DNA from: Castanea sativa
Lineage: Eukaryota; Streptophyta; Magnoliopsida; Fagales; Fagaceae
DNA: 64,000 nt
Reading direction: 5' to 3'
Assembly (NCBI RefSeq): GCF_040712315.1
Contig: NC_134021.1
Location: forward strand, 23,028,501 to 23,092,500
Shown one piece after another: positions 1-64,000 of the stretch. How positions within the stretch are numbered: the stretch's first letter is position 1; each line of letters opens with the position of its first letter. The position numbers were made by a program, and so were the translations under genes. Below the pieces are notes generated by a model that saw only the letters and a program-made list of their open reading frames with translations, was not told the origin of the DNA and did no database searches.

Positions 1-165
1 TCCTCAGACCAACAATTGGCTAGTGGAGGGAATGATAATCTTCTCTTTATAGGGGACAGGTCCATGGCCTCTTCCAATGCACCAAAACAGTGGCTTTACA
101 GCCTTAAGGACACAGCTGCAGTCAAGGCCCTGGATCTAGAGTCCTATTTATGGCACGGGTGCTAG
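1..165 (+). CDS. C-terminal exon of an unidentified host gene (partial)
   Basis: Frame 1 is open from the first base to a TAG at 163-165, giving 54 residues. Codon use is gene-like and the tail is rich in W, L and K (about ...[16 protein letters not shown]..., ending ...SYLWHGC). The sequence after the stop is AT-rich and non-coding, as expected for a 3' UTR. The start and upstream exons lie outside the window. I do not recognise the family and propose no function. It could also be the last exon of a retrocopy, but there is no poly-A tract directly after it. Confidence that it is coding comes from the open frame meeting the window edge and its composition; 54 codons alone are weak evidence. 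Confidence 0.5.
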
Positions 166-900
166 TAATTTGTAGAACATCATGTTATAACACGCTCTGG
201 TGGAACAAGTTTAAATAATGAATTTCATTTGTAATTCCAACGAGTGCCTTGTAGTTTGTAGACAGTTCATCTGTAATTCAAATGAGTGCTTTATAGACAT
301 CTGTAATTCATTTTTAATCTTTGTGGGCTGAGGACTTGTTGCGAAGGCCATACTTCGGCCTAATTATTTTTTAGGCTTTATGCATTCCAAAACTTTAGCT
401 AAATTTTGCAGACATTTTTATAGCAGCCAAATCTGTGAAGTTGCCAAATATCCTCACACATGGCTGACTTTCCAAGTAAAGTGGTTCATCATTCACCTGA
501 TTCTCCAATCAATGAACACTTGTTTGTGCCATAAACAAGCAACCTGGAGAGAGTAGGAGATAACCTTAGTAGAAATTACAAACAAATACAGAGATCCCCT
601 CACATATGGCTGGCTTTCCAAGCAAAGTTGGTCCCCATTCAAAACTTATCCACAATCTGACTCATTAACCCTATTGCTCCAATCAACCAACACTTCTTTG
701 TGCCAGAAGCAAGCAGCCTAGAGGTAGTTGGAGATAACCTTAATAAAAATCACAAACCACTACACAGACTTCATTTCTTTTACTAGGTAAAAAAGAAAGT
801 TTTTCTTTCATTTAAAAAAAAAAAAAAAAGAGTTTGAAACTTCATTAGTTGTGTAGTTCCACCTTTATCGAATCTTGCTTTATAGACAACTCATTTCCGT
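166..900 (+). other. 3' flank of the first gene with a tandem duplication
   Basis: Presumed 3' UTR and downstream DNA. Two diverged copies of a roughly 145-170 bp segment lie head to tail at about 451-595 and 596-765. Both contain the string CTCACA-TATGGCTG-CTTTCCAAG, then CTCCAATCAA-AACACTT-TTTGTGCC, then GGAGATAACCTTA. A smaller repetition of a TCTGTAATTCA motif lies at about 225-310. No ORF or RNA gene was recognised. Confidence 0.5.
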
Positions 901-1718
901 ACTTAATATGGTTACAGGTTTGCCCGGACTCTTATTCAAAGAAAAAGTTTATAAATATTTGTTTATTAAACGAACTCAAATTCAAATTAAGGACATAGCA
1001 ATAGCCAATGAGTTTAGTCTATAGTAGGAACAGTTGCCATTTGCAATGTTAGTTGATGATGTAGACAAATCTATCTTCTTTCTATTGTATCCAAAACTTG
1101 CTTTTAATAAAAAAAGCAAACTCTTTGCTTTTAAAAAGAAAAGTGGTTGACACAGTTATGATTATGCATTTGTTTCGGACACTGGTCCCATTTTACTTTA
1201 TGACTTTATTGAAATTATATTCTTGAATGATTGGAATAAAGCTTTTCTTTAGATGATTGGGATAAAGCTTTTCGAAGGACTAGGTTGACTTCTTCTTGTT
1301 AGTAAAAGTAATTTGGCCTGTAATTGGTCTCATTTGTTACTAGAACAATTTAACCATTTACGTTTAATGCATTTCTCCTATTTATCAAAGAAAGTAGTTT
1401 AAGTTTAACTTTAGCCTGCAATTGGAGCTTGGAGCACCAATATTTAGACCAAGCAAAAGCGGCAGCAGAGGTTCCATTTCAACTTAATGATGATTTTGTT
1501 GTTCCTTTTCTTCACAAGAGCATGGAAAGAAACTACATAAAAGCAACCTACAATACTCCTCTACAGTTTAGTATCCTCCAGTGCTCGGCCATAAATCAAC
1601 CAATATCAGTTTTTCATGTTAGAAAAAGTGGTAAACAACTCACATGCGTTCACTACAAAAGGCAATGAAACTTATAAATTGTTTGATTTTTCCTATTGAA
1701 CCAAGCAACTGTTTTTTT

Positions 1719-1721
<3 letters not shown>
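901..1721. other. AT-rich intergenic DNA
   Basis: No gene recognised. A weak open frame at 1429-1668 has no usual ATG start and no family I know. A short duplicated motif (GATTGG-ATAAAGCTTTTC) occurs twice near 1229-1270. Confidence 0.4.

Positions 1722-1764
<43 letters not shown>
1722..1764. repeat. (GA)n microsatellite
   Basis: About 21 uninterrupted GA units following a T-run. Confidence 0.95.
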
Positions 1765-1765
<1 letters not shown>

Positions 1766-2859
1766 AGTGGCAGCACCCAAGCCGCCAAATGTTTTTTAGG
1801 TGGTCATTAAGAAGATTAAAAATTAAGTAAAATTTAATAAAAATAAAACTTGAAAATATCGACATCACAAAAAAATAAAACATGCAAATATATAGAGTTT
1901 TAAAATTTTGTTAAATGAGAATTTCATATTCTAAAATCGTTATATGATAGTTTCATTATTAGTGTTATCATCTACATCTTTTTCAATGCATACAACCAAG
2001 TAATCTTTAAACTACTGATTTCTCATTCAATCATTTTTTATAATTTGTTCTAACCATTGGCGGAGGGAAGGGGGGGGGGGGCATGGCCCCCCCCTAGGTT
2101 TTGAAAAAATCCCTCCACTTCTTTGCAATTCCTACAAAAAATAAAAAAAAGTATATCTTCACTTTTACACATTGGCCTCCCTAAGAAAATAACCTTTTTG
2201 TAAATATGCTCTTTTTATTTCACCCAAATCATTAGGATGGAAAGATGAGACATTTTCTCATAGCCTAGAATTTGAAAGAAGATTATTCACGTCAATATGA
2301 ATTTGCTTAGAAGATTAATCTTGCAATACTATTGATTTTCTTATAAGAAATTTGCCCATAATGCTAGTAAAAGAATAAATGTTAAACTATAAGATCATTC
2401 AACATATTCAACTTAAGCATTAAACCATTACATTAATCATGTTCAACAAAGTATTGAAACATTCTTTTAGTGCATATGCATATGTACAAGATGTATCACA
2501 TAAATCCAATAAATTCAGTTAAAGACTAAAGCAAGCACTAATTAACTATTTGAAAATATGCACACACACACATAGAGTTTTTTAAATAGCGATTTTAAAA
2601 TATGTATTTTGAAAAATAAATTTAAAATATCATAATTAAACATTTGATTTGGGCTTTTAGGCAATTTTTTTTTTTGGGCAATTTTTGAGATATATTATGT
2701 TCACAACATTTTTCTTAACAAATCCTTTGTGGAAATGTTGTGAACATGGCATTTCATGCAATTTTTTTGTTTCAATCTTCAATGAACCAAAATTTTGGAG
2801 AGATCAAATTATATTTTTAATGGGCTCGAATTTTCATTTTGGTTGTTCAAGTTTTTTTT

Positions 2860-2862
<3 letters not shown>
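1765..2862. other. AT-rich intergenic DNA
   Basis: Apart from the G-rich MITE-like remnant near 2045-2130, nothing recognisable is present. There is no coding signal beyond chance open frames. Confidence 0.4.
2045..2130. mobile_element. Possible end of a hAT-like MITE
   Basis: The string CATTGGCGGAGGGAAGG, a G-run, then GGCATGGCCCCCCCC resembles the ends of the hAT-like element found complete at 33046-33649 (CAG-GACG-AG-CA, then a G-rich/C-rich stretch). No second end or target duplication was found, so this is at best a remnant. Confidence 0.25.

Positions 2863-2921
<59 letters not shown>
2863..2921. repeat. (CT)n microsatellite
   Basis: About 29 CT units. A complementary (GA)n tract sits at 5065-5106, on the other side of the LTR-like block between them. 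Confidence 0.95.
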
Positions 2922-2924
<3 letters not shown>

Positions 2925-2968
2925 TGGTCAACAACTCATATTAATTTAAAATTTATTTTTTTAGGTAT

Positions 2969-5053
2969 TGTTGATGCTCATTTTGAAAAGCCCAGCAGCG
3001 GGAAGAAACCCAACAATATAGATAGAAAAGAGTTAATGGATCGATAGAAAAAAAAAATCCATTAAGCCCAAATGACAGGAATAATGGATCATAAGCCCAT
3101 AAAGTAAATAAATGGGCCTTAAGGAAAGCAAATGGGGCTAGAGGAGTCCAGAGAAAGAAGTAGTAAACCTATGGGCATTATGTGATGTAGAAAAGTAAGA
3201 ATGGGCCACAGTAGGCCCGAAGTAATGAAGTAAGAAAGTAAGGGGTCGATGGAAAGCCCATGAGCCCCAAGGATGAAGGATAAGGTAATTGGGCTAGGAG
3301 GGCCCAAAAGAGTTAGTAGAAGCTCATGAGAATGCATAATTAGAAAATGAGCCGAGGATGCCCAAGGAAAGCAAATGGGCTAAGGATGCCCAAGGAGAAA
3401 GAAATGAGCCAAAGGAGCCTACAAACAATGTAATAGGTCAAGAAAACCCAAAGTAGCATGAATATAAGTCCAATGATCATACTGGGTCATTGTAACCAAT
3501 TGAGAGGAGAACATGCAACAGGCCTAAAAAAGCCTAATAAGCACGGGTCAAATAACACCACGGCAGGAATAGCAGAGTGGTATGGCAAGAATAACAACAA
3601 GATTACGGAAGGAGCGAAGAATGGGCTCAAGAGGGGAAAACCCACAATCAAGTAAAGCCCAGCCCTTGAAAAGAGTAAGCCAATAAAGAATGAAAGAATT
3701 AAAGATAGTTCACACCGTAAAAGGTCAAGAATGAACGGCAGAACGCATAGACCAACCTCCAGTCCACGACGAACACATGAACAGCAAATAAGCTTTGGAC
3801 ATAAATGGAAGTGGAGCACACATAAGGCCCAGACACCACCAACCTGTACCCAGCCAATACAAGAGTGGTGGGTCATGGGTCAGAGGTAAGAGAGGCTATG
3901 GTCTAGTAATGGAGAGAAGGGAAAGTCTATTCTGAGGTTCTCACTCAAACTCTTTTTGGAGAAATGTCCTGCTGGGATAACATACCACTCAAAAGAGGGA
4001 GGATGAGCTGGAACCACTAGGTGCATGCCATAAGGGATAGCAGGAGAGAATACTCACACCGTATAGGATAAAAATGCCACGGTGAACAAGCAAACAAAAT
4101 AGTTTTCTTTGTTTGGTAATAGGTAGTGGCACAGCTAGCACAGGCAAGTGGTGGTGGCTAGGCAGCTGACAAACCAGTGGGTGGTTAGGAAGGACACTCA
4201 AATCTAGACAAAAGTAGTTAAAGGATAAAAGGGTAAAAACCAGTAACAGCAGACAGTATATATAGGGCCTTCACCGTGCATAGTAGGGGGGAAGAACAAT
4301 AACAACCACTAGGAAAGAATCACAGTATCACCATCACCATAGCATTACACGAGTAAAACACTAAGAAAGAAAGGAAAAATGAGAATCAGAGAAAAAAGGA
4401 AGAGCGTGGAATGACAGGTATGTACCAGTAGGCTAATCCCCTCCCTCCCTCTAAAAGTCCATCCTCTGTTAAGGAAAAAGGATTTGCTTAGGCATAAACC
4501 ATTCAGGCGTGTTCCCTTAAAGTGGATAATTTCTGCAGCAAGATTTCCATGTGAGGTTGTTAATGTTGAGAAAGTGGTTCCCTTCCTGGTCTTAGCCCCG
4601 TAACACAATTTAACACGGCAGACTAATCTTTTCCTTCTTTGATTTAATTATTATTATTATTTCCCTTCTTATTTCTACCATTCCATCTAAGATTTGTTTC
4701 CTGTTGTTGCGTTCTTCATTTTAATTAAGGATTCTTTATTTACTTTGTCTAACAGCAAACATATTTCTTTTATTATTTTATTACATCTGCCTGTCATAAC
4801 TCTGTTATAACAGCTATGCCTGCCATGGGTATGTGATCAAAGTTTCAGCAAAAATGGGCATAGTTTGTGCACAAGTCAAACCAAGGTGAGTTGCAATTGG
4901 ATCGGTCCTAACTCTCTTACCAAGAATACTTGGGCCTTAGTGCAGTGGGAGGCAGTCCAGCCCAACATCTCAAAAAGGCCCACCACAGGTATACAATTTT
5001 TTTTTCAAGTCAGGGTTGTCTTGACTCTTAACCACCTTGAACTACACCTGACA
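2969..5053 (+). mobile_element. LTR-like or LARD-like non-coding block, boundaries uncertain
   Basis: Composition changes abruptly at about 2969 from AT-rich to a purine-rich tract dense in GGCCC/GGGC motifs (3060-3480, with a roughly 31-bp unit repeated near 3345-3410). It begins TGTTGATG and could end ...CCTGACA. A plausible TATA box (TATATATAGGG) lies at about 4256-4266. There is no reverse transcriptase, gag or protease. No matching 5-bp duplication was found at the edges I tried, so the call of solo LTR or non-autonomous element is an inference. Confidence 0.3.
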
Positions 5054-5061
5054 TTGCCCCT

Positions 5062-5064
<3 letters not shown>

Positions 5065-5106
<42 letters not shown>
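5065..5106. repeat. (GA)n microsatellite
   Basis: About 21 GA units just outside the right edge of the LTR-like block. Confidence 0.95.
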
Positions 5107-5109
<3 letters not shown>

Positions 5110-5502
5110 ATTAGTATGAAGTTACAGTAATTCTCATATTAGATTGTGTGCTCTTCACTTAGAATTAATGAGAAAGTCAAATCTAATTACAATTTGCGTA
5201 AAATATATTGGTGTTAAGTATTTAGGCAACGTATTTTGGAAGAAAATGATTTTATTGTCGAAAACTTATTTATGCCCACTAAAATTGAAAGAGTATTTCA
5301 TAATTAAGATTTCATTTCTTAGCTCTAAAACAATACAGAGGGCACATTATAACATGTTTGGTACATCTTTAAATTTATAATATTTAATATAAACTATGAA
5401 ATAGATCAATTATCTTGAAGTTTTGAAATTAAATTATTTCAAATGAATCTTGAAGTCATGAAATTAAATTATTTCAAAACACAATTTAAATTAATGTTGT
5501 AA

Positions 5503-5900
5503 TGATAGGAATCAAATGATCCTTAATCTCTCTCTACTCTCACTCTAGCAGTTCTTTGAGGGAACTATGCCTCCACTGATTCTTTGAGGGAATCAACCTC
5601 CAATAGTATCTCAAAAAAGAGAACTATTCAATGTATTATTCTTCAATGAACTTCACATTACAATCAGTTTAGTGTTATACTCACTAACTAACAGAGTACA
5701 ACTACTGCTTACTACAAAGTACAATACATTGCAGCTTAGTCCCTTAACTAACCAAGTACAATCTTCTAATGCATGATCCAACTAACTTTGTATATGCATC
5801 TACTGCACCTAAGAATACAGCAGTAATACACTATACCAGATGTATATATTTCAAGTAATGGGAGGTGAAGAAGAATGTCCTACTAATGGTGCAGGTGTAT
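5503..5900 (-). mobile_element. LTR fragment related to the chromovirus LTR at 7934
   Basis: On the plus strand it starts TGATAGGAAT and then contains GAGGGAACTATGCCTCC. The reverse complement of the chromovirus LTR end at 8330-8402 has the same order: TGATAGGAAT, then GAGGGAACTAGGCCTCC. It therefore looks like the U5 side of a related LTR in minus orientation. The other end was not located. Confidence 0.3.
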
Positions 5901-6345
5901 ATATTTTGAGTTAGAAATTAGATGCATGTTTCTATCTTTTTTCTTTTTTTTTTAAATGCATGCAGCGGAGCCTTGACCACCCCTTTCTACCAAAGCACAA
6001 AACTAAGGTGTAGGAATGATGTGTTTAAGGCTCACTATTGGAAGCATGCCTAAAGCCCACCCTGCCACCTGCAAGAGACAGGTTACTAATGGGTTGTACC
6101 TTTGTACTAAAACACCATTTTATGGCAAGATGAAGATTGGGTCTCCTATCCAGTTACACTGGGCTTGTCACAATGATGACCCATGTCATCATTGTGACAA
6201 ATCTTGAACTCAAGCAGAGTCCTTTTATAGCAACATGATGGGCCATTTGATCATAAAAATTACATATCTTTTTAGTGAGTATGTAGGGATTAGACCCCAG
6301 ATGCAAGTTGGTGCAAGCTCGAAGGCCGTTGTCAAGAATACATGG
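5901..6345. other. Intergenic stretch with one small hairpin
   Basis: No gene recognised. A perfect 12-bp inverted repeat (TCACAATGATGA / TCATCATTGTGA, 6-nt loop) lies at 6168-6197. Confidence 0.4.
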
Positions 6346-6347
6346 TA

Positions 6348-6590
6348 TAATTTTTTTTTTTTGGTTAATAGGGTATATTATTAAACAAAAGAAGCCAAAG
6401 CTAGTTCAGTACAGCAGCCACATTGGCAGATACAATTCTACAAACATACAACCCATTACAATCCGTGGCTATTACAGAGTCAAAATCAGGAGAAGGGGGA
6501 AAATCAAACTGAGCAAAATCATCCCTCATAGAGCAGCCCTTCTTAGCCAATAGGTCATCGCCCTTCTTACCCATTTCTCATGGCTGCCTA
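6348..6590 (-). mobile_element. 5'-truncated LINE (non-LTR retrotransposon) 3' end
   Basis: Read on the minus strand, an open frame of about 57 codons ends at 6401-6403. It contains DDLLAKKGCSM, then FDFPPSPDF and DCNGLY, which is the C-terminal tail style of plant LINE ORF2 RNase H regions (known family pattern, recalled by eye). About 40 bp of 3' UTR follow, then a poly-A seen as the T-run at 6350-6362. Everything upstream of the tail is missing, as expected for a 5'-truncated insertion. No clear target duplication was found. Confidence 0.5.
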
Positions 6591-6787
6591 AATCGGGCAT
6601 TAGGGATGGTGTATTTAATACACAGCTTACTACTCTTTGGGATGCTGTGGTCTCTAGACTGAGGACGTATGACCCGAATTTTGTACAGGTTATATATATC
6701 AGGTAATAATCTCTTTTAAAGTTTAATAAAACTAATACGCATCATGTAATGTAAAGTAAGACAGACAAAAGCAGGATCTCCAGATTC

Positions 6788-7380
6788 TGATGGAAATTGA
6801 TGATGCCGAAAATCGTCAGTAAACCACACGGTCCTCACGTGCTCTCGAAGAAAACTTGCACAACACAAAAAGCTGAAGACCTTAAGAGGAGTACCAGTGT
6901 GGGATGAATTATGCGTACCTTGATTCATGAGGGTTTTGGGGTATTTATAATGGTGTAGGGCCGAAATTTACGCCTTGGCCAAGAAGTTCTTTCCTTCTAG
7001 GAGAGTAACTCGTGGATTTTGCATATCTCTTAGAGCTCTTTTCCTTATAGGAGTCTCTTTAATTAGGGTCAAGCGTGTAGCGCAAGAACTCTCTTTATAC
7101 ACATATGCGTGGAGACCAAGTAAGGCTATGGATGGAGGTTCACTTATCCTCTTCAGCTTTGTCCCCGTCAGCCGGCCGAGTTGTCCCTTTATTAGGGTCG
7201 TCAGCTTGCAGTGTTGATCTCATTAGGGTCGTCACCTTACGACCTTCAGCTTAATGCCGTCAACTTACTCCCTTCAGCCTAATGTTGCCAGCTATGAAAT
7301 GGAGCCGCGGTCGTTACAAGAAGGTAGTTTAATGAGCGAAGCTGACGAGCTCGTTATTCCCGTCACCTTTCATTTCGTCA
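6788..7380 (-). mobile_element. Probable solo LTR of a Tat-like gypsy element, minus orientation
   Basis: The stretch is dense in CGTCA/GTCAGC motifs, like the LTRs of the Tat element at 52810-62476. A TATTTATAA at about 6940 follows GAGGGTTTTGGGG, matching the layout GAGGGTTTTATATATCC in the inverted LTR at 54740-55204. It ends ...CATTTCGTCA at 7380. The left edge (TGATGG at 6788) is a guess. The two flanking 5-mers (GATTC and AGATC) do not match. Confidence 0.35.
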
Positions 7381-7933
7381 AGATCTAATTATAAAGTTAT
7401 CCTTATTAGAAACCTCCCCAAATGTGAAGTAAAGATAACAGTTAGCATGCATGGGTAGAGATCTTGATATCCAAACACTAAAAACTAGAAATATAGGAAT
7501 GCCTTTGTGTTATATAGGTAATAAAATCCTGTGCCCGATAAAAGAAAAACCATGGAAGAACACAAAAGGTAGGAATTAGCCATATTTAATACTGGGTGCA
7601 TATGCTTAACTCAACTAGGATAAGTTTTATTTTCCATTGACTTTTGCTGATTTAAAAGTGAATAAATAAAAGGACCCTAAGATGAATCTGTTAAGAAGAT
7701 TACCAAGTGGAGCCAAAATAAAAAAGATATACAAGTCCAAGTTTCTTTCCTTTCTAGAAGTAAGAGAAAGAATAAGGTGCCGAAGGTTGTAAGCTTTACT
7801 GGTTAAGGTCATAAATAATTTACTTCATTGAAATATATGAGAAGATTTTTTTTTGTGACTTTCCCAATGCCAGAACCACAATCTGCAGCAGTTTAATTTA
7901 CTGGTAAAAGTTGGTGTTGCCAACAAAGGTGCT
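7381..7933. other. AT-rich intergenic DNA
   Basis: Nothing recognised; no coding or RNA signal seen. Confidence 0.4.
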
Positions 7934-8402
7934 TGATAGGAGTTGCTTAAATGTTCTTGTGCATTAGATGCTGATGTGATCAAGTGTGGCTGTGATCAAG
8001 TCTTGCTACTACTATGTGGTAATGAGTGTTAATATGTTGTATAAGCTATTGTAAGCTAGAATGTAATAGTCGCATTAATTGAGTAGTTAGTAGTTATAAT
8101 TGGGATTATTCTGTTAGTTACCGCTATAAAGTGATTGGATGGGTAGTTAGTTAGTTAGAAGTAGTTATAGGGAGATATCATTGTACCATAGCATTGCTAA
8201 TCCCTCAGGTATAAAGGGGTGAATTTGTTAAGGGTATCAATTAATGGAGAATGTCATGCAATTCCCTATTCTCTACTCTCTCTCTCTCTCTCTCTCTAAC
8301 CCCTCACTGTTTCATTCATTCTCTAAGGAGGCCTAGTTCCCTCGAAAAATTGCCACCATTGCTCATTTCTTGATTAGGATAGGAATAAGCTAATTCCTAT
8401 CA
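7934..8402 (+). mobile_element. 5' LTR of a truncated chromovirus (Ty3/gypsy)
   Basis: This 469-bp LTR starts TGATAGGA and ends TCCTATCA, a perfect 8-bp terminal inverted repeat. A TATA-like TATAAAGGGG lies at about 8211. A (CT)n run and then GGAGGCCTAGTTCCCTCG precede the end. A primer-binding site starts within 3 bases of the LTR end. No second copy of this LTR is present downstream, so the element has lost its 3' end. Confidence 0.75.
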
Positions 8403-8404
8403 AT

Positions 8405-8417
8405 TGGTGTCAGAGCC
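8405..8417 (+). promoter_or_regulatory. Primer-binding site complementary to initiator tRNA-Met
   Basis: TGGTGTCAGAGCC is the plant retrotransposon iMet primer site (consensus TGGTATCAGAGC) with one change. It lies 2 bases after the LTR end. Confidence 0.75.
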
Positions 8418-8455
8418 TATCTCTGCCACCGTGACATAGACTCGATCCTTTTCTA

Positions 8456-9486
8456 TTCTTAATGATAAGATCAATACTCTTTCCCAAACTTCAGAACAAC
8501 ATGATCAAGAACTCCATGGAATTCACCAGAAGTTGGATGCTGTTACTAGCATGTTGCAGACCTTATCTCAGACTATGCAAGGGTTGATTGAAGCTGGCAA
8601 TCAATGGCGACAGAAATCAACCTCACTAGAAAGACCTTCATCTCCAAGTCATCAAGAAACAACCTTGGCAACCATTCCAAGAAGTGTGAAGTTGGAATTT
8701 TCAATATTTAAGGGTGAAAATCCCTCAAGTTGGGTCTATAAGGCTCATCAATTCTTCCAATTGCATGGCACTCCCCCTAATCCGAAGATTCTACTAGCTT
8801 CTTACCATATGGAGGAGGAGGCCTTGATTTGGTTTCAAGAAGTAGAAGAGGTTGGCCAATTCACTAGTTGGGAGGCCTTTGTGAGGTCCTGCATGTGAGG
8901 TTTGGAACATCAACATACAATGATCCAATGGAGACCCTAACTAGGTTGAGACAAGTGGGCAATGTGGTTGTGTATAAGGGACAATTTGAGGCTTTATCAA
9001 ACAGAATCAAGGAATTGTTAGAGAAGCATAAATTGAGCTATTTCTTGAATGGTCTGAAAGATGAGATTAGACTGCCTATCAGAATGCTTAATCCTTAGAA
9101 CCTTAATGCAACATTTGGATTAGCTAAAATCCAAGAAGAATATCTGTTGGCTAGTAGGAGGAATATCAAATCTTTGGGGTGAAGGACCTAAAGCTTCAAT
9201 TCTTGGTCCTCCACCAATGATCAAGAATGACCCTAAAAGTGCAAAGATAGCCATCCAGAAGATTTCCCCTTCTCAAATGGAGGAAAGGAGGAAGAAGGGA
9301 CTATGTTATTATTGTGATGACAAGTGGTTTATGGGGCATAAGTGTAAGGCTCCAAGAACTTTCTATATGGAATGTTTTTCAGAAGTGGGACACCAGAGTG
9401 TGCAAGATCTTCAATTGGAGGGAGTATGTGATAAACTAGCTTCTCAATTGGAATTGCAGCATGAGTTGGACAGAGTTACTAAGTGA
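8456..9486 (+). pseudogene. Chromovirus gag, frameshifted and stopped
   Basis: Gag forms the capsid-like particle that packages element RNA. Three pieces in different frames add up to a chromovirus gag: an N-terminal coiled segment and capsid start at 8456-8895 (motifs FKGENPSSWVYKAHQFF and EALIWFQ), the capsid middle at 8880-9098 (YKGQFEALSNRI, LSYFLNGL), and a zinc knuckle at 9300-9345 (CYYCDDKWFMGHKC, of the C-C-H-C type). Frameshifts near 8890 and 9160 and a stop at 9096-9098 inactivate it. Pol follows directly. The presence of a knuckle and capsid but no ATG-to-stop frame makes this a clear relic. Confidence 0.75.
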
Positions 9487-12400
9487 GTGGTAGAAATAAC
9501 TCTTTATTGTTGGGAAGTCCATCACTAGGCACCATGAGGGTGTGGGGCAGAATTAACCATCAAGAGATGGTGATCTTGATTGATAGTGGAAGCACCCATA
9601 ATTTCTTGGATGTTACATTATGGAAGGTGTTGTAGTTGCCTATATCAACTCAGGATTGCTTTGAGGTTAAGGTAGCTAAAGGGGCTGTTCTCAAGACTGA
9701 GGGAGCATGCCTTGATGTTCAACTCAAGATTCAAGGCGGGTTTTGGTGTTGATTTGAATGTTTTACCTCTAGGAGGCTATGATGTAGTATTGGGAACACA
9801 ATGATTGTACTCGTTGGTCTTGATTCAGTGGAACTTCAAGAAACTCACTATGCAATTTGCTTACCTTGGCAAATAAATTCTTCTTCAAGGTCTCAAGCCT
9901 TCTGTTCTTACATTTCAAGATGGGGATCAGTTCTTCAAACCTACTGTTAAGAAAGGCTTGGTATTGCAGATTATGTCCAGTTCTTCTCCACTGCTAGCTG
10001 TACAACAATGCTCAACCATTGATGATCTGCTCTTGGAGTTTGCTAAGTTTTTTGAAGTACCAGTTGGCTTACTTCCCCTAAGAGGGCATGAGCATCAAAT
10101 CATTTTTAAGGAGGGTTCCTCACCAATCTGTGAAAGGCCTTATAGGGACCTATTCTATCAAAAAACTGAAATTGAGAAAATTGTGCATGAATTGCTTGAA
10201 ACTAGTTCTAGTATAGTTAGCCAAAGTCATTTCTCTTCTCCTGTTTTGTTGGTTAGAAAGGCTTATGGAAGTTGGCATATCTGCATTTATTATAGATCTT
10301 TAAACAAGGCCATTGTCAAGGATAAGTACCCTATCCTTGTAGTTGATGAATTGTGTGGTGCTGCCCTTTTCTCTAAGTTGGACCTTAGGTAAGGTTATCA
10401 TCAAATTAGAATGAATGAGAGTGACATTGATAAAACTGCATTTAGGACTCACGAGGGACATTATGAGTTCTTTGTTATGCCTCTTGGTTTGACCAATGCC
10501 CCTTCCACATTCCAGTCCTTAATGAATAAAATCTTTATGCCTTATTTGAGGAAAATTGTCGTAGTTTTCTTTGATGACATATTGGTTTTCAGTAAGTCCT
10601 TGGAAGATCATATACTTCACTTAAGGACGGTCTTATTGTGCTACTTTCCAATCAATTGTATGCCAAGAAGTCCAAGTGTGTCTTTGGTTGTGGTGAGGTG
10701 GAATATTTGGGCCATATTATCTCTGCTGAAGGGGTTAGGATTGATCCTAATAAAACTGAGGCAATGTAGCAGTGGCCTATTCCTAGGTCAATGAAGGCTT
10801 TAAGGGGTTTCTTGGGACTTACAGGGTACCATAGGAAGTTCATTCAGAATTATGGTGTTATTGCAGCACCATTGACTGCTTTATAGAAGAAAGATGCATG
10901 CCAATGGTCCTCACAGGCTGAGTTAGCATTTGTAGCTCTTAAACAGGTTGTTTTAAATCCACCAGTTCTACATCTTCTTGATTTCTCTAAGACCTTTGTA
11001 GTAGAGTATGATGCTTCTGGACTTGGCATTGGAGTTGTTTTAATGCAAGATCATAGGCCTTTGGCTTTCCACAGTCAAGCCCTTAAGGGAAGAAGCTTAC
11101 ATTTGTCCACATATGAGAAAGAATTTCTGGCCATGATCACTGCAGTGAAGAGATGGAGACCATATCTAATTGGCAAGCCTTTTGTCATCAAGATAGACCA
11201 GTAAAGCTTGAAGTTTCTTTTGGAGTAGAGAGTGGGAACTCCTACTCAATAGAAGTGGATTACCAAGCTTTTGGGATACTTCTTCTTAGTTGAATATAAG
11301 AAAGGCATGGAAAGCAAGGCTGCAGATGCACTCTCTAGAAGATTGGAGGGCCCTGATGCTTCATCTAATGACTTGACAGAGATTGGTACTCAAACTGCTC
11401 AACTATACCTTATTTCTTTTCCTTGTCCTACTTAGCTGGATATCTTGAAGGATGGTTATAAGACTGATTCAGAGTATCAGCAGTTGCTCTCTAACTTACC
11501 AGCTGCTGCCCCATCTGATACACCCTTCTCTATTCAAAATGGACTACTACTTTATAAGGATAAGGTGTTTCTAAGTTCCACTTCACCTATGAAACCTTTG
11601 GTCCTTCAGCATGCTCATAGTAGTCCACTGGGAGGTCACTCAGGGTACTTGAAGATTGTGCATCATGTACAATAGGACTTCTTTTGGCATGGTATGAAGA
11701 AAGACATCAAAGAGCATATCAAAACTTATGAGACTTGTCAGAGAATCAAAGTGGATACAATTAAACCTACTGGTCTGTTGTAGCCACTCCCTATTCTAGA
11801 CAAACCCTAATTGAATATAAGCATGGATTTCATTTGGTCTTCCCATATCTCAAGGTTATGAAGTAATCTTGGTAGAGGTTGACAAGCTTACTAAATTTTT
11901 TCACTTCATGCCATTGTCCCATCCTTATACTGCTGCTACAGTAGTTCAAGCTTTCATGAAGGGGGTGTTTAAGTTACATGGATTGCCTAGGTCCATTGTA
12001 AGTGATAGGGATGTTGCCTTCACCTCTGCTTTTTGGAAGGAGTTGTTCAAACTTTAAGGCACTGAGTTAGGTATGTCCTCAACCTACCATCCTCAGTTTG
12101 ATGGGCAAACTGAGGTAGTGAATAGAAGCTTGGAACAGTATTTAAGGGTCTTTGTAGGTGACAGGTCTCATTCTTGGGCTTCATGGTTGTACTTGGCTGA
12201 ATTCTAGTTCAATACCAACTATCATATTTCTACAAAGATGTCTCCATTTGAGGCTCTTTATGGTTTTCCCCCTACTAGGGTCTTGGATTATGTGCTTGGT
12301 CTTACTAAGTTTGCTGCAGTGGATGCTGTGCTTCATGATAGGACTGTTCTATTGAACCTTCTCAAGCAGAATTTGATTGCAGCCCAGGCCAGGATGAAGG

Positions 12401-12570
12401 CTCAAGTTGATATGCATAAGTTAGACAAGTCTTTCCAAGTTGGTGAGTGGGTTTTCCTTAGGCTGCCTTATAGGTAGCTGTCCCTCAATTCTAAGGGTTT
12501 CACAGGTTGTCTCCAAGGTATTTTGGCCCTTTCCAGATTTCGCAAAGAATTGGACATGTGGCTTACAAGT
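9487..12570 (+). pseudogene. Chromovirus pol (PR-RT-RNase H-INT), many stops, 3' truncated
   Basis: The order is protease, reverse transcriptase, RNase H, integrase. Protease: IDSGSTHNFLD at about 9573-9605 holds the catalytic DSG. RT: 10060-10640, with [34 protein letters not shown] and [11 protein letters not shown] (active site FFDD at about 10570). RNase H: 10985-11200, with EYDASGLGIG and HLSTYEKEFLA. Integrase: 11600-12480, with a zinc-binding H-H-C-C region, MDFI at about 11824, SDRD at about 12003, and the downstream GQTEVVNR segment that carries the catalytic E. In-frame stops (for example 10390-10392, 11202, 12055) and shifts abolish function. The match to family ends at about 12570 after RIGHVAYK-like coding; the expected chromodomain, PPT and 3' LTR are absent. 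Confidence 0.8.
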
Positions 12571-13048
12571 TCACACAGCAATTATGAAATTAATTATGAA
12601 ATACGCCAAAGTTAGCTTGTCGTGAGCACATTCTAGACTGGGTTGTAACTAGTTATCATGCATGCAAAGTGGAAACAATACAGTAGTGATAATAAGGTGG
12701 TCATACTCTTATCTAAGTGAGTAAGGAGATCATTTCGGCTTTTAACTGCATATTATGAATGGATCACTAGACACTACAATTAAGAAAATAAATTCGAATA
12801 AGTGGCAGAAAATTAGATAATAATTTTAAAATTAATTTGAATTCTAATTATGTTTTGACTTTTTTCGAAAAATATATATCATAAAATTCCAAAACGAGCT
12901 ACAGCTTTGTAGGAATAGAAATCCAAATAGTCACTAGTCAGTTAGGTGACTTACTGTGGAAACGACTCAAACCTGTGCAACACCTCTTGTTAAAAGCCCC
13001 ATATATGTACAGGTTACATGTTGACAACTACACGCCTTGAATTGTTTG
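12571..13048. other. Intergenic DNA after the truncated chromovirus
   Basis: Nothing recognised. The chromovirus similarity stops abruptly in its integrase tail and AT-rich unique sequence follows. Confidence 0.4.
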
Positions 13049-13240
13049 TAGCTAGAAAGATAGGTTGTAAAGTTAATGACTATACTAGTGAGATTTAAAG
13101 CCACACATGAACAGGTCTCAATTTGACAACAACTAGCGCTAGCCTCGTTATGTTTCTAGTTAGAAAGATATAGGTTGTATAGTCAATGAATATATACTGT
13201 GGTGAGATTTTAGCAAAAGTAATGTATACTAGTGAGATTA
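13049..13240 (+). repeat. Two tandem copies of a host repeat unit
   Basis: Unit A (about 13049-13155) and unit B (from about 13156) both contain TAG-TAGAAAGATA, AGGTTGTA-AGT-AATGA and AGTGAGATT. A third copy (16024-16125) lies on the far side of the Helitron-like insertion, in the same order (TTAATGAATATAG, GTGAGATTTATAGCCACA, CTAGCCTCATTATGTTTCTAGTTAGAAA). Confidence 0.6.
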
Positions 13241-13307
13241 TAGGTTGTGTGTGTGAAACTCACTAGTATACATTACTTTTGCTAAAATCTCACCACAGTA
13301 TATATTC

Positions 13308-13310
<3 letters not shown>
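13185..13310. repeat. Perfect 52-bp inverted repeat (hairpin) with 22-nt loop
   Basis: Arm 1 is 13185-13236 and arm 2 is 13259-13310. They are exact reverse complements over all 52 bases; the loop is 13237-13258 (GT-rich). Arm 1 is part of host unit B, so arm 2 is a copied and inverted piece of it. A (TA)n run follows immediately at 13311. Confidence 0.95.

Positions 13311-13357
<47 letters not shown>
13311..13357. repeat. (TA)n microsatellite
   Basis: About 23 TA units between the hairpin and the presumed Helitron 5' region. Confidence 0.95.
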
Positions 13358-13812
13358 CCGAAGCGTCTGAAACTCTCGCAATTTTCTACGCTACCACTAT
13401 ATTCTTTTTATTTTTATTTTAAGTTTTACATCTTATATATTTATTATTTCTTTTTAACGCGTAAATATCTTATCAAATATTACAATATTAATTTAAGTAA
13501 AACTCTAAAACTCCCACAGTTTTCCACATTACCACTATATTCTTTTTCTTTTTATTTTAGATTCTTTTTATTTTAGATTTTATATCTTATATATTTATTA
13601 TTTTTCTTTAACGCCGTAATTATGTTCTCAAGTGTTACAATAGTTTAGTTTAAGTAAAGTTCTATTAGATATATATTTCAAGAGCTTGAAAATTTTATTT
13701 CAACTAAAACTCTAAAACAAAAATTTCAACAAATATAAACCCCTGCCAAGGTCGAAACCCTTCATACTCACTTAAATTTTCACAAAGAAAACACACACAA
13801 CAAATTGAAGCC

Positions 13813-13980
13813 ATGGTAGGAAGCTTGAAGGTTCAAAAGAAACAAAGAATTGAAAGAGATGATGACAAAGATGACAATGACATAATAAGCAGTCTACCTG
13901 ATGTCTCCGGCATCCTCTCTTATCTCCCAATAAACTCTGTTGCAACAAACGTTTTGTCTAGCAGATGGAGGCCTCTCTAA
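13813..13980 (+). pseudogene. F-box protein N-terminal exon fragment
   Basis: A 55-codon frame starts at an ATG and runs DIISSLPD, then ILSYLPINSVATNVLSSRWR-PL, then TAA. This is the N-terminal F-box of FBD/LRR-type plant F-box proteins (consensus style: LP-D--L--ILS-LP-K-AV-TS-LS-RWR-LW). F-box domains dock substrate receptors onto Skp1 in SCF ubiquitin ligases. The frame stops just where the consensus has W and the rest of the protein is missing, so this is a gene fragment. Its position inside the Helitron-like element suggests capture (inference). A basic and acidic stretch (KKQRIERDDDKDDND) precedes the box. Confidence 0.65.
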
Positions 13981-14951
13981 CTTTTTGTTGACATTTCCAT
14001 AATTTTACACATTAGTTATTTTTTTAATTTTAAAAAATCTAATTTTTTTGGTAATTATTTTAAAAATCTAATTTATTAATAATAAAACCGTGTTGTGAAG
14101 TGTAACGCACGTCGTAGTATAGTAGGTCCAAAATTTAATGGCCGGATGGACCGGATTTGGACTTTGGCTATCTCACCTGCCAAAAGTGAAAAGTCCAAAA
14201 TGTTGTAAAGCTCCAATGACTCTTCACTATCACGAGAATATCCATACTCTTATGATTTCCATTTTTTTGTTTTTTATTCTACACTTTTTTACTGTAGCGT
14301 ACAGTATTATAAAAGTCAGTGCTCAAAAATTGTTTTCCTCATAATTTATATATATATATATATATATAATATTATTATTTTTTGGAGTAAATGTGGTGGT
14401 GTTCATAAACAAAATCTGGTTACTAATATTATTATTATTATTATTTAATCTTTCACTTGTGCTTGCCGTTAGTTTCCAACTATCTGTCATTAGCCTTATA
14501 TAAATAATTGGCATGGATTTGTTTCTAAAACAAAAATTGCTATGGAATAGACAATAAAAAAACAAATAGTAATGCTAAGGCAAATATAAATTTTTGCTAG
14601 ATTTGGCTAAAACATCATTACTCACAAAAAACAAAAAATAATAATTTAAAGGTTTATGTATTATGTTTTCTTTTTAAGCTTACTTATTATGTTATTGATA
14701 TTAACTAATTATATTTATCGTCACATCATATTATAAATTATAAAGAAAACATATTATAACAAAAAATGCAATTACCTATGAATATATTATTTAATTTTTT
14801 AGTCAAATTTATTATGTCAATTTCTTTTCTTTTTGTTATACAAAATTATTATGATTTGTTTCTAAAAAAAGATGTTATTTATGATTACAACTCATTTTAG
14901 AATGAATGCCATGTCTATTGGACAGTTATATCAGTAATTTTCAATTGATAT

Positions 14952-15800
14952 TGTAAGGACACAATTTGCACCCAAACCCACAATGAGAAGGTGATGGGCC
15001 CAAAAAACCCAATATAATGAAATTTGTAGAGAGTGGGCTTTTAATCTAAGTTTTAGTGATGTTAGATAACAAAAAATGATGGGCTTGATCACAATGGTAC
15101 ACACAAGAAACTGTTTATATGAAAGAATCTTATCCTCGAACACAAGCCGATGATGATTTGTATTATCTCTTTCAAAGATAGATTACAACTAAGGATGGTG
15201 ATGCATACAGTGTTTTCTCTCTCTCTCTCTCTCTCTCTCTCTTTTCTCCCTCCCCTCTTCTGAAGGTCCCTTCTTCCTTTTATATCATCCTTCTTCTTCT
15301 TCTCATCCTCCACATAAGGGTTCGATTGCTGGTTTAGATCCTTATTTCATCCATCTCCCCTGAAATCTTTGGAGGCAGCTGTAAGATCGAACTCTGATGC
15401 TTAGGCATCACTTCCTCATTAATGCGGCCAGAGAAGCAGTGTCAGAGTATTTAATGCGGTGGCGGTGGTAACAGCTTTTTCTTAAATATCCCACCGCCTT
15501 TTTTCTTATCTTCTATGTATACCATGCTTATCCTTACCTATAGGATCTTCTAGAATATTGTCCGTGGAGATTAACCAGCCTTTATTCTACTTCGGCTTTG
15601 CATATCCGAGGACATACTCTTCCTCGGACCACACTCTTAAATATACCTGACCAGATATCACTTTTTTACCTATTAGTATTGCTTTGTGGGTTGACACATT
15701 TCACATCTTCGGACCATTTGGTGTCCTCGGATTGGGCCTTTGGCCCAACACATACTCTTGGGCCAACCCAACACATATTCCGGGGCCCATTGACCCTACA
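14952..15800 (+). mobile_element. Solo-LTR-like insert inside the Helitron-like element
   Basis: It starts TGTAAGGAC and ends GACCCTACA, near-matching terminal inverted repeats (TGTAAGG / CCCTACA). It contains a (CT)n run at about 15217-15242 and GGGCC-rich motifs like those in the LTR at 17317. Flanking 5-mers are GATAT and TGTAT, which match at only 3 of 5 positions, so the call is tentative. Confidence 0.4.
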
Positions 15801-16125
15801 TGTATCTTACTTAATTTAATTGTATTGTGAATGTCATCTCCTATTTTTTCCCAAAAAAAAAAAAAAAAATTTTGTCATCTCCTATTTTCAAGCATTTCAT
15901 ACATTTATGATAAATATTTTTTTATAATTATTGTTATGCTAACTATTTCAACTTAAATATAATGATATTCTTCTAAACTCATTCTATAGTTTTTCCCGTG
16001 CATTGCACGGGTTTAGAGACTAGTTAATGAATATAGTAGTGAGATTTATAGCCACATAGGAACTGGTCACATTTTGATAACTACTAGCCTCATTATGTTT
16101 CTAGTTAGAAAAATAGGTTGTGTAG

Positions 16126-17316
16126 TTTAGTTTTTTTTTTAGAGAGTTTCAACTTATGACATCCGCTTATAATAATAGACCAAGACACTAATCAGTTTTT
16201 GGTATAGGCGAGGATTGAATCTCAAATTTTTTATACAACCACCAGAGATATATACCATATATGCAATGACCTACGTGGAAAACCTTATTGAATGTGTTTT
16301 CTATAAATAGTGTCTTTTTTTTTTTTTTTTCAAATATAGAAGAAAGATGGTCAAACTTTTATTAAGACAAACCAGCTATAAATAATATCATTGTAATTAT
16401 AATATATTGCATTTAAAAGATCGTATTGTATTAATGTATAAATTAAAATCATAACTAATCAATCATTTTTAAAATCAAGGTTGTATATTCAGACGAAATT
16501 AGACAACCAATGAACACAAACAAATCAGATTTATTAACTAATTGTCAATGTCAAAAATTATAAGAAAAATACTTTATAAATCATATTCAATGAATAAGAA
16601 AATAAGCATCATGTAAATTGCAAATCAAAACATTTTAATACATCACAACGATTTTAAAAAAAAAAATAGAAAAGCAATCGCCAGCTAAAATTATACATTC
16701 AATCTTCAATTTAATCAACATTTTCAATGGACGGGAAGTCATGACACATGAGTATCAACCTATTTTGCTTGCAAGAAAATTATTATTAAAAAAACGTTAA
16801 AAATCATATGGTGCATTCAACATTGATACTACTATAAATTACTTAAAAAACACAAATTTATCTTTGCAGTAGTGTCAATGTGTGAGAGTTCAAAAAAATA
16901 AAAAATAAAAAATAAAAAATAAAAAATAAAAAATAAAAAATAAAAAATAAAAAATAAAATAAAATAAACCACTAATAGGTTATGCTCATATGTGATTTCT
17001 ATTCCGCACCCATTATTATATGTTCTCAAGCTGTATACCTTCTAACATGTAGTGTTCACATCTCTTTATTTTTATATTAAATTCAGTTCAAGTGTTAATG
17101 TCTGGCTATGTATTTTTCATATGATTTTCAAAGTTTCATTCATAAATTAAAAAAAAAAAAAAAAACAACAACAACAGGATTTGTAAATAGATTTTGACAG
17201 GCAGAAAATCTAACGCATTTCAATAAAGTAAAAAATAAAAATCTATAAATTTGATTATAGTGGTAGATTTCAATTAACTCAATTGGTAAAATTTCTTGTT
17301 GTCAAATAAAAGATGT
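16126..17316. other. AT-rich DNA flanking the large Tat element
   Basis: No gene recognised. A roughly 75-bp run of ATAAAAA-type 7-mers lies at about 16893-16970. Confidence 0.45.
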
Positions 17317-18124
17317 TGTAAGGACTCGTTTTTGTACCTCGGCCTACCAAGAACAATGGATGATGGACCAACAAGCCCAAAACAATATATTTGTTATTGA
17401 ATGAATTTTATAGGAAAACATCTCAGCAGATTAAGTATGGGCCATAACTAACAGGAATCACACCAAGAAGACTAAAAACACAAATTAGGAGAAATAACAA
17501 TCCTCAGTCAAGTTCGAGGATGAGATGTTCTTATAATAGCTCAAGTTTATCTGAATATGATGTGTTCTTCTTTTTTTCTTTTTTTTTCTTTTTTCTCAAA
17601 TTACATGCCCCATTTTTTACGGGAGCCTTTCCCTTATATAATCCTTCCATCCTCTATCCCAACCTTCCATTTGTTGATCTTGTAGGTAATCTCTTAGATA
17701 CTTGTCCCATCAAAAACTTCCTAGAAGCTTTGTGAATAGCTGTAAACTGAGATAGCACTATTCAGATGTCATTTCTCCATAAATGCGGCCAATTGGTTTG
17801 GTACAAAGCATTTAATGTGGTGGTGACAGCCTTCTCCCAAGATATTTCTTCCTTTGTTGATGGCTACCTTTCCTGATATTTATCCTCAGAAGAATGATTA
17901 CCTTTTGTAAAGCATTCCTGAGATAGTTAGGTTCCAACCTTCCACAATGCTTTCCTAAGGAGGCTCGACTCCTCAAGAACTATCTTCAGTCCGTTATTAT
18001 CTTCCCTTGTCCTTGGCCCATTAACCCCAAAACTTAACAAACCTTTCGACCATCATCGGGCTTCTATGTATCCTCGGGCACGATCCACGGCCTAACACAC
18101 TTACTCAGCCTACTTATCCTTACA
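17317..18124 (-). mobile_element. 3' LTR of the Tat element (808 bp)
   Basis: On the plus strand it runs from TGTAAGGACTCG to TATCCTTACA, with an 8-bp terminal inverted repeat TGTAAGGA/TCCTTACA. It aligns over its whole length with 28470-29267, sharing for example AAGAACAATGGATGAT and CAACAAGCCCAAAACAATAT. On the internal side, the reverse complement reads TTTTGAGGGGCTAT, a reasonable polypurine tract. Confidence 0.85.
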
Positions 18125-18588
18125 ATAGCCCCTCAAAACACCACCTTTTTTCTCCACTGATGAAAGTCGGCTTTTGATTTTTGCTTCTAAACTTCACACA
18201 CCTAGTGAACATTCCCACGTGATAATGTCTTTTAACCTGCTCTGAACACGCTTTTGATACTTTGGAATCCACAACACCCCATTTATTGCTTCACACAACG
18301 CTCTGTCCCTAACATTCTACAATGCGATAAAAATCCTATGGTGGAGATTCCCCATGGGAATTCGAGTGGGAATTTTCCCGCTCACCTTGCCTTCCTATAT
18401 AAAGGAAGCGGGAGGTCCATTTCCTCCATTTCCTAAATCTTCAGTCTTCCAAAGAAGTAGTCTGAGGTGCTCCTTACATACTTCTTTGTAAGTACCATTT
18501 AGTTCATATATCAACTTTAGGTTCTTGTTCTTCCTTGGCCTACAATTCTTTTCCTTATTCTTTAGCAGTTTTTCCTTTTACTTCCTAG

Positions 18589-20230
18589 ATGGGTAGGTTC
18601 GCTAGTTTGGTAGATACTCTTGAGGGCATAGAAGCCTTTAAAACCTGACACAACATACCACCTAGGGTTACCATACAGCATTGCCTTTTAGGAGATTGGC
18701 ATGCTCTTAGGCCAGAAGGGGTTGTGGTAATCCCTATGATAGCTTTTATAAAGGGGGAATGCAAATACCTATAAGGAGGGTAACTAGGGATTTTTTAATT
18801 GCCCATAGACTTTGCCCTACTAAATGTTCACCAAATTTGTTTAGGATACTAGGTAGTGTTGATGCCCTTAACCGAAAAATGGGGGTGAACCTTACCCACC
18901 ACGATGTTAACTAGGTATATAATAGTCAATACCTTAAGGACATCGAGTTTTACCTCAAAACTTGGGTCATTCAGGCTCATTTCGTGTCTCCCCGAATCCA
19001 ACAAGGGCTTAGACTAGGATTTCTTGATCGTCTCGGGTGAATGGCATGATGGCTTACATTGTCCGATGGATGGGAAGCCAAGTGGGATGTTCTAGGCATA
19101 AGTACCCCGTTCTTTCCCATCCCAATAGTGAAAACTTTAATTTTGTAGGCCCTTTCTCTTTTTAGTTCATGAGTGCTTTTTCCTACCCCTTCTCTAATCA
19201 TACTTTTGTTTTTGGGTTTTTGCAAATAATAATTTTATAGCTTCCAACTTTAGTCTAGTTAACGAAGCAGATTTGAACAAAATTCTTTAGTTTGAGATCT
19301 TCCTTCACATGGACGGCCAACTGCGTGCTACCCATGTTGTCCTCGGGTACAAGCTAATCTCATCTAGCTTTTAGTCCCCTAAGAACATCATTAAAGTGAA
19401 AGATCCTCAGCTGCACTAAATCATCGTTGCAGTACCTAGGTTCCTCACCAGTTCTCCCTCTAAAGGTACTCATCAAGTTGTCTGCCCATCCAACACATAA
19501 TCGAGGAAAAAAAGACTTCTTCAAATTTGGCACAAGAAGAAGAAATGGTCAAAGTGTTTGAAATGGTAGATTCAAAAGAAGATTTTGGAGTCTTTGACTG
19601 ACCAGACCCTACAAAATCTCCAGGCACCACTTCTAGGCCTCTACCCTCCGCTCAAATCAGTAGCAATCAAGAGCCAGCTGACATACCAGAAGCCATGGTA
19701 CTTCAATGTAAAAAGAACACCAGTCTTCACAAGCTACTGGAGTCACACGTAAGAGGGTCCACACCTGAGATAGCCGTCCAACCTCAGCCCCCAACTCCCC
19801 TTCCTACCCATACGTCCCCTTCCAAAAAACCAGAAAAGAAGAGGAAAATGGACAAAAAGGGTAAATAAGTATCTACGGAGAGTGAAGTTGCTCCCTCTAA
19901 AGACCTTGAGCCTTAGAAAGGGGAAAATTTTCTAAAGGGGCAAAAAGAAAAAAACACAAAGGAGGGTTCGGGCACTGAGATGGTTTCTGACTGCCACCTT
20001 AGGGTTCCAATCTAGAACCCATCGCTTGAGCTAGAAGGAGCCCCACTCCCATTGGACTCCTCCATTAGGAACTTTCAAAAGGAGAAAACGAGCTATGTGG
20101 CCAACGCTCTAGAATAACCCCTGCTTTTGCCAGAGGCCATGGCTGATTTGAGGACCTTAAAAAAGCATGAGATCTTCTTAACCCTGAAGAGGGACCTAGC
20201 CGTGGTATGCACCTCAACCTATTTCATGTA

Positions 20231-20276
<46 letters not shown>

Positions 20277-21190
20277 TTTAATTGGAAAATTTGACTTCTT
20301 GGCCATTCCTTACATTGTTTCTTTCTTGCAAGCAATCCAAACACCAAACATCACTAAAGAATGGGTGGATCATGCCCATGCTCAGTTGAAAGATAAGGAG
20401 GCACGCCGAGTATCTGCTATCAAGACTCTGGCCATGGCCGAAAAGAAGATTAAAGTCCTCGGTACAAAGTTGACCGAGGCAGATAGAGAGAGAAAAAGTG
20501 CTGAAGCCGCTTTAGCCGGCACTGAGAAGCAGGCTAAGGATCTACGTCAACAACTTCACAAAGTTGTGGAGCAACTGGCCATTGCTCGAAAGCATATTAA
20601 AGCTATAAAAAAAAAAAAAAAAAAAGCTAGAGAAGAAAGAGGAGGCTCTTGCTCAGGCCGAGAAATCCAATTATGACATTGGAGTGAAAGAGACAGAGGA
20701 TGCTCTAAGGGGCCAATTCACAAAGCCGAGGTTACTACCTTCAGGTATGATCAAGGCATTGAATCTGGCCGGAGTGGATGCTTCCTCAGATCTGAGGAAA
20801 ACAAAGAACATCTTCTACCTTTCAGTGTTGCGAATAGCAACACAACCAACCTCCCAAGCGGCCACTGCTCCTAAAGCTCCTGCAACTACTCAGCCTGCTG
20901 ACGCTAGCACCATCAAAGCCAGCTCAAAACCTACTAAGGTAGCTACCAAGGAAAAAGAGGTTTCTAAGGAAAAGGAGGTTGCCAAGGACAAGGAAATTAA
21001 GCACTCTAACCCACCAGTAGCAGCTAAGACCAACCTCCACCATCTATTGGCAGTTAGGATACCATTGCTCCACATTACTTTTGTTTCACTCTTTCTATTT
21101 TGTTGGTTTTGTTTTTTTTTAAAGAAAGTAAATGTGCTCCCCTTTTTTTTACCAATGAAGAACTTAATAAGAAGTTTTAGTTCCTTCTAA
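18589..21190 (+). pseudogene. Antisense ORF of the Tat element, multi-exon, stopped
   Basis: It lies opposite to pol, between pol and the 3' LTR. It opens with an ATG at 18589 (MGRFASLVDTLEGIEAF), then has several in-frame stops over the conserved N-terminal part. The C-terminal half is well kept: a long coiled coil at 20332-20640 (WVDHAHAQL-KDKEARR, KLTEADRERKSAEAAL) and a repetitive T/A/K tail (ATKEKEVSKEKEV) to about 21000. A likely intron at 20205-20331 (GTATGC start, pyrimidine-rich end, final AG changed to AA) holds a (CA)n run. The homologous gene in the second Tat element (59212-61265) has the same order. The function is unknown; such aORFs recur in Tat elements, and the N-terminal part resembles what databases call a putative gypsy-type transposon domain (recalled, unchecked). 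Confidence 0.65.
20232..20274. repeat. (CA)n microsatellite inside the aORF intron
   Basis: About 21 CA units. The homologous intron of the second Tat element holds (TA)n at 59819-59868. Confidence 0.95.
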
Positions 21191-21439
21191 CTTAATGAGA
21201 GGTTTCAGTTCATTCAAAGTATGTACTACTATTACACCCCTTTTTTTTAGAGAATAAACACAACTCATTCAGGCAAAGCGTAATCTATACTATTAACAAC
21301 CCACTTTTAGCCTTGCCCAAGGTTTAAATCGTAAAAATGAATTGCAAGCTTTTAAGATTGAAAATTGCCATAACACTTCTCCAACATGCTTACATAAACC
21401 AAAGTAGTTAGTAAACCAATACTTAATCATATAAACAGT

Positions 21440-21895
21440 GTTAATTTACCTAAGGTATGTGGTTCGAGAAACCATTCATGATCAAGGTTCTGTTTAACAC
21501 TTAATCAAATAATTGAGCATTAATTTTCCCAAGGCATATGTTTCAAGGAACCAAGCATGACCGAGGTCTGTTTAACACTTAGTCAAAGAAAGAGCATTAA
21601 TTTACCCAAAGCATGTGGTTAGAGGAACCAGGCATGGCCAAAGTTTTGTTTAATACTTAGTCAAATAAAAAACATTAATTTACTCAAGGCATGTGGTTCG
21701 AGGAACCAAGCATGGTCAAGATTCTGTTTAACACTTAGTCAAAGAAAGGGCGTAAATTTACCCAAGGCACGTGGTCAGAGGAACCAGGCATGACCAAGGT
21801 TTTGTTTAATACTTAGTAAAATAAAATGCATTAATTTACCCAAGACATGTGATCCGAGGAACCAAGCATAGCCGAGGTTCTGTTTAACACTTACA
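21440..21895. repeat. Minisatellite after Tat pol, unit about 77 bp, about 6 copies
   Basis: Each unit carries ATTAATTTACCCAAGGCATG, then GAGGAACCA-GCATG-CC, then GTTTAACACTTAGTCAAA. Unit starts lie near 21440, 21520, 21597, 21674, 21751 and 21829. The array sits just downstream of pol (on the minus strand) and before the antisense ORF. Hypervariable tandem repeats in this 3' region are known for Tat/Ogre elements. Confidence 0.9.
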
Positions 21896-21944
21896 CTAGC
21901 AAAAAGAACTCTTAACAATAATGACTGAACAAAAGATGGCAACA

Positions 21945-24900
21945 CTACTTTTCATTAATAATAATACCTTTGAAGGTTATTTACATTCCACAAACGTGGT
22001 ACAACATTTTCATCCAGATCTTCCAAAAAATAGCACCTATTCCAGCAACCGAGGTGATGCGATATGGATCTTCCTAATTAGGACCAATTTTTCCCCAAGA
22101 TGGGTTCCTTGTAGTTCCTACCACTTTTCTCAACACCAAATCCCCTGGTGCTAATGGTCTGACCCTCACCCCACATATCGTAGCCCTGTTTAAGTTTTTG
22201 CTGATAATGTGTCAACTAATAATGTGTCAACTGGACTATGGCCACTTCCTTCCATTCATCAACTAAATCCAAACTCTCCCAGAATAACTGATCATTTTTG
22301 TTGGGATCAAATAGACTTGTTTTCAACGTCAGAAATCTTGTCTACAAAAGGATCACAGCTTCGGAGCCATAGGTCATGGAAATCAGGGTTTCCCTAGTTG
22401 ACTAACGAGGAGTAGTACGATATGTCCAAAGAACATGTGGGAGCTCATCAGCCTACCTGCCCTTAGCTTCATCTAACCTCTTCTTTAACCCATTAACTAT
22501 GACCTTATTAACTGCCTCAGCTTGCCCATTCCCTTGCGGATAAGCCGGGTTGAGTACCTATTCCTAATGCCTAACTCACCACAATATCTCTTAAAAGCCT
22601 TGCTATCAAACTGGAGCCCATTTTTCGAGATAAGAGTATGGGGAATCCCAAATCTGGTAACCATATTCTTCCACAAATTTTTTTTTGCATCAACACCCCT
22701 GATATTGGACAATGGCTCAGCCTCAACCTACTTTGTGAAGTAATCTGTTCCAACAAGAAGCCATCTTCAGTTTCCCACTACTCTAGGAAATGGTCCTACA
22801 ATATCCAAGCCCCATTGTGCAAATGACCACAGATTAGAAAGAGGATTTAGCATGCCCCCAAGTTGATGGATGCTCGGGGAAAACCTCTAGCACTTATCAC
22901 ACTTCCTAACATAATCTTGAGCTTCTTTCTGCATATTTGGCCACCAGTAGCCCTGAGTATGACTACCACAGATTCCTTCATGCAATTCCTCCAGTAGTGG
23001 CTCCATCACTTCAGGGTGAACACAAAGTAAAAACGGCCCTGAAAAAGAGCGCTTATACAATTTTTGCTCCTCAGACAGCTAAAAACAATGAGCTTTTCGT
23101 CATATTTTCTCTGCCTCTCCCTTCTCAGTGTGCAACGTTCCCTCCTTCAAGAATGCAACTATGGAGCCCATCCAACTTAGACCAACCCTTATCTGGTGCA
23201 CTCCAACCCTCATTAATCCTGCCTCGGCAGGCATTAATAAATCCTCGACGAGGATGACCCGAGGAAGCCCCTGCTCTGAAGAAGTTGCTAAAGTTGCCAG
23301 AGAGTCTACATGAGTATTCTTGCTCGTCAAGACCTGCTGTATAGAGAAAGATTCAAAACCAAATTGTAATTGTCGAGCTTTATTAAGATATCCCTGCATG
23401 TTATGATCCCTGAATTCTAACTCACCCTGAATTGGTCCGACGACCAACCTTGAGTCTGTAAAGATCTCAACAGTTTTGCCACCTAGTTTCTTCACCATAG
23501 CTACCCCAGTTAACAAGGTCTCATAATTGGCCTCATTATTAGTGGCTGAAAAGCCCAACCTCACGGATTTCTTAATAGTAATCCTTTTTGGGGATACTAT
23601 CACTATCCCAACTCCAGGCCCCTTTTGGTTAGCCACCCCATCAACATAAAGCTTCCATGCTAGATGTCTGTGGACAGCAACTACTGTGACCTGCACCTAT
23701 ACTGATTCCCCCTCCTCGGTAACAACTACTCTTGGGTGTTTAGTAAATTTTGCCACTAAGTCTACAAGCACTTGCCCTTTAATAGTAGTACGAGCATATA
23801 CTTTATGTCAAATGCTCCCAAAATCATCCCCCACTTGGTGAACCTTCTCATATAATCAGACCTCAAAAGTAATGATTGCAAAAGGAGTTGAGGACCACAA
23901 CGGTATGCGCTTAGAAGTAGTGAGGGAGCTTCCTCGTAGCGTGCACTATGACTAAAATGGCTTTCTTCAGTGGCAAGTAACGGACCTCTGCCTCCTACAA
24001 CGATTTACTCACATAATAGACCGATTTCTGCACCCTGACCTTCATCCTTACTAAAACTAAACTCATGGCATGACACATTACTACAATATAAACAAAAAGG
24101 ACTTCCTCATTTTTCGGCCTGGAAAGAATAGGTGGTTGGGACAATTATTCCTTCAGCTCTTTGAAAGCAAGGTCGCATTCTTTAGTCCACTCAAATCCCT
24201 TCCATTTATGAAGGAGCTAAAAAAATGGTCTACATCTAGCTGCTGACCACGAGATAAACCTGTATAAGGCAGCCGTCATTCCGGTCAACTTTTGCACCTC
24301 TTTTGGATTTCAAGGAGGTTGTAAGTCACTTATTGCTCAGATTTGATTAGGATTAACCTCTATCCCCCGATACGTAATCATATACCCCAAAAATTTGCTT
24401 AATATTTCAAACACATTAAGACGTAACTTATGTTTCCTTAATATTTCAAACACATTTCCCAAATCAATTAAGTGCTCAATTGCTACTTTATTGTTCATGA
24501 CCAAATCATCTATATAGAATTCTACATTTTTTTCCAAGTTGAAACTCTAACATTCTAGTCACCATCCTTTGGTAGGTGGATCCAACATTCTTCAAACCGA
24601 AAGGCATCACCCGGTAGTGATAATTTCCAGTGGTAGTCAAGATGGCAGTCTTCTCTTGGTTAGCCAAAAATAATGGTATCTGATGATATCCCTGAAAGAC
24701 ATCCAAAAAACTCATTTGAGGATGGCCGACCATAGCATCAACCAACTAGTCAATCTGAGGAATCAGATTGGGATCCTTGGGGCAAGCCTTGTTCAAATCA
24801 GTAAAGTCCACACACACCCTCCATTTCCCTGACTTCTTCTTCACCACCACTGTATTAGCCGACCATTCTGGATAGAACACCTCCTTGATTGCCCCCGCGC

Positions 24901-25620
24901 GCTTAAGTTTATTTACATCCTCCTTAACAGCCTCAACGTGCTCTTTACAGGAGCATCGAGGTGGTTTCTATTTAGGGACAGCTGCCGGGTTCATATTCAG
25001 ATGATGACAGTTGAAATCTGGATCCACCATAAGAGCTTCATATGCACTCCAGGAAAACTAATAAACCCTCTTTCTCCCGAGAAGGCAACTAAACCCCAAC
25101 TTGAAAATACTTATAACCTTCTTAAGCGCTTCACACATTACCCCCTCATCTCCAATATCTGGGGGTTCAATTACTTCTGCTAATTGCTACAAGGCTTTTT
25201 TGTGGGTAGCTGAGATGCTCACCTCGGACTGATGTCTGATAGTGGCGACCAAGCACTGCCTTACCATGGTCTGACTTCCTATCAACCCCCTAACCTGCCC
25301 CCCTAAAGGGTACTTCACCTTCAAATACAAAGTCAAAGAGACGGCCCCCATGGCATGGAGCCAGGGTCTGGCCAAAATAGCAGTATAAGGTGAATAAGCA
25401 TCCACCACAATAAAACTTACTTCAACCATTTCTAACCCTGTCTGAACAAGCAACTTGATCAGGCCCTTTAGGATGACCGTCTTCCCATCAAACCCTACCA
25501 AAGGGGAATCATAACTAATTAAGTCCTTGGGTTTCAGATTAAGTCCATTGTACAGGTTGGGATACATAATCTATGCCCCACTGCCCTGGTCGACCAGGAC
25601 CCTCCTTACATCGTACCCTC
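21945..25620 (-). pseudogene. Tat pol: protease, RT, RNase H, integrase (decayed)
   Basis: Minus-strand order. Protease: 25187-25620, with LVDQGSG (D of the active site kept; usual form D-N/T-G-S) and VVDAYSPYTAILARPWLH. RT: 24300-24900, with KWRVCVDFTDLNKACPKD, RVMPFGLKN and FYIDDLV (YIDD active site kept). RNase H: 23100-23696, with YVDGVANQKG, NNEANYE, FTDSRLV and NTHVDSLATLA. Integrase: 22100-23050, with HEGICG, LDIVGP and LISKNGLQFDS, where the second catalytic D of the usual SDNG is K. The pol end is at about 21945 (LEDLDENVVPRLWN). Stops and frameshifts split it into pieces. A short in-frame duplication at about 24390-24460 replaces part of the RT thumb. It lies downstream of gag. Confidence 0.8.
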
Positions 25621-25889
25621 TAATCCGAAGGGTTACCACTAGGGCATCGTCATTTAGTTGATAAGTTCCAACCTTGTCTTCATCAGAAAAGCTTAAAGCT
25701 GGTCAGATTTCCACTCTCCCTTGTTTAGACTCAAGGACCCAGTCCTCGATGTTTGGTCTTGCTATGAACATAACCCCGGAGGGACATCCCTCAATCCGAC
25801 CTAGGGCCGCAAGAATAATATTAATTTTTCCCAGGGATGGTCTTGAGATAGATTCCATTTGGTGTGCCGATCCAACTTGGCCATCTGCC

Positions 25890-28419
25890 TAGAAGGCTGA
25901 TGCATAAACTGTCTTAGTATCCCGACCTTGACCAATTGCACCAAATAATCACAAAAAGTTCTACAATCTTCTTTTTTATGCCCAAAATCTTGATGATATT
26001 GACAGTAAAGACCCTAATTATGCTTCATGGGATCACGTCTCATTTTATTTGGCCACTTAAAGTATGATTCAAACTTTATCTTCTCAAGAATCTGATCATT
26101 AGGCTCCTTAAACACTGTACTAACCACCTACGCACTAGGTGTTAGGATTAGTGCCCTTAAATCCCATTGTATGATGCTATGTAAGACATTATGTATAACT
26201 TAATGTTGTATTAATAAAGTTGTTTTATTGTAATCTAAAATAATGGTAACATGAATATTGGACATTATCATATAGTCCATAAGATGCATAGTATGTGATT
26301 TATGTGAAAAGTCACAGTAGATATAAATCATAAGTTCTTTGTAAACTCAAAATTTAGTTCGTAGTCAGTGATGAAATTGGGCATTTCATCTGTGAAGACT
26401 ATAACATATCAACTAAGATGATTTGTCTTGATCATGGAAGTGGAGACTTCTACTTGATGTGTTGATATGTTTTAAGAGTTAAAACATATTGAACTGGACT
26501 GTTGTGAGATTTATTATTCTTTTAACGACTGTCAAATGAATAATAAATCTCACGACTTCTATTTACATGAACTCTTAATCCTGAGAGGATAATGGACCTG
26601 ATCATGAAATGTAGGTTGCTATGATATATCAGGAGTGAGATCTAAAGTAACGGTCAAAACCTCAGTATGTTGGGTAGTCACATTTAGTGTTGATGGAACA
26701 TATATTCTCAAGATGGAATTCATTGTCTCTTAACGGAGATACACAATTTTCCCTTGAGATAAGTTTAATGGATTTGGTTATTCAGAGTGTTAGACCGAAA
26801 CACTTTAGTAAGGAGTTACTAAAGTATATATTTATGAAATTGGATTTCATAAATATATGATAAATAACATAGAGGATTAAACCGGGTACTCAATGATTAA
26901 GATGTAGTAATCTACAAAGTTGCAGTCTACATTAATGACTTTGTATTACTACGAATATTTAATAAAGTTTTGGGACATAATTTATAAATAAGGCCTAGAA
27001 TGCAACTATATTTATATAATAGTATTAAATATAGTTAATAGTAATTTTGGGCTTGTAAAGAGTTAACAGAAAAGCCCAAGGCCCATTGGAGCTAGTGTCT
27101 TATTGGTCCCTTTTGGTCCCACTCCAAGCCACACACTAAAACCCAATTAGAAAAGCCCAAAAGGCTAGCCCAATTAGATAATCAATTATAAGGAGAGAGA
27201 CATACATAATTTTTGTATGAACATGAAATGGTGTGTATGTTAGTGTGAGACACTCTCTTATTCTCCTTTTAAAAACTGATTGAGAGACCACTGTTACGCA
27301 TGTTTTGTATGCGATACAAGCATGTTATTTTCCATCACTAGGATGCCCAGTATGTCCAACAAAATTACTCTTAGGTCGATTGTTGTTATATCTCTCTAAC
27401 CTAAAGTCTCTTAGGTCAGGAGGAATCACCTTTGCCTTCCCCTTCCCTTACTGCTGATTCTCCTTAACCCGTTTGTGATTGTCAATCCGATCCATTAGTT
27501 GGCGCATGCTTCACGCAAGCTTCATTGTCAAGGACTTTCTCAAATCATGCTCAATAAGGAGGCCAACTTTAAATGTCCTTATTGCCACGTCTTCAAAATC
27601 TTCATCTATCTCATTAAACATTTCTCAGTATCTATCTGAATAAGTATTCAAGGTCTCACCTTCTCTCATCACCATGGACAACAAAGAATCTAAAGAACGA
27701 GGAACCCTATCTAACAAATCGGTCTCTAAAAGCCCTAGAGAGCTCTTCAAAAGAGCTAATTCAGCTTTCATCTAGCCCATTGAACCACCTCATTGTGACT
27801 AGTCCCAAGCTAGAGGGAAAAACCTTGCACATCAGAGCTTCATTCCTAAAATCAATAGCCATCCTCTGATTGAAATGACTGACATGCTCCACGGAGTTGG
27901 TTCCCCCATTATATATAATGAAAATGGGTTGTGTGAACTAGCAAGGGAGTTTAGCCCTATCAATTCTGCTGGTAAACGGTGATTTTGAAATCTAGCACAA
28001 AGCCTTACTCATTGCGTCATTCCCCAAGCTCCTAAGGGTCGAACTTTTATCCCTTTGCCTGTGATATCGCTCCTCTCTATCCAATTGTGAAGGTACAGAA
28101 AAGGATTCACTAGGAGGTGTACTAGACCTTGTCCTATAACTACCATCTTCACTTGAGTTTGTTCCGGAGCTAAGAGGGGACATCTCTCGTTGTTTATGAT
28201 GTAGCTTCCTACACAAGTGATCTATCTCCAACCTAAGGTTTTGAGTTTCCTCCCTATGTGAGACATGACTTCCAGTTCTAGGGTGGCTCCTATTGGTATG
28301 AATGTATGCACACTGGGAGGGTGGTTAACCTCGCAATCTCTCCTCCTTTCAAGATTAACAAACTAATCTACACGCTGTGATCCCACAGATTCTTCTCTAT
28401 TTGGTCCTGAATCCACCAT
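25890..28419 (-). pseudogene. Tat gag, stopped and interrupted by a solo LTR
   Basis: A minus-strand ATG at 28419 follows the PBS by about 30 bp and opens MVDSGPNREESVG, with a TAG soon after. Further pieces follow: a charged serine-rich N-terminal part at 27992-28231 (SPLSSGTNSSEDGSYRTRSS), a capsid-like stretch at about 27480-27990, and a knuckle at about 25960-26010 (YCQYHQDFGHKKEDC, of the C-H-H-C kind). The solo LTR at 26140-27337 splits it. Protease follows in the downstream direction. It is a clear relic, and the family call rests on context and the knuckle. Confidence 0.7.
26140..27337 (+). mobile_element. Solo LTR (copia-type family C1) nested in Tat gag
   Basis: This 1198-bp unit starts TGTTAGGATTAGTGCCC and ends TTTTCCATCA. 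It is flanked by a perfect 5-bp duplication CTAGG (26135-26139 and 27338-27342). The sequence matches along its length the LTR at 46285-47713, which follows a copia RNase H, and the inverted copy at 29389-30743. No internal domain is left, so it is the product of LTR-LTR recombination. Confidence 0.85.
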
Positions 28420-28450
28420 GGCTAATCAAATTTGTAAGTGATTCCCTGTT

Positions 28451-28468
28451 TCCTACAGACGGTGCCAA
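28451..28468 (-). promoter_or_regulatory. Primer-binding site of the Tat element
   Basis: On the minus strand the LTR end is followed by TTGGCACCGTCTGTAGG. This matches the TTGGCGCCGTCTGTGGGG found at the same place in the second Tat element (54718-54738). Confidence 0.7.
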
Positions 28469-28469
28469 T

Positions 28470-29267
28470 TGTAAGGACTCGTGTTTGTACCTCAACCCAC
28501 CAAGAACAATGGATGATAGCCTAACAAGCCCAAAACAATATATTTGTTAAAAAATAGATTTTATAGGAAAATGTCTCAGCAAATTAAGTATGGGCCATAA
28601 CTAACAGGATTCATGCCAAGAAGACAAAAAGCACAAATTGGGAGAAATAACACTCCTCGGTCAAGTCCAAGGATGAGATGTTCTTATAATAGCTCAAGTT
28701 TATCTGAATACAATGTGTTCTTCTTTTTTTCTTCCTCCTCAAATTACTTGCCCCATTTTTCACGAGGGACTTTCCCTTATATAGTCCTTCCATCCTCCAT
28801 CCCAGCCTTCCACTTGTTGATCTTATAGGTAATCTTTTAGATTCTTGTCCTATCAAAAACCTCTTGGAAACTTTGCGAATAGCTGTAAATTGAGATAGCA
28901 CTGTTCAAGTGTCATTTCCCTATAAATGCAGCCAGTTGGTTTGGTGCAGAGTATTTAATGTGGTGGTGGCAGCCTTCTCCCAAGATATTTCTTCCTTTGT
29001 TGTTGGCTACATTTCTTGATGCTTATTCTCAGAAGAATGATTACCTTTTGTAAAGCATTCCCGAGATAGCTGGGTTCCAACCTTCCATAACGCTTTCCCA
29101 AGGAGGCTCGGCTCCTCGGGAACTATCGCCAGCCCATTATTATCTTCCCTTGTCCTCGGCCCATTGGCTCCAACACTTAACAAACCTTTCAACCATCCTC
29201 AGGCTTCTGTGTGTCCTTGGGCACGGCCCATGACCCAACACACTTATTCGGCCTACTTATTTTCACA
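28470..29267 (-). mobile_element. 5' LTR of the Tat element (798 bp)
   Basis: The copy of 17317-18124 at the other end. On the plus strand it starts TGTAAGGACTCGTG and ends ATTTTCACA, where the partner ends TATCCTTACA. The LTRs differ at many positions and by small indels, which indicates an old insertion. Confidence 0.85.
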
Positions 29268-29306
29268 GATCTAATGTTCAAACTCCACAACTACAACAAT
29301 AACCAA

Positions 29307-29332
29307 TGTGTGTGTGTGTATACACACACACA
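29307..29332. repeat. Palindromic (TG)n/(CA)n run
   Basis: Alternating TG passes through GTATAC into alternating AC, forming a 26-bp self-complementary run just outside the Tat element. Confidence 0.8.
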
Positions 29333-29388
29333 TACAGAAAGTTTCAAGTTACACCTAGTGCATTTTAAATAATGTTACACCATCTAAT

Positions 29389-30743
29389 TGAAGGAAATAT
29401 GCATGTGCGCAGTGGAAAAATAACGGATTTACTTCATTCATAAATGTTAACATGCACTATGTAAGTTTCAGAATTAGAGAACAAGAGAGTGTACCTTGAA
29501 GCGGTGAATTTCAAAACTGAAAATCAAAAACGCTTGGGAAGACTTTCAATCTTCACTCCAATTCCACTAACGCCCAAGATGTATGGTCTCTCAATCAGTT
29601 CCAAAGGGAGAAGGTCAAGGAGTGTCTAACGCTTCTTACACCACTTCGCAATAGTGTTCTTACAAAATTCTCTACAAAAAATTCTGTATTTTTCTCCCTT
29701 TGTGTCTAACCGATTATCTAATTGGACTGGCCTTTTGGGCCTTTCCAATTGGGCTTAAGTGTGTGGCTTGGAGTAGGACCAAAAGGGACCAATAAGACAC
29801 TAGCTTCAATGGGCCTTGGGCTTTTCTGTCAACTCTTGACAAGTCCAAAGTTACCATTAACTATATTTAATGCCACTATATAAATATAATTGCATTCTAG
29901 GCCTTATTTATAAATTATATCCCAAGACTTTATTGTACATGCAACCATTTCATAAAATATTCGTAGTAACACAAAGGCATAAATATAGACTGTCACTTTG
30001 TAAATTACTACATCTTATCATTAAGTACCCGGTTTAATCTTTTAAGTTATTCATCATATATTTATGAAATCTAATCTCATAAATATATACTTTAGTAACT
30101 ATTTACTAAAGTAGTTAGGCCTAATATTTTGTATCTTCGTTAAGAGACTATGAATTCCATCTTGAGAATATACGTTCCATCAACATTAAATGTAGTTGCC
30201 CAACATACTGAGATTTTGACCGTTACTCTAGATCTCACTTCTGATATATCAAAGCAACCTACACCTCATGATCAAGTCCATTATTCTCTCAGGATTAAGA
30301 GTTCATGCAAATATAAGTCGTGAGTTTATTATTCATTTGACAGTCGTTAAGAGAATAATAAATCTCACACCGGTCCAATTCAATATGTTTTAACTCTTAA
30401 AACATATCAACATATCAACATATCAACTAGAAATCTCAATTTCCATGATTAAGACAAATTATCTTAGTTGATATGTTATAGTCTTCGCAGATGAAATGTC
30501 CAATTTCATCACCGACTACAAACTAAAATTCTGAGTTTACAAAGAACTTGTGATTTATATCTTCTGTGACTTTTCACATAAATCACATATTATGCATTTC
30601 ATGGACTATATGATAATGTCTCAATATTCATGTTACCATTATTTTAGATAATAGCAAAACAACTTTTTTAAACACAACATTAAGTCATACATAATAAAAT
30701 ACATAGCATCATACAATAGGATTTAAGGGCACACATCCTAACA
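29389..30743 (-). mobile_element. Solo LTR (copia-type family C1), minus orientation
   Basis: On the plus strand it ends ...CACATCCTAACA, which is the reverse of TGTTAGGATGTG, the start of family C1. It begins TGAAGGAAAT at 29389. A perfect 5-bp duplication CTAAT flanks it (29384-29388 and 30744-30748). The body matches the reverse complement of 26140-27337 and 46285-47713, for example the TTTATTATTCATTTGACAGTCGTTA region. Confidence 0.85.
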
Positions 30744-30748
30744 CTAAT

Positions 30749-31100
30749 AACTTGTTATTGAATTCACATTTTGAAAATCTCACTGTTTTATTACATGTTC
30801 TATATGTTCTTAGCATGAATGTCAATTTCCATGTCCATCGAATGTAATTTACCATTTGATCTATAAACTCATATTTTACAAATTATTTTAAACTACAAAA
30901 ACTTGAATTTAAACAATTAAGTGAGATAATGGCTATTGACTACACAATTTGTAGTTGTCTAACCCAATTTGGTTAATTCATGGATAGTTTTCTAATAAAT
31001 TGATAAACATGAGAGTTTGATTTCATGTTTGTTGACATCGGAAGACACCGATAGCATACCCATGGGGTTTTGGTGACGACTTATAAAGGATGAGATGATG
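30749..31100. other. AT-rich intergenic DNA
   Basis: Nothing recognised between the solo LTR and the hAT-like remnant. Confidence 0.4.
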
Positions 31101-31472
31101 TGCACTAGTTATGCTCGCGGTGGGATTCGGTGCAGTTTTTGGTCTATTTTAGTACTGCACTTTGCTGTATAGTTTGGCCAAAACTTGTGCGCACCTCAAT
31201 TTTGCAGTCACATGTATAATTTGGTGTGGTGTACAAGGCGCAGCTTAGCTGGTTTTCAAAATTTCATGACCAATTACTAGTTTACAATTAATGACCATAA
31301 AAATATGATAGTAAGTTTCAAAACAAATATATATATAACAAATAAAGTAACACAAATGCAGCTCTAGCTAGTATGTTTACAAATGAAACTAGACAGTGAT
31401 TAATGACCATACCAATATGAAATTTGAACATACTAATGATGGGCTGACCGCTTACTTCATATAATATTAAAT

Positions 31473-31525
<53 letters not shown>

Positions 31526-31668
31526 GAGTATGGTGTGATATGATTTTGTATAGTTTTCTTATCATTAAAACCTCACACAGCATTGCACAGTGCGGTGCGA
31601 TATATTGTTATTTGTGGTGCAATGCAATTACTCTATTTGCGGTTTGATGAACACCCTAGTTAGCATAA
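31101..31668. mobile_element. hAT-like remnant (tentative)
   Basis: The right end reads GGTTTGATGAACACCCTAG, the usual outward end of plant hAT-type non-autonomous elements. GGTGCGGTGCGATAT-type motifs occur inside both halves. The left end near CTAGTTATGCTCGCGGTG is degenerate. It contains a (TA)n tract at about 31468-31525 and a roughly 45-bp piece of the nearby BAHD gene (31361-31401). Confidence 0.3.
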
Positions 31669-31919
31669 TTTCTATTTAGTGTAGCAATTAACGTGCTCAC
31701 AAACCTTTTTTTTTTTTTTTTTTGTATGGGAAAAATCTATTACACGTGTATATTCAAAAGCTGAAATTGTGAGTGAAATCGTGAGTTTAACTCAATGTGT
31801 TATGTAATAACCATCCCCTTTTTAATATAACTCACTACCTTTATTAGTTTGATTCGAAGGCATAGGTATGCAACAATATAGAGACTATTATAGAGATAGG
31901 TATTATCAAAGGTAAGGCC

Positions 31920-33927
31920 TTATTGGCTTAAAACACTAGGGTTTAATGTAGCCAAAACAAGGAATTCAGCATCCTGCTCCAATATGGCCATAACGTAATC
32001 TTCTAAGGTTACCCATGCCTCAATTCCATTGCCAGATATTGTTTTTTGGAGTACAGTGAGTTTCCTGCCGGAACCAGCTTCCCCCATGAGCCCAACCCAA
32101 ATGGGTTTTCCCCATCCAAAATCGATTTCATTGAAACCAAATGTTATCCAATTGGTGAAAGCAAAAATTTCTAGGTTTTCTTTGGAGAATAGTTCCATTG
32201 TAGCTTTCTGGATTACTTTCTTGATCATGCTTGTAAAACCTTCATGACCTAGCAAAATTCCCACATCACTGTCTATTTTTGCCACATCTTCTTTAAGGGT
32301 TGCCACTAAGCGACGCAGCTCTATCTCTGTCGACTCTGCTGAGTTATAATCACAGGCTGCTAACGCCCACCAAAAGATATTACCCATGGAAGAATCTGAC
32401 AAGCGTGGCTTTGTTTTTCTCCGGATGCTTACTGCTTGGGCTAGTATAGATGGCCTTGGAGAACCAGACGTTAATCTAGATGCAGCTCTAGCATGTTTAC
32501 AAATGAAACTAGACAGTGATTCAGTTCGAGTTGGGTTTTCCACTCGTTCACTCTTTGCTTTTGCCCTTAAAGTAGCTATCTTTTTGCATCAAACACAAAT
32601 CTCCTTGTCTTGTACTTGCCTTCGTTGAACCAAAGCCTTTCCATTAAAAGTTTAGCAATATAAGGCAATATTATTTGTGGAGGAAAGTGTGATGACGATG
32701 ATGCCTCAAAAAAAATTAGGATGTGCTAATTTGTTACAAGGCCCGCCTGTAGTGGCAGCCCAAGTGTTGAGGAAAGCACTCAGGGTGATTCCATCTATGA
32801 TCTTAGGTGACGCGCATAAACCGGTTGCTATTCCACCACAGTCAAATATGTTCACTTGTACAGCAAATTGGGCAGCTTCCATTGGGTTTGGTTCTTTGCG
32901 AAATGGAGAACAAGGAAGAAAATGGTTTAAACTTTAAAGACTCCGTTTTAGGATTTTGAAGAAATTTAGACAGACAACAAAGGACTCAGGCCTCATTGTA
33001 TGGAATGCCCTCTTCATAATAATCAATAAAGAGGTTGTCTTTTATCAGGGACGAAGCCAGGATTTTAAGTTAAGGGGGGCGACTTTGACCTCTAGTTTGA
33101 CAACTTTTTAGTTGTAGAGGTTTTTTTTTTTAGTTTTTAATGTGTGCATTTGCTAGGTAAAGACAATTATTCTATTTAAAACTTTTTAAAGGGCAGTTGT
33201 ATATTTGAGTAAAATTGGTTAATTAGACTTAATTTTTTTTAGCTTTACTATTGGTGATTTTTGTTGTTGCACAAATGTTTTTGGGCTAGTATATGTTGTT
33301 TTAGATTTTAGATCTATAAATTTTTTTAATGGCCTTTAAAATGAGAAAAGTGCTAGAAGTATATTGATGATATAGCGAGTGATTATTGATAAGTAAAAAA
33401 GTGATGCAAGTAATAAACCCAAATGCGAACCAATAAGAATTTGTACTCCAACAGTTTATAAAAATATTGTAAATAAGTTTGTATCTTTAAAGTTACTCTA
33501 AAAAAATTCAATAATATTGTTAAAGGGGTAAAATGTAATTTTATAGAACAAAATTGCTAAAATTAATGCATATATATATATATAAATATTTTTTTTTAAA
33601 ATTAGGGGGGGCCACTGCCCCCCTTGGTCAATGAATGCCTCCGTCACTGTCTTTTATCCTTCCGGAAAATGGATAGAAGCTATTTAGGGTTTTTGAGAGT
33701 GACTTTTTTAGGTGATCAGTTGAAGAGGTTTGGCCGTTTGGGCCGTTTGGGGACTCTTGGAATAAAAGAGGATAAGTGGAACATAGGTTAATTGTAGGAG
33801 TGAATTGGTCCAAGAGACAGAGTTTGAAGGGTTTTAGATGATGAATTGCTGGTGAAGATGGTCGGATGATTTCTCTTGAGATGATATCAGTGTCCATCAT
33901 CATTTTTTTTTCCACACACTGCTTATC
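31920..33927 (-). pseudogene. BAHD acyltransferase pseudogene, split by a MITE
   Basis: BAHD enzymes move an acyl group from acyl-CoA to an alcohol or amine in plant secondary metabolism, in the cytosol. Minus strand: the N-terminus starts at about 33909-33927 (MMMDTDIISREIIRPSSPA..., then HLKKSLSKTLNSFYPFSGRI). It is broken at 33649 by a 604-bp insert. It resumes at 33045 with NLFIDYYEEGIPYNEA, has a stop soon after, then a central segment at 32745-32900 where the HXXXD catalytic motif reads PKIID, so the catalytic H is P. A poly-T frameshift at about 32712 follows. The C-terminal half (31920-32543) is open for 207 codons and keeps NEIDFGWGKP, the structural DFGWG motif. Total coding length is near the usual 430-450 residues. 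It is most like the vinorine-synthase or alcohol-acetyltransferase branch by eye; the substrate is unknown. Confidence 0.8.
33046..33649. mobile_element. hAT-like MITE inside the BAHD pseudogene
   Basis: This 604-bp insert starts CAGGGACGAAGCCAGG and ends with the reverse of CAGTGACGGAGGCATT, imperfect terminal inverted repeats. A perfect 8-bp duplication TCTTTTAT flanks it (33038-33045 and 33650-33657), which fits the hAT superfamily. There is no transposase. G-rich and C-rich subterminal blocks (AAGGGGGGCGAC, GGGGGGGCCACTGCCCCCC) are present. Confidence 0.85.
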
Positions 33928-33945
33928 TTTAACAAAGTGTGGCAA

Positions 33946-36188
33946 CTATTTATGTTCGCTTTACATTCACGACCCTCTTATAGAAAAAAGTATTTTGTAT
34001 CAAAAAATACCACGTTATTCATATTAAAACTCAATAATAAGAGACGTGTATAAAATTAATTATTTATTAATATATATTCATCATTTATTAGAAGTAGTTA
34101 TTTTTTACTAAGGTATTTCACCTTTACTAAATTTTAATACCTTTGACATGGGTATCATTTAATACAAATACCTCCTTTCATGCACAAATTAGTAGAGGCT
34201 GGTTGTTAGCTAGGGACCAAACTGGCTAGTAGAATTTTAGCCGGAATAATTATTAACTAGTAATTGCCAGTTGGAATTTAATTTAATGGAATTTTAATCG
34301 GAGTAACTATTTATTGAGTTGGTGAGTCTTGTTGCCTACGGTACTTGTGCAGTAAGTGCCAGCCGACCTATACTAATATAAATATACTATTACTGTGTCT
34401 GTGTGGTACTATTTAAATGTTTTTATTTGTTAACCAAAAAAAAAAAAGTGTTTTTATTTTATTTTTTTGACATAAATGTTTTTATTTTATAACCGAACTT
34501 TTTTTGTCCCATATGAATTGTAATGTCTTCATTTTAGAGTAAAATTTTTTTTGCCTCCACCTATGAATGTTGCCATTTATTTGTATCACGTAAATTCTGA
34601 CATTTTTTTTTTCTTTAATCTTGCGATTTTGATTTATTTTCAGAAGACATGCCGTTATGTGTTTTTTTTACAATTTTTTATATTTTCTATAAAAGTAGAA
34701 TAATTTTTTTTTTTTAAATTAGTCTATAAACAAATGCTCTAATGACATTAGATTTATTTCAATAGAAATATTAACTTTTAAATGTTTTAAGAAATGGCTT
34801 GCTCGAACGACAAATTTCGAATGACGATTTAAAATTATATAAGGAACTGATGCAAATTAAAATCCAATATTTAACTCATCCAAATGTAGCATAAATTTGG
34901 TTTGCATGCTTTGGTTTGTTGGAGACACATACATTGTTCAATCAAAAAGTGGATGGGATATGAAATACCAGAATTTTTTTGAGGGAATATAACACTCACT
35001 ACTCTAAGGAATATTCCACCTAAAAAATACAGCGAAAGAAACTCGTCCCCTATCAAAATCCACCGAGGGACTAGTTTTTAACCAGAAGAAATTCCTTCTT
35101 CTCACAAGCCAAAGTCTGAAAATGACACTCGACATTCTGTCTGATTTCTATTCACACATGAGCTAGAGCTTATATTACACCAACTTGGAACAACCCTCCG
35201 AGCATGAAGAATGACAATTTACATTTTCAATACCAAAACATTTAATTAGAGTAAAAAACATGACCGAACAATCAAAAAACAACTAATAAGACCCATCAAT
35301 AAGACTTAGAAATCGTAAATTATACTTTAGAAACAAAAATAGCCACAACTAAAAGTCTCTCACAAGACCAAATTTATTGTTTCTCAAGAATATTATGGTG
35401 CCAAATTGTTTGTAGTTAAATAGCCATAACGCCCCCTAGAAATGCTGAAAAGTAATTTGTAATTAACTAATGGCTCTCTAGTTGTCAAAGAAAGAGGCAA
35501 TTCAATCTATATGTGACAGCAAAATGAATGGAAGCAACATGAAACTTACACCTCAAATGGCTGGGTGTCATTCAATGAGAAATTAAGCAAATTCTAGAGT
35601 TTGTTTTCTATAGTATTGCTGAAGCTTGAAACCGAACTAGTACTTCTATAAATATATGTAGTGAAGCAACGTTATATAGAATTGTAATGAAATGAATTAG
35701 CAACAAAGCATTTGCAAAAATTCCATGTTGATTCCGTATTTTGTTTGGTTTCGATTAACGTATTTAAGATTTTGATTTAAGTTTTAAAAAGTAAAAATTA
35801 TGTTTTTAAATAAGAAATTACATGGAAAAGTCTATTTATCCCGATCCGACATTAGATAAATCATTTTAATGCTCTAAGAGTTCAAATTCCAAAATTAGTA
35901 TTTTTAGCCAAAATTGATCAACGTTGACTAACCCTAATCGGGTCTAGTTAAAATGTTGACCAAAAAAGTGACCGTCTGATCGAGATAAAGTTTTTTTTCA
36001 AAATGATATTTATTGGGCTAAAATCGAAGTTGAAATAGATGAAATTCAATAAAACATCAAAATTCTAACTAAAAATACTATTTCATTATTTTTTATAAAA
36101 ATATTCTTTGGGGGCTTTCTCACGCAATAAATTATACAAATCCAGCCATAATGGGTGCAAATAACCTAGACCACATTAATGTATAATG
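33946..36188. other. AT-rich intergenic DNA, presumed old promoter side of the BAHD pseudogene
   Basis: No coding region or RNA gene recognised over 2.2 kb. Several T-runs occur. From about 35830 the text (GTTGACC-AA, GATC-GAGAT) resembles the non-coding LTR family seen again at 39140-39400. Confidence 0.35.
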
Positions 36189-36375
36189 GATTACATACAC
36201 CACCACGCACCCTTGGTGTGGTGGTTACTCCACAAGTATAAATGCTTGTGGGGTGTGGGGGGCAAGGGCCGGGGTTCAAGTCTCCAGGAGGGAGTATTAC
36301 ACACATATACACTTAGATTATGCTAGAGTAGAAATTCTATCTTATATCAACAAAAAAAAAAAAAAGATTACATAC
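36189..36375 (+). mobile_element. tRNA-derived SINE with perfect 10-bp target duplication
   Basis: The body is 36199-36365, about 167 bp including a poly-A at 36350-36365. An RNA polymerase III A-box-like TGGTGTGGTGG lies near 36214, and a canonical B box GGTTCAAGTCT is at 36273-36283. The flanks are identical: GATTACATAC at 36189-36198 and 36366-36375. This combination of split Pol III promoter, A-tail and exact duplication is diagnostic of a SINE. Confidence 0.9.
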
Positions 36376-37285
36376 TCTACGAAAAAAAAAGGGCTCGATA
36401 ATATCTCCTATGGAATTAGAGGAACTAATTTTTCAAGAAAAGTGCTACATAATTTTTTCCACGGCATCACTTCCTTTTTCAACTCAATATCTCAACAACT
36501 ATATAAGGTTAAAACCTATGGAAGTTAGACATCTAGAACTTTTCAGCAATGTCAAGTTTGAAGAAAATCGAGCTCTGGAAAACCTCCAAACAGCAACACA
36601 TAAAACATAATAGGATAAAGGGAAAAAATAAAAATAAAAAATAAAATATGGGGAAGGAGAGAATAGAGGAGATTTTAGAAGGTTAATGAGGTGACAGTAG
36701 GCACACACCATGGTGTGCGCCCACTTGGCCCTTTCTATAAGTAGGACTCCCTCTTAATCTTCAAACTATAATCCCACCTCCAAAAAAAAATTCCAACACC
36801 TATCAAACGTCTCCCAATCTCCCTCCCTCCTAGCTTAGAATGGGATTCAATAGCCTTTCTCCTGCAAGAAATTCTAGCCCTTTTTCTCCAAGAAAAACTC
36901 ATAGGTAAGCCTCCAAAGTTCTTCCTAGAGCTACTACCCTCACCCTCTTTACTTTATGTCATTTAATTTATTTTTTTTACATTATATTACGTATTTTCCA
37001 TGTTCTTTACTTTATGTCATTTACTTCTCTATGTTCTTGTGGGAGCTAAAACCCACTACACCTGGTTTGTTTAGACACCACAACTAATTTATATGTGAAA
37101 TTAGGGAGAATAGCTCACAATGAGAGGTCCCAAAAAGAAAAGAATAGTAACATTGATGGTGAAACTAGCATAAAACCTGAAGGAAAAAAAAAAAACCCTT
37201 TTTCCAAGCTATCCGAGGTGATTTTCTAGTTGCTTAATATGCATGCAACAATGGAATTAGGTTCAGTGTTTCCCTGATTTACCAA

Positions 37286-37288
<3 letters not shown>
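36376..37288 (+). mobile_element. Non-coding LTR-like fragment
   Basis: The segment AGACATCTAGAACTTT-CAG at about 36525 corresponds to AGACATCAAGAACTTTCCAAGG near 39546. A TATA-like CTATAAGTAGG occurs at about 36733, followed by a C/T-rich leader. This suggests an LTR of the same family as the block starting at 39014. Boundaries are not resolved. Confidence 0.3.

Positions 37289-37382
<94 letters not shown>
37289..37382. repeat. (CT)n microsatellite
   Basis: About 47 CT units with one interruption near its start; the longest CT tract in the window. Confidence 0.95.
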
Positions 37383-37384
<2 letters not shown>

Positions 37385-39013
37385 AAACCGTCCTACACCC
37401 TCTTCCTTGAATCATTTTCCTTTTATACTCTTGAGTCAGTGGGTTGTGTAGATATTACATTTTATACCCCTTACGACTTAGGCCTTCGTTTCCCAATGAT
37501 GTCGAAATTCTAAGGCCCAAGGTTGGTTTAGGGCCCAATTAGATTACAAATTGACTTAAGATATGTTAAAATGGAAAGTATAATTTTTAATGAGCAAATA
37601 AATCTGCGTACGCAAGTCTGATGCATGCTTACGCAAGCACGGACCAGCGCATGCAGCTAGGGTTTTAGAAACCTAAGAAAGACAAGTTTTCTGCATTAAA
37701 GACTGAGGTTTGGAATGAATCTCACATCGTGTGGGAGCAGTTCCAAACCCCAAATTTTCAACTATATAAAGCCTTACATGGTATATTTAAAAACACCCAG
37801 AAAATCCTAAAGGAAAACTTAAGATTTACTTGAAATAATGAATCAAAGAGGGAGTTTTTTACAAAACATTCTCAAGTTAATTTATTTGATTGGGACCTTT
37901 TCTGGTCTTGATCTTAGATTACTAATCACTTTTATATTTGATTGTGAATAGATTGATTGAGGGGAATGGTCAAAATCAAGCTTGAAAAACTTCTTGTTTA
38001 TGGTATTGAGTTCTAAAAATTTTCTTTTTCATTTCTTCATTTTGATTATTTTTTATTCTATTTTCTTGCTATATTTATATGTTAATATGTTTTTTTAGCT
38101 TAGGTTTTCTTTGCTTTATGATTTCATGCATGTTAGGTTGTTAGATTTTAGTTTTTTTCATTTTTTGCGTTTCCATGTTTCTGGGTTAAGGTTTAGGGTG
38201 TGTCTGTGTGCGCATGCATTCTACATGCGTACACAGGCTCGAAGTATATGTATGCATACAACTGACCTGTGTAGGCAGGCCTATGTATGCACACGCATAC
38301 TCGTGCCCAAAAACCGTAATCTGAGTTTTCTACTTTTGTTTCTTCATTTCTTTTACATAATATGCCTCTGTTTTGACCTTCTTGTATGTTTTTGAGTCTC
38401 TATTCATCTATTTAATTACTTGCTTGCCTATAACATCCTAGATTAGGGTTTCTTTCTTATATGTTGCTTCAACGCCATGAACATGCATTCACATGATCAT
38501 GCATTGATGCCATAATTGTTGTGATGCAGCAAGGTAAGTGAGGTAAGTTATGCATTCACATGAACATGCATTTTTGGTGATGAACATGTTTGTTTATTGT
38601 TTGGATACTATGCTTATATGATTGGGTATGTTTGATGTTAATATCTTGCCGCCAAGCCTATTGGTGTCCCCTTTAAATCAAAGTTGCATCATCACCATGT
38701 CTTAAATCTCCCAAAAATCTTTTGTTTTATCATTCATAGTTTCTCGTATCTACCAAGCTTTCCTCATAGTTGTTACATAGTTGTTAGTGTGTTTTCATAG
38801 CATCCAATGTTTGCATGATCGTTTATGTTGCCTAAAAAAAATGGAATTATTCTCAGATCTGTTGTAGCAACTCAACCTTATCAAGGTAAGACCGGTTTTA
38901 GCTTGTGAACAGTGCAATTTTTGCCCGCGTTTTGCGGGTGAAAAATTGCGGAATTACGTTCTTTATCCAACAACTTTCATTGCAATCGAGATGTTAGACA
39001 AAGAAGGGACAGC
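37383..39013 (+). other. Non-coding, LTR/leader-like sequence
   Basis: No gene recognised. A TATA-like ACTATATAAAGCC at about 37761 suggests an LTR promoter. Two blocks rich in alternating GCATGC/GTACGC steps lie at about 37605-37660 and 38205-38310. A stem-loop (GCAATTTTTGCCCGC / GCGGG-GAAAAATTGC) lies at about 38910-38950. Confidence 0.3.
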
Positions 39014-42000
39014 TGTAGATACCATATTTTGTCTGCCTTCGATTTGTGTGTCGAACCTTGAAAATTCCAAAAAATATTAACATTTCTCCATGGGCCTCGG
39101 AAACACCTACATTGACATGGTACAACTTGTTCAGGCATCGGAGCACTAGAAGTGTCATTTTAGGTTAAAATGACCAAAATACCCTTGGTTAACCTTGGGT
39201 TGACCCCAGGTCAAAATTGGTCAAAATATTCTAAAACAACATTTTTCATGCTTCTACGTCAAACCCGAGCTACTCGAAAATTTTGTCAACTTTGATCAAG
39301 TTTGACCCAAGGTTGACTCCCAAAGGCACAGAAATCCTTAATTTTGATCTAACTACCTAAACGGGTTGAAATTAGCTTCATTGTGAAGAGCAGCAAATTG
39401 CTTTTCTAACGACTATTCATGGGTCAAAATCAAAGTTAAAACAGTAAAGATATCTTGAAATCATGCTGGGCGCACCAGATCGCTTCCCAAGGCCATAACT
39501 TTCGATCCAACCATTGATTTTCAATTGTTTTAGTATTCTAGAAACTAGACATCAAGAACTTTCCAAGGACACTAAGATCAGCTTAATCGGAGTTCGGGAA
39601 GGCCTTCAAATATGTGATTGAAGTCAGAACCGAAAAGTTGGAGGAAAAAGACAAAATTGATGATGTCAGCATACCCGACTTGGCAGCCACTAAGTGGCCA
39701 CTATTAGGTTCTAAGACTTCAAGATCTAAATGTATTAGAACTTTAATGTGTAATGTTGGCAAACCATGATCAAAACTTAGAGTCTAGATTTAGGCTGCTC
39801 AAAGTGTGTTTATGTATAAAGTTGGAATCGAGTGTACTGCAGGATTTATTGGACTAAATCTGCAAGGCTCAATCGATCAAAAATTAGACTCAATCAATCG
39901 AACCTCGTGCAGATTATTTTTTCTGCTGATTTTCCAACTCAGCCCAAGCCCATTTAACATGTAGGATTTTATGTTTTATGTTTCATATAAATAGAAAAAC
40001 CCTAGCCACATTTTAGAGGTTGTTGATATGCTGTGTGTGTAAATCTTTTGTGAGATCTAGAGGTGTTTACCTTTATACACACTTAGGATTATCAAGATTA
40101 AGATTGATGTCGAGAACTTGGTGATCTCTTCAATTGCTATTTTCAAGAGTTTAAAGAAAAACACAAGTAGGGAACTTGTGGCTGCTGTGAATCTAAGAAA
40201 GAAGTAGTCCGTGGACTCGGAGCTGTCATGTGGCTGTAGTAGTAAGTTTTCTACTCGAGGTAGCATTAGGATGTTAGTGGTCTTAGTCTTTTTGTAAAAC
40301 TTCAATTCTTTCATAGTAGATCTTGTTTACCTTGAGGATAGCTAGGTTAAATCATCTCCAGGTTTTTTACTGGTTTGGTTTTGCTAGGTTATCATATCGT
40401 GTATTATTTACTTTTCCGCACTACTTTACATGATATAATTTGATTGTGTTAACCTAGATCTGAATAATTTATCTAAGTAATCACTTGGCTAAATAACTAG
40501 ATTAAACAATTTGTGTTTTAAGGGGTACGTACAGCCACCGGCCTCAAAACGCATGACAAACAGTTGTAAATACCCTCTAGACCCTCAAATTCACAACAAC
40601 AAAAAATTGGGCATTTTAGAGCACTTTTCTAGGCAGATTCTCTCTCTTTTCCTCTCTAAATTCTCTCCCAAATGCATCCAAAAACCTTTGATTCCTCTCT
40701 TTTCTCAACAATCAATAGGTAGTGTTCTTGCACTCTTTTTTCTCTCCTTGGTCTTAGGACCTTGGATTTGAGGTTCTAAGGGTGTAGATGTAGTTTTTTA
40801 GCTACAATCTACACATTTTGCTTTATCTTGCTTCATAACAAGTTTTATTGCTTTCCATAGTATAACTTTGCTTTATCTTGCTTCCTAGTATGTTTTATAG
40901 CGTTTTTAGCATGTCTCCTTGCTTTCTATCATATTTTATCTCTTTGATGATATTGGCGTAGCCTTCTTGGGCTAGGATAGGTCTACATATTGTGTTTGTA
41001 CTTAGATCTATAGGTTTATGTGCTCCTTGCCATGCTTATACTTAGATCTATGGGTTTATATGCTCCTTGCCATGTCTAGATCTACATGTTGGTTGCTATG
41101 TCATGTGCTTCTATAGCCTTTTTATCTCTTGATATGTCTTTTTCTTGTGTTTTGGCCCTTTAGGTAAGGTGTAGATCTAGATCTTGTGGTTTAGGCCTAC
41201 ACCCATACACCTAGGCCTATATCAAAGGGTTTGAATCATTTCCTTTACGCATGGCTATGCTTGCTTGCTTCTTTGCTTAATATCCATGTTTGCTCGTCTA
41301 GATCTAGGCTTTGCCATGCTTTTTGCCCTTCGTGGGCTTGTGCTTGTTAGTCCTTGGGGCCACTTGCTTGTGCGGTTACATCCGTCCCTCTTGTGGATTT
41401 CTTGGATGCAACCACTTGTGGGACACATCAACGTGATATTGGCGTGCTTGATACATACCTTTCTCCACTACATGCGATGATTTTATGCTTGCCTTGCTTG
41501 TTTTGTGCCACCCGTTTGGCTTTCTTTGCTTTTTTGCATTTTTGCACGCTTGCCTACATGTTGGTCATCAAGCCTAATTCCTACTATCTCGTGCGAGTTC
41601 ACACCTGTCTTTGATACACGAGACCTCGAGTCCTTTGTAGGAATTTTGTTTGATGGCACGTGTGTCGTTCCTACTCCAATCTCATGGAACTCCGAACACC
41701 CAATCCAAACCTAAATTTGTCCTCCTAGGACACCCCCTTTTGTTTGATAACATATTTGTTGGCCCCTGTGTGGCTCTCCTTGTTAGCGTGTCTCTTTGTA
41801 TGCTTTCTTTCCCCTCTTTGTTATCTCCTTTGCTTGTTTGCTGGCTTATTTCCCTTGTCATTTCATGTACATGCATGAAGCATGGACGCTTGGAGTGAGG
41901 GTGCAACCTCCTAGGCACAAGCAACAAGGGCAAGGATGCAAGCAAGAAGACGCAAGTCCAAAAAGGGCAATGTTCAGTAGATTAGGAGGCCTAGCCTCCC

Positions 42001-42420
42001 CGAGCGGTTTTCTCTCTCCCTCTCTTCTAGCCTCTTCTCTAGAGCATTGTATTAGGGTTTCCTCTCCATGTACCCTTTATTTTTCATGCACCTTGCTTGG
42101 GCCGCGTTTCCTAGGTATGAGAATGTCTATTTCACATTTCATCTACCTTATTGGGCCCTACCCTTAAGACATTGGCAATTTCTGCTTTATTTTCCTACTC
42201 TGTGTGATAGTATTGTGCATGATGTATGTATATCTATATATGCTTGTATATGGGTGATTGTGCACAGTGTATGATGGACCCTTTATGGCTATATGAGCGA
42301 CCCTCTCTAGCCATGAGTGCTCTTGACCTTGTAAAGTGGGTATGTGCCCAAGGCAATTGCTGTAGGTGCATATTCATGCAATATTGTGTGCACAATCATC
42401 GCAGTGTGATCGTCCCGATG
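39014..42420 (+). mobile_element. Large non-coding LTR/LARD-type sequence
   Basis: It begins TGTAGATACCATATTTTG, the kind of start used by plant LTRs that end GTGTCTACA; such an end occurs at 49543-49551. It is T-rich and without coding frames. A run of imperfect duplications at about 40816-41100 repeats TTTGCTTTATCTTGCTTC and TAGATCTATGGGTTTAT-TGCTCC. A copia-type LTR seems to be nested at 39754. It is described as a LARD-like non-autonomous unit by inference only. Confidence 0.3.
39754..40520 (+). mobile_element. Probable solo LTR, copia-type, right end uncertain
   Basis: It starts TGTTGGCAAACCATG. A TATA-like CATATAAATAGAAAAACCC lies at about 39985-40003, followed by a plausible transcribed leader (TTGTGAGATCT...). 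The end near AACAATTTGTG is not a clean CA and no flanking duplication was confirmed. Confidence 0.35.
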
Positions 42421-43270
42421 TATGTCACCAAGTGAAATTGGTTTCCCCGTGTATGTGACATGCATCAATATGTTTGATGCTTTGAGGGGCCCCAGCTCAT
42501 CCTAGCACGAGCATGTTGGCACGCGCCATATACACAGGTATGAAACCCTACCGGTGCACCATAGCGCACCAAACTCGAAACTCTGCCTGATTTTCGCCGT
42601 GAAAATTGGGCACCCTCGTTGCCATATTCTCACAGCAAAAGCTTGGTGAGAATAGTGTTTTATGTGCTATAACGCACTTGAGGCGAAGCGCTACTAGATT
42701 TCTGCCATGAAAATAAGGCGAAATGCTGCGGGATTTTCATCGTGGAAATTTGGCACTGAATCTAAACATACTAGGTAAGCATCGATTAAGACCACACCCT
42801 TTCCGAAACCAAACCTCAAAGTCCAATTTGTTTAAAACCCCGAAAGCTAATGCAAATAACTCCTTTTCAATTGCCAATATTCTTAAATTAAGATTTTACC
42901 AAAACAAAGAACTATCTACTGACAGGCATTATGGGGTACCTAACACCTTCCTCACACGTAACCAAACTTCCAAGCTCAAGAATCAATATTTTTTATACAT
43001 CCATATTAGATTAGGAAAAATGACTTTTTTCTTAGCGTAGGATTGGTAATAAAATCAAATAGAGTCCAGTGACCAATCACACCTTAGAAAAAACCCAATG
43101 ATTGGTGGCGACTTCACTTACCCTTGGTAACTCCATTAAAATTGACTCATATCCTAGTCACACACTAAAGGTATAACCCTCCTCCACAACACTTGAGCTC
43201 CCAAGCCTATGTGCGCGAGCGTCACTGCGATGGGTGGTTGAACCGCCACAAGGCATCGACAGTCCTGATC
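42421..43270 (+). repeat. 850-bp tandem unit, copy 1
   Basis: It starts ATGTCACCAAGTGA-AT-G-TTTCCCCGTGTAT and is repeated at 43271 with the same order of landmarks: GCACCATAGCGCACCAA, CTCACAGCAAAAGCTTGGT, GTGGAAATTTGGCACTGA, CCAATCACACCTTAGA and TTAAAATTGACTCAT. Copy 1 continues through CACACTAAAGGTATAACC to GGCATCGACAGTCCTGATC. Confidence 0.85.
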
Positions 43271-44014
43271 CATGTCACCAAGTGACATCGATTTCCCCGT
43301 GTATTCGACATGCATCAATATGTTTGTTGCTTTAAGGGGCTCCGGCTTGTCCTATCATGAGCATGTTGGCAAGCACCGTATACATAGGCATGGAACTCTG
43401 TTGGTGCGCCATAGCGCACCAAATGTGAAACTTCGCCAGATTTTCACTATGAAAATGGGGCACTTCCGTTGCTGTATTCTCACAGCAAAAGCTTGGTAAG
43501 AATAGTGTTTTGCGTACTATGACGCACCTGAGGCAAAGTGTTGCCAAATTTTTGCCATGAAAATATGGCAAAATGCTGCCGGATTTTCGTCGTGGAAATT
43601 TGGCACTGATTCCAAACACACTAGGGAAGTATCAATCAAGAACACAACCTTTCTGAAACCAAACCTCAAAACCCAATTCGTTTAAAGCCCCGAAACCTAA
43701 TGCCAATAGCTTATTTTCAATTGTCAATGTCCGAAAATTAGGATTTTACCAAAACAAAGGACTGTCTACGGACAAGCGTTGTAGGGTGCCTGACACCTTA
43801 CCCACACGTAACCAGGCATCCGAACTCAAGAATCAAGATTTTTTATCCATCCATATTAGATTAGGAAAAACGACCTTTTTTTTAGCCTAGGATCAGTAAT
43901 AAAATTAAATAGAGTCAGGTGACCAATCACACCTTAGAGAAAACCTAATGATTGGTGGCAACATCACTTACCTTTGGTAACTCCCTTAAAATTGACTCAT
44001 TTTCCAGTCACACA
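43271..44014 (+). repeat. 850-bp tandem unit, copy 2 (left part)
   Basis: It matches copy 1 up to AGTCACACA at 44014, where similarity stops. The missing right part (CTAAAGGTATAACC onward) resumes at 49557, preceded by ACACA. A 5.5-kb block therefore sits inside copy 2. Confidence 0.8.
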
Positions 44015-44084
44015 TGTGAGAGACCGCGCTCCTTGAAGGGGTGCTCTCAAAAAGAGATTTGGGTACTTAGGGCACCTCTCTTTT

Positions 44085-44400
44085 GGGTAAGGCGTAAATG
44101 CACTTTTAGTCCTACATTTTGTATCTTTTTCATTTTGGTCCCTACATTTTCATTTCACCACTTTTAGTCCCTAAATCAATTAACGCATTCCATTTTAGTC
44201 CTTACCGTTTCTCATTCAACAGAAATTGCTGATGTGGCAAACGACGTCTACTATTGGCACATTAAATGCTGATGTGGCCAATAAAAGAATATTAAAAATG
44301 CCACGTCAGCTTATAAATTAAAAAAAATTATTTATTAATTTTAACTAAATAAAAAAATTAAAAATAGATTGTTTAAAAAAGAAATTAAATTAAAAAAAAT
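44085..44400. other. MITE-like non-coding stretch
   Basis: It contains GTAAATGCACTTTTAGTCC and repeated TTTAGTCC-TA motifs, common at the ends of plant foldback or Mutator-type non-autonomous elements. No matching opposite end was found. Confidence 0.3.
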
Positions 44401-45415
44401 TCTTTACATTATGCTATTCCTAGTCATCATGAGTTCTTCCTCAAAATAAAGAACATACCAACATGGAACACGTAAAATCAAAGGGTACAGATCTACAAAA
44501 TACAAATACCTTCAAAGATTCAAAACACAAAAAATGCAAACCCAAACCCAAACCCAACCCTCAATCTCTAGCAAACCCAAAACATCACATGAAAAATCAA
44601 ACCCTCCATACAAACATCAAACCCACAAAACTCAAATTATCCTTTTTAAGATCTAGGGGTAGAGGAAAGGAATCGAACTCACGATCAGAGCCTTCTTCAG
44701 AGACGGAATCATCACAGGGCGGCGGAGGCCGCGGCGAATTGAAGTGTGAAATCTTGTTGTGGAGCTGTTCTTGTTGTGAGTAAGGACTATGAGTCTGTCT
44801 AGGGCTTATCACAGCAGTTTGTGGAGGCTCGCAGAGCTTGGAGTCGACGATATCTGCTGCTCCGGCTTTGGAACCAGCGATTGTGGTGGTGGCAGAGGAA
44901 GTGTTGGGAGTAGTAATGACGGAGCATAAGCGGTGGTGCGGAGGAACGTAATCGATCCTTCATTGTGAAGGTTTTAGGGTTTTGAAGTAGAAGAGAATTG
45001 TGAAGGTGAAGAAGAAGAAAAAGTGAAAGAGAGGAAGAGAGCATGCAAGGTTGAGAACTGAGGAGAACGGCGTTGTTTGAAGTAGTAGTTTTTTTGTTGG
45101 TGATTTAGTTAGATGGTTGCATTTGGTGATTCAGTTAGGCTTTTTTAAAACTGGGTTTGATGTTTGTATGGAGGGTTTGATTTTTCATGTGATGTTCTGT
45201 GTTTGCTAGAGATTGAGGGTTGGGTTTAGGTTTGTGTTCTTTGTATTTTGAATCTTTGAAGGTCTTTGTATTTTGTAGATCTGTGCCCTTTGATTTTATG
45301 TGTTCCATGTTGGCATGTTCTTGATTTTTTTAATTTCCTTGGCAACCAAACATATTAGTTGAGGAAGAACATGAACATGTTCTTCATGATAACTGGGAAG
45401 AACATAATGTAAAGA
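44401..45415. mobile_element. Foldback element with roughly 240-280 bp inverted arms
   Basis: The left arm 44401-44640 and right arm about 45135-45415 are reverse complements with good but imperfect match; the right arm is longer by small insertions. Shared landmarks (left/right reversed): TCTTTACATTATG, CCAACATGGAACAC-TAAAATC, AACCCTCAATCTCTAGCAAAC and ATACAAACATCAAACCCA. Such long arms suit a Mutator-like or foldback element. A flanking 9-bp duplication was not seen. Confidence 0.6.
44600..44962 (-). pseudogene. Gene-like fragment in the foldback core (possible Pack-MULE cargo)
   Basis: The core is GC-richer than its arms. One minus-strand frame stays open for about 110 codons without an ATG and reads through PPQTAVISPRQTHSPYSQQEQ and then NSPRPPPPCDDSVSEEGSD, a proline/serine-rich, disordered-looking segment. 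I do not recognise the source gene. Capture of host sequence between inverted arms is the inference; a chance open frame cannot be excluded. Confidence 0.3.
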
Positions 45416-45425
45416 TGTTAGGTTT

Positions 45426-46270
45426 ATTCTAGGGATCAAGCTTTGGCGAGATCACAAGAATAAGATGTTAGGCTTATCACAAACTAGGTATATAAATAAG
45501 GTTCTAGAACAGTTTAGCATGCAAAACTCCAAGAAATGATTACATCCTTTTAGACATAGAGTTCCTCTATCTGATGACCAAAGACCTAAGACTCTTGAGG
45601 AAGAAAATACAATGAGAAAAGTTCATTATGTTTCTGCAGTTGGAAGTCTCATGTATGCCACACTATGTACTAGACCATATATCTGTTATTCAGTTGGCAT
45701 GGTCAGCCGTTATCAGTCAAATCTAGGGCTCAAACATTGGCAAGCTATAAAGCATATTCTCAAGTATCTACGGAGAACGAGAGATTATATGCATGTTTAC
45801 CATAGTGAGAATTTGATTCTCATTGGTTATACAGATTCAGATTTTTAGTCAGATCTTGATTTCAAAAAGTCCACTTCAGGTTGTGTGTTCACCTTGGGAG
45901 GTGGGGCCATAAGTTGGAGGAATGTTAAGCAATCTTGTATTGCAGACTCCACTATGGAAGTTGAATATGTTGCGACTTGTGAGGCGGCAAAGGAAGCTGT
46001 TTGGCTCAAGAAATTCCTTTATGATCTTGGTATTGTTTTGCGACAATAGTGGAGCGGTTGCACAAAGATCCAAGGAATCATAAGAAAGGAAAGCACATTG
46101 AGATTAAGTACCACATTATTCGAGACATTGTTGCTCGAAGAGATGTAGTAGTAGCAAAGATTGATAGTGCAAGTAATCTAGCGGATCCCTTTACCAAAAC
46201 CTTGCCACAAAGGAATTTTGAGTCACATTTGGAAGGAATGGGAGTTAGATTAGTGCACAGTAGTCTTTAG
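45426..46270 (+). pseudogene. Copia pol C-terminus: end of RT and RNase H
   Basis: The first frame runs from ILGIKLWRDHKNKMLGLSQ at 45426 through YINKVLEQF and a TGA near 45537. It continues with YVSAVGSLMYATLCTRPYI (45630-45690) and YTDSDF at about 45830, then a TAG where W is expected. RNase H follows ([18 protein letters not shown]; the D-E-D set in STMEVEYVA). After a small deletion at about 46040 another frame gives HIEIKYHIIRDIV and NLADPFTKTLPQ, the copia terminal motif. Copia reverse transcription ends with this RNase H. All upstream domains and the 5' LTR are gone. Its 3' LTR follows at 46285. Confidence 0.85.
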
Positions 46271-46284
46271 GGCAAGTGGGAGAT
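46270..46284 (+). promoter_or_regulatory. Polypurine tract of the copia element
   Basis: GGGCAAGTGGGAGAT lies directly before the LTR start TGTTAAG; copia elements prime plus-strand synthesis here. Confidence 0.7.
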
Positions 46285-46843
46285 TGTTAAGATGTATGCC
46301 CTTAAATCCTATTGTATGATGTTATGTATGACATTATGTATGACTTAATGTTATGATTAATAAAGTTGTTTTATTATTATCTAAAATAATGGTAAGATGA
46401 ATATTTTGACATTATCATATAGTCCATGAGATGCATAGTATGTGATTTATGTGAAAAGTCACAGAATATATAAATCACAAGTTCTTTGTAAACTCAGAAT
46501 TATAGTTCGTAGTCATTGATGAAATTCGGCATTTTATCTGCGAAGACTATAATGTATCAACTAAGATAATTTATCTTGATCATGGAAGTGGAGACTTCTA
46601 GTTGGTATGTTGATATGTTTTAAGAGTTAAGACATATTGAATTAGACCGCTGTGAGATTTATTATTCTCCTAACGACTATCAAATGAATAATATATCTCA
46701 CGACTTCTATTTGTATGAATTCTTATTCCTGAGAGAATAATAGACCTAATCATAAGGTGTAGGCTGCTTTGATATATCAAGAGTGAGATCTAAAGTCACG
46801 ATTAAAACCTCAATATGTTGGACAGCCATATTTAGTGTTGATG

Positions 46844-46922
<79 letters not shown>

Positions 46923-47713
46923 AAAATGGAATTCATAATCTCTTAACGGAGATATAAAGTATTCTCTTGAGATAAGTTTAATGGGTTTGGTTATTCAGAG
47001 TGTTAGACTTAACCACTTTAGTAAGGAGTTACTAAAGTATATATTTATGAAATTGGATTTCAAAAATATATGATGAATAACTTAAAGGATTAAACCGAGT
47101 ACTCAAGGATTACTACGAATATTTTATGAAAGGGTTACATGTATAATAAAATCTTGGGATATAATTTATTAATAAGGCCTAGAGTGCAATTATATTTATA
47201 TAGTGGTATTAAATATAATTAATGGTAACTTTGGACTTGTCAAGAGTTGACAAAAAAACCTAAGGCCCATTGGAGCTAGTGTCTTATTGGTCCCTTTTGA
47301 TCCCACTCCAAGCCACACACTAAAACCCAATTGAAAAGGCACAATAGACCAGCCCAATTAGATAATCAATTAGTTATAAATGAATAAACATACAGAATTT
47401 TTTATAAGAGAAAAAGAGAGACATTATTGTGAAATAGTGTGTATGTGTGAGTGAAGCCACTCGATTATTCTTCCTTGGAAATTGATTGAGAGACCACACT
47501 TCTTTGGCATAAAGTGGAATTGAAATGAAAATTAAAAGTGTTCCTAAGTACTTCTAATATTTTATTTTGAATTTCACCAAACCAAAGTATGCTATCTTGT
47601 TCTTAAATTCTAAAATTTACATAGTACATGTTGTCAATCATGAATGAAATAGATCCATGTTTGTTGCTTCCGCTGTGTGTTTTGTATGAGATACAAAACC
47701 AGATTTTCCAACA
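46285..47713 (+). mobile_element. 3' LTR of the copia element (family C1), 1429 bp
   Basis: It starts TGTTAAGATGTATGCCC after the polypurine tract and ends TTTTCCAACA. It matches the solo LTRs at 26140-27337 and (inverted) 29389-30743. Those copies are shorter partly because this one carries a (TA)n expansion. This LTR ties family C1 to copia, because its own RNase H precedes it. Confidence 0.8.
46847..46919. repeat. (TA)n expansion inside the copia LTR
   Basis: About 36 TA units. The same position in the sister LTR at about 26695-26715 reads GGAACATATATTCTCAAG with only three TA steps. Confidence 0.9.
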
Positions 47714-48055
47714 AAGAGATTGTCATTACATTGCAAGTCCAATTGTGTATTGGGGTAAGGGTTCAACTATAGGTTGGTATAAGGTACTGGGATTCCTTTA
47801 CTTATAACCACTTGTTTTGATAATAGTGAATTCTCGAGAGTGGTAACCTTAAATTCACTCGGTGGGATTTTGCCTCGGTGGTTTTCCCCATTCGTAAACA
47901 AATCATCCGTGTCAAATTTAATTTCCGCTGTATTTAGTTATTTGGTGATTTGTTTGTGCTACCACGCTTATTGCATGTAATTTGATCTAATTAGTTAACT
48001 TGACTAATTAATTAATTAATTTACCAAATTGGTCAATACATTCTTGGCCTATCAT
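47714..48055 (+). mobile_element. Fragment of another copia LTR 3' part
   Basis: The strings CTCGGTGGGATTTTGCCTCG, GGTTTTCCCCATTCGT, AATTTCCGCTG and GTGCTACCACGCTTATTGC are typical of the R-U5 side of plant Tork/Angela-type copia LTRs (family pattern from memory). Confidence 0.45.
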
Positions 48056-48164
48056 CAATTATGCATGCATCACATATTCATGGAATGACATTAAAAAAAA
48101 AACTTTAACCTAATAATTAATTCATTCTTTAAAATTCAAAATCTGCAATTTTTATTTAAGAAAA

Positions 48165-48410
48165 CTATTTCAGAAAAATTTTCAGATCTATATTTAATGA
48201 AAATACAAATCTGTATTTAATAAAAATAGACATTTGTTTTGACCAAAAGAATTTTTCAAAAATTTTTACAGATCTATATTTAATGAAAATACAGATCTAT
48301 TTTTTACCAGAAAAATTTTCAACTCTATATTTAATGAAAATACAAATCTGTTTTTGAGCAAAAAAAATTTTAGATCTATGTGAAAATACAGATTTTTTTT
48401 TTAAATTGTT
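48165..48410. repeat. Short tandem motif, diverged
   Basis: Five or so copies of a unit like ATCTATATTTAATGAAAATACA separated by AAAATTTT-rich spacers. Confidence 0.6.
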
Positions 48411-49551
48411 AATTAATTGCAGATTTCGAAATTAAAGAACAATTAAATCACACAATCATGATTAAAGACAATTTCAATTAAGCATATAAACATGGCATGT
48501 ATGAATTATGAACAAGATCATGATTAAATCAAAGACATGATAACAAAATTCATGGAATAAACAACACAACATATTACTTAAGAGAAAGGAAAAATAAACA
48601 CGAGAATAAAATCAAATACCTACTTGCATGAGTGTACCTTCAATGGAAGAATATTTTAGAAATCAAAGAAATTTTCACTTCTTTGAGATCTAAAATATTT
48701 TACTTACAAAAAATAAATTCTTAAAACTAAGACTTCTAGAACGTCTTTAACGTAAGGAGAGCAGAAAATTTAGAAAAAGAAGGGCCCTGAATTCTGATCT
48801 TTTTCCTCTATTTATAGAAGTTAGGATGCTTGAAAAATAAGCTGAGTAAGATCAGATACGAATTGGAACGCATCCTTATCTCTAAAAATTCGAAATAGAT
48901 AGGTTTTATCTAAATCAGGAAGTTCCCAAGCTGGGCTGAGCATTTGGGCCAATCGACACTTGCCATGTGCCGACAGGCCCTCTTGGGTGCCAAGCCCCCT
49001 TTTCAATTTTGGTTCAATTTGGACTCCTTTTTTGAGGATATTTTAGCCGGGAATTGCATCTAGTCGTGTTTTTAATTCATATTCGAATAATTAATCTCTT
49101 TTCTTGATATTCAGGTCTTTAAAGTAATAATTATCTAATAGATAAATATTCTAAAAATACTTAATTATACACATTTTCTTTGTTATATGATTATCCACTT
49201 TATTCCCATGCAAGCAGGCTTATTTTTTATACTAACCAACAACCAATCACAAAATTATTTAATTAGTTTTAATTGTTTATTCAATCAGAATTAATTTAAA
49301 TTAATCATGTGTAATCGGTTCCACCCAAACAAAATGCATACAGATCGTGAAAACTTGATCATATGATATTTTTTAATTCGACAGTCCAATTTGGAAATCG
49401 GGCATACTATCGCAACTGTTAGAATCTTAAGATCATTTTTATGATATGCAATGAATGAATTAATGCATAACACAACTCTAAATTTTGGATATATGAATGG
49501 TCATTCTAATCAACTTCCAAGATTAAATTATAGGTGCAAAATCGAGTGTCT
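48411..49551 (+). mobile_element. LTR-like right end of the composite insertion
   Basis: A TATA-like CTATTTATAGAAG lies at about 48811-48823. The end GTGCAAAATCGAGTGTCTACA pairs with LTR starts of the TGTAGATACC type (as at 39014). No coding frame. Confidence 0.35.
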
Positions 49552-49676
49552 ACAACACACTAAAGGTATAACCTTCCTCCATAGCACCTGAGCTCCCGGG
49601 CTTGTACGTTGCTTCAAGCGCGCGCGAGCGTCGTCGCGATGGGTGATCGAACCGCCATGAGGCATCAACACCCTAG
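49552..49676 (+). repeat. 850-bp tandem unit, copy 2 (right part)
   Basis: It resumes the unit with ACACACTAAAGGTATAACC, then CACCTGAGCTCCC-GGCTTG and GCGATGGGTGATCGAACCGCC. It parallels 43160-43260 in copy 1. Confidence 0.75.
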
Positions 49677-52600
49677 TAGACACTAGTCTAAATGTATTAT
49701 TGTAACATTCAAACCCTTATTTTACATGTGTTATTGCAAAATGAATCCCTTGTTTCGTATTAAAATATACAAGTTAAGTCAACTTATGTTATTGTAATAG
49801 AGATCATTTCTTCATATTTTCTCTTTTTTGGGTCTTCTCCTACCCCTTCTTCAGTTTCACAACTTGGAAAACATAAATCCAACTTGATTTCTACGATCAT
49901 ATAACACATCAAATCACTAAGGATTTCTTTAGATCTGTCCATAGGACGAGTTGGCACTCAAGTTCTATGATAATTTGGTGTTCTTAAGCAGCAAGGTCTC
50001 CATGAGAGAGAGCTTAGGAAATAGTGGATCTCTTTCACTGCAAAGGACCACACATTCTTTCATAGACTATGTTCTGTACCTGTCTTGACTGGAGTTTGAT
50101 CAAGGCTACAATCACCTGCTGGGATCCATCACTTCGGTGTGTCACTATCAAGAACACGGATCTGGTTCCCACTATTGAGGAGATCATCGGTTCCTTTTAT
50201 TGACTACCCTCCTTTATTTAACATCCACATATATTGTTACAATGTATTGTTGGGCTAGATAGGGAAAGTTGGGTAACAAAAAAGTATAGGAAAATGAGTA
50301 TAGTGAAAAGCCTTGCAAAAAACTCAATTTTCACCTTTCTCTCACCATGACACTACTCTCTCAAATTTTAACTTTATCTCTACTGACTTCAAAAGTTTAT
50401 CTCTAGCGCAAACTACTTGAAAACTTGAAAATTATTACAGAAAAAACATGATTAAAACGAAGAAAAAGACTGGATCTTTAATGATGTACTTTAACATTTG
50501 CATCATATATTTGTATATGTGATTTGTCAATAATAATAATAATAATAAACTCTCATCCTATTGCAATGAGGTTTTTAAGTAACATCCTATTACAACAAAA
50601 AACTATATTGCAAAATAAGCTATTACAATATTGCAATGATCCGAACCATGTTTGAACTGTGTCCGGTTCTTTTTTTTCTTGTAGTAGTTACTACCTATAG
50701 ACACCAATGCCTTGGTGTACTTTTCTCCCTTTGCTTCCAATTTAATACGATGTTATCATATTAATGTATATGTTCTTATTGTTCCTTTCTTATAATCTGA
50801 ACCGTGTTTGAACTGTGTTCGGTTCTTTTTTTTGCTTGTGGTGGTTACTACCTACAAACACCAATGCCTTGGTATACTTTTCCCCCTTTGCTTAGTGGCA
50901 AATATTGAGCACGATTTGAACCATGTTTGAACCATGTCCGGTTCTTTTTTTTTTTTTTCTTTCTTTTAATGGTTACTACCTACAAACACAATGCCTTAGT
51001 GTACTTTTCCCCCTTTGCTTAGTGGCTACTACCTACAGACACCAATACCTTAGTGTACTTTTCCCCCTTCACTTCCAATTTAATATGATGTTATCATTTC
51101 CCCTTTGCTTCCAATTTAATATGATGTTATCATATTAACGTGTATGTTCCTGTTGTCTTTTTTTTTTTTTTTTTTTTTTTTTCTATTATGTCAATAGGTG
51201 CTAGTTATGTGATGGTTAATGATTTATAGCAAATTTTTACATACACCAATGCTTTAGAATACTTTTTTTCCCTTTACTTCCAATTTAATATGATGTTATC
51301 ATATTAATGTATATGTTCCTGTTGTCCTTTCTTTTATTATGCCAATATTTGCTAGTTATGTGATGGTTAATGATTTATGGCCAATTTTTAAAGTTCAGAA
51401 TTTGTAATTATGTTTTTTTTTTTGGGCAGATTACAACCTCTTATTTAGTGTTATATACATCTTTACCCTCAGTTACACACTCAAGGAATCGAAGTAGGTA
51501 GAGTAATCGGGGTAGGTAGTAAAACTCTGACTGATTGAAAAAATAAAAGTATGCTTTTTTACTATACTTTTCCTTTTTTTTCTTTTTAATTTTTATTTTC
51601 TTTGGTTGTCTGATTGTGTTGCCTTTGTAAATAACTTGTTTTCTTTTTATTTTTATTTTAATAATGCAATATTGTAATCTTCAATCTCTGAGGTAGAGTT
51701 GTAGTAGTATAGGAAGCTTATCCGAAATTTAAAGAAAAAAAATGGTCTACCTTCCTTTTACAACTCTTTAATTAGATTTTGAGGATGAATTTTCACTTGA
51801 ATTCGGTTAATGGTTTATGGAAATTTTCTAAAGTTGAGAGTTTCATGCTTTGTTTTTTTTTTTTTTTTTTTTTTTACAACCTCTTATATGGTGTTACATA
51901 TATCTCCACCCTCAGTTGACACAGCCAAAGAACCAGGCAATGAAACTTCGATGGATTGAAAAATTAAGGGTATTTTTTTCTCTACTTTTCCTTCTTTTCT
52001 TTTCTTTTCTTTTTTCTCTACTTTTCCTTTTTTTTTCTTCTTTTAATTTTGATTTATTTTTTGGTTGCCTAAGTATCTTCAAGTACAAATATTCCTACAA
52101 ACTTCTTAGACTTATCTTCAAATGTTTGACAATACTACAATACTCTTTGACTATACACTAACTAAATACATTGCTCATTATATATGTACATTGCACAGCT
52201 AGAAAAAATACAAATTATGGGACAATACGTGTTCTTAATGGATATTTACAACTTAATGTCTTGTTTGAATACAAGAGTCAGTTCAAAAGGAACTATGCTT
52301 TCTATTCATTAATTATCAACAACAATTTTTTTTATAATAGAAAGTAAATAATTTCCTTTTTTATTATGGAAAAGATTTTTCATTAATTTTGTGGTGAAGC
52401 CTTGGGCCTTTTTGTTGGCCACACGTGGTATTAATGGGCTTTGTGAAGACGAGATCCAGGCTTGATTGTTGGTTTGAAGGGGTTGAAATTTTAGATCATG
52501 TATCAAGCTTAAAACACATTGAGCCTTTGACTTGAGTGGCCGCCCATGAGCTTGGGCCCTGAAAGGCTTATTAGAAATGAGCCCATAACACTCGTTCATA

Positions 52601-52804
52601 AGTGTTCTACTGTTATAGAATATTCTACCTAGTGGTGGAAAAAAATTTCTACGACAACAATTTTTATTAAAACTCTAACATGGTAAATTGTGATTGGTTA
52701 CTTGTCACTTTAATACAGATCTAGCAAGTTTTTGTCACCACTCAAGGTTAGTCATATTTGAGTTATGAAAAAACTGTGTTTGTGAGTATCCACTTTTGTG
52801 TTTT
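49677..52804. repeat. AT-rich tract of imperfect tandem duplications
   Basis: No gene recognised. From 50637 to about 51130 a unit with GAACC-TGTTTGAAC-GTGTCCGGTTC, GGTTACTACCTACA-ACACC and TTTCCCCCTTTGCTTCC recurs three to four times. A larger unit (about 51195-51630 and again about 51790-52080) repeats ACAACCTCTTAT-T-GTGTTA, CTACC/CACC CTCAGTT and GATTGAAAAA. The tract at 52380-52600 has GGGCC-type LTR motifs. Confidence 0.45.
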
Positions 52805-52809
52805 GTCGT

Positions 52810-52830
52810 TGATGAAGCAGAATCTCGTCG
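52810..52830 (-). mobile_element. 21-bp U5 terminus at the left end
   Basis: Identical to 54740-54760 and to the reverse of 62456-62476. It joins directly to the end of the protease sequence at 52831. Confidence 0.9.
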
Positions 52831-54675
52831 ACTCCGTCTTCGATTGGAAATTTTATCTTTAGGCAGTAGGTGAACGTGGCTGCTTTCCACCTGTTGAGCG
52901 TGGGTCTCCCAATGATCACATTATATGAGGAGGGGCAATCTACCACCAAGAAGTCCAGCTGACGAGTCTGCTGCTTCGGGTAGGCGCCTATTGTGACTTT
53001 TAGCGTCACGATACCCTTGGGGTATACTCTGTCTCCGCTAAAGCTGACGAGGGGGGAATCGAATGGGCGCAATCTACCAGGATTTAGTTTCAACTGTTAG
53101 AAAGCCGGTAAGTACATGATGTCTGCGGAGCTGCCGTTGTCGACGAGGATCCTCTTAGTGTTAAACCCTTTGATTGTGAGTGTTATAACCAAGGGGTCGT
53201 TATGAGGCTGCCTTACTCCCCAAGCATCCTCTTCGCTGAAGAATATATCCTGGTTTGTCCGTCTTTGCTTCAATAGGGGTTCCATATGGACACTGTTTAC
53301 TTGCCTCTGGCATGCTTTCTTGAGTGACTTGTATGATCCCCCCATGAATGGCCCCCCTGCGATTGTGCTTATCTCCCCGATCACGTCCTGTTGTGGTTGG
53401 GACGGGCGAATCTCATTTTTGGACGAGGATTCGCGTTGGCGCTTGTCGACCTCCCTAAACCTGCCAGATTCCCCTTTTTTTACATACTTCTAAAGCTTTC
53501 CTTTTTGTATCAACTCTTCTATCTGTCCTTTCAGGTCTCGGCAATCCTCCTTGTAATGGCCGTGATCCTTGTGGAACCAAAAATATTTGTTTTTGTCGCG
53601 CACATTTGGTGACGAATGCAAGGGTCTTGGCCATTGTAGGTAGCGTTGGTCCTGGATCTGCGTCAAAATCTTGTCAATAGGCATAATTAGAGGTGTGAAT
53701 TTTACCGATCATGGAGTTTCTCATCCCTTCGTTTGTCAATGTCACCTCCTCGACGGCTTGGGCGTTCCCTCTTTTGTCCCCTACGTTCGTCTTCCTTCCT
53801 TCCTTCCTTCTTCGGCCTTTCCTCGTCTACGATGGTTGCCAGTGCGTCCTCAGCATTCATGTACTTTTGAGCTTTCAGTAGCATCTCCGCCATTGTCCGG
53901 GGCGGATTTTTTGCCAGTGAGACGACGAATTCTCTGGACTTAAGCCCTGCTTTAAATGTTGTCAACTAGACCTTGTCGTCCGCGTCGTCCACCTTTAGGG
54001 TCTCTCGAGTGAAGCGTTTCACGTACGACCGCAAGGTCTCCCTCTCTCCTTGCTTAATAGTGAGTAGGTGATCCGTTGGTCTCTTGGGACGTTGCCCCCC
54101 AACAAAATGGCGCAGGAAGGCACTACTTAACTACTCGAAATTGTCGATGGACGAAGTGGGCAATCTCGTGAACCACTCTCTTCCAGCTCCCTTCAACGTA
54201 GTAGGGAAGAACGACACATGATCTCATCAGGGGGCTGTTGAAGGCCTAGGGTCGTCTTGGAAGTATTAAGGTGATCTTGGGGATCCTTGAGCCCATCAAA
54301 AGGCTCGAGCTGAGGCAGCCGAAATTTTGCTGGTACTGGTCGTTCTAAGACCGCCATGGTAAAAGGGGAGTCCGTCGCCCTGACCATTCTATCTAGGCTT
54401 CGATCCGTCTTCTCTTTGATGGCATTTCTTAATTCGTCCATCTCCTTTCTCATTTCTTGGAGGATGTCGGAATGTTGTTCCTCTAGAGTAACGGTCCTCT
54501 GTCGGTCACTCCTTCTGTGGCTGTCCCCCTCGTCCTCTTGGACAGCTCTTGACCGGTTCTCCTCCTGCTGTAGCCTTTGTCTCATTTCCTGATTCTGTCT
54601 GGTGAGTTCTTCGACGGTGGCCGCGAGAGTTCGAACTTGCTGTGCCAAGGCCGCTGAGTCCTGGTTGGATTCCAT
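52831..54675 (-). pseudogene. Tat gag and protease, inverted segment, stopped
   Basis: A minus-strand ATG at 54675 opens MESNQDSAALAQQVRTLAA, a coiled-coil N-terminus with Q/E repeats (54480-54660). The capsid region runs to about 53700 in two frames (SPFTMAVLERPVPAKFRLP, then after a small deletion [17 protein letters not shown]). A knuckle-like [12 protein letters not shown] lies near 53560 with the first C changed to W. Protease is at 52831-53384: RILVDNGSSADIMYLPAF keeps the catalytic DNGS, and [15 protein letters not shown] follows. It ends at EDGV next to the 21-bp LTR piece. Stops such as the CAG-to-TAG before TTFKAG are consistent with deamination. Confidence 0.75.
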
Positions 54676-54717
54676 CTAGAGCTGGTAGGAACCGCGTTCT
54701 CGTTGTATGAGAAAATC

Positions 54718-54738
54718 TTCCCCACAGACGGCGCCAAA
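54718..54738 (-). promoter_or_regulatory. Primer-binding site of the inverted half
   Basis: On the minus strand, TTTGGCGCCGTCTGTGGGG starts 1 base after the LTR end. The same kind of site is at 28451-28468. Confidence 0.75.
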
Positions 54739-54739
54739 C

Positions 54740-55204
54740 TGATGAAGCAGAATCTCGTCGGTTGCTTTGGGGTTCGTCCAGATGGTGCCGGTTGTACTTT
54801 GACGAACCTATGGAAGCAAGAACTTACTCGAATGGTCACCGATGTGGTGCCTGCCACAACGCCTCCGATGCCCTAGTCAGTGTGAAAGAAGGTAACAGTC
54901 AAAATATCAAGAATAACTTAGTATATGTTGTGATGCTGTGTGTACCTTGTATTGGTGTTGTGAGGGTTTTATATATCCTTGTGGACTATAGCCGTTGGGG
55001 TGTTAATGTCTCCCCTAATAACGTCTCTGGCAGAGTAATGGGTTTTAATGTGTTTCCACCGATTCGTCCAGCTTGTCCTGTAACGGTCTGGGACATTATT
55101 GGCAGCATTGAATGGCCTTAATGTTCTCGTTAATGACACGGATGAATGGTCAGGTTCGTCTATGGAGGCGAGCTCGTCTGTGTTCAACTTTGCCAGTACC
55201 ATCA
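54740..55204 (-). mobile_element. Inverted LTR (465 bp) of the Tat element
   Basis: The reverse complement starts TGATGGTACTGG and ends CTGCTTCATCA; the length equals the LTR at 62012-62476. By eye I count about 26 differences, mostly transitions (roughly 94 percent identity). A TATA (ATATATAAAAC, reverse) lies at about 54967-54977. Its U3 start touches pol coding sequence at 55205 with no flank between. Confidence 0.9.
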
Positions 55205-58200
55205 GCCAGAGGTAAAAGGAGACCAAGTTTTAGCCAGAGAATGCTACCAGGCCGTGCTGGCTACAAGGGAAAACCACACGTGGACGATCGACGGAGAAAA
55301 AGAAGACAACATGGAAGCCCTAGAAACAGTAGAACTTGTCGAGGGGGAAACTGCAAAGGTGACGAGGATAGGAATGACCTTAAGCCCCGAGATGAGAAAT
55401 AAACTCGTCCACTTCCTTAAGGGAAACTTGGACGTATTTGCATGGAGTCACGAGGATATGCCTAGTATACCACGCCAAGTAATCCAGAACGAGTTGAAAA
55501 CAGACCCCGAGAAAAAGCCCGTCCAACAGAGACGACGGGTCTTTGCCCCCAAACGAAACCGAGCAATCACAGACGAAGTTAATAGGTTGTTGTAGGCAGA
55601 CTTTATCTGAGAGGTTTATTATCTTGAGCGGCTGGCCAACGTCGTGCTAGTAAAAAAAGCAAATGGGAAGTGGAGAATGTGCGTGGACTTTACAGACCTG
55701 AACAAGGTCTGCCCGAAGGATAGTTTTCCCGTGCTGAGGATAGATCAACTAGTAGATTCTACGGCTGGACATAAGCTACTAACATTCATGGATGCTTTTT
55801 CAGGATACAACCAGATAAAAATGGCTGAGAAAAATCAAGAAAAAAATGCTTTCATCACAAGTCGAGAGCTCTACTGCTACAAGGTGATGCCCTTCGGATT
55901 GAAGAACGCAGGAGCAACATACCAAAGACTAATAAACAAGATGTTCAGCAAGCAAATTGGTAGAAACATGGAGGTGTATGTAGATGATATGCTCGTCAAG
56001 AGCAAAGAGGAATTAACACACCTGGACGATCTGAGAGAGACATTTGATACCCTCCGAAAATATCAGATGAAGCAGAATCCCAGTAAGTGCGTGTTCGGGG
56101 TAGCCTCAGGGAAGTTCTTGGGGTTCATGGTGTCCCAAAGGGGAATAGAAGCAAATCCAGAGAAGGTACAAGCAATACTCAACATGGCGTCACCAAAGAC
56201 CGTCAAGGAAGTCCAAAAGCTCACAGGGAGGATCGCTGCACTCAATAGGTTCGTCTCTAAAGCAACAGACAAATGCTTCCCCTTTTTCAAGACATTGAAG
56301 CAAGCTTTTTCCTGGACTGACGAATGCGAGGCAACGTTTCAAGAGCTCAAGCGTTACCTCAGCAGTCCGCCTGTCTTGAGTCCCTCAAAAGCAGGGGAAA
56401 ACCTTTATTTATACCTGGCAGCATCAGTCACGGCCGTCAGCGCGGTCTTAATTCAAGAGGAGGATAAAAAACAGCTTCTAGTTTACTACATCAGTCAAGC
56501 CTTCCAGGGAGCAGAAGCCAGGTATCCCAGGATTGAGAAGATCGCGTTCGCCCTAATAGTGGCTTCACGAAAGTTACGACCATACTTCGAAGCACACCCT
56601 ATCCTTGTAATGACGGACCAACCTATCAGAAAATCCATAAACAAACCTGAAGCAGCTGGGAGAATGGTCTAGTGGGCAATCGAACTCAGCCAGTTCGACA
56701 TCGAATACCATCCCAAAATGGCCATCAAGGCACAAGCTCTAGCAGATTTCATTGCCAAGTTCACCCTTCCAGAAGATGACGACGGCAAAGACGAGGTAGA
56801 ACAATGGACAATTCAGACTGACGGCTCGTCAGCCCAAAAGAGGGGGGGAGTAGGGGTCATCACAAACACCCCCGATGGAGAAAAACTCAAATATGGAGTC
56901 CAATTAAAATTCCCGACGACCAACAGCGAGGCCGAGTACGAAGGGATACTGACGGGACTAAGACTCGGCAAAGCCCTTGGGATTAAGAACCTGCTTATTC
57001 AGAGCGACTCCAAGCTGGCAATAGGGCAGATCAGGGAAGAGTATGAGGCAAAAGAGGAGAGAATGCAGAAGTACCTCAAGCTGACGAAACATTTAGCCCG
57101 TGGGTTCGATAAGTTGGACTTCGTTCGGATCCCGAGAAACCAAAATATGGCGGCAGATGAGGTTGCCAAAATGGCCTCGTCTGAAGAAGAACCAACGAAC
57201 AGTGAACTTCTCATGGAGATTCAGAAACACCACAGCATCAAAGAAGTCCCAATATTCTCCATTCAGAGCGTAGGTGGTTGGATGGCACCGATCATCTCAT
57301 TCCTTCAAGACGGGCATCTCCCTCGTGATTCAATGGAAGCCAGGAAGATTGAAGCAAGAGCGGCCAGGTTTACGATTTTGAATGATACCTTATACAAAAG
57401 AGGCTTCTCCCTGCCCTATTTGAAGTGTATCGACGAGGAAGAAGCCAAGTACGTCCTTCGTGAAATCCACGAAGGGATTTGCGGAGACCACGTTGGGCCT
57501 AGATCTCTGGTAAGCAAAGTTGTTAGAACAGGATATTTCTGGCCGACCATGCAGGTAGACGCTACGGAGCTCATCAAGAGGTGCGATAAGTGCCAAAGGT
57601 TCGGGAATGTCCAGAGGCTGCCAGCAGAAAAGATGACGACGATTACCTCCCCATGGCCATTCGCACAATGGGAGATTGATATCGTCGGCCCATTGCCCCA
57701 AGGAAGAGGGCAGGTAAGGTTCTCGCTCGTCGCTATCGACTACTTCACAAAATGGGTCGAAGCAGAAGCGATAGGGATGATCACAGAGGCGAGAATCCAT
57801 AGCTTCGTGTGGAGAAATATAATTTGCAGGTTCAGGATTCCAAGAACGATTATTTCAGATAATGGTCGACAGTTCGACAGCTAGGGATTTAAAGACTTTT
57901 GCTCAGGACTAGGTATCTGGCACAAGTTCTCGTTACCTGGACACCCACAGGCAAACAGAAGTAACTAATCGAACACTGCTCAGAATCATCAAAGCCCGGC
58001 TAGAGGAGGCAAAGGGCGCGTGGCCTGAAGAATTGCCCAATGTTTTGTGGGCCTACAGAACAACAGCAAGAACCCCAACGGGAGAGACGCCTTTCAGGCT
58101 CACTTATGGCACTGAGGCGGTAATCCCAGTCGAGGTGGGTGTGGCCAGCACCAGGCTAGAAGTATTCCATGAGGAGAGCAACGACGACCAAATTCGAATC

Positions 58201-58509
58201 AATCTGGACTGCTTAGACGAAGTAAGAGACAAGGCCTCGAGCATGACGATGAAGTACCAACGGAAGATGACTGAATACTATAACAAAAGGGTCAAGCTCA
58301 GAAGACTTGAAATTGGCGACCTCATCCTACGTAATGTGACTACTACAACTAAAAACTCCGCCCACGGGAAGCTCGGTCCCACATGGGAGGGACCTTACAG
58401 AGTCGTGCACTACTCCCGGCAAGGTAGCTATCATTTGGAGACCCTAGACGGGCAGAAGCTCCCGCGACCCTGGAACATTGAACACTTGAAGTACCATCAA
58501 CAGATGTAA
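55205..58509 (+). pseudogene. Tat pol: RT, two RNase H domains, integrase; five breaks
   Basis: The sequence starts in the PR-RT linker ([18 protein letters not shown]). RT: 55600-56150, with KWRMCVDFTDLNKVCPKD, KVMPFGLKNAGATYQ and VYVDDMLVKS (YVDD). First RNase H: 56330-56660. Second, archaeal-type RNase H: 56800-57190 (TDGSSAQKRGG, TNSEAEYEG, IQSDSKLA, NMAADEVAKMA). Two RNase H domains are a Tat hallmark. Integrase: 57450-58500, with HEGICGDH and CDKCQRF (zinc site), WEIDIVGPLP, IISDNGRQFDS, then EVTNRTLLRIIKARL. Stops at 55593, 55608, 56670 and 57882, and a shift at about 57950, break it; each stop fits C-to-T in CAG or CGA. Pol ends LKYHQQM at 58509. This is the best preserved coding block in the window. 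Confidence 0.85.
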
Positions 58510-58597
58510 CCCAAGAATGTACCCATTCCTTAAAATTAATGAAATAACGATTCAAATAATGTGTTCATACAGGTATCGTCAGTAGAAAATTCCGGAA

Positions 58598-58975
58598 ACC
58601 CACTACGGCCTAGACGGATGTACATTACTGATGAAGGAAAAAAGATAAAGAAAAACGCCTAAATAATAAGATTCCGCATAGACGGATGTACATTACTGAC
58701 GAAGGCAAAACATCAAGAAAAATGCCTAAGTAATAAAATTCCGCATAAACGAATGTACATTACTGACGAAGGCAAAAACATAAAGAAAAATGCCTAAGTA
58801 ATAAGATTCCGCATAGACGGATGTACATTACTGATGAAGGCAAAAACATAAAGAAAAATGTCTAAGTAATAAGATTTCGCGTAGACAGATGTACATTACT
58901 GACGAAGGCAAAAACAGAAAGAAAAACGCCTAAGTAATAACGTTCTGCCCAGATGGGTGTACATTACTGACGGAT
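58598..58975. repeat. Minisatellite after Tat pol, unit about 69 bp, about 6 copies
   Basis: Each unit has GACGGATGTACATTACTGA-GAAGGCAAA, AAGAAAAATGCCTAAGTAAT and AAGATTCCGC. It begins about 90 bp after the pol stop, the same place as the unrelated 77-bp array in the other Tat element. Confidence 0.9.
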
Positions 58976-59211
58976 AGGAAGAAATTGACGAGCTTATATG
59001 GATACACAGAAGAACAACGTGTGTAAGTAAATACGATATTATAAAAGCCTAGAAACCAAAGGCAATCACCATTGTTTTTACATTTAAAAACCCATAAACA
59101 CTGGGCTAAAGATATGCTTAACAAAAAATTTAAAGATGTTCTGGAAGTGGAGCCTCAAACATGTTAGGCGCCTTTTAAAAAAAAAAATTTCTGAACAAGT
59201 GATAGGGTCAA

Positions 59212-59813
59212 ACATCTGGAATAGCATCGTCCTCAGCAGGGGCACCAAGGGCAGGAGCTTCGACGACAGGGACGTCAACAGCAGGAAGGTCTCTAAGAGA
59301 GTCAACTGCCGCAGTTTAGGCAGATTCGTCAGCAGAGATCTCCCTATTCACTTACTCCATGTCCAGCGTCTCCAAATCTACCCCGGAAGGGTGCTTGATG
59401 CAGTACCTCCTCAAGAGCTCGAACCCTTTAAAATACTAGTTGAAGAGCACAGAGTTGTACTCCTCAGTCTGCTGGAAGCCCTCAATAGCCCAAGCGGCGA
59501 CGACCTTGATCTTTTCCTTCGCGGCTGCAAGCTGCTCTTCCTTTTCCAGAACCAACTGCTGCTCAACCTTAAGGTCGTCACTCAGCTTCTTGACCTCCTC
59601 CCTGGAATGGTGAACGTCCTCCATCGCAGCTATCAGATCCCTCTTCAGCTTCGATTTCTCCATCTCTAGGACCATGATCCGAGAAAGCAAGGACTCGACC
59701 TTGGCTTCCTGAGCCAGATACTTAGTTGAAAGGTGAACAGTCTCCCCCAACACCTAAAAAAAAAAAAAAAAGAGAAAGGACACGCGAAGGAATTTAATCC
59801 TAGCACACCTATG

Positions 59814-59868
<55 letters not shown>

Positions 59869-61265
59869 GTCACCTAAAACGAGCAGGGTACCTGGACGAG
59901 CTTATGGAGATGACGACTCATCAACTCATTTGGGGTCAAACCCGAGAACACCTTTAGGTCTTCTGCGGTCACGACCCTATGAGCCCGGTCCGTTGCCAAC
60001 TTCTCGTCGTCCCAAATGGTGGACGAGCAAGCAGCCTCCTTCCCTCTATCTGATGTACGAGGCCTTTTCGAAGCGGGTGTTGGGATCTCTTCAACCGAGG
60101 TGGCCGGAGAAGCTGTCCTCGTCGTCTCAACGCCGGAAATCACGGGAGTAGCCGAAGCAGTCAGAGTGACGGAAGAGACTTTCCCTTTGACACAGACCAC
60201 CTTCTTCCCGAGGTTGGACAGAGGTTCTTCCTTCTTAGATCGCATCTTCTCGTACATGCCCTTGTTGAATTTCATCGTCATCTCTGCGAAGGAGGAAAAT
60301 TTTATAAAGGAGCCAGTCAAATAAATACGGCCACAGGATCGAGCCTGACGAACTCAGCTGCTTACTCTTCTTTCCCTCAATATCAAGGCTCCGCAAGACG
60401 TAGGGGGACGGATCGGGGCTGAGATTGTAAAAGGCAAGCGTCCGCGGATCTACTAAGTCGTCCCAGTTTTCGATGGTCTGGGAATACGCAATGGCCGTCT
60501 CAACATGCTCCTTGTACTTGCTTTTCAGCTTTGGCCTCCTTTTAACTGCACAGGAACAAAAGAAGTTACTGACAGTAACATCAGGTCCAACAAAAAAAAA
60601 ACAAGAAAGGAGACTAACGCACCCAAGGTCGGGGTTCCCCACCGACGAAGCAACCTGGGGATCTCACCCCAGTCCTGGCTAGAGGGGGTCTCAAAATCAT
60701 CCCCAAACACAAACACAAATCTGGGCTTCTAGTACCTGAAGGACGAGGGTAAGCCCTTGACGATCCTGGTTCTTCTCTCCCAAGGTACTAGCTTATAATA
60801 CCCGTACTCTTTGGAATCTTTTAAATGATATAAATAGACAAGCTCGTTTACCTTAATCATGTCCCCATTAGCAGCCAACCATATTTCCATACAGTTGACC
60901 ACTATTCTCCATGAATTGGGCATAAGCTGCCTAGGAGCAATCCCCAAATAGGCTAAGAGCTCCATCACAAACGGATGGACAGGAAGCCTAAGTCCACAAG
61001 TAAAAGCGGCCTCATAGAAGCACACTTCACCTGGGAAAAACTGACAAGCCCTCTCCTCGTCAGTAGGCCGACGAACGCGAACTCGTTCTGGAAACTGGAA
61101 CCTATCCCTAAACCTACCCACGGCGTCAGAATCTAACCCACACGCCTCCACGAGGGCATGAAAAGCCCTAACCTCTCTAAAGGTCAACACGGCTGTGTCC
61201 CCCTCCATAGGGTCGCCACTAGACGACAACCCAGTCTCGAGGTCACTAGACCTAACCTCAGACAT
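59212..61265 (-). pseudogene. Antisense ORF of the Tat element: 4 exons, 3 introns, two nonsense changes
   Basis: Opposite strand to pol. The start MSEVRSSDLETG at 61265 is chosen because the homologous region begins there; the frame is open further upstream. Exon 1 (61265-60623) covers RVRRPTDEERACQFFPGEV, FYEAAFTCGLRLPVHPFV and WLAANGDMIKVNELVYLY; one W is now TAG at about 60730. Exon 2 is 60545-60366, exon 3 60283-59892, exon 4 59753 to about 59212, with a TAG at about 59436. Introns 60546-60622, 60284-60365 and 59754-59891 have GT and AG ends, T-rich 3' tracts, and join in frame (for example LVKRRPK, KKKMTMKFNKG). Exon 3 holds an S/T-rich linker and KRPRTSD; exon 4 a coiled coil (KSKLKRDLIAAMEDVHHSREE). 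It resembles the putative gypsy-type transposon family; the role is unknown. Confidence 0.75.
59819..59868. repeat. (TA)n microsatellite inside the aORF intron
   Basis: About 25 TA units within the intron 59754-59891. Confidence 0.95.
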
Positions 61266-61499
61266 TGACTGTGGCTCCCTCACCAAACCTTCGAACCAAT
61301 CGACTGACTTTCGGAGCAATGGGAACAAGTCGCCTAAAACAACGCCTAAGCTACTACCCTCAAAAAAAAAAACCCCCGAATTGGGAAAAACACCTAAGGA
61401 CCCACCTAAGCGAGCAAAGAGAAAGGAAATCAAAGGACAAGCTTCTCTAACCTCTAAATTACTGACCATGGACTCCCAGGCAAAATACAGGCAAATAGG

Positions 61500-61914
61500 A
61501 AAGTGCTAAAATTCCCACAAAAAAGAAACAAACAAAAACATAGAGAAAACCAAGAAGCAGAAACCAAAAAGAAATCAGATTTTTGCAAAGAGAAAAGGAA
61601 AAAAGAAAGAAGAAGAGAAAGCATACCTCAAGGAAGAGAAGCAAGAAGCCCAGCAACCAAACACGCACCAACTCAGAGAAAAATGAAGAAATAGATGAAG
61701 AAGATGCTCAAAGGGATAAACTGAAATTTGGAAGAAAATGAAAGGTAAAGTAGGAGAAGAGGAGTTTAAGAACCAAAAGGAAGAAAAACCGAAAATCGGC
61801 GGGAAACCCAAGGTCATGAGGACATAGGCCTTCTCCAACCACATCATGCCACGTGGCCACGACCCACGTAACACCGCCACTCACATTTAATGCGGCACGA
61901 AATCCCAAAGGTCG

Positions 61915-61947
<33 letters not shown>

Positions 61948-62011
61948 AAAACTTTTCGTCTCCCACAGCCGTCAGGAAACTCACTGACGACCATGGAACC
62001 CGGGGGGCAGC
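61500..62011 (+). other. 3' untranslated part and polypurine tract of the Tat element
   Basis: An A-rich non-coding stretch includes an A-run at 61917-61942. It ends AACCCGGGGGGCAGC directly before the LTR start at 62012, which is the likely polypurine tract. Confidence 0.6.
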
Positions 62012-62476
62012 TGATGGGACTGACGAAGTTGAACACAGATGAGCCCGCCTCCACAGACAAACTTGACCATTCATCCGTGTCATTGACGAGAACATTAAGG
62101 CCATTCAATACTGCCAATAATGTCCCGGACCGTTACAAGACCAGCTAGACGAACCGGTGAAAACGCATTAAAACCCATTACTCCGCCAGAGACGTTATCA
62201 GGGGAGACATTAACACCCCAACGGCTATAGTCCACAAGGATATATAAAGCCCTCACAACACCAATACAAGGTACACACAGCATCACAACATATACTAAGT
62301 TATTCTTGATATTTTGACTGCTACCTTCTTTCACACTGACTTGGGCATCGGAGGCGTTGTGGCAGGCACCACACCGGTGACCATTCGAGTAAGTTCTTGC
62401 TTCCATAGGTTTGTCAGAGTACAACCGGCACCATCTGGACAAACCCCAAAGCAACCGACGAGATTCTGCTTCATCA
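62012..62476 (+). mobile_element. Right LTR (465 bp) of the Tat element
   Basis: It starts TGATGGGACTGACG and ends CTGCTTCATCA. TATA TATATAAAGC is at 62241-62250. GTCGT follows at 62477, matching the left flank at 52805. Confidence 0.9.
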
Positions 62477-62534
62477 GTCGTTATCAAGTGGAACCTTTAA
62501 TTTCAGCTACATTTCTCTCTAGAAAAAAGAAAGG

Positions 62535-62880
62535 CTAAATGCAAAACTAATCCTTTATATTTTACCAAAATTCATTTTAGTCTTTTTAAATTTATTTTTG
62601 TTCATTTCAATCCTTTAATTTTCAAGTTTATTCAATTAAGGCTTTTTCATCGACTTTTATTATATGTTGTGGTTAATTTTTCAATCTTTCTAAATTTTTC
62701 TTCAATTTTTTTAAATTAAAAAAATTCTAATTAATAATTGAAGAATATTTTCTAGTTTTTTTTTTTTTTTTAATTTAACAAAGTTGATGAAAAGTCCTTA
62801 ATTGAATAAATTTGAAATTTAAAAGACTGAAACGAACGAAATAAAAGTTAGAGGATTTAAATGAACCTTTAATTTCCTTT
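62535..62880. mobile_element. Foldback MITE
   Basis: The arms TTCAATCCTTTAATTTTCAAG...TTCAATTAAGG...TTTTTCATCGACTT (62605-62656) and AAGTTGATGAAAAGTCCTTA...TTGAAATTTAAAAGACTGAAA (62781-62834) are inverted copies. AT-rich centre with a T-run; no coding frame. Confidence 0.6.
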
Positions 62881-64000
62881 ATTTAATTGTTGTTGAGTAA
62901 ATGGACAAAATTAAAGAGGAATTCTAATTTCATTTGTTATCATTATAAAGAGTTCCTATTCTATATTTGTGAAATATATCAGTGAGCTCTAAAGTCATTT
63001 TAATTCATCCTTTAAATTAAAATGAAAAGTATACCCTTGAAAACTTTCTTGGTGACAGTAAATCTAGAAGCAATTTGCGAAAAATTGTTAGGTTCTCAAT
63101 TGATCAATTATCACCATCCCCACCCATATAGCCACACCTCCAAAATCTGTGCCTATCATCAGCAACCATCCAAAATTAGACCTTGCTAGAATATTGGACA
63201 AGACAAGCTTGTACCACTACATTTTTGCGTCAACATCGCTCTACATGTGCCAAATAATTGAAGAAACATAGAAATCTTATCTTTTTGGAAACCAAAAGCT
63301 AAGAACATGGAATTTTTCTCCAACTTGGCCAACGTAATAAGCAGCCCGTGGACCGAAGAAGATAAAAGGAAAGGAAAGGAACAAACCACGTTTTATATGA
63401 ATAAGTAAGATTACATTTTGTAAGATAGACTAAGACAAGGGTGGAAACTGGAATATGATAACCTCGTGGACCATGAATTATTATCACTAAGATCAATATT
63501 TTCCATCTCAGATTTATGGCTGATTCTTCTCTTGTATGATTATGGTTTAGTAGTAGCGGATAAGGACCAGGCCATAATGTCTTGTTTTTTGATAAACCGT
63601 GTCATTATGTCCTATAATATAAGATAAGGTACCATTTATAATTGGTAGATTGGTACAATTAATTTAGTTTTATACATAAATTGGAGATAATTCAAGGCAT
63701 GGGGAGCGACGAGCTGATTCTGGACCCACACAATCTTCTAAAAAAGCTTCTGATGTAACTTGTAAAACATGCATGGCACAATATATTTTCATTTTTATTT
63801 TTTCAGGCAAAAAGCCATTGCACCATTCATAAAGTTGGCATAAAAAATTTGGAATTTATATTTTAATGTAAACCTCAAAGTGATTGATTATTGATGAGCA
63901 CAGTGGAATTGTTGATTCGATGGTGACTGGTGTGATGGAATAGTAAAGAATCTAGATCATGTTTATATTAGGATATGTCCTATGTGATCACCTAATTAAT
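62881..64000. other. AT-rich intergenic DNA to the window end
   Basis: Nothing recognised; no coding frame, repeat array or RNA gene seen. Confidence 0.4.

Follow-up and report, generated by a model that had tools for sequence, protein, structure and literature searches.

The Tat-type Ty3 element at positions 52810-62476 of the window, that is, of the whole 64,000-nucleotide stretch of Castanea sativa DNA analysed here, lies between 5-bp target-site duplications (TSDs) GTCGT, with one of its parts inverted and a U5 end on either side. Very probably it represents a single insertion of a molecule that had been rearranged at the cDNA stage, before integration, a reading that we favour because no coincidence is then needed for the U5 and U3 termini to lie exactly where they do. 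One integration of a rearranged molecule through two U5 ends was also what the initial annotation had proposed, and the TSD, of the normal 5 bp, is in keeping with it.

Anatomy of the element

Read from the left, the TSD at 52805-52809 is followed on the minus strand by the terminal 21 bp of U5, inverted (52810-52830; a 21/21 match), by the inverted protease end, gag and primer-binding site (PBS; 52831-54736, TGGCGCC reading downward from 54736), whose PR-side 1450 bp are 92-95% identical to seven relatives, and by the inverted 5' LTR of 465 bp (54740-55204), recognised by LTR comparison and in the LTR tree, with its U3 terminus at 55204. A 4-nt filler, GCCA (55205-55208, plus strand), evident from comparison with relatives, separates this terminus from the remainder of pol (55209-58509, plus strand; Pfam and ORFs), which encodes RT-RNase H (55644-56672) and a second RNase H with integrase (56718-57884), both assigned by Pfam, as well as an ORF without Pfam hit (58033-58509), all on the plus strand. 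Downstream of pol follow a 68-bp tandem repeat of 5.3 copies (58611-58972), an antisense ORF matching PF04195 (putative gypsy type transposon; 60729-61469, minus strand) and, directly upstream of U3, the polypurine tract end GGGGGG and then CAGC (62002-62011, plus strand). The direct 3' LTR (62012-62476, plus strand), again of 465 bp by LTR comparison, reaches its U5 terminus at 62476, next to the right TSD (62477-62481). Pfam hits and ORFs thus set LTR-gag-PR on the minus strand against RT-INT-antisense ORF-LTR on the plus strand; this opposition, the GTCGT duplication around the whole block and the U5 nature of both termini had all been claimed from the outset and are borne out.

On the plus strand the Pfam order is RVT_1, RT_RNaseH, RVT_3 and Integrase_H2C2, the rve hit in the element lying below its curated cut-off. 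Both this order, RT-RNase H-second RNase H-INT, and the antisense ORF with PF04195 between INT and the 3' LTR are features that we take to mark the Tat lineage of Ty3/gypsy. Pfam found nothing in the gag and protease pieces, whose names rest on their position and on the relatives of the linker between PR and RT.

The exact element ends and the GTCGT on both sides are those of an integrase-type insertion, and TSDs of 5 bp accompany 7/7 canonical pairs read in the family, but both outer ends are U5 ends where such an insertion has one U3 and one U5 end. At up to three mismatches the 21-mer of the U5 end occurs three times in the window, each time at a U5 end (shuffle expectation 0.00). A shorter match to it, 14 bp at 56066-56079, falls where RT is encoded (MKQNPSKC) and has probably arisen by chance; shuffles expect 0.02 such matches at no more than one mismatch. 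A search for the empty site with the right flank returned, besides the window itself, a dispersed repeat.

The structure is seen in one assembly only, as an assembly error would be. A TSD, exact U5 termini and a 4-nt filler found nowhere else, on the other hand, are hardly what such an error would produce; moreover, neither breakpoint falls within the 94% LTR repeat, and the window sits within a 46-Mb contig. We regard this explanation as very improbable indeed. Separate insertion of the inverted part, with a target duplication of its own at 55205, was named by the initial annotation as an alternative; it is rejected, as the 5 bp flanking that part differ (CGTCG and GCCAG) and both halves share one pol breakpoint.

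The two LTRs of the element differ at 26 of 465 positions (K2P 0.059) and are the most diverged of the seven pairs compared, the six canonical ones ranging from 0.015 to 0.048. In a tree of 32 LTRs, from which the partial LTRs L039 and L062 were dropped and which leaves out L065 and several more of the fetched LTRs, they are nearest relatives (support 84/79; 96% of 200 bootstrap trees), so that both probably descend from one parent. Two of the six canonical pairs fared less well in this tree, L027/L028 being unpaired (8%) and L035/L036 weakly paired (55%).

The junction between U3 and pol

We searched the host genome (716 Mb, 13 contigs) with 55100-55700. Forty of 2320 candidate matches were scored; 34 of the 39 other than the window begin at 55209 and the remaining five within 55202-55211. 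All seven fetched uninterrupted relatives (L003 and L024, being one copy, count once) carry the PR-RT linker GGAGTCGG(C/T)GAGG, which reads GGAGTCGGCGAGGTAAAA in six and GGAGTCGGTGAGGTAAAA in one, L007, where CGGT replaces CGGC. Their identity to the element is 92.4-95.5% on the gag-PR side and 89.3-95.2% on the RT side. Among protein relatives, the linker is found by regular expression in 51 of the 120 matches listed (1847 in all), and in 46 of these 51 Gly precedes the Glu/Lys/Gln linker position, Pro in none. Scans of viral contigs gave no confirmed relative.

Set against these relatives, pol of the window element breaks off after GGAGT(CG) and resumes with GAGG in the other half, leaving out 2-4 bases of the linker (CGGC, its CG being ambiguous); the two halves are thus contiguous to within 2-4 nt. 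The U3 terminus CATCA is intact and is followed by GCCA and then by the GAGG of pol. GCCA agrees with the CGGC of the linker at 0/4 positions (linker of 7/7 fetched relatives, one of them CGGT), and since the linkers of the relatives read CGGC or CGGT and then GAGG, these four bases are extra and do not belong to pol. The initial annotation had the U3 start join pol exactly where the protease half leaves off, which holds for the near-contiguity of the halves and has to be amended for the filler, pol beginning at 55209.

The filler has an 8-nt match, AGCCAGAG, in pol about 24 nt downstream. Three of the 256 possible fillers, the observed one included, do as well as GCCA within 50 nt, counting either side and strand, and seven of 256 do so within 200 nt. 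Its resemblance to a local template is of the kind seen with template switching or end joining. AGC stands between the polypurine tract and TGATG in four of the eight 3' LTRs read and ATC in the other four, the element's own 3' LTR having AGC. Extra bases are to be expected at a cDNA end that is still uncut, and the GC in GCCA may be such an unprocessed end, a match of 2 bases only. In the genome, the U3::pol junction has one exact match among 19 at up to three mismatches, the other 18 having two or three; a reversed-pattern control gave 4.

These bases bear directly on the origin that was first suggested for the element, half-site autointegration, in which the U3 end attacked the PR-RT linker to give reverse(R)-reverse(L)-R, with L standing for LTR-gag-PR and R for the rest, and the first R arm then collapsed to 21 bp. 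Such an attack yields two U5 ends and suits the intact CATCA at the junction. Integrase, however, joins the processed CA-3' end straight to target DNA, and here GCCA (55205-55208) stands between CATCA and GAGG. Given that integrase strand transfer leaves no filler, plain autointegration is unlikely to have brought the U3 end to pol; the four bases would fit a parent linker that read GCCAGAGG. The collapse fares no better: an arm of 7 kb would have to shrink and, by chance, come to rest no more than 2-4 nt from the site of attack, for which our rough estimate is about 1 in 1000. We give half-site autointegration little likelihood. Autointegration by both ends is rejected: the junction with pol would then be made by the very terminus of U5, and here it is made by the internal side of U5.

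The junction between U5 and PR

At the left end the window has GTCGACGAGATTC, against CCGACGAGATTC in U5 and GTCGGCGAGGTA in pol. The 21 bp of U5 first counted here are secure for 19 (52810-52828), the last two (CG, 52829-52830) fitting U5 or pol. The switch falls in this common CG, inside a 7-nt near-match (linker of 7/7 fetched relatives), strict identity at the switch being CG, 2 nt only. With the linker taken from relatives, the 3' end CTCGTCG of a 21-nt strong-stop DNA would face CGGCGAG with one G.T and six Watson-Crick pairs. Six of the seven relatives show a single mismatch in this 7-nt match and the remaining one shows two; given the GGT of L007, the match fails the test of at most one G.T, two wobbles being required. 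A 7-nt fit with no more than one G.T arises at 0.065% of positions per primer length, the two element halves counted apart. A strong-stop minus DNA of 21 nt could have primed at such a near-match.

Searching the genome for the U5::PR junction gave one exact match among 58 at up to three mismatches. All six matches with two mismatches were read and are ordinary LTR ends; part of the 51 with three mismatches were read. The other genome copies with the same junctions that the initial annotation proposed to look for did not turn up as exact matches, and because each inner junction has one exact genome copy, we see no sign that the insertion was copied on in its rearranged form.

A normal element might also have inserted first, its left part being turned round afterwards when a break in the chromosome was repaired with filler. 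The TSD would survive such an event too, plants make templated fillers, and the terminal TGATG is common to U3 and U5, so that a 9-bp filler could bridge the left joint. The left break, though, would have to fall exactly at the LTR terminus, five LTR bases would have to be duplicated and the filler would have to end exactly at the U5 terminus, and the inverted LTR bears no trace of flank. Later inversion is, in our judgement, improbable.

A possible route through misplaced strong-stop transfer

Within the reading that we prefer, rearrangement at the cDNA stage, we give an even chance to a route in which a premature, misplaced strong-stop transfer would produce a U5-headed fragment that is joined tail to tail with the rest of the cDNA, integrase then using the two U5 ends. 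The tRNA-primed minus-strand strong-stop DNA, some 21 nt long and ending 3' in CTCGTCG, would quit its template early and pair with the linker CGGCGAG of the element RNA. Extended through PR, gag and PBS and then, after the usual plus-strand transfer, through the whole 5' LTR, it would become a fragment that runs from a U5 end to a U3 end. The 3' LTR, the antisense ORF, INT and RT would be copied by a second minus strand, transferred in the normal way, which would end where the first strand sits; on this proposal, the halves meet within 2-4 nt because the second strand stopped at the place occupied by the first. The inner, non-U5 ends would then be joined, U3 end to pol, with the 4-nt filler, and integrase would insert the U5...U5 molecule with a 5-bp TSD. 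Since the 21-bp U5 head would be made directly, no chance collapse is necessary. In favour of the route we count the exact U5 termini beside both copies of the TSD, the near-match at U5::PR, the likeness of the filler to a local template, the sister LTRs and two further insertions of the family, L019 and L066, described below. All steps up to and including the joining of the inner ends we infer from a single copy. Transfer of strong-stop DNA to the wrong internal place is reportedly among the strand-transfer errors behind the retroviral deletions of Pulsinelli and Temin 1991; we know of no inverted U5-U5 provirus from that work.

A double-strand break in one finished cDNA, repaired with a templated filler, gives the same bases with fewer strand transfers. 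In such a scheme the finished linear cDNA broke at the PR-RT linker, LTR-gag-PR was rejoined in reverse by its U3 end (microhomology-mediated end joining, templated GCCA), the last ~19-21 nt of U5, up to the end of the cDNA, were copied onto the free PR end, and integrase then used two U5 ends. It accords with every part being present once and 2-4 nt being lost at one point, with a filler resembling sequence ~24 nt away, with the microhomology at U5::PR and with the LTRs being sisters. It nonetheless needs one event more, by which the broken end acquires its U5 terminus, and it leaves two strong-stop-like insertions of the family, L019 and L066, unexplained. Break and rejoining of a finished cDNA is unlikely in our view, if of appreciable weight.

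Companion insertions in the family

L019 (C7:42082534-42082784) is an insertion of 251 bp that consists of 57 nt of U5, inverted, and then LTR 271-465; both its ends are U5 and its TSD is ATGAG. The two arms are identical at 55/57 positions and overlap by 1 nt at the joint, an overlap that does not show priming by annealing. LTR 271, the A in a CA dinucleotide, lies 41 nt beyond the base at which TATATAA begins (LTR 230 in the 3' LTR of the window element) and is plausibly, from these motifs, the RNA 5' end of the family. If R begins near 271, L019 would hold R-U5 sequence only. L066, on C2 and 576 bp long, consists of a full LTR, GTTTG and LTR 363-465 within the TSD ATATG, with one U3 end and one U5 end; its GTTTG is GTT plus the first two PBS bases, and it shows no match to the gag-PR, RT-INT or antisense-ORF region. 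Such a structure is as expected from truncated strong-stop DNA transferred to the PBS, and it could also have arisen through a plus-strand switch. L019 and L066 show separately two features that the window element combines, and together they point to errors in copying from RNA and not to DNA attacking itself.

The genome holds 445 U5-like places at up to two mismatches. Our census of paired ends drew on all 38 exact T-type ends, all 52 exact A-type ends whose next base is not G, and 82 A-type ends among 100 listed of the 445, exact A-type ends before G coming from these 100 only; a script required a minus end and then a plus end within 15 kb. Four places were returned, namely the window, L019, C5:39330923/39342655 and C4:39005204/39016978. 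The C5 place is excluded as a U5-U5 insertion, as the PBS follows its plus end; the C4 place is taken, by list membership alone (neither end is among the non-G ends), for the inner ends of two normal neighbours. From the ends in these lists, the family thus has at least two U5-U5 insertions, the window element and L019. We tentatively propose, at rather less than an even chance, that they belong to a recurring class, in which early reverse transcription leaves by-products headed by U5, namely strong-stop DNAs that were truncated or mis-transferred, these become joined at their inner ends, and integrase accepts the U5-U5 pair in place of U3-U5; annotation by paired direct LTRs would miss the resulting insertions.

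Discussion

A question remains, which parts of this history have been met before? Autointegration circles, plant template-switch complexes and strong-stop self-priming are already known. In autointegration circles the LTR termini are joined by integrase. Autointegration products of Ty1 and retroviruses are described, as far as the accessible text of the sources goes, as circles, either inversion or truncated (PMC4751563, PMC2644782); on the same text, they share with the window element an inverted order made by the cDNA before chromosomal integration, whereas the window element is linear and integrated, has a filler at U3::pol and has its U5 joined by the inner side. In plants, template switching of LTR retrotransposons yields complexes of two elements that share a third, internal LTR and whose outer LTRs match (Sabot and Schulman 2007, PMC1950507). 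There, as here, an abnormal strand transfer precedes one integration with one pair of TSDs; unlike those complexes, the window element has one part inverted and U5 at both ends. Self-priming of HIV-1 minus-strand strong-stop DNA gives aberrant DNAs during reverse transcription (PMC4668388). In the portion of that paper open to us, these start with minus-strand strong-stop sequence, a likeness to our case, whereas L019 differs from them in being integrated with a TSD. HIV integrations with one bad end are, in the accessible part of the report, joined by host enzymes with rearrangement of host DNA (PMC5041404), in contrast to the clean TSD of the window element. Among the matches listed from the open-access literature, judged by title and the start of the abstract, we found no integrated self-inverted U5-U5 plant element; subscription papers lie outside this search, and one may still exist in print.

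The window element looks like a chromosomal record of a plant Ty3-type integrase inserting a long molecule by two U5 ends and leaving a normal 5-bp TSD. If so, integration would not depend strictly on the asymmetry of U3 and U5. Annotation tools that look for LTRs as direct repeats would presumably fail to recognise the element as one insertion. Together with its two small companions, it suggests that failed strong-stop products reach integration, and such products would be countable in any genome through insertions with U5 at both ends.

Within the RT coding sequence (MKQNPSKC) of the self-inverted Tat-type element, positions 56066-56079 match the U5 terminus over 14 nt, a likeness that is probably due to chance. 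Between pol and the antisense ORF of the same element lies a tandem repeat of 5.3 copies of a 68-bp unit (58611-58972). The element's right flank holds a dispersed, MITE-like repeat (62530-62865) with a further match to itself on the reverse strand; of 1313 candidate places in the genome 40 were scored, the window's own included. Elsewhere in the window, judging from their translations only, the ORFs at 23100-23696 and 9958-10392 look like pieces of retroelement RNase H and RT.

On contig C7 of the host genome, a 251-bp insertion (G000:C7:42082534-42082784; 2035-2285 of the fetched stretch L019) is flanked by the target-site duplication ATGAG and has U5 at both ends, 57 nt of inverted U5 being followed by LTR positions 271-465; it looks like integrated strong-stop DNA. 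The 576-bp insertion on contig C2 of G000 (235-810 of stretch L066; target-site duplication ATATG) has no internal region, consists of a full LTR, GTTTG and LTR positions 363-465 in that order, and looks like a mis-transferred strong-stop product.
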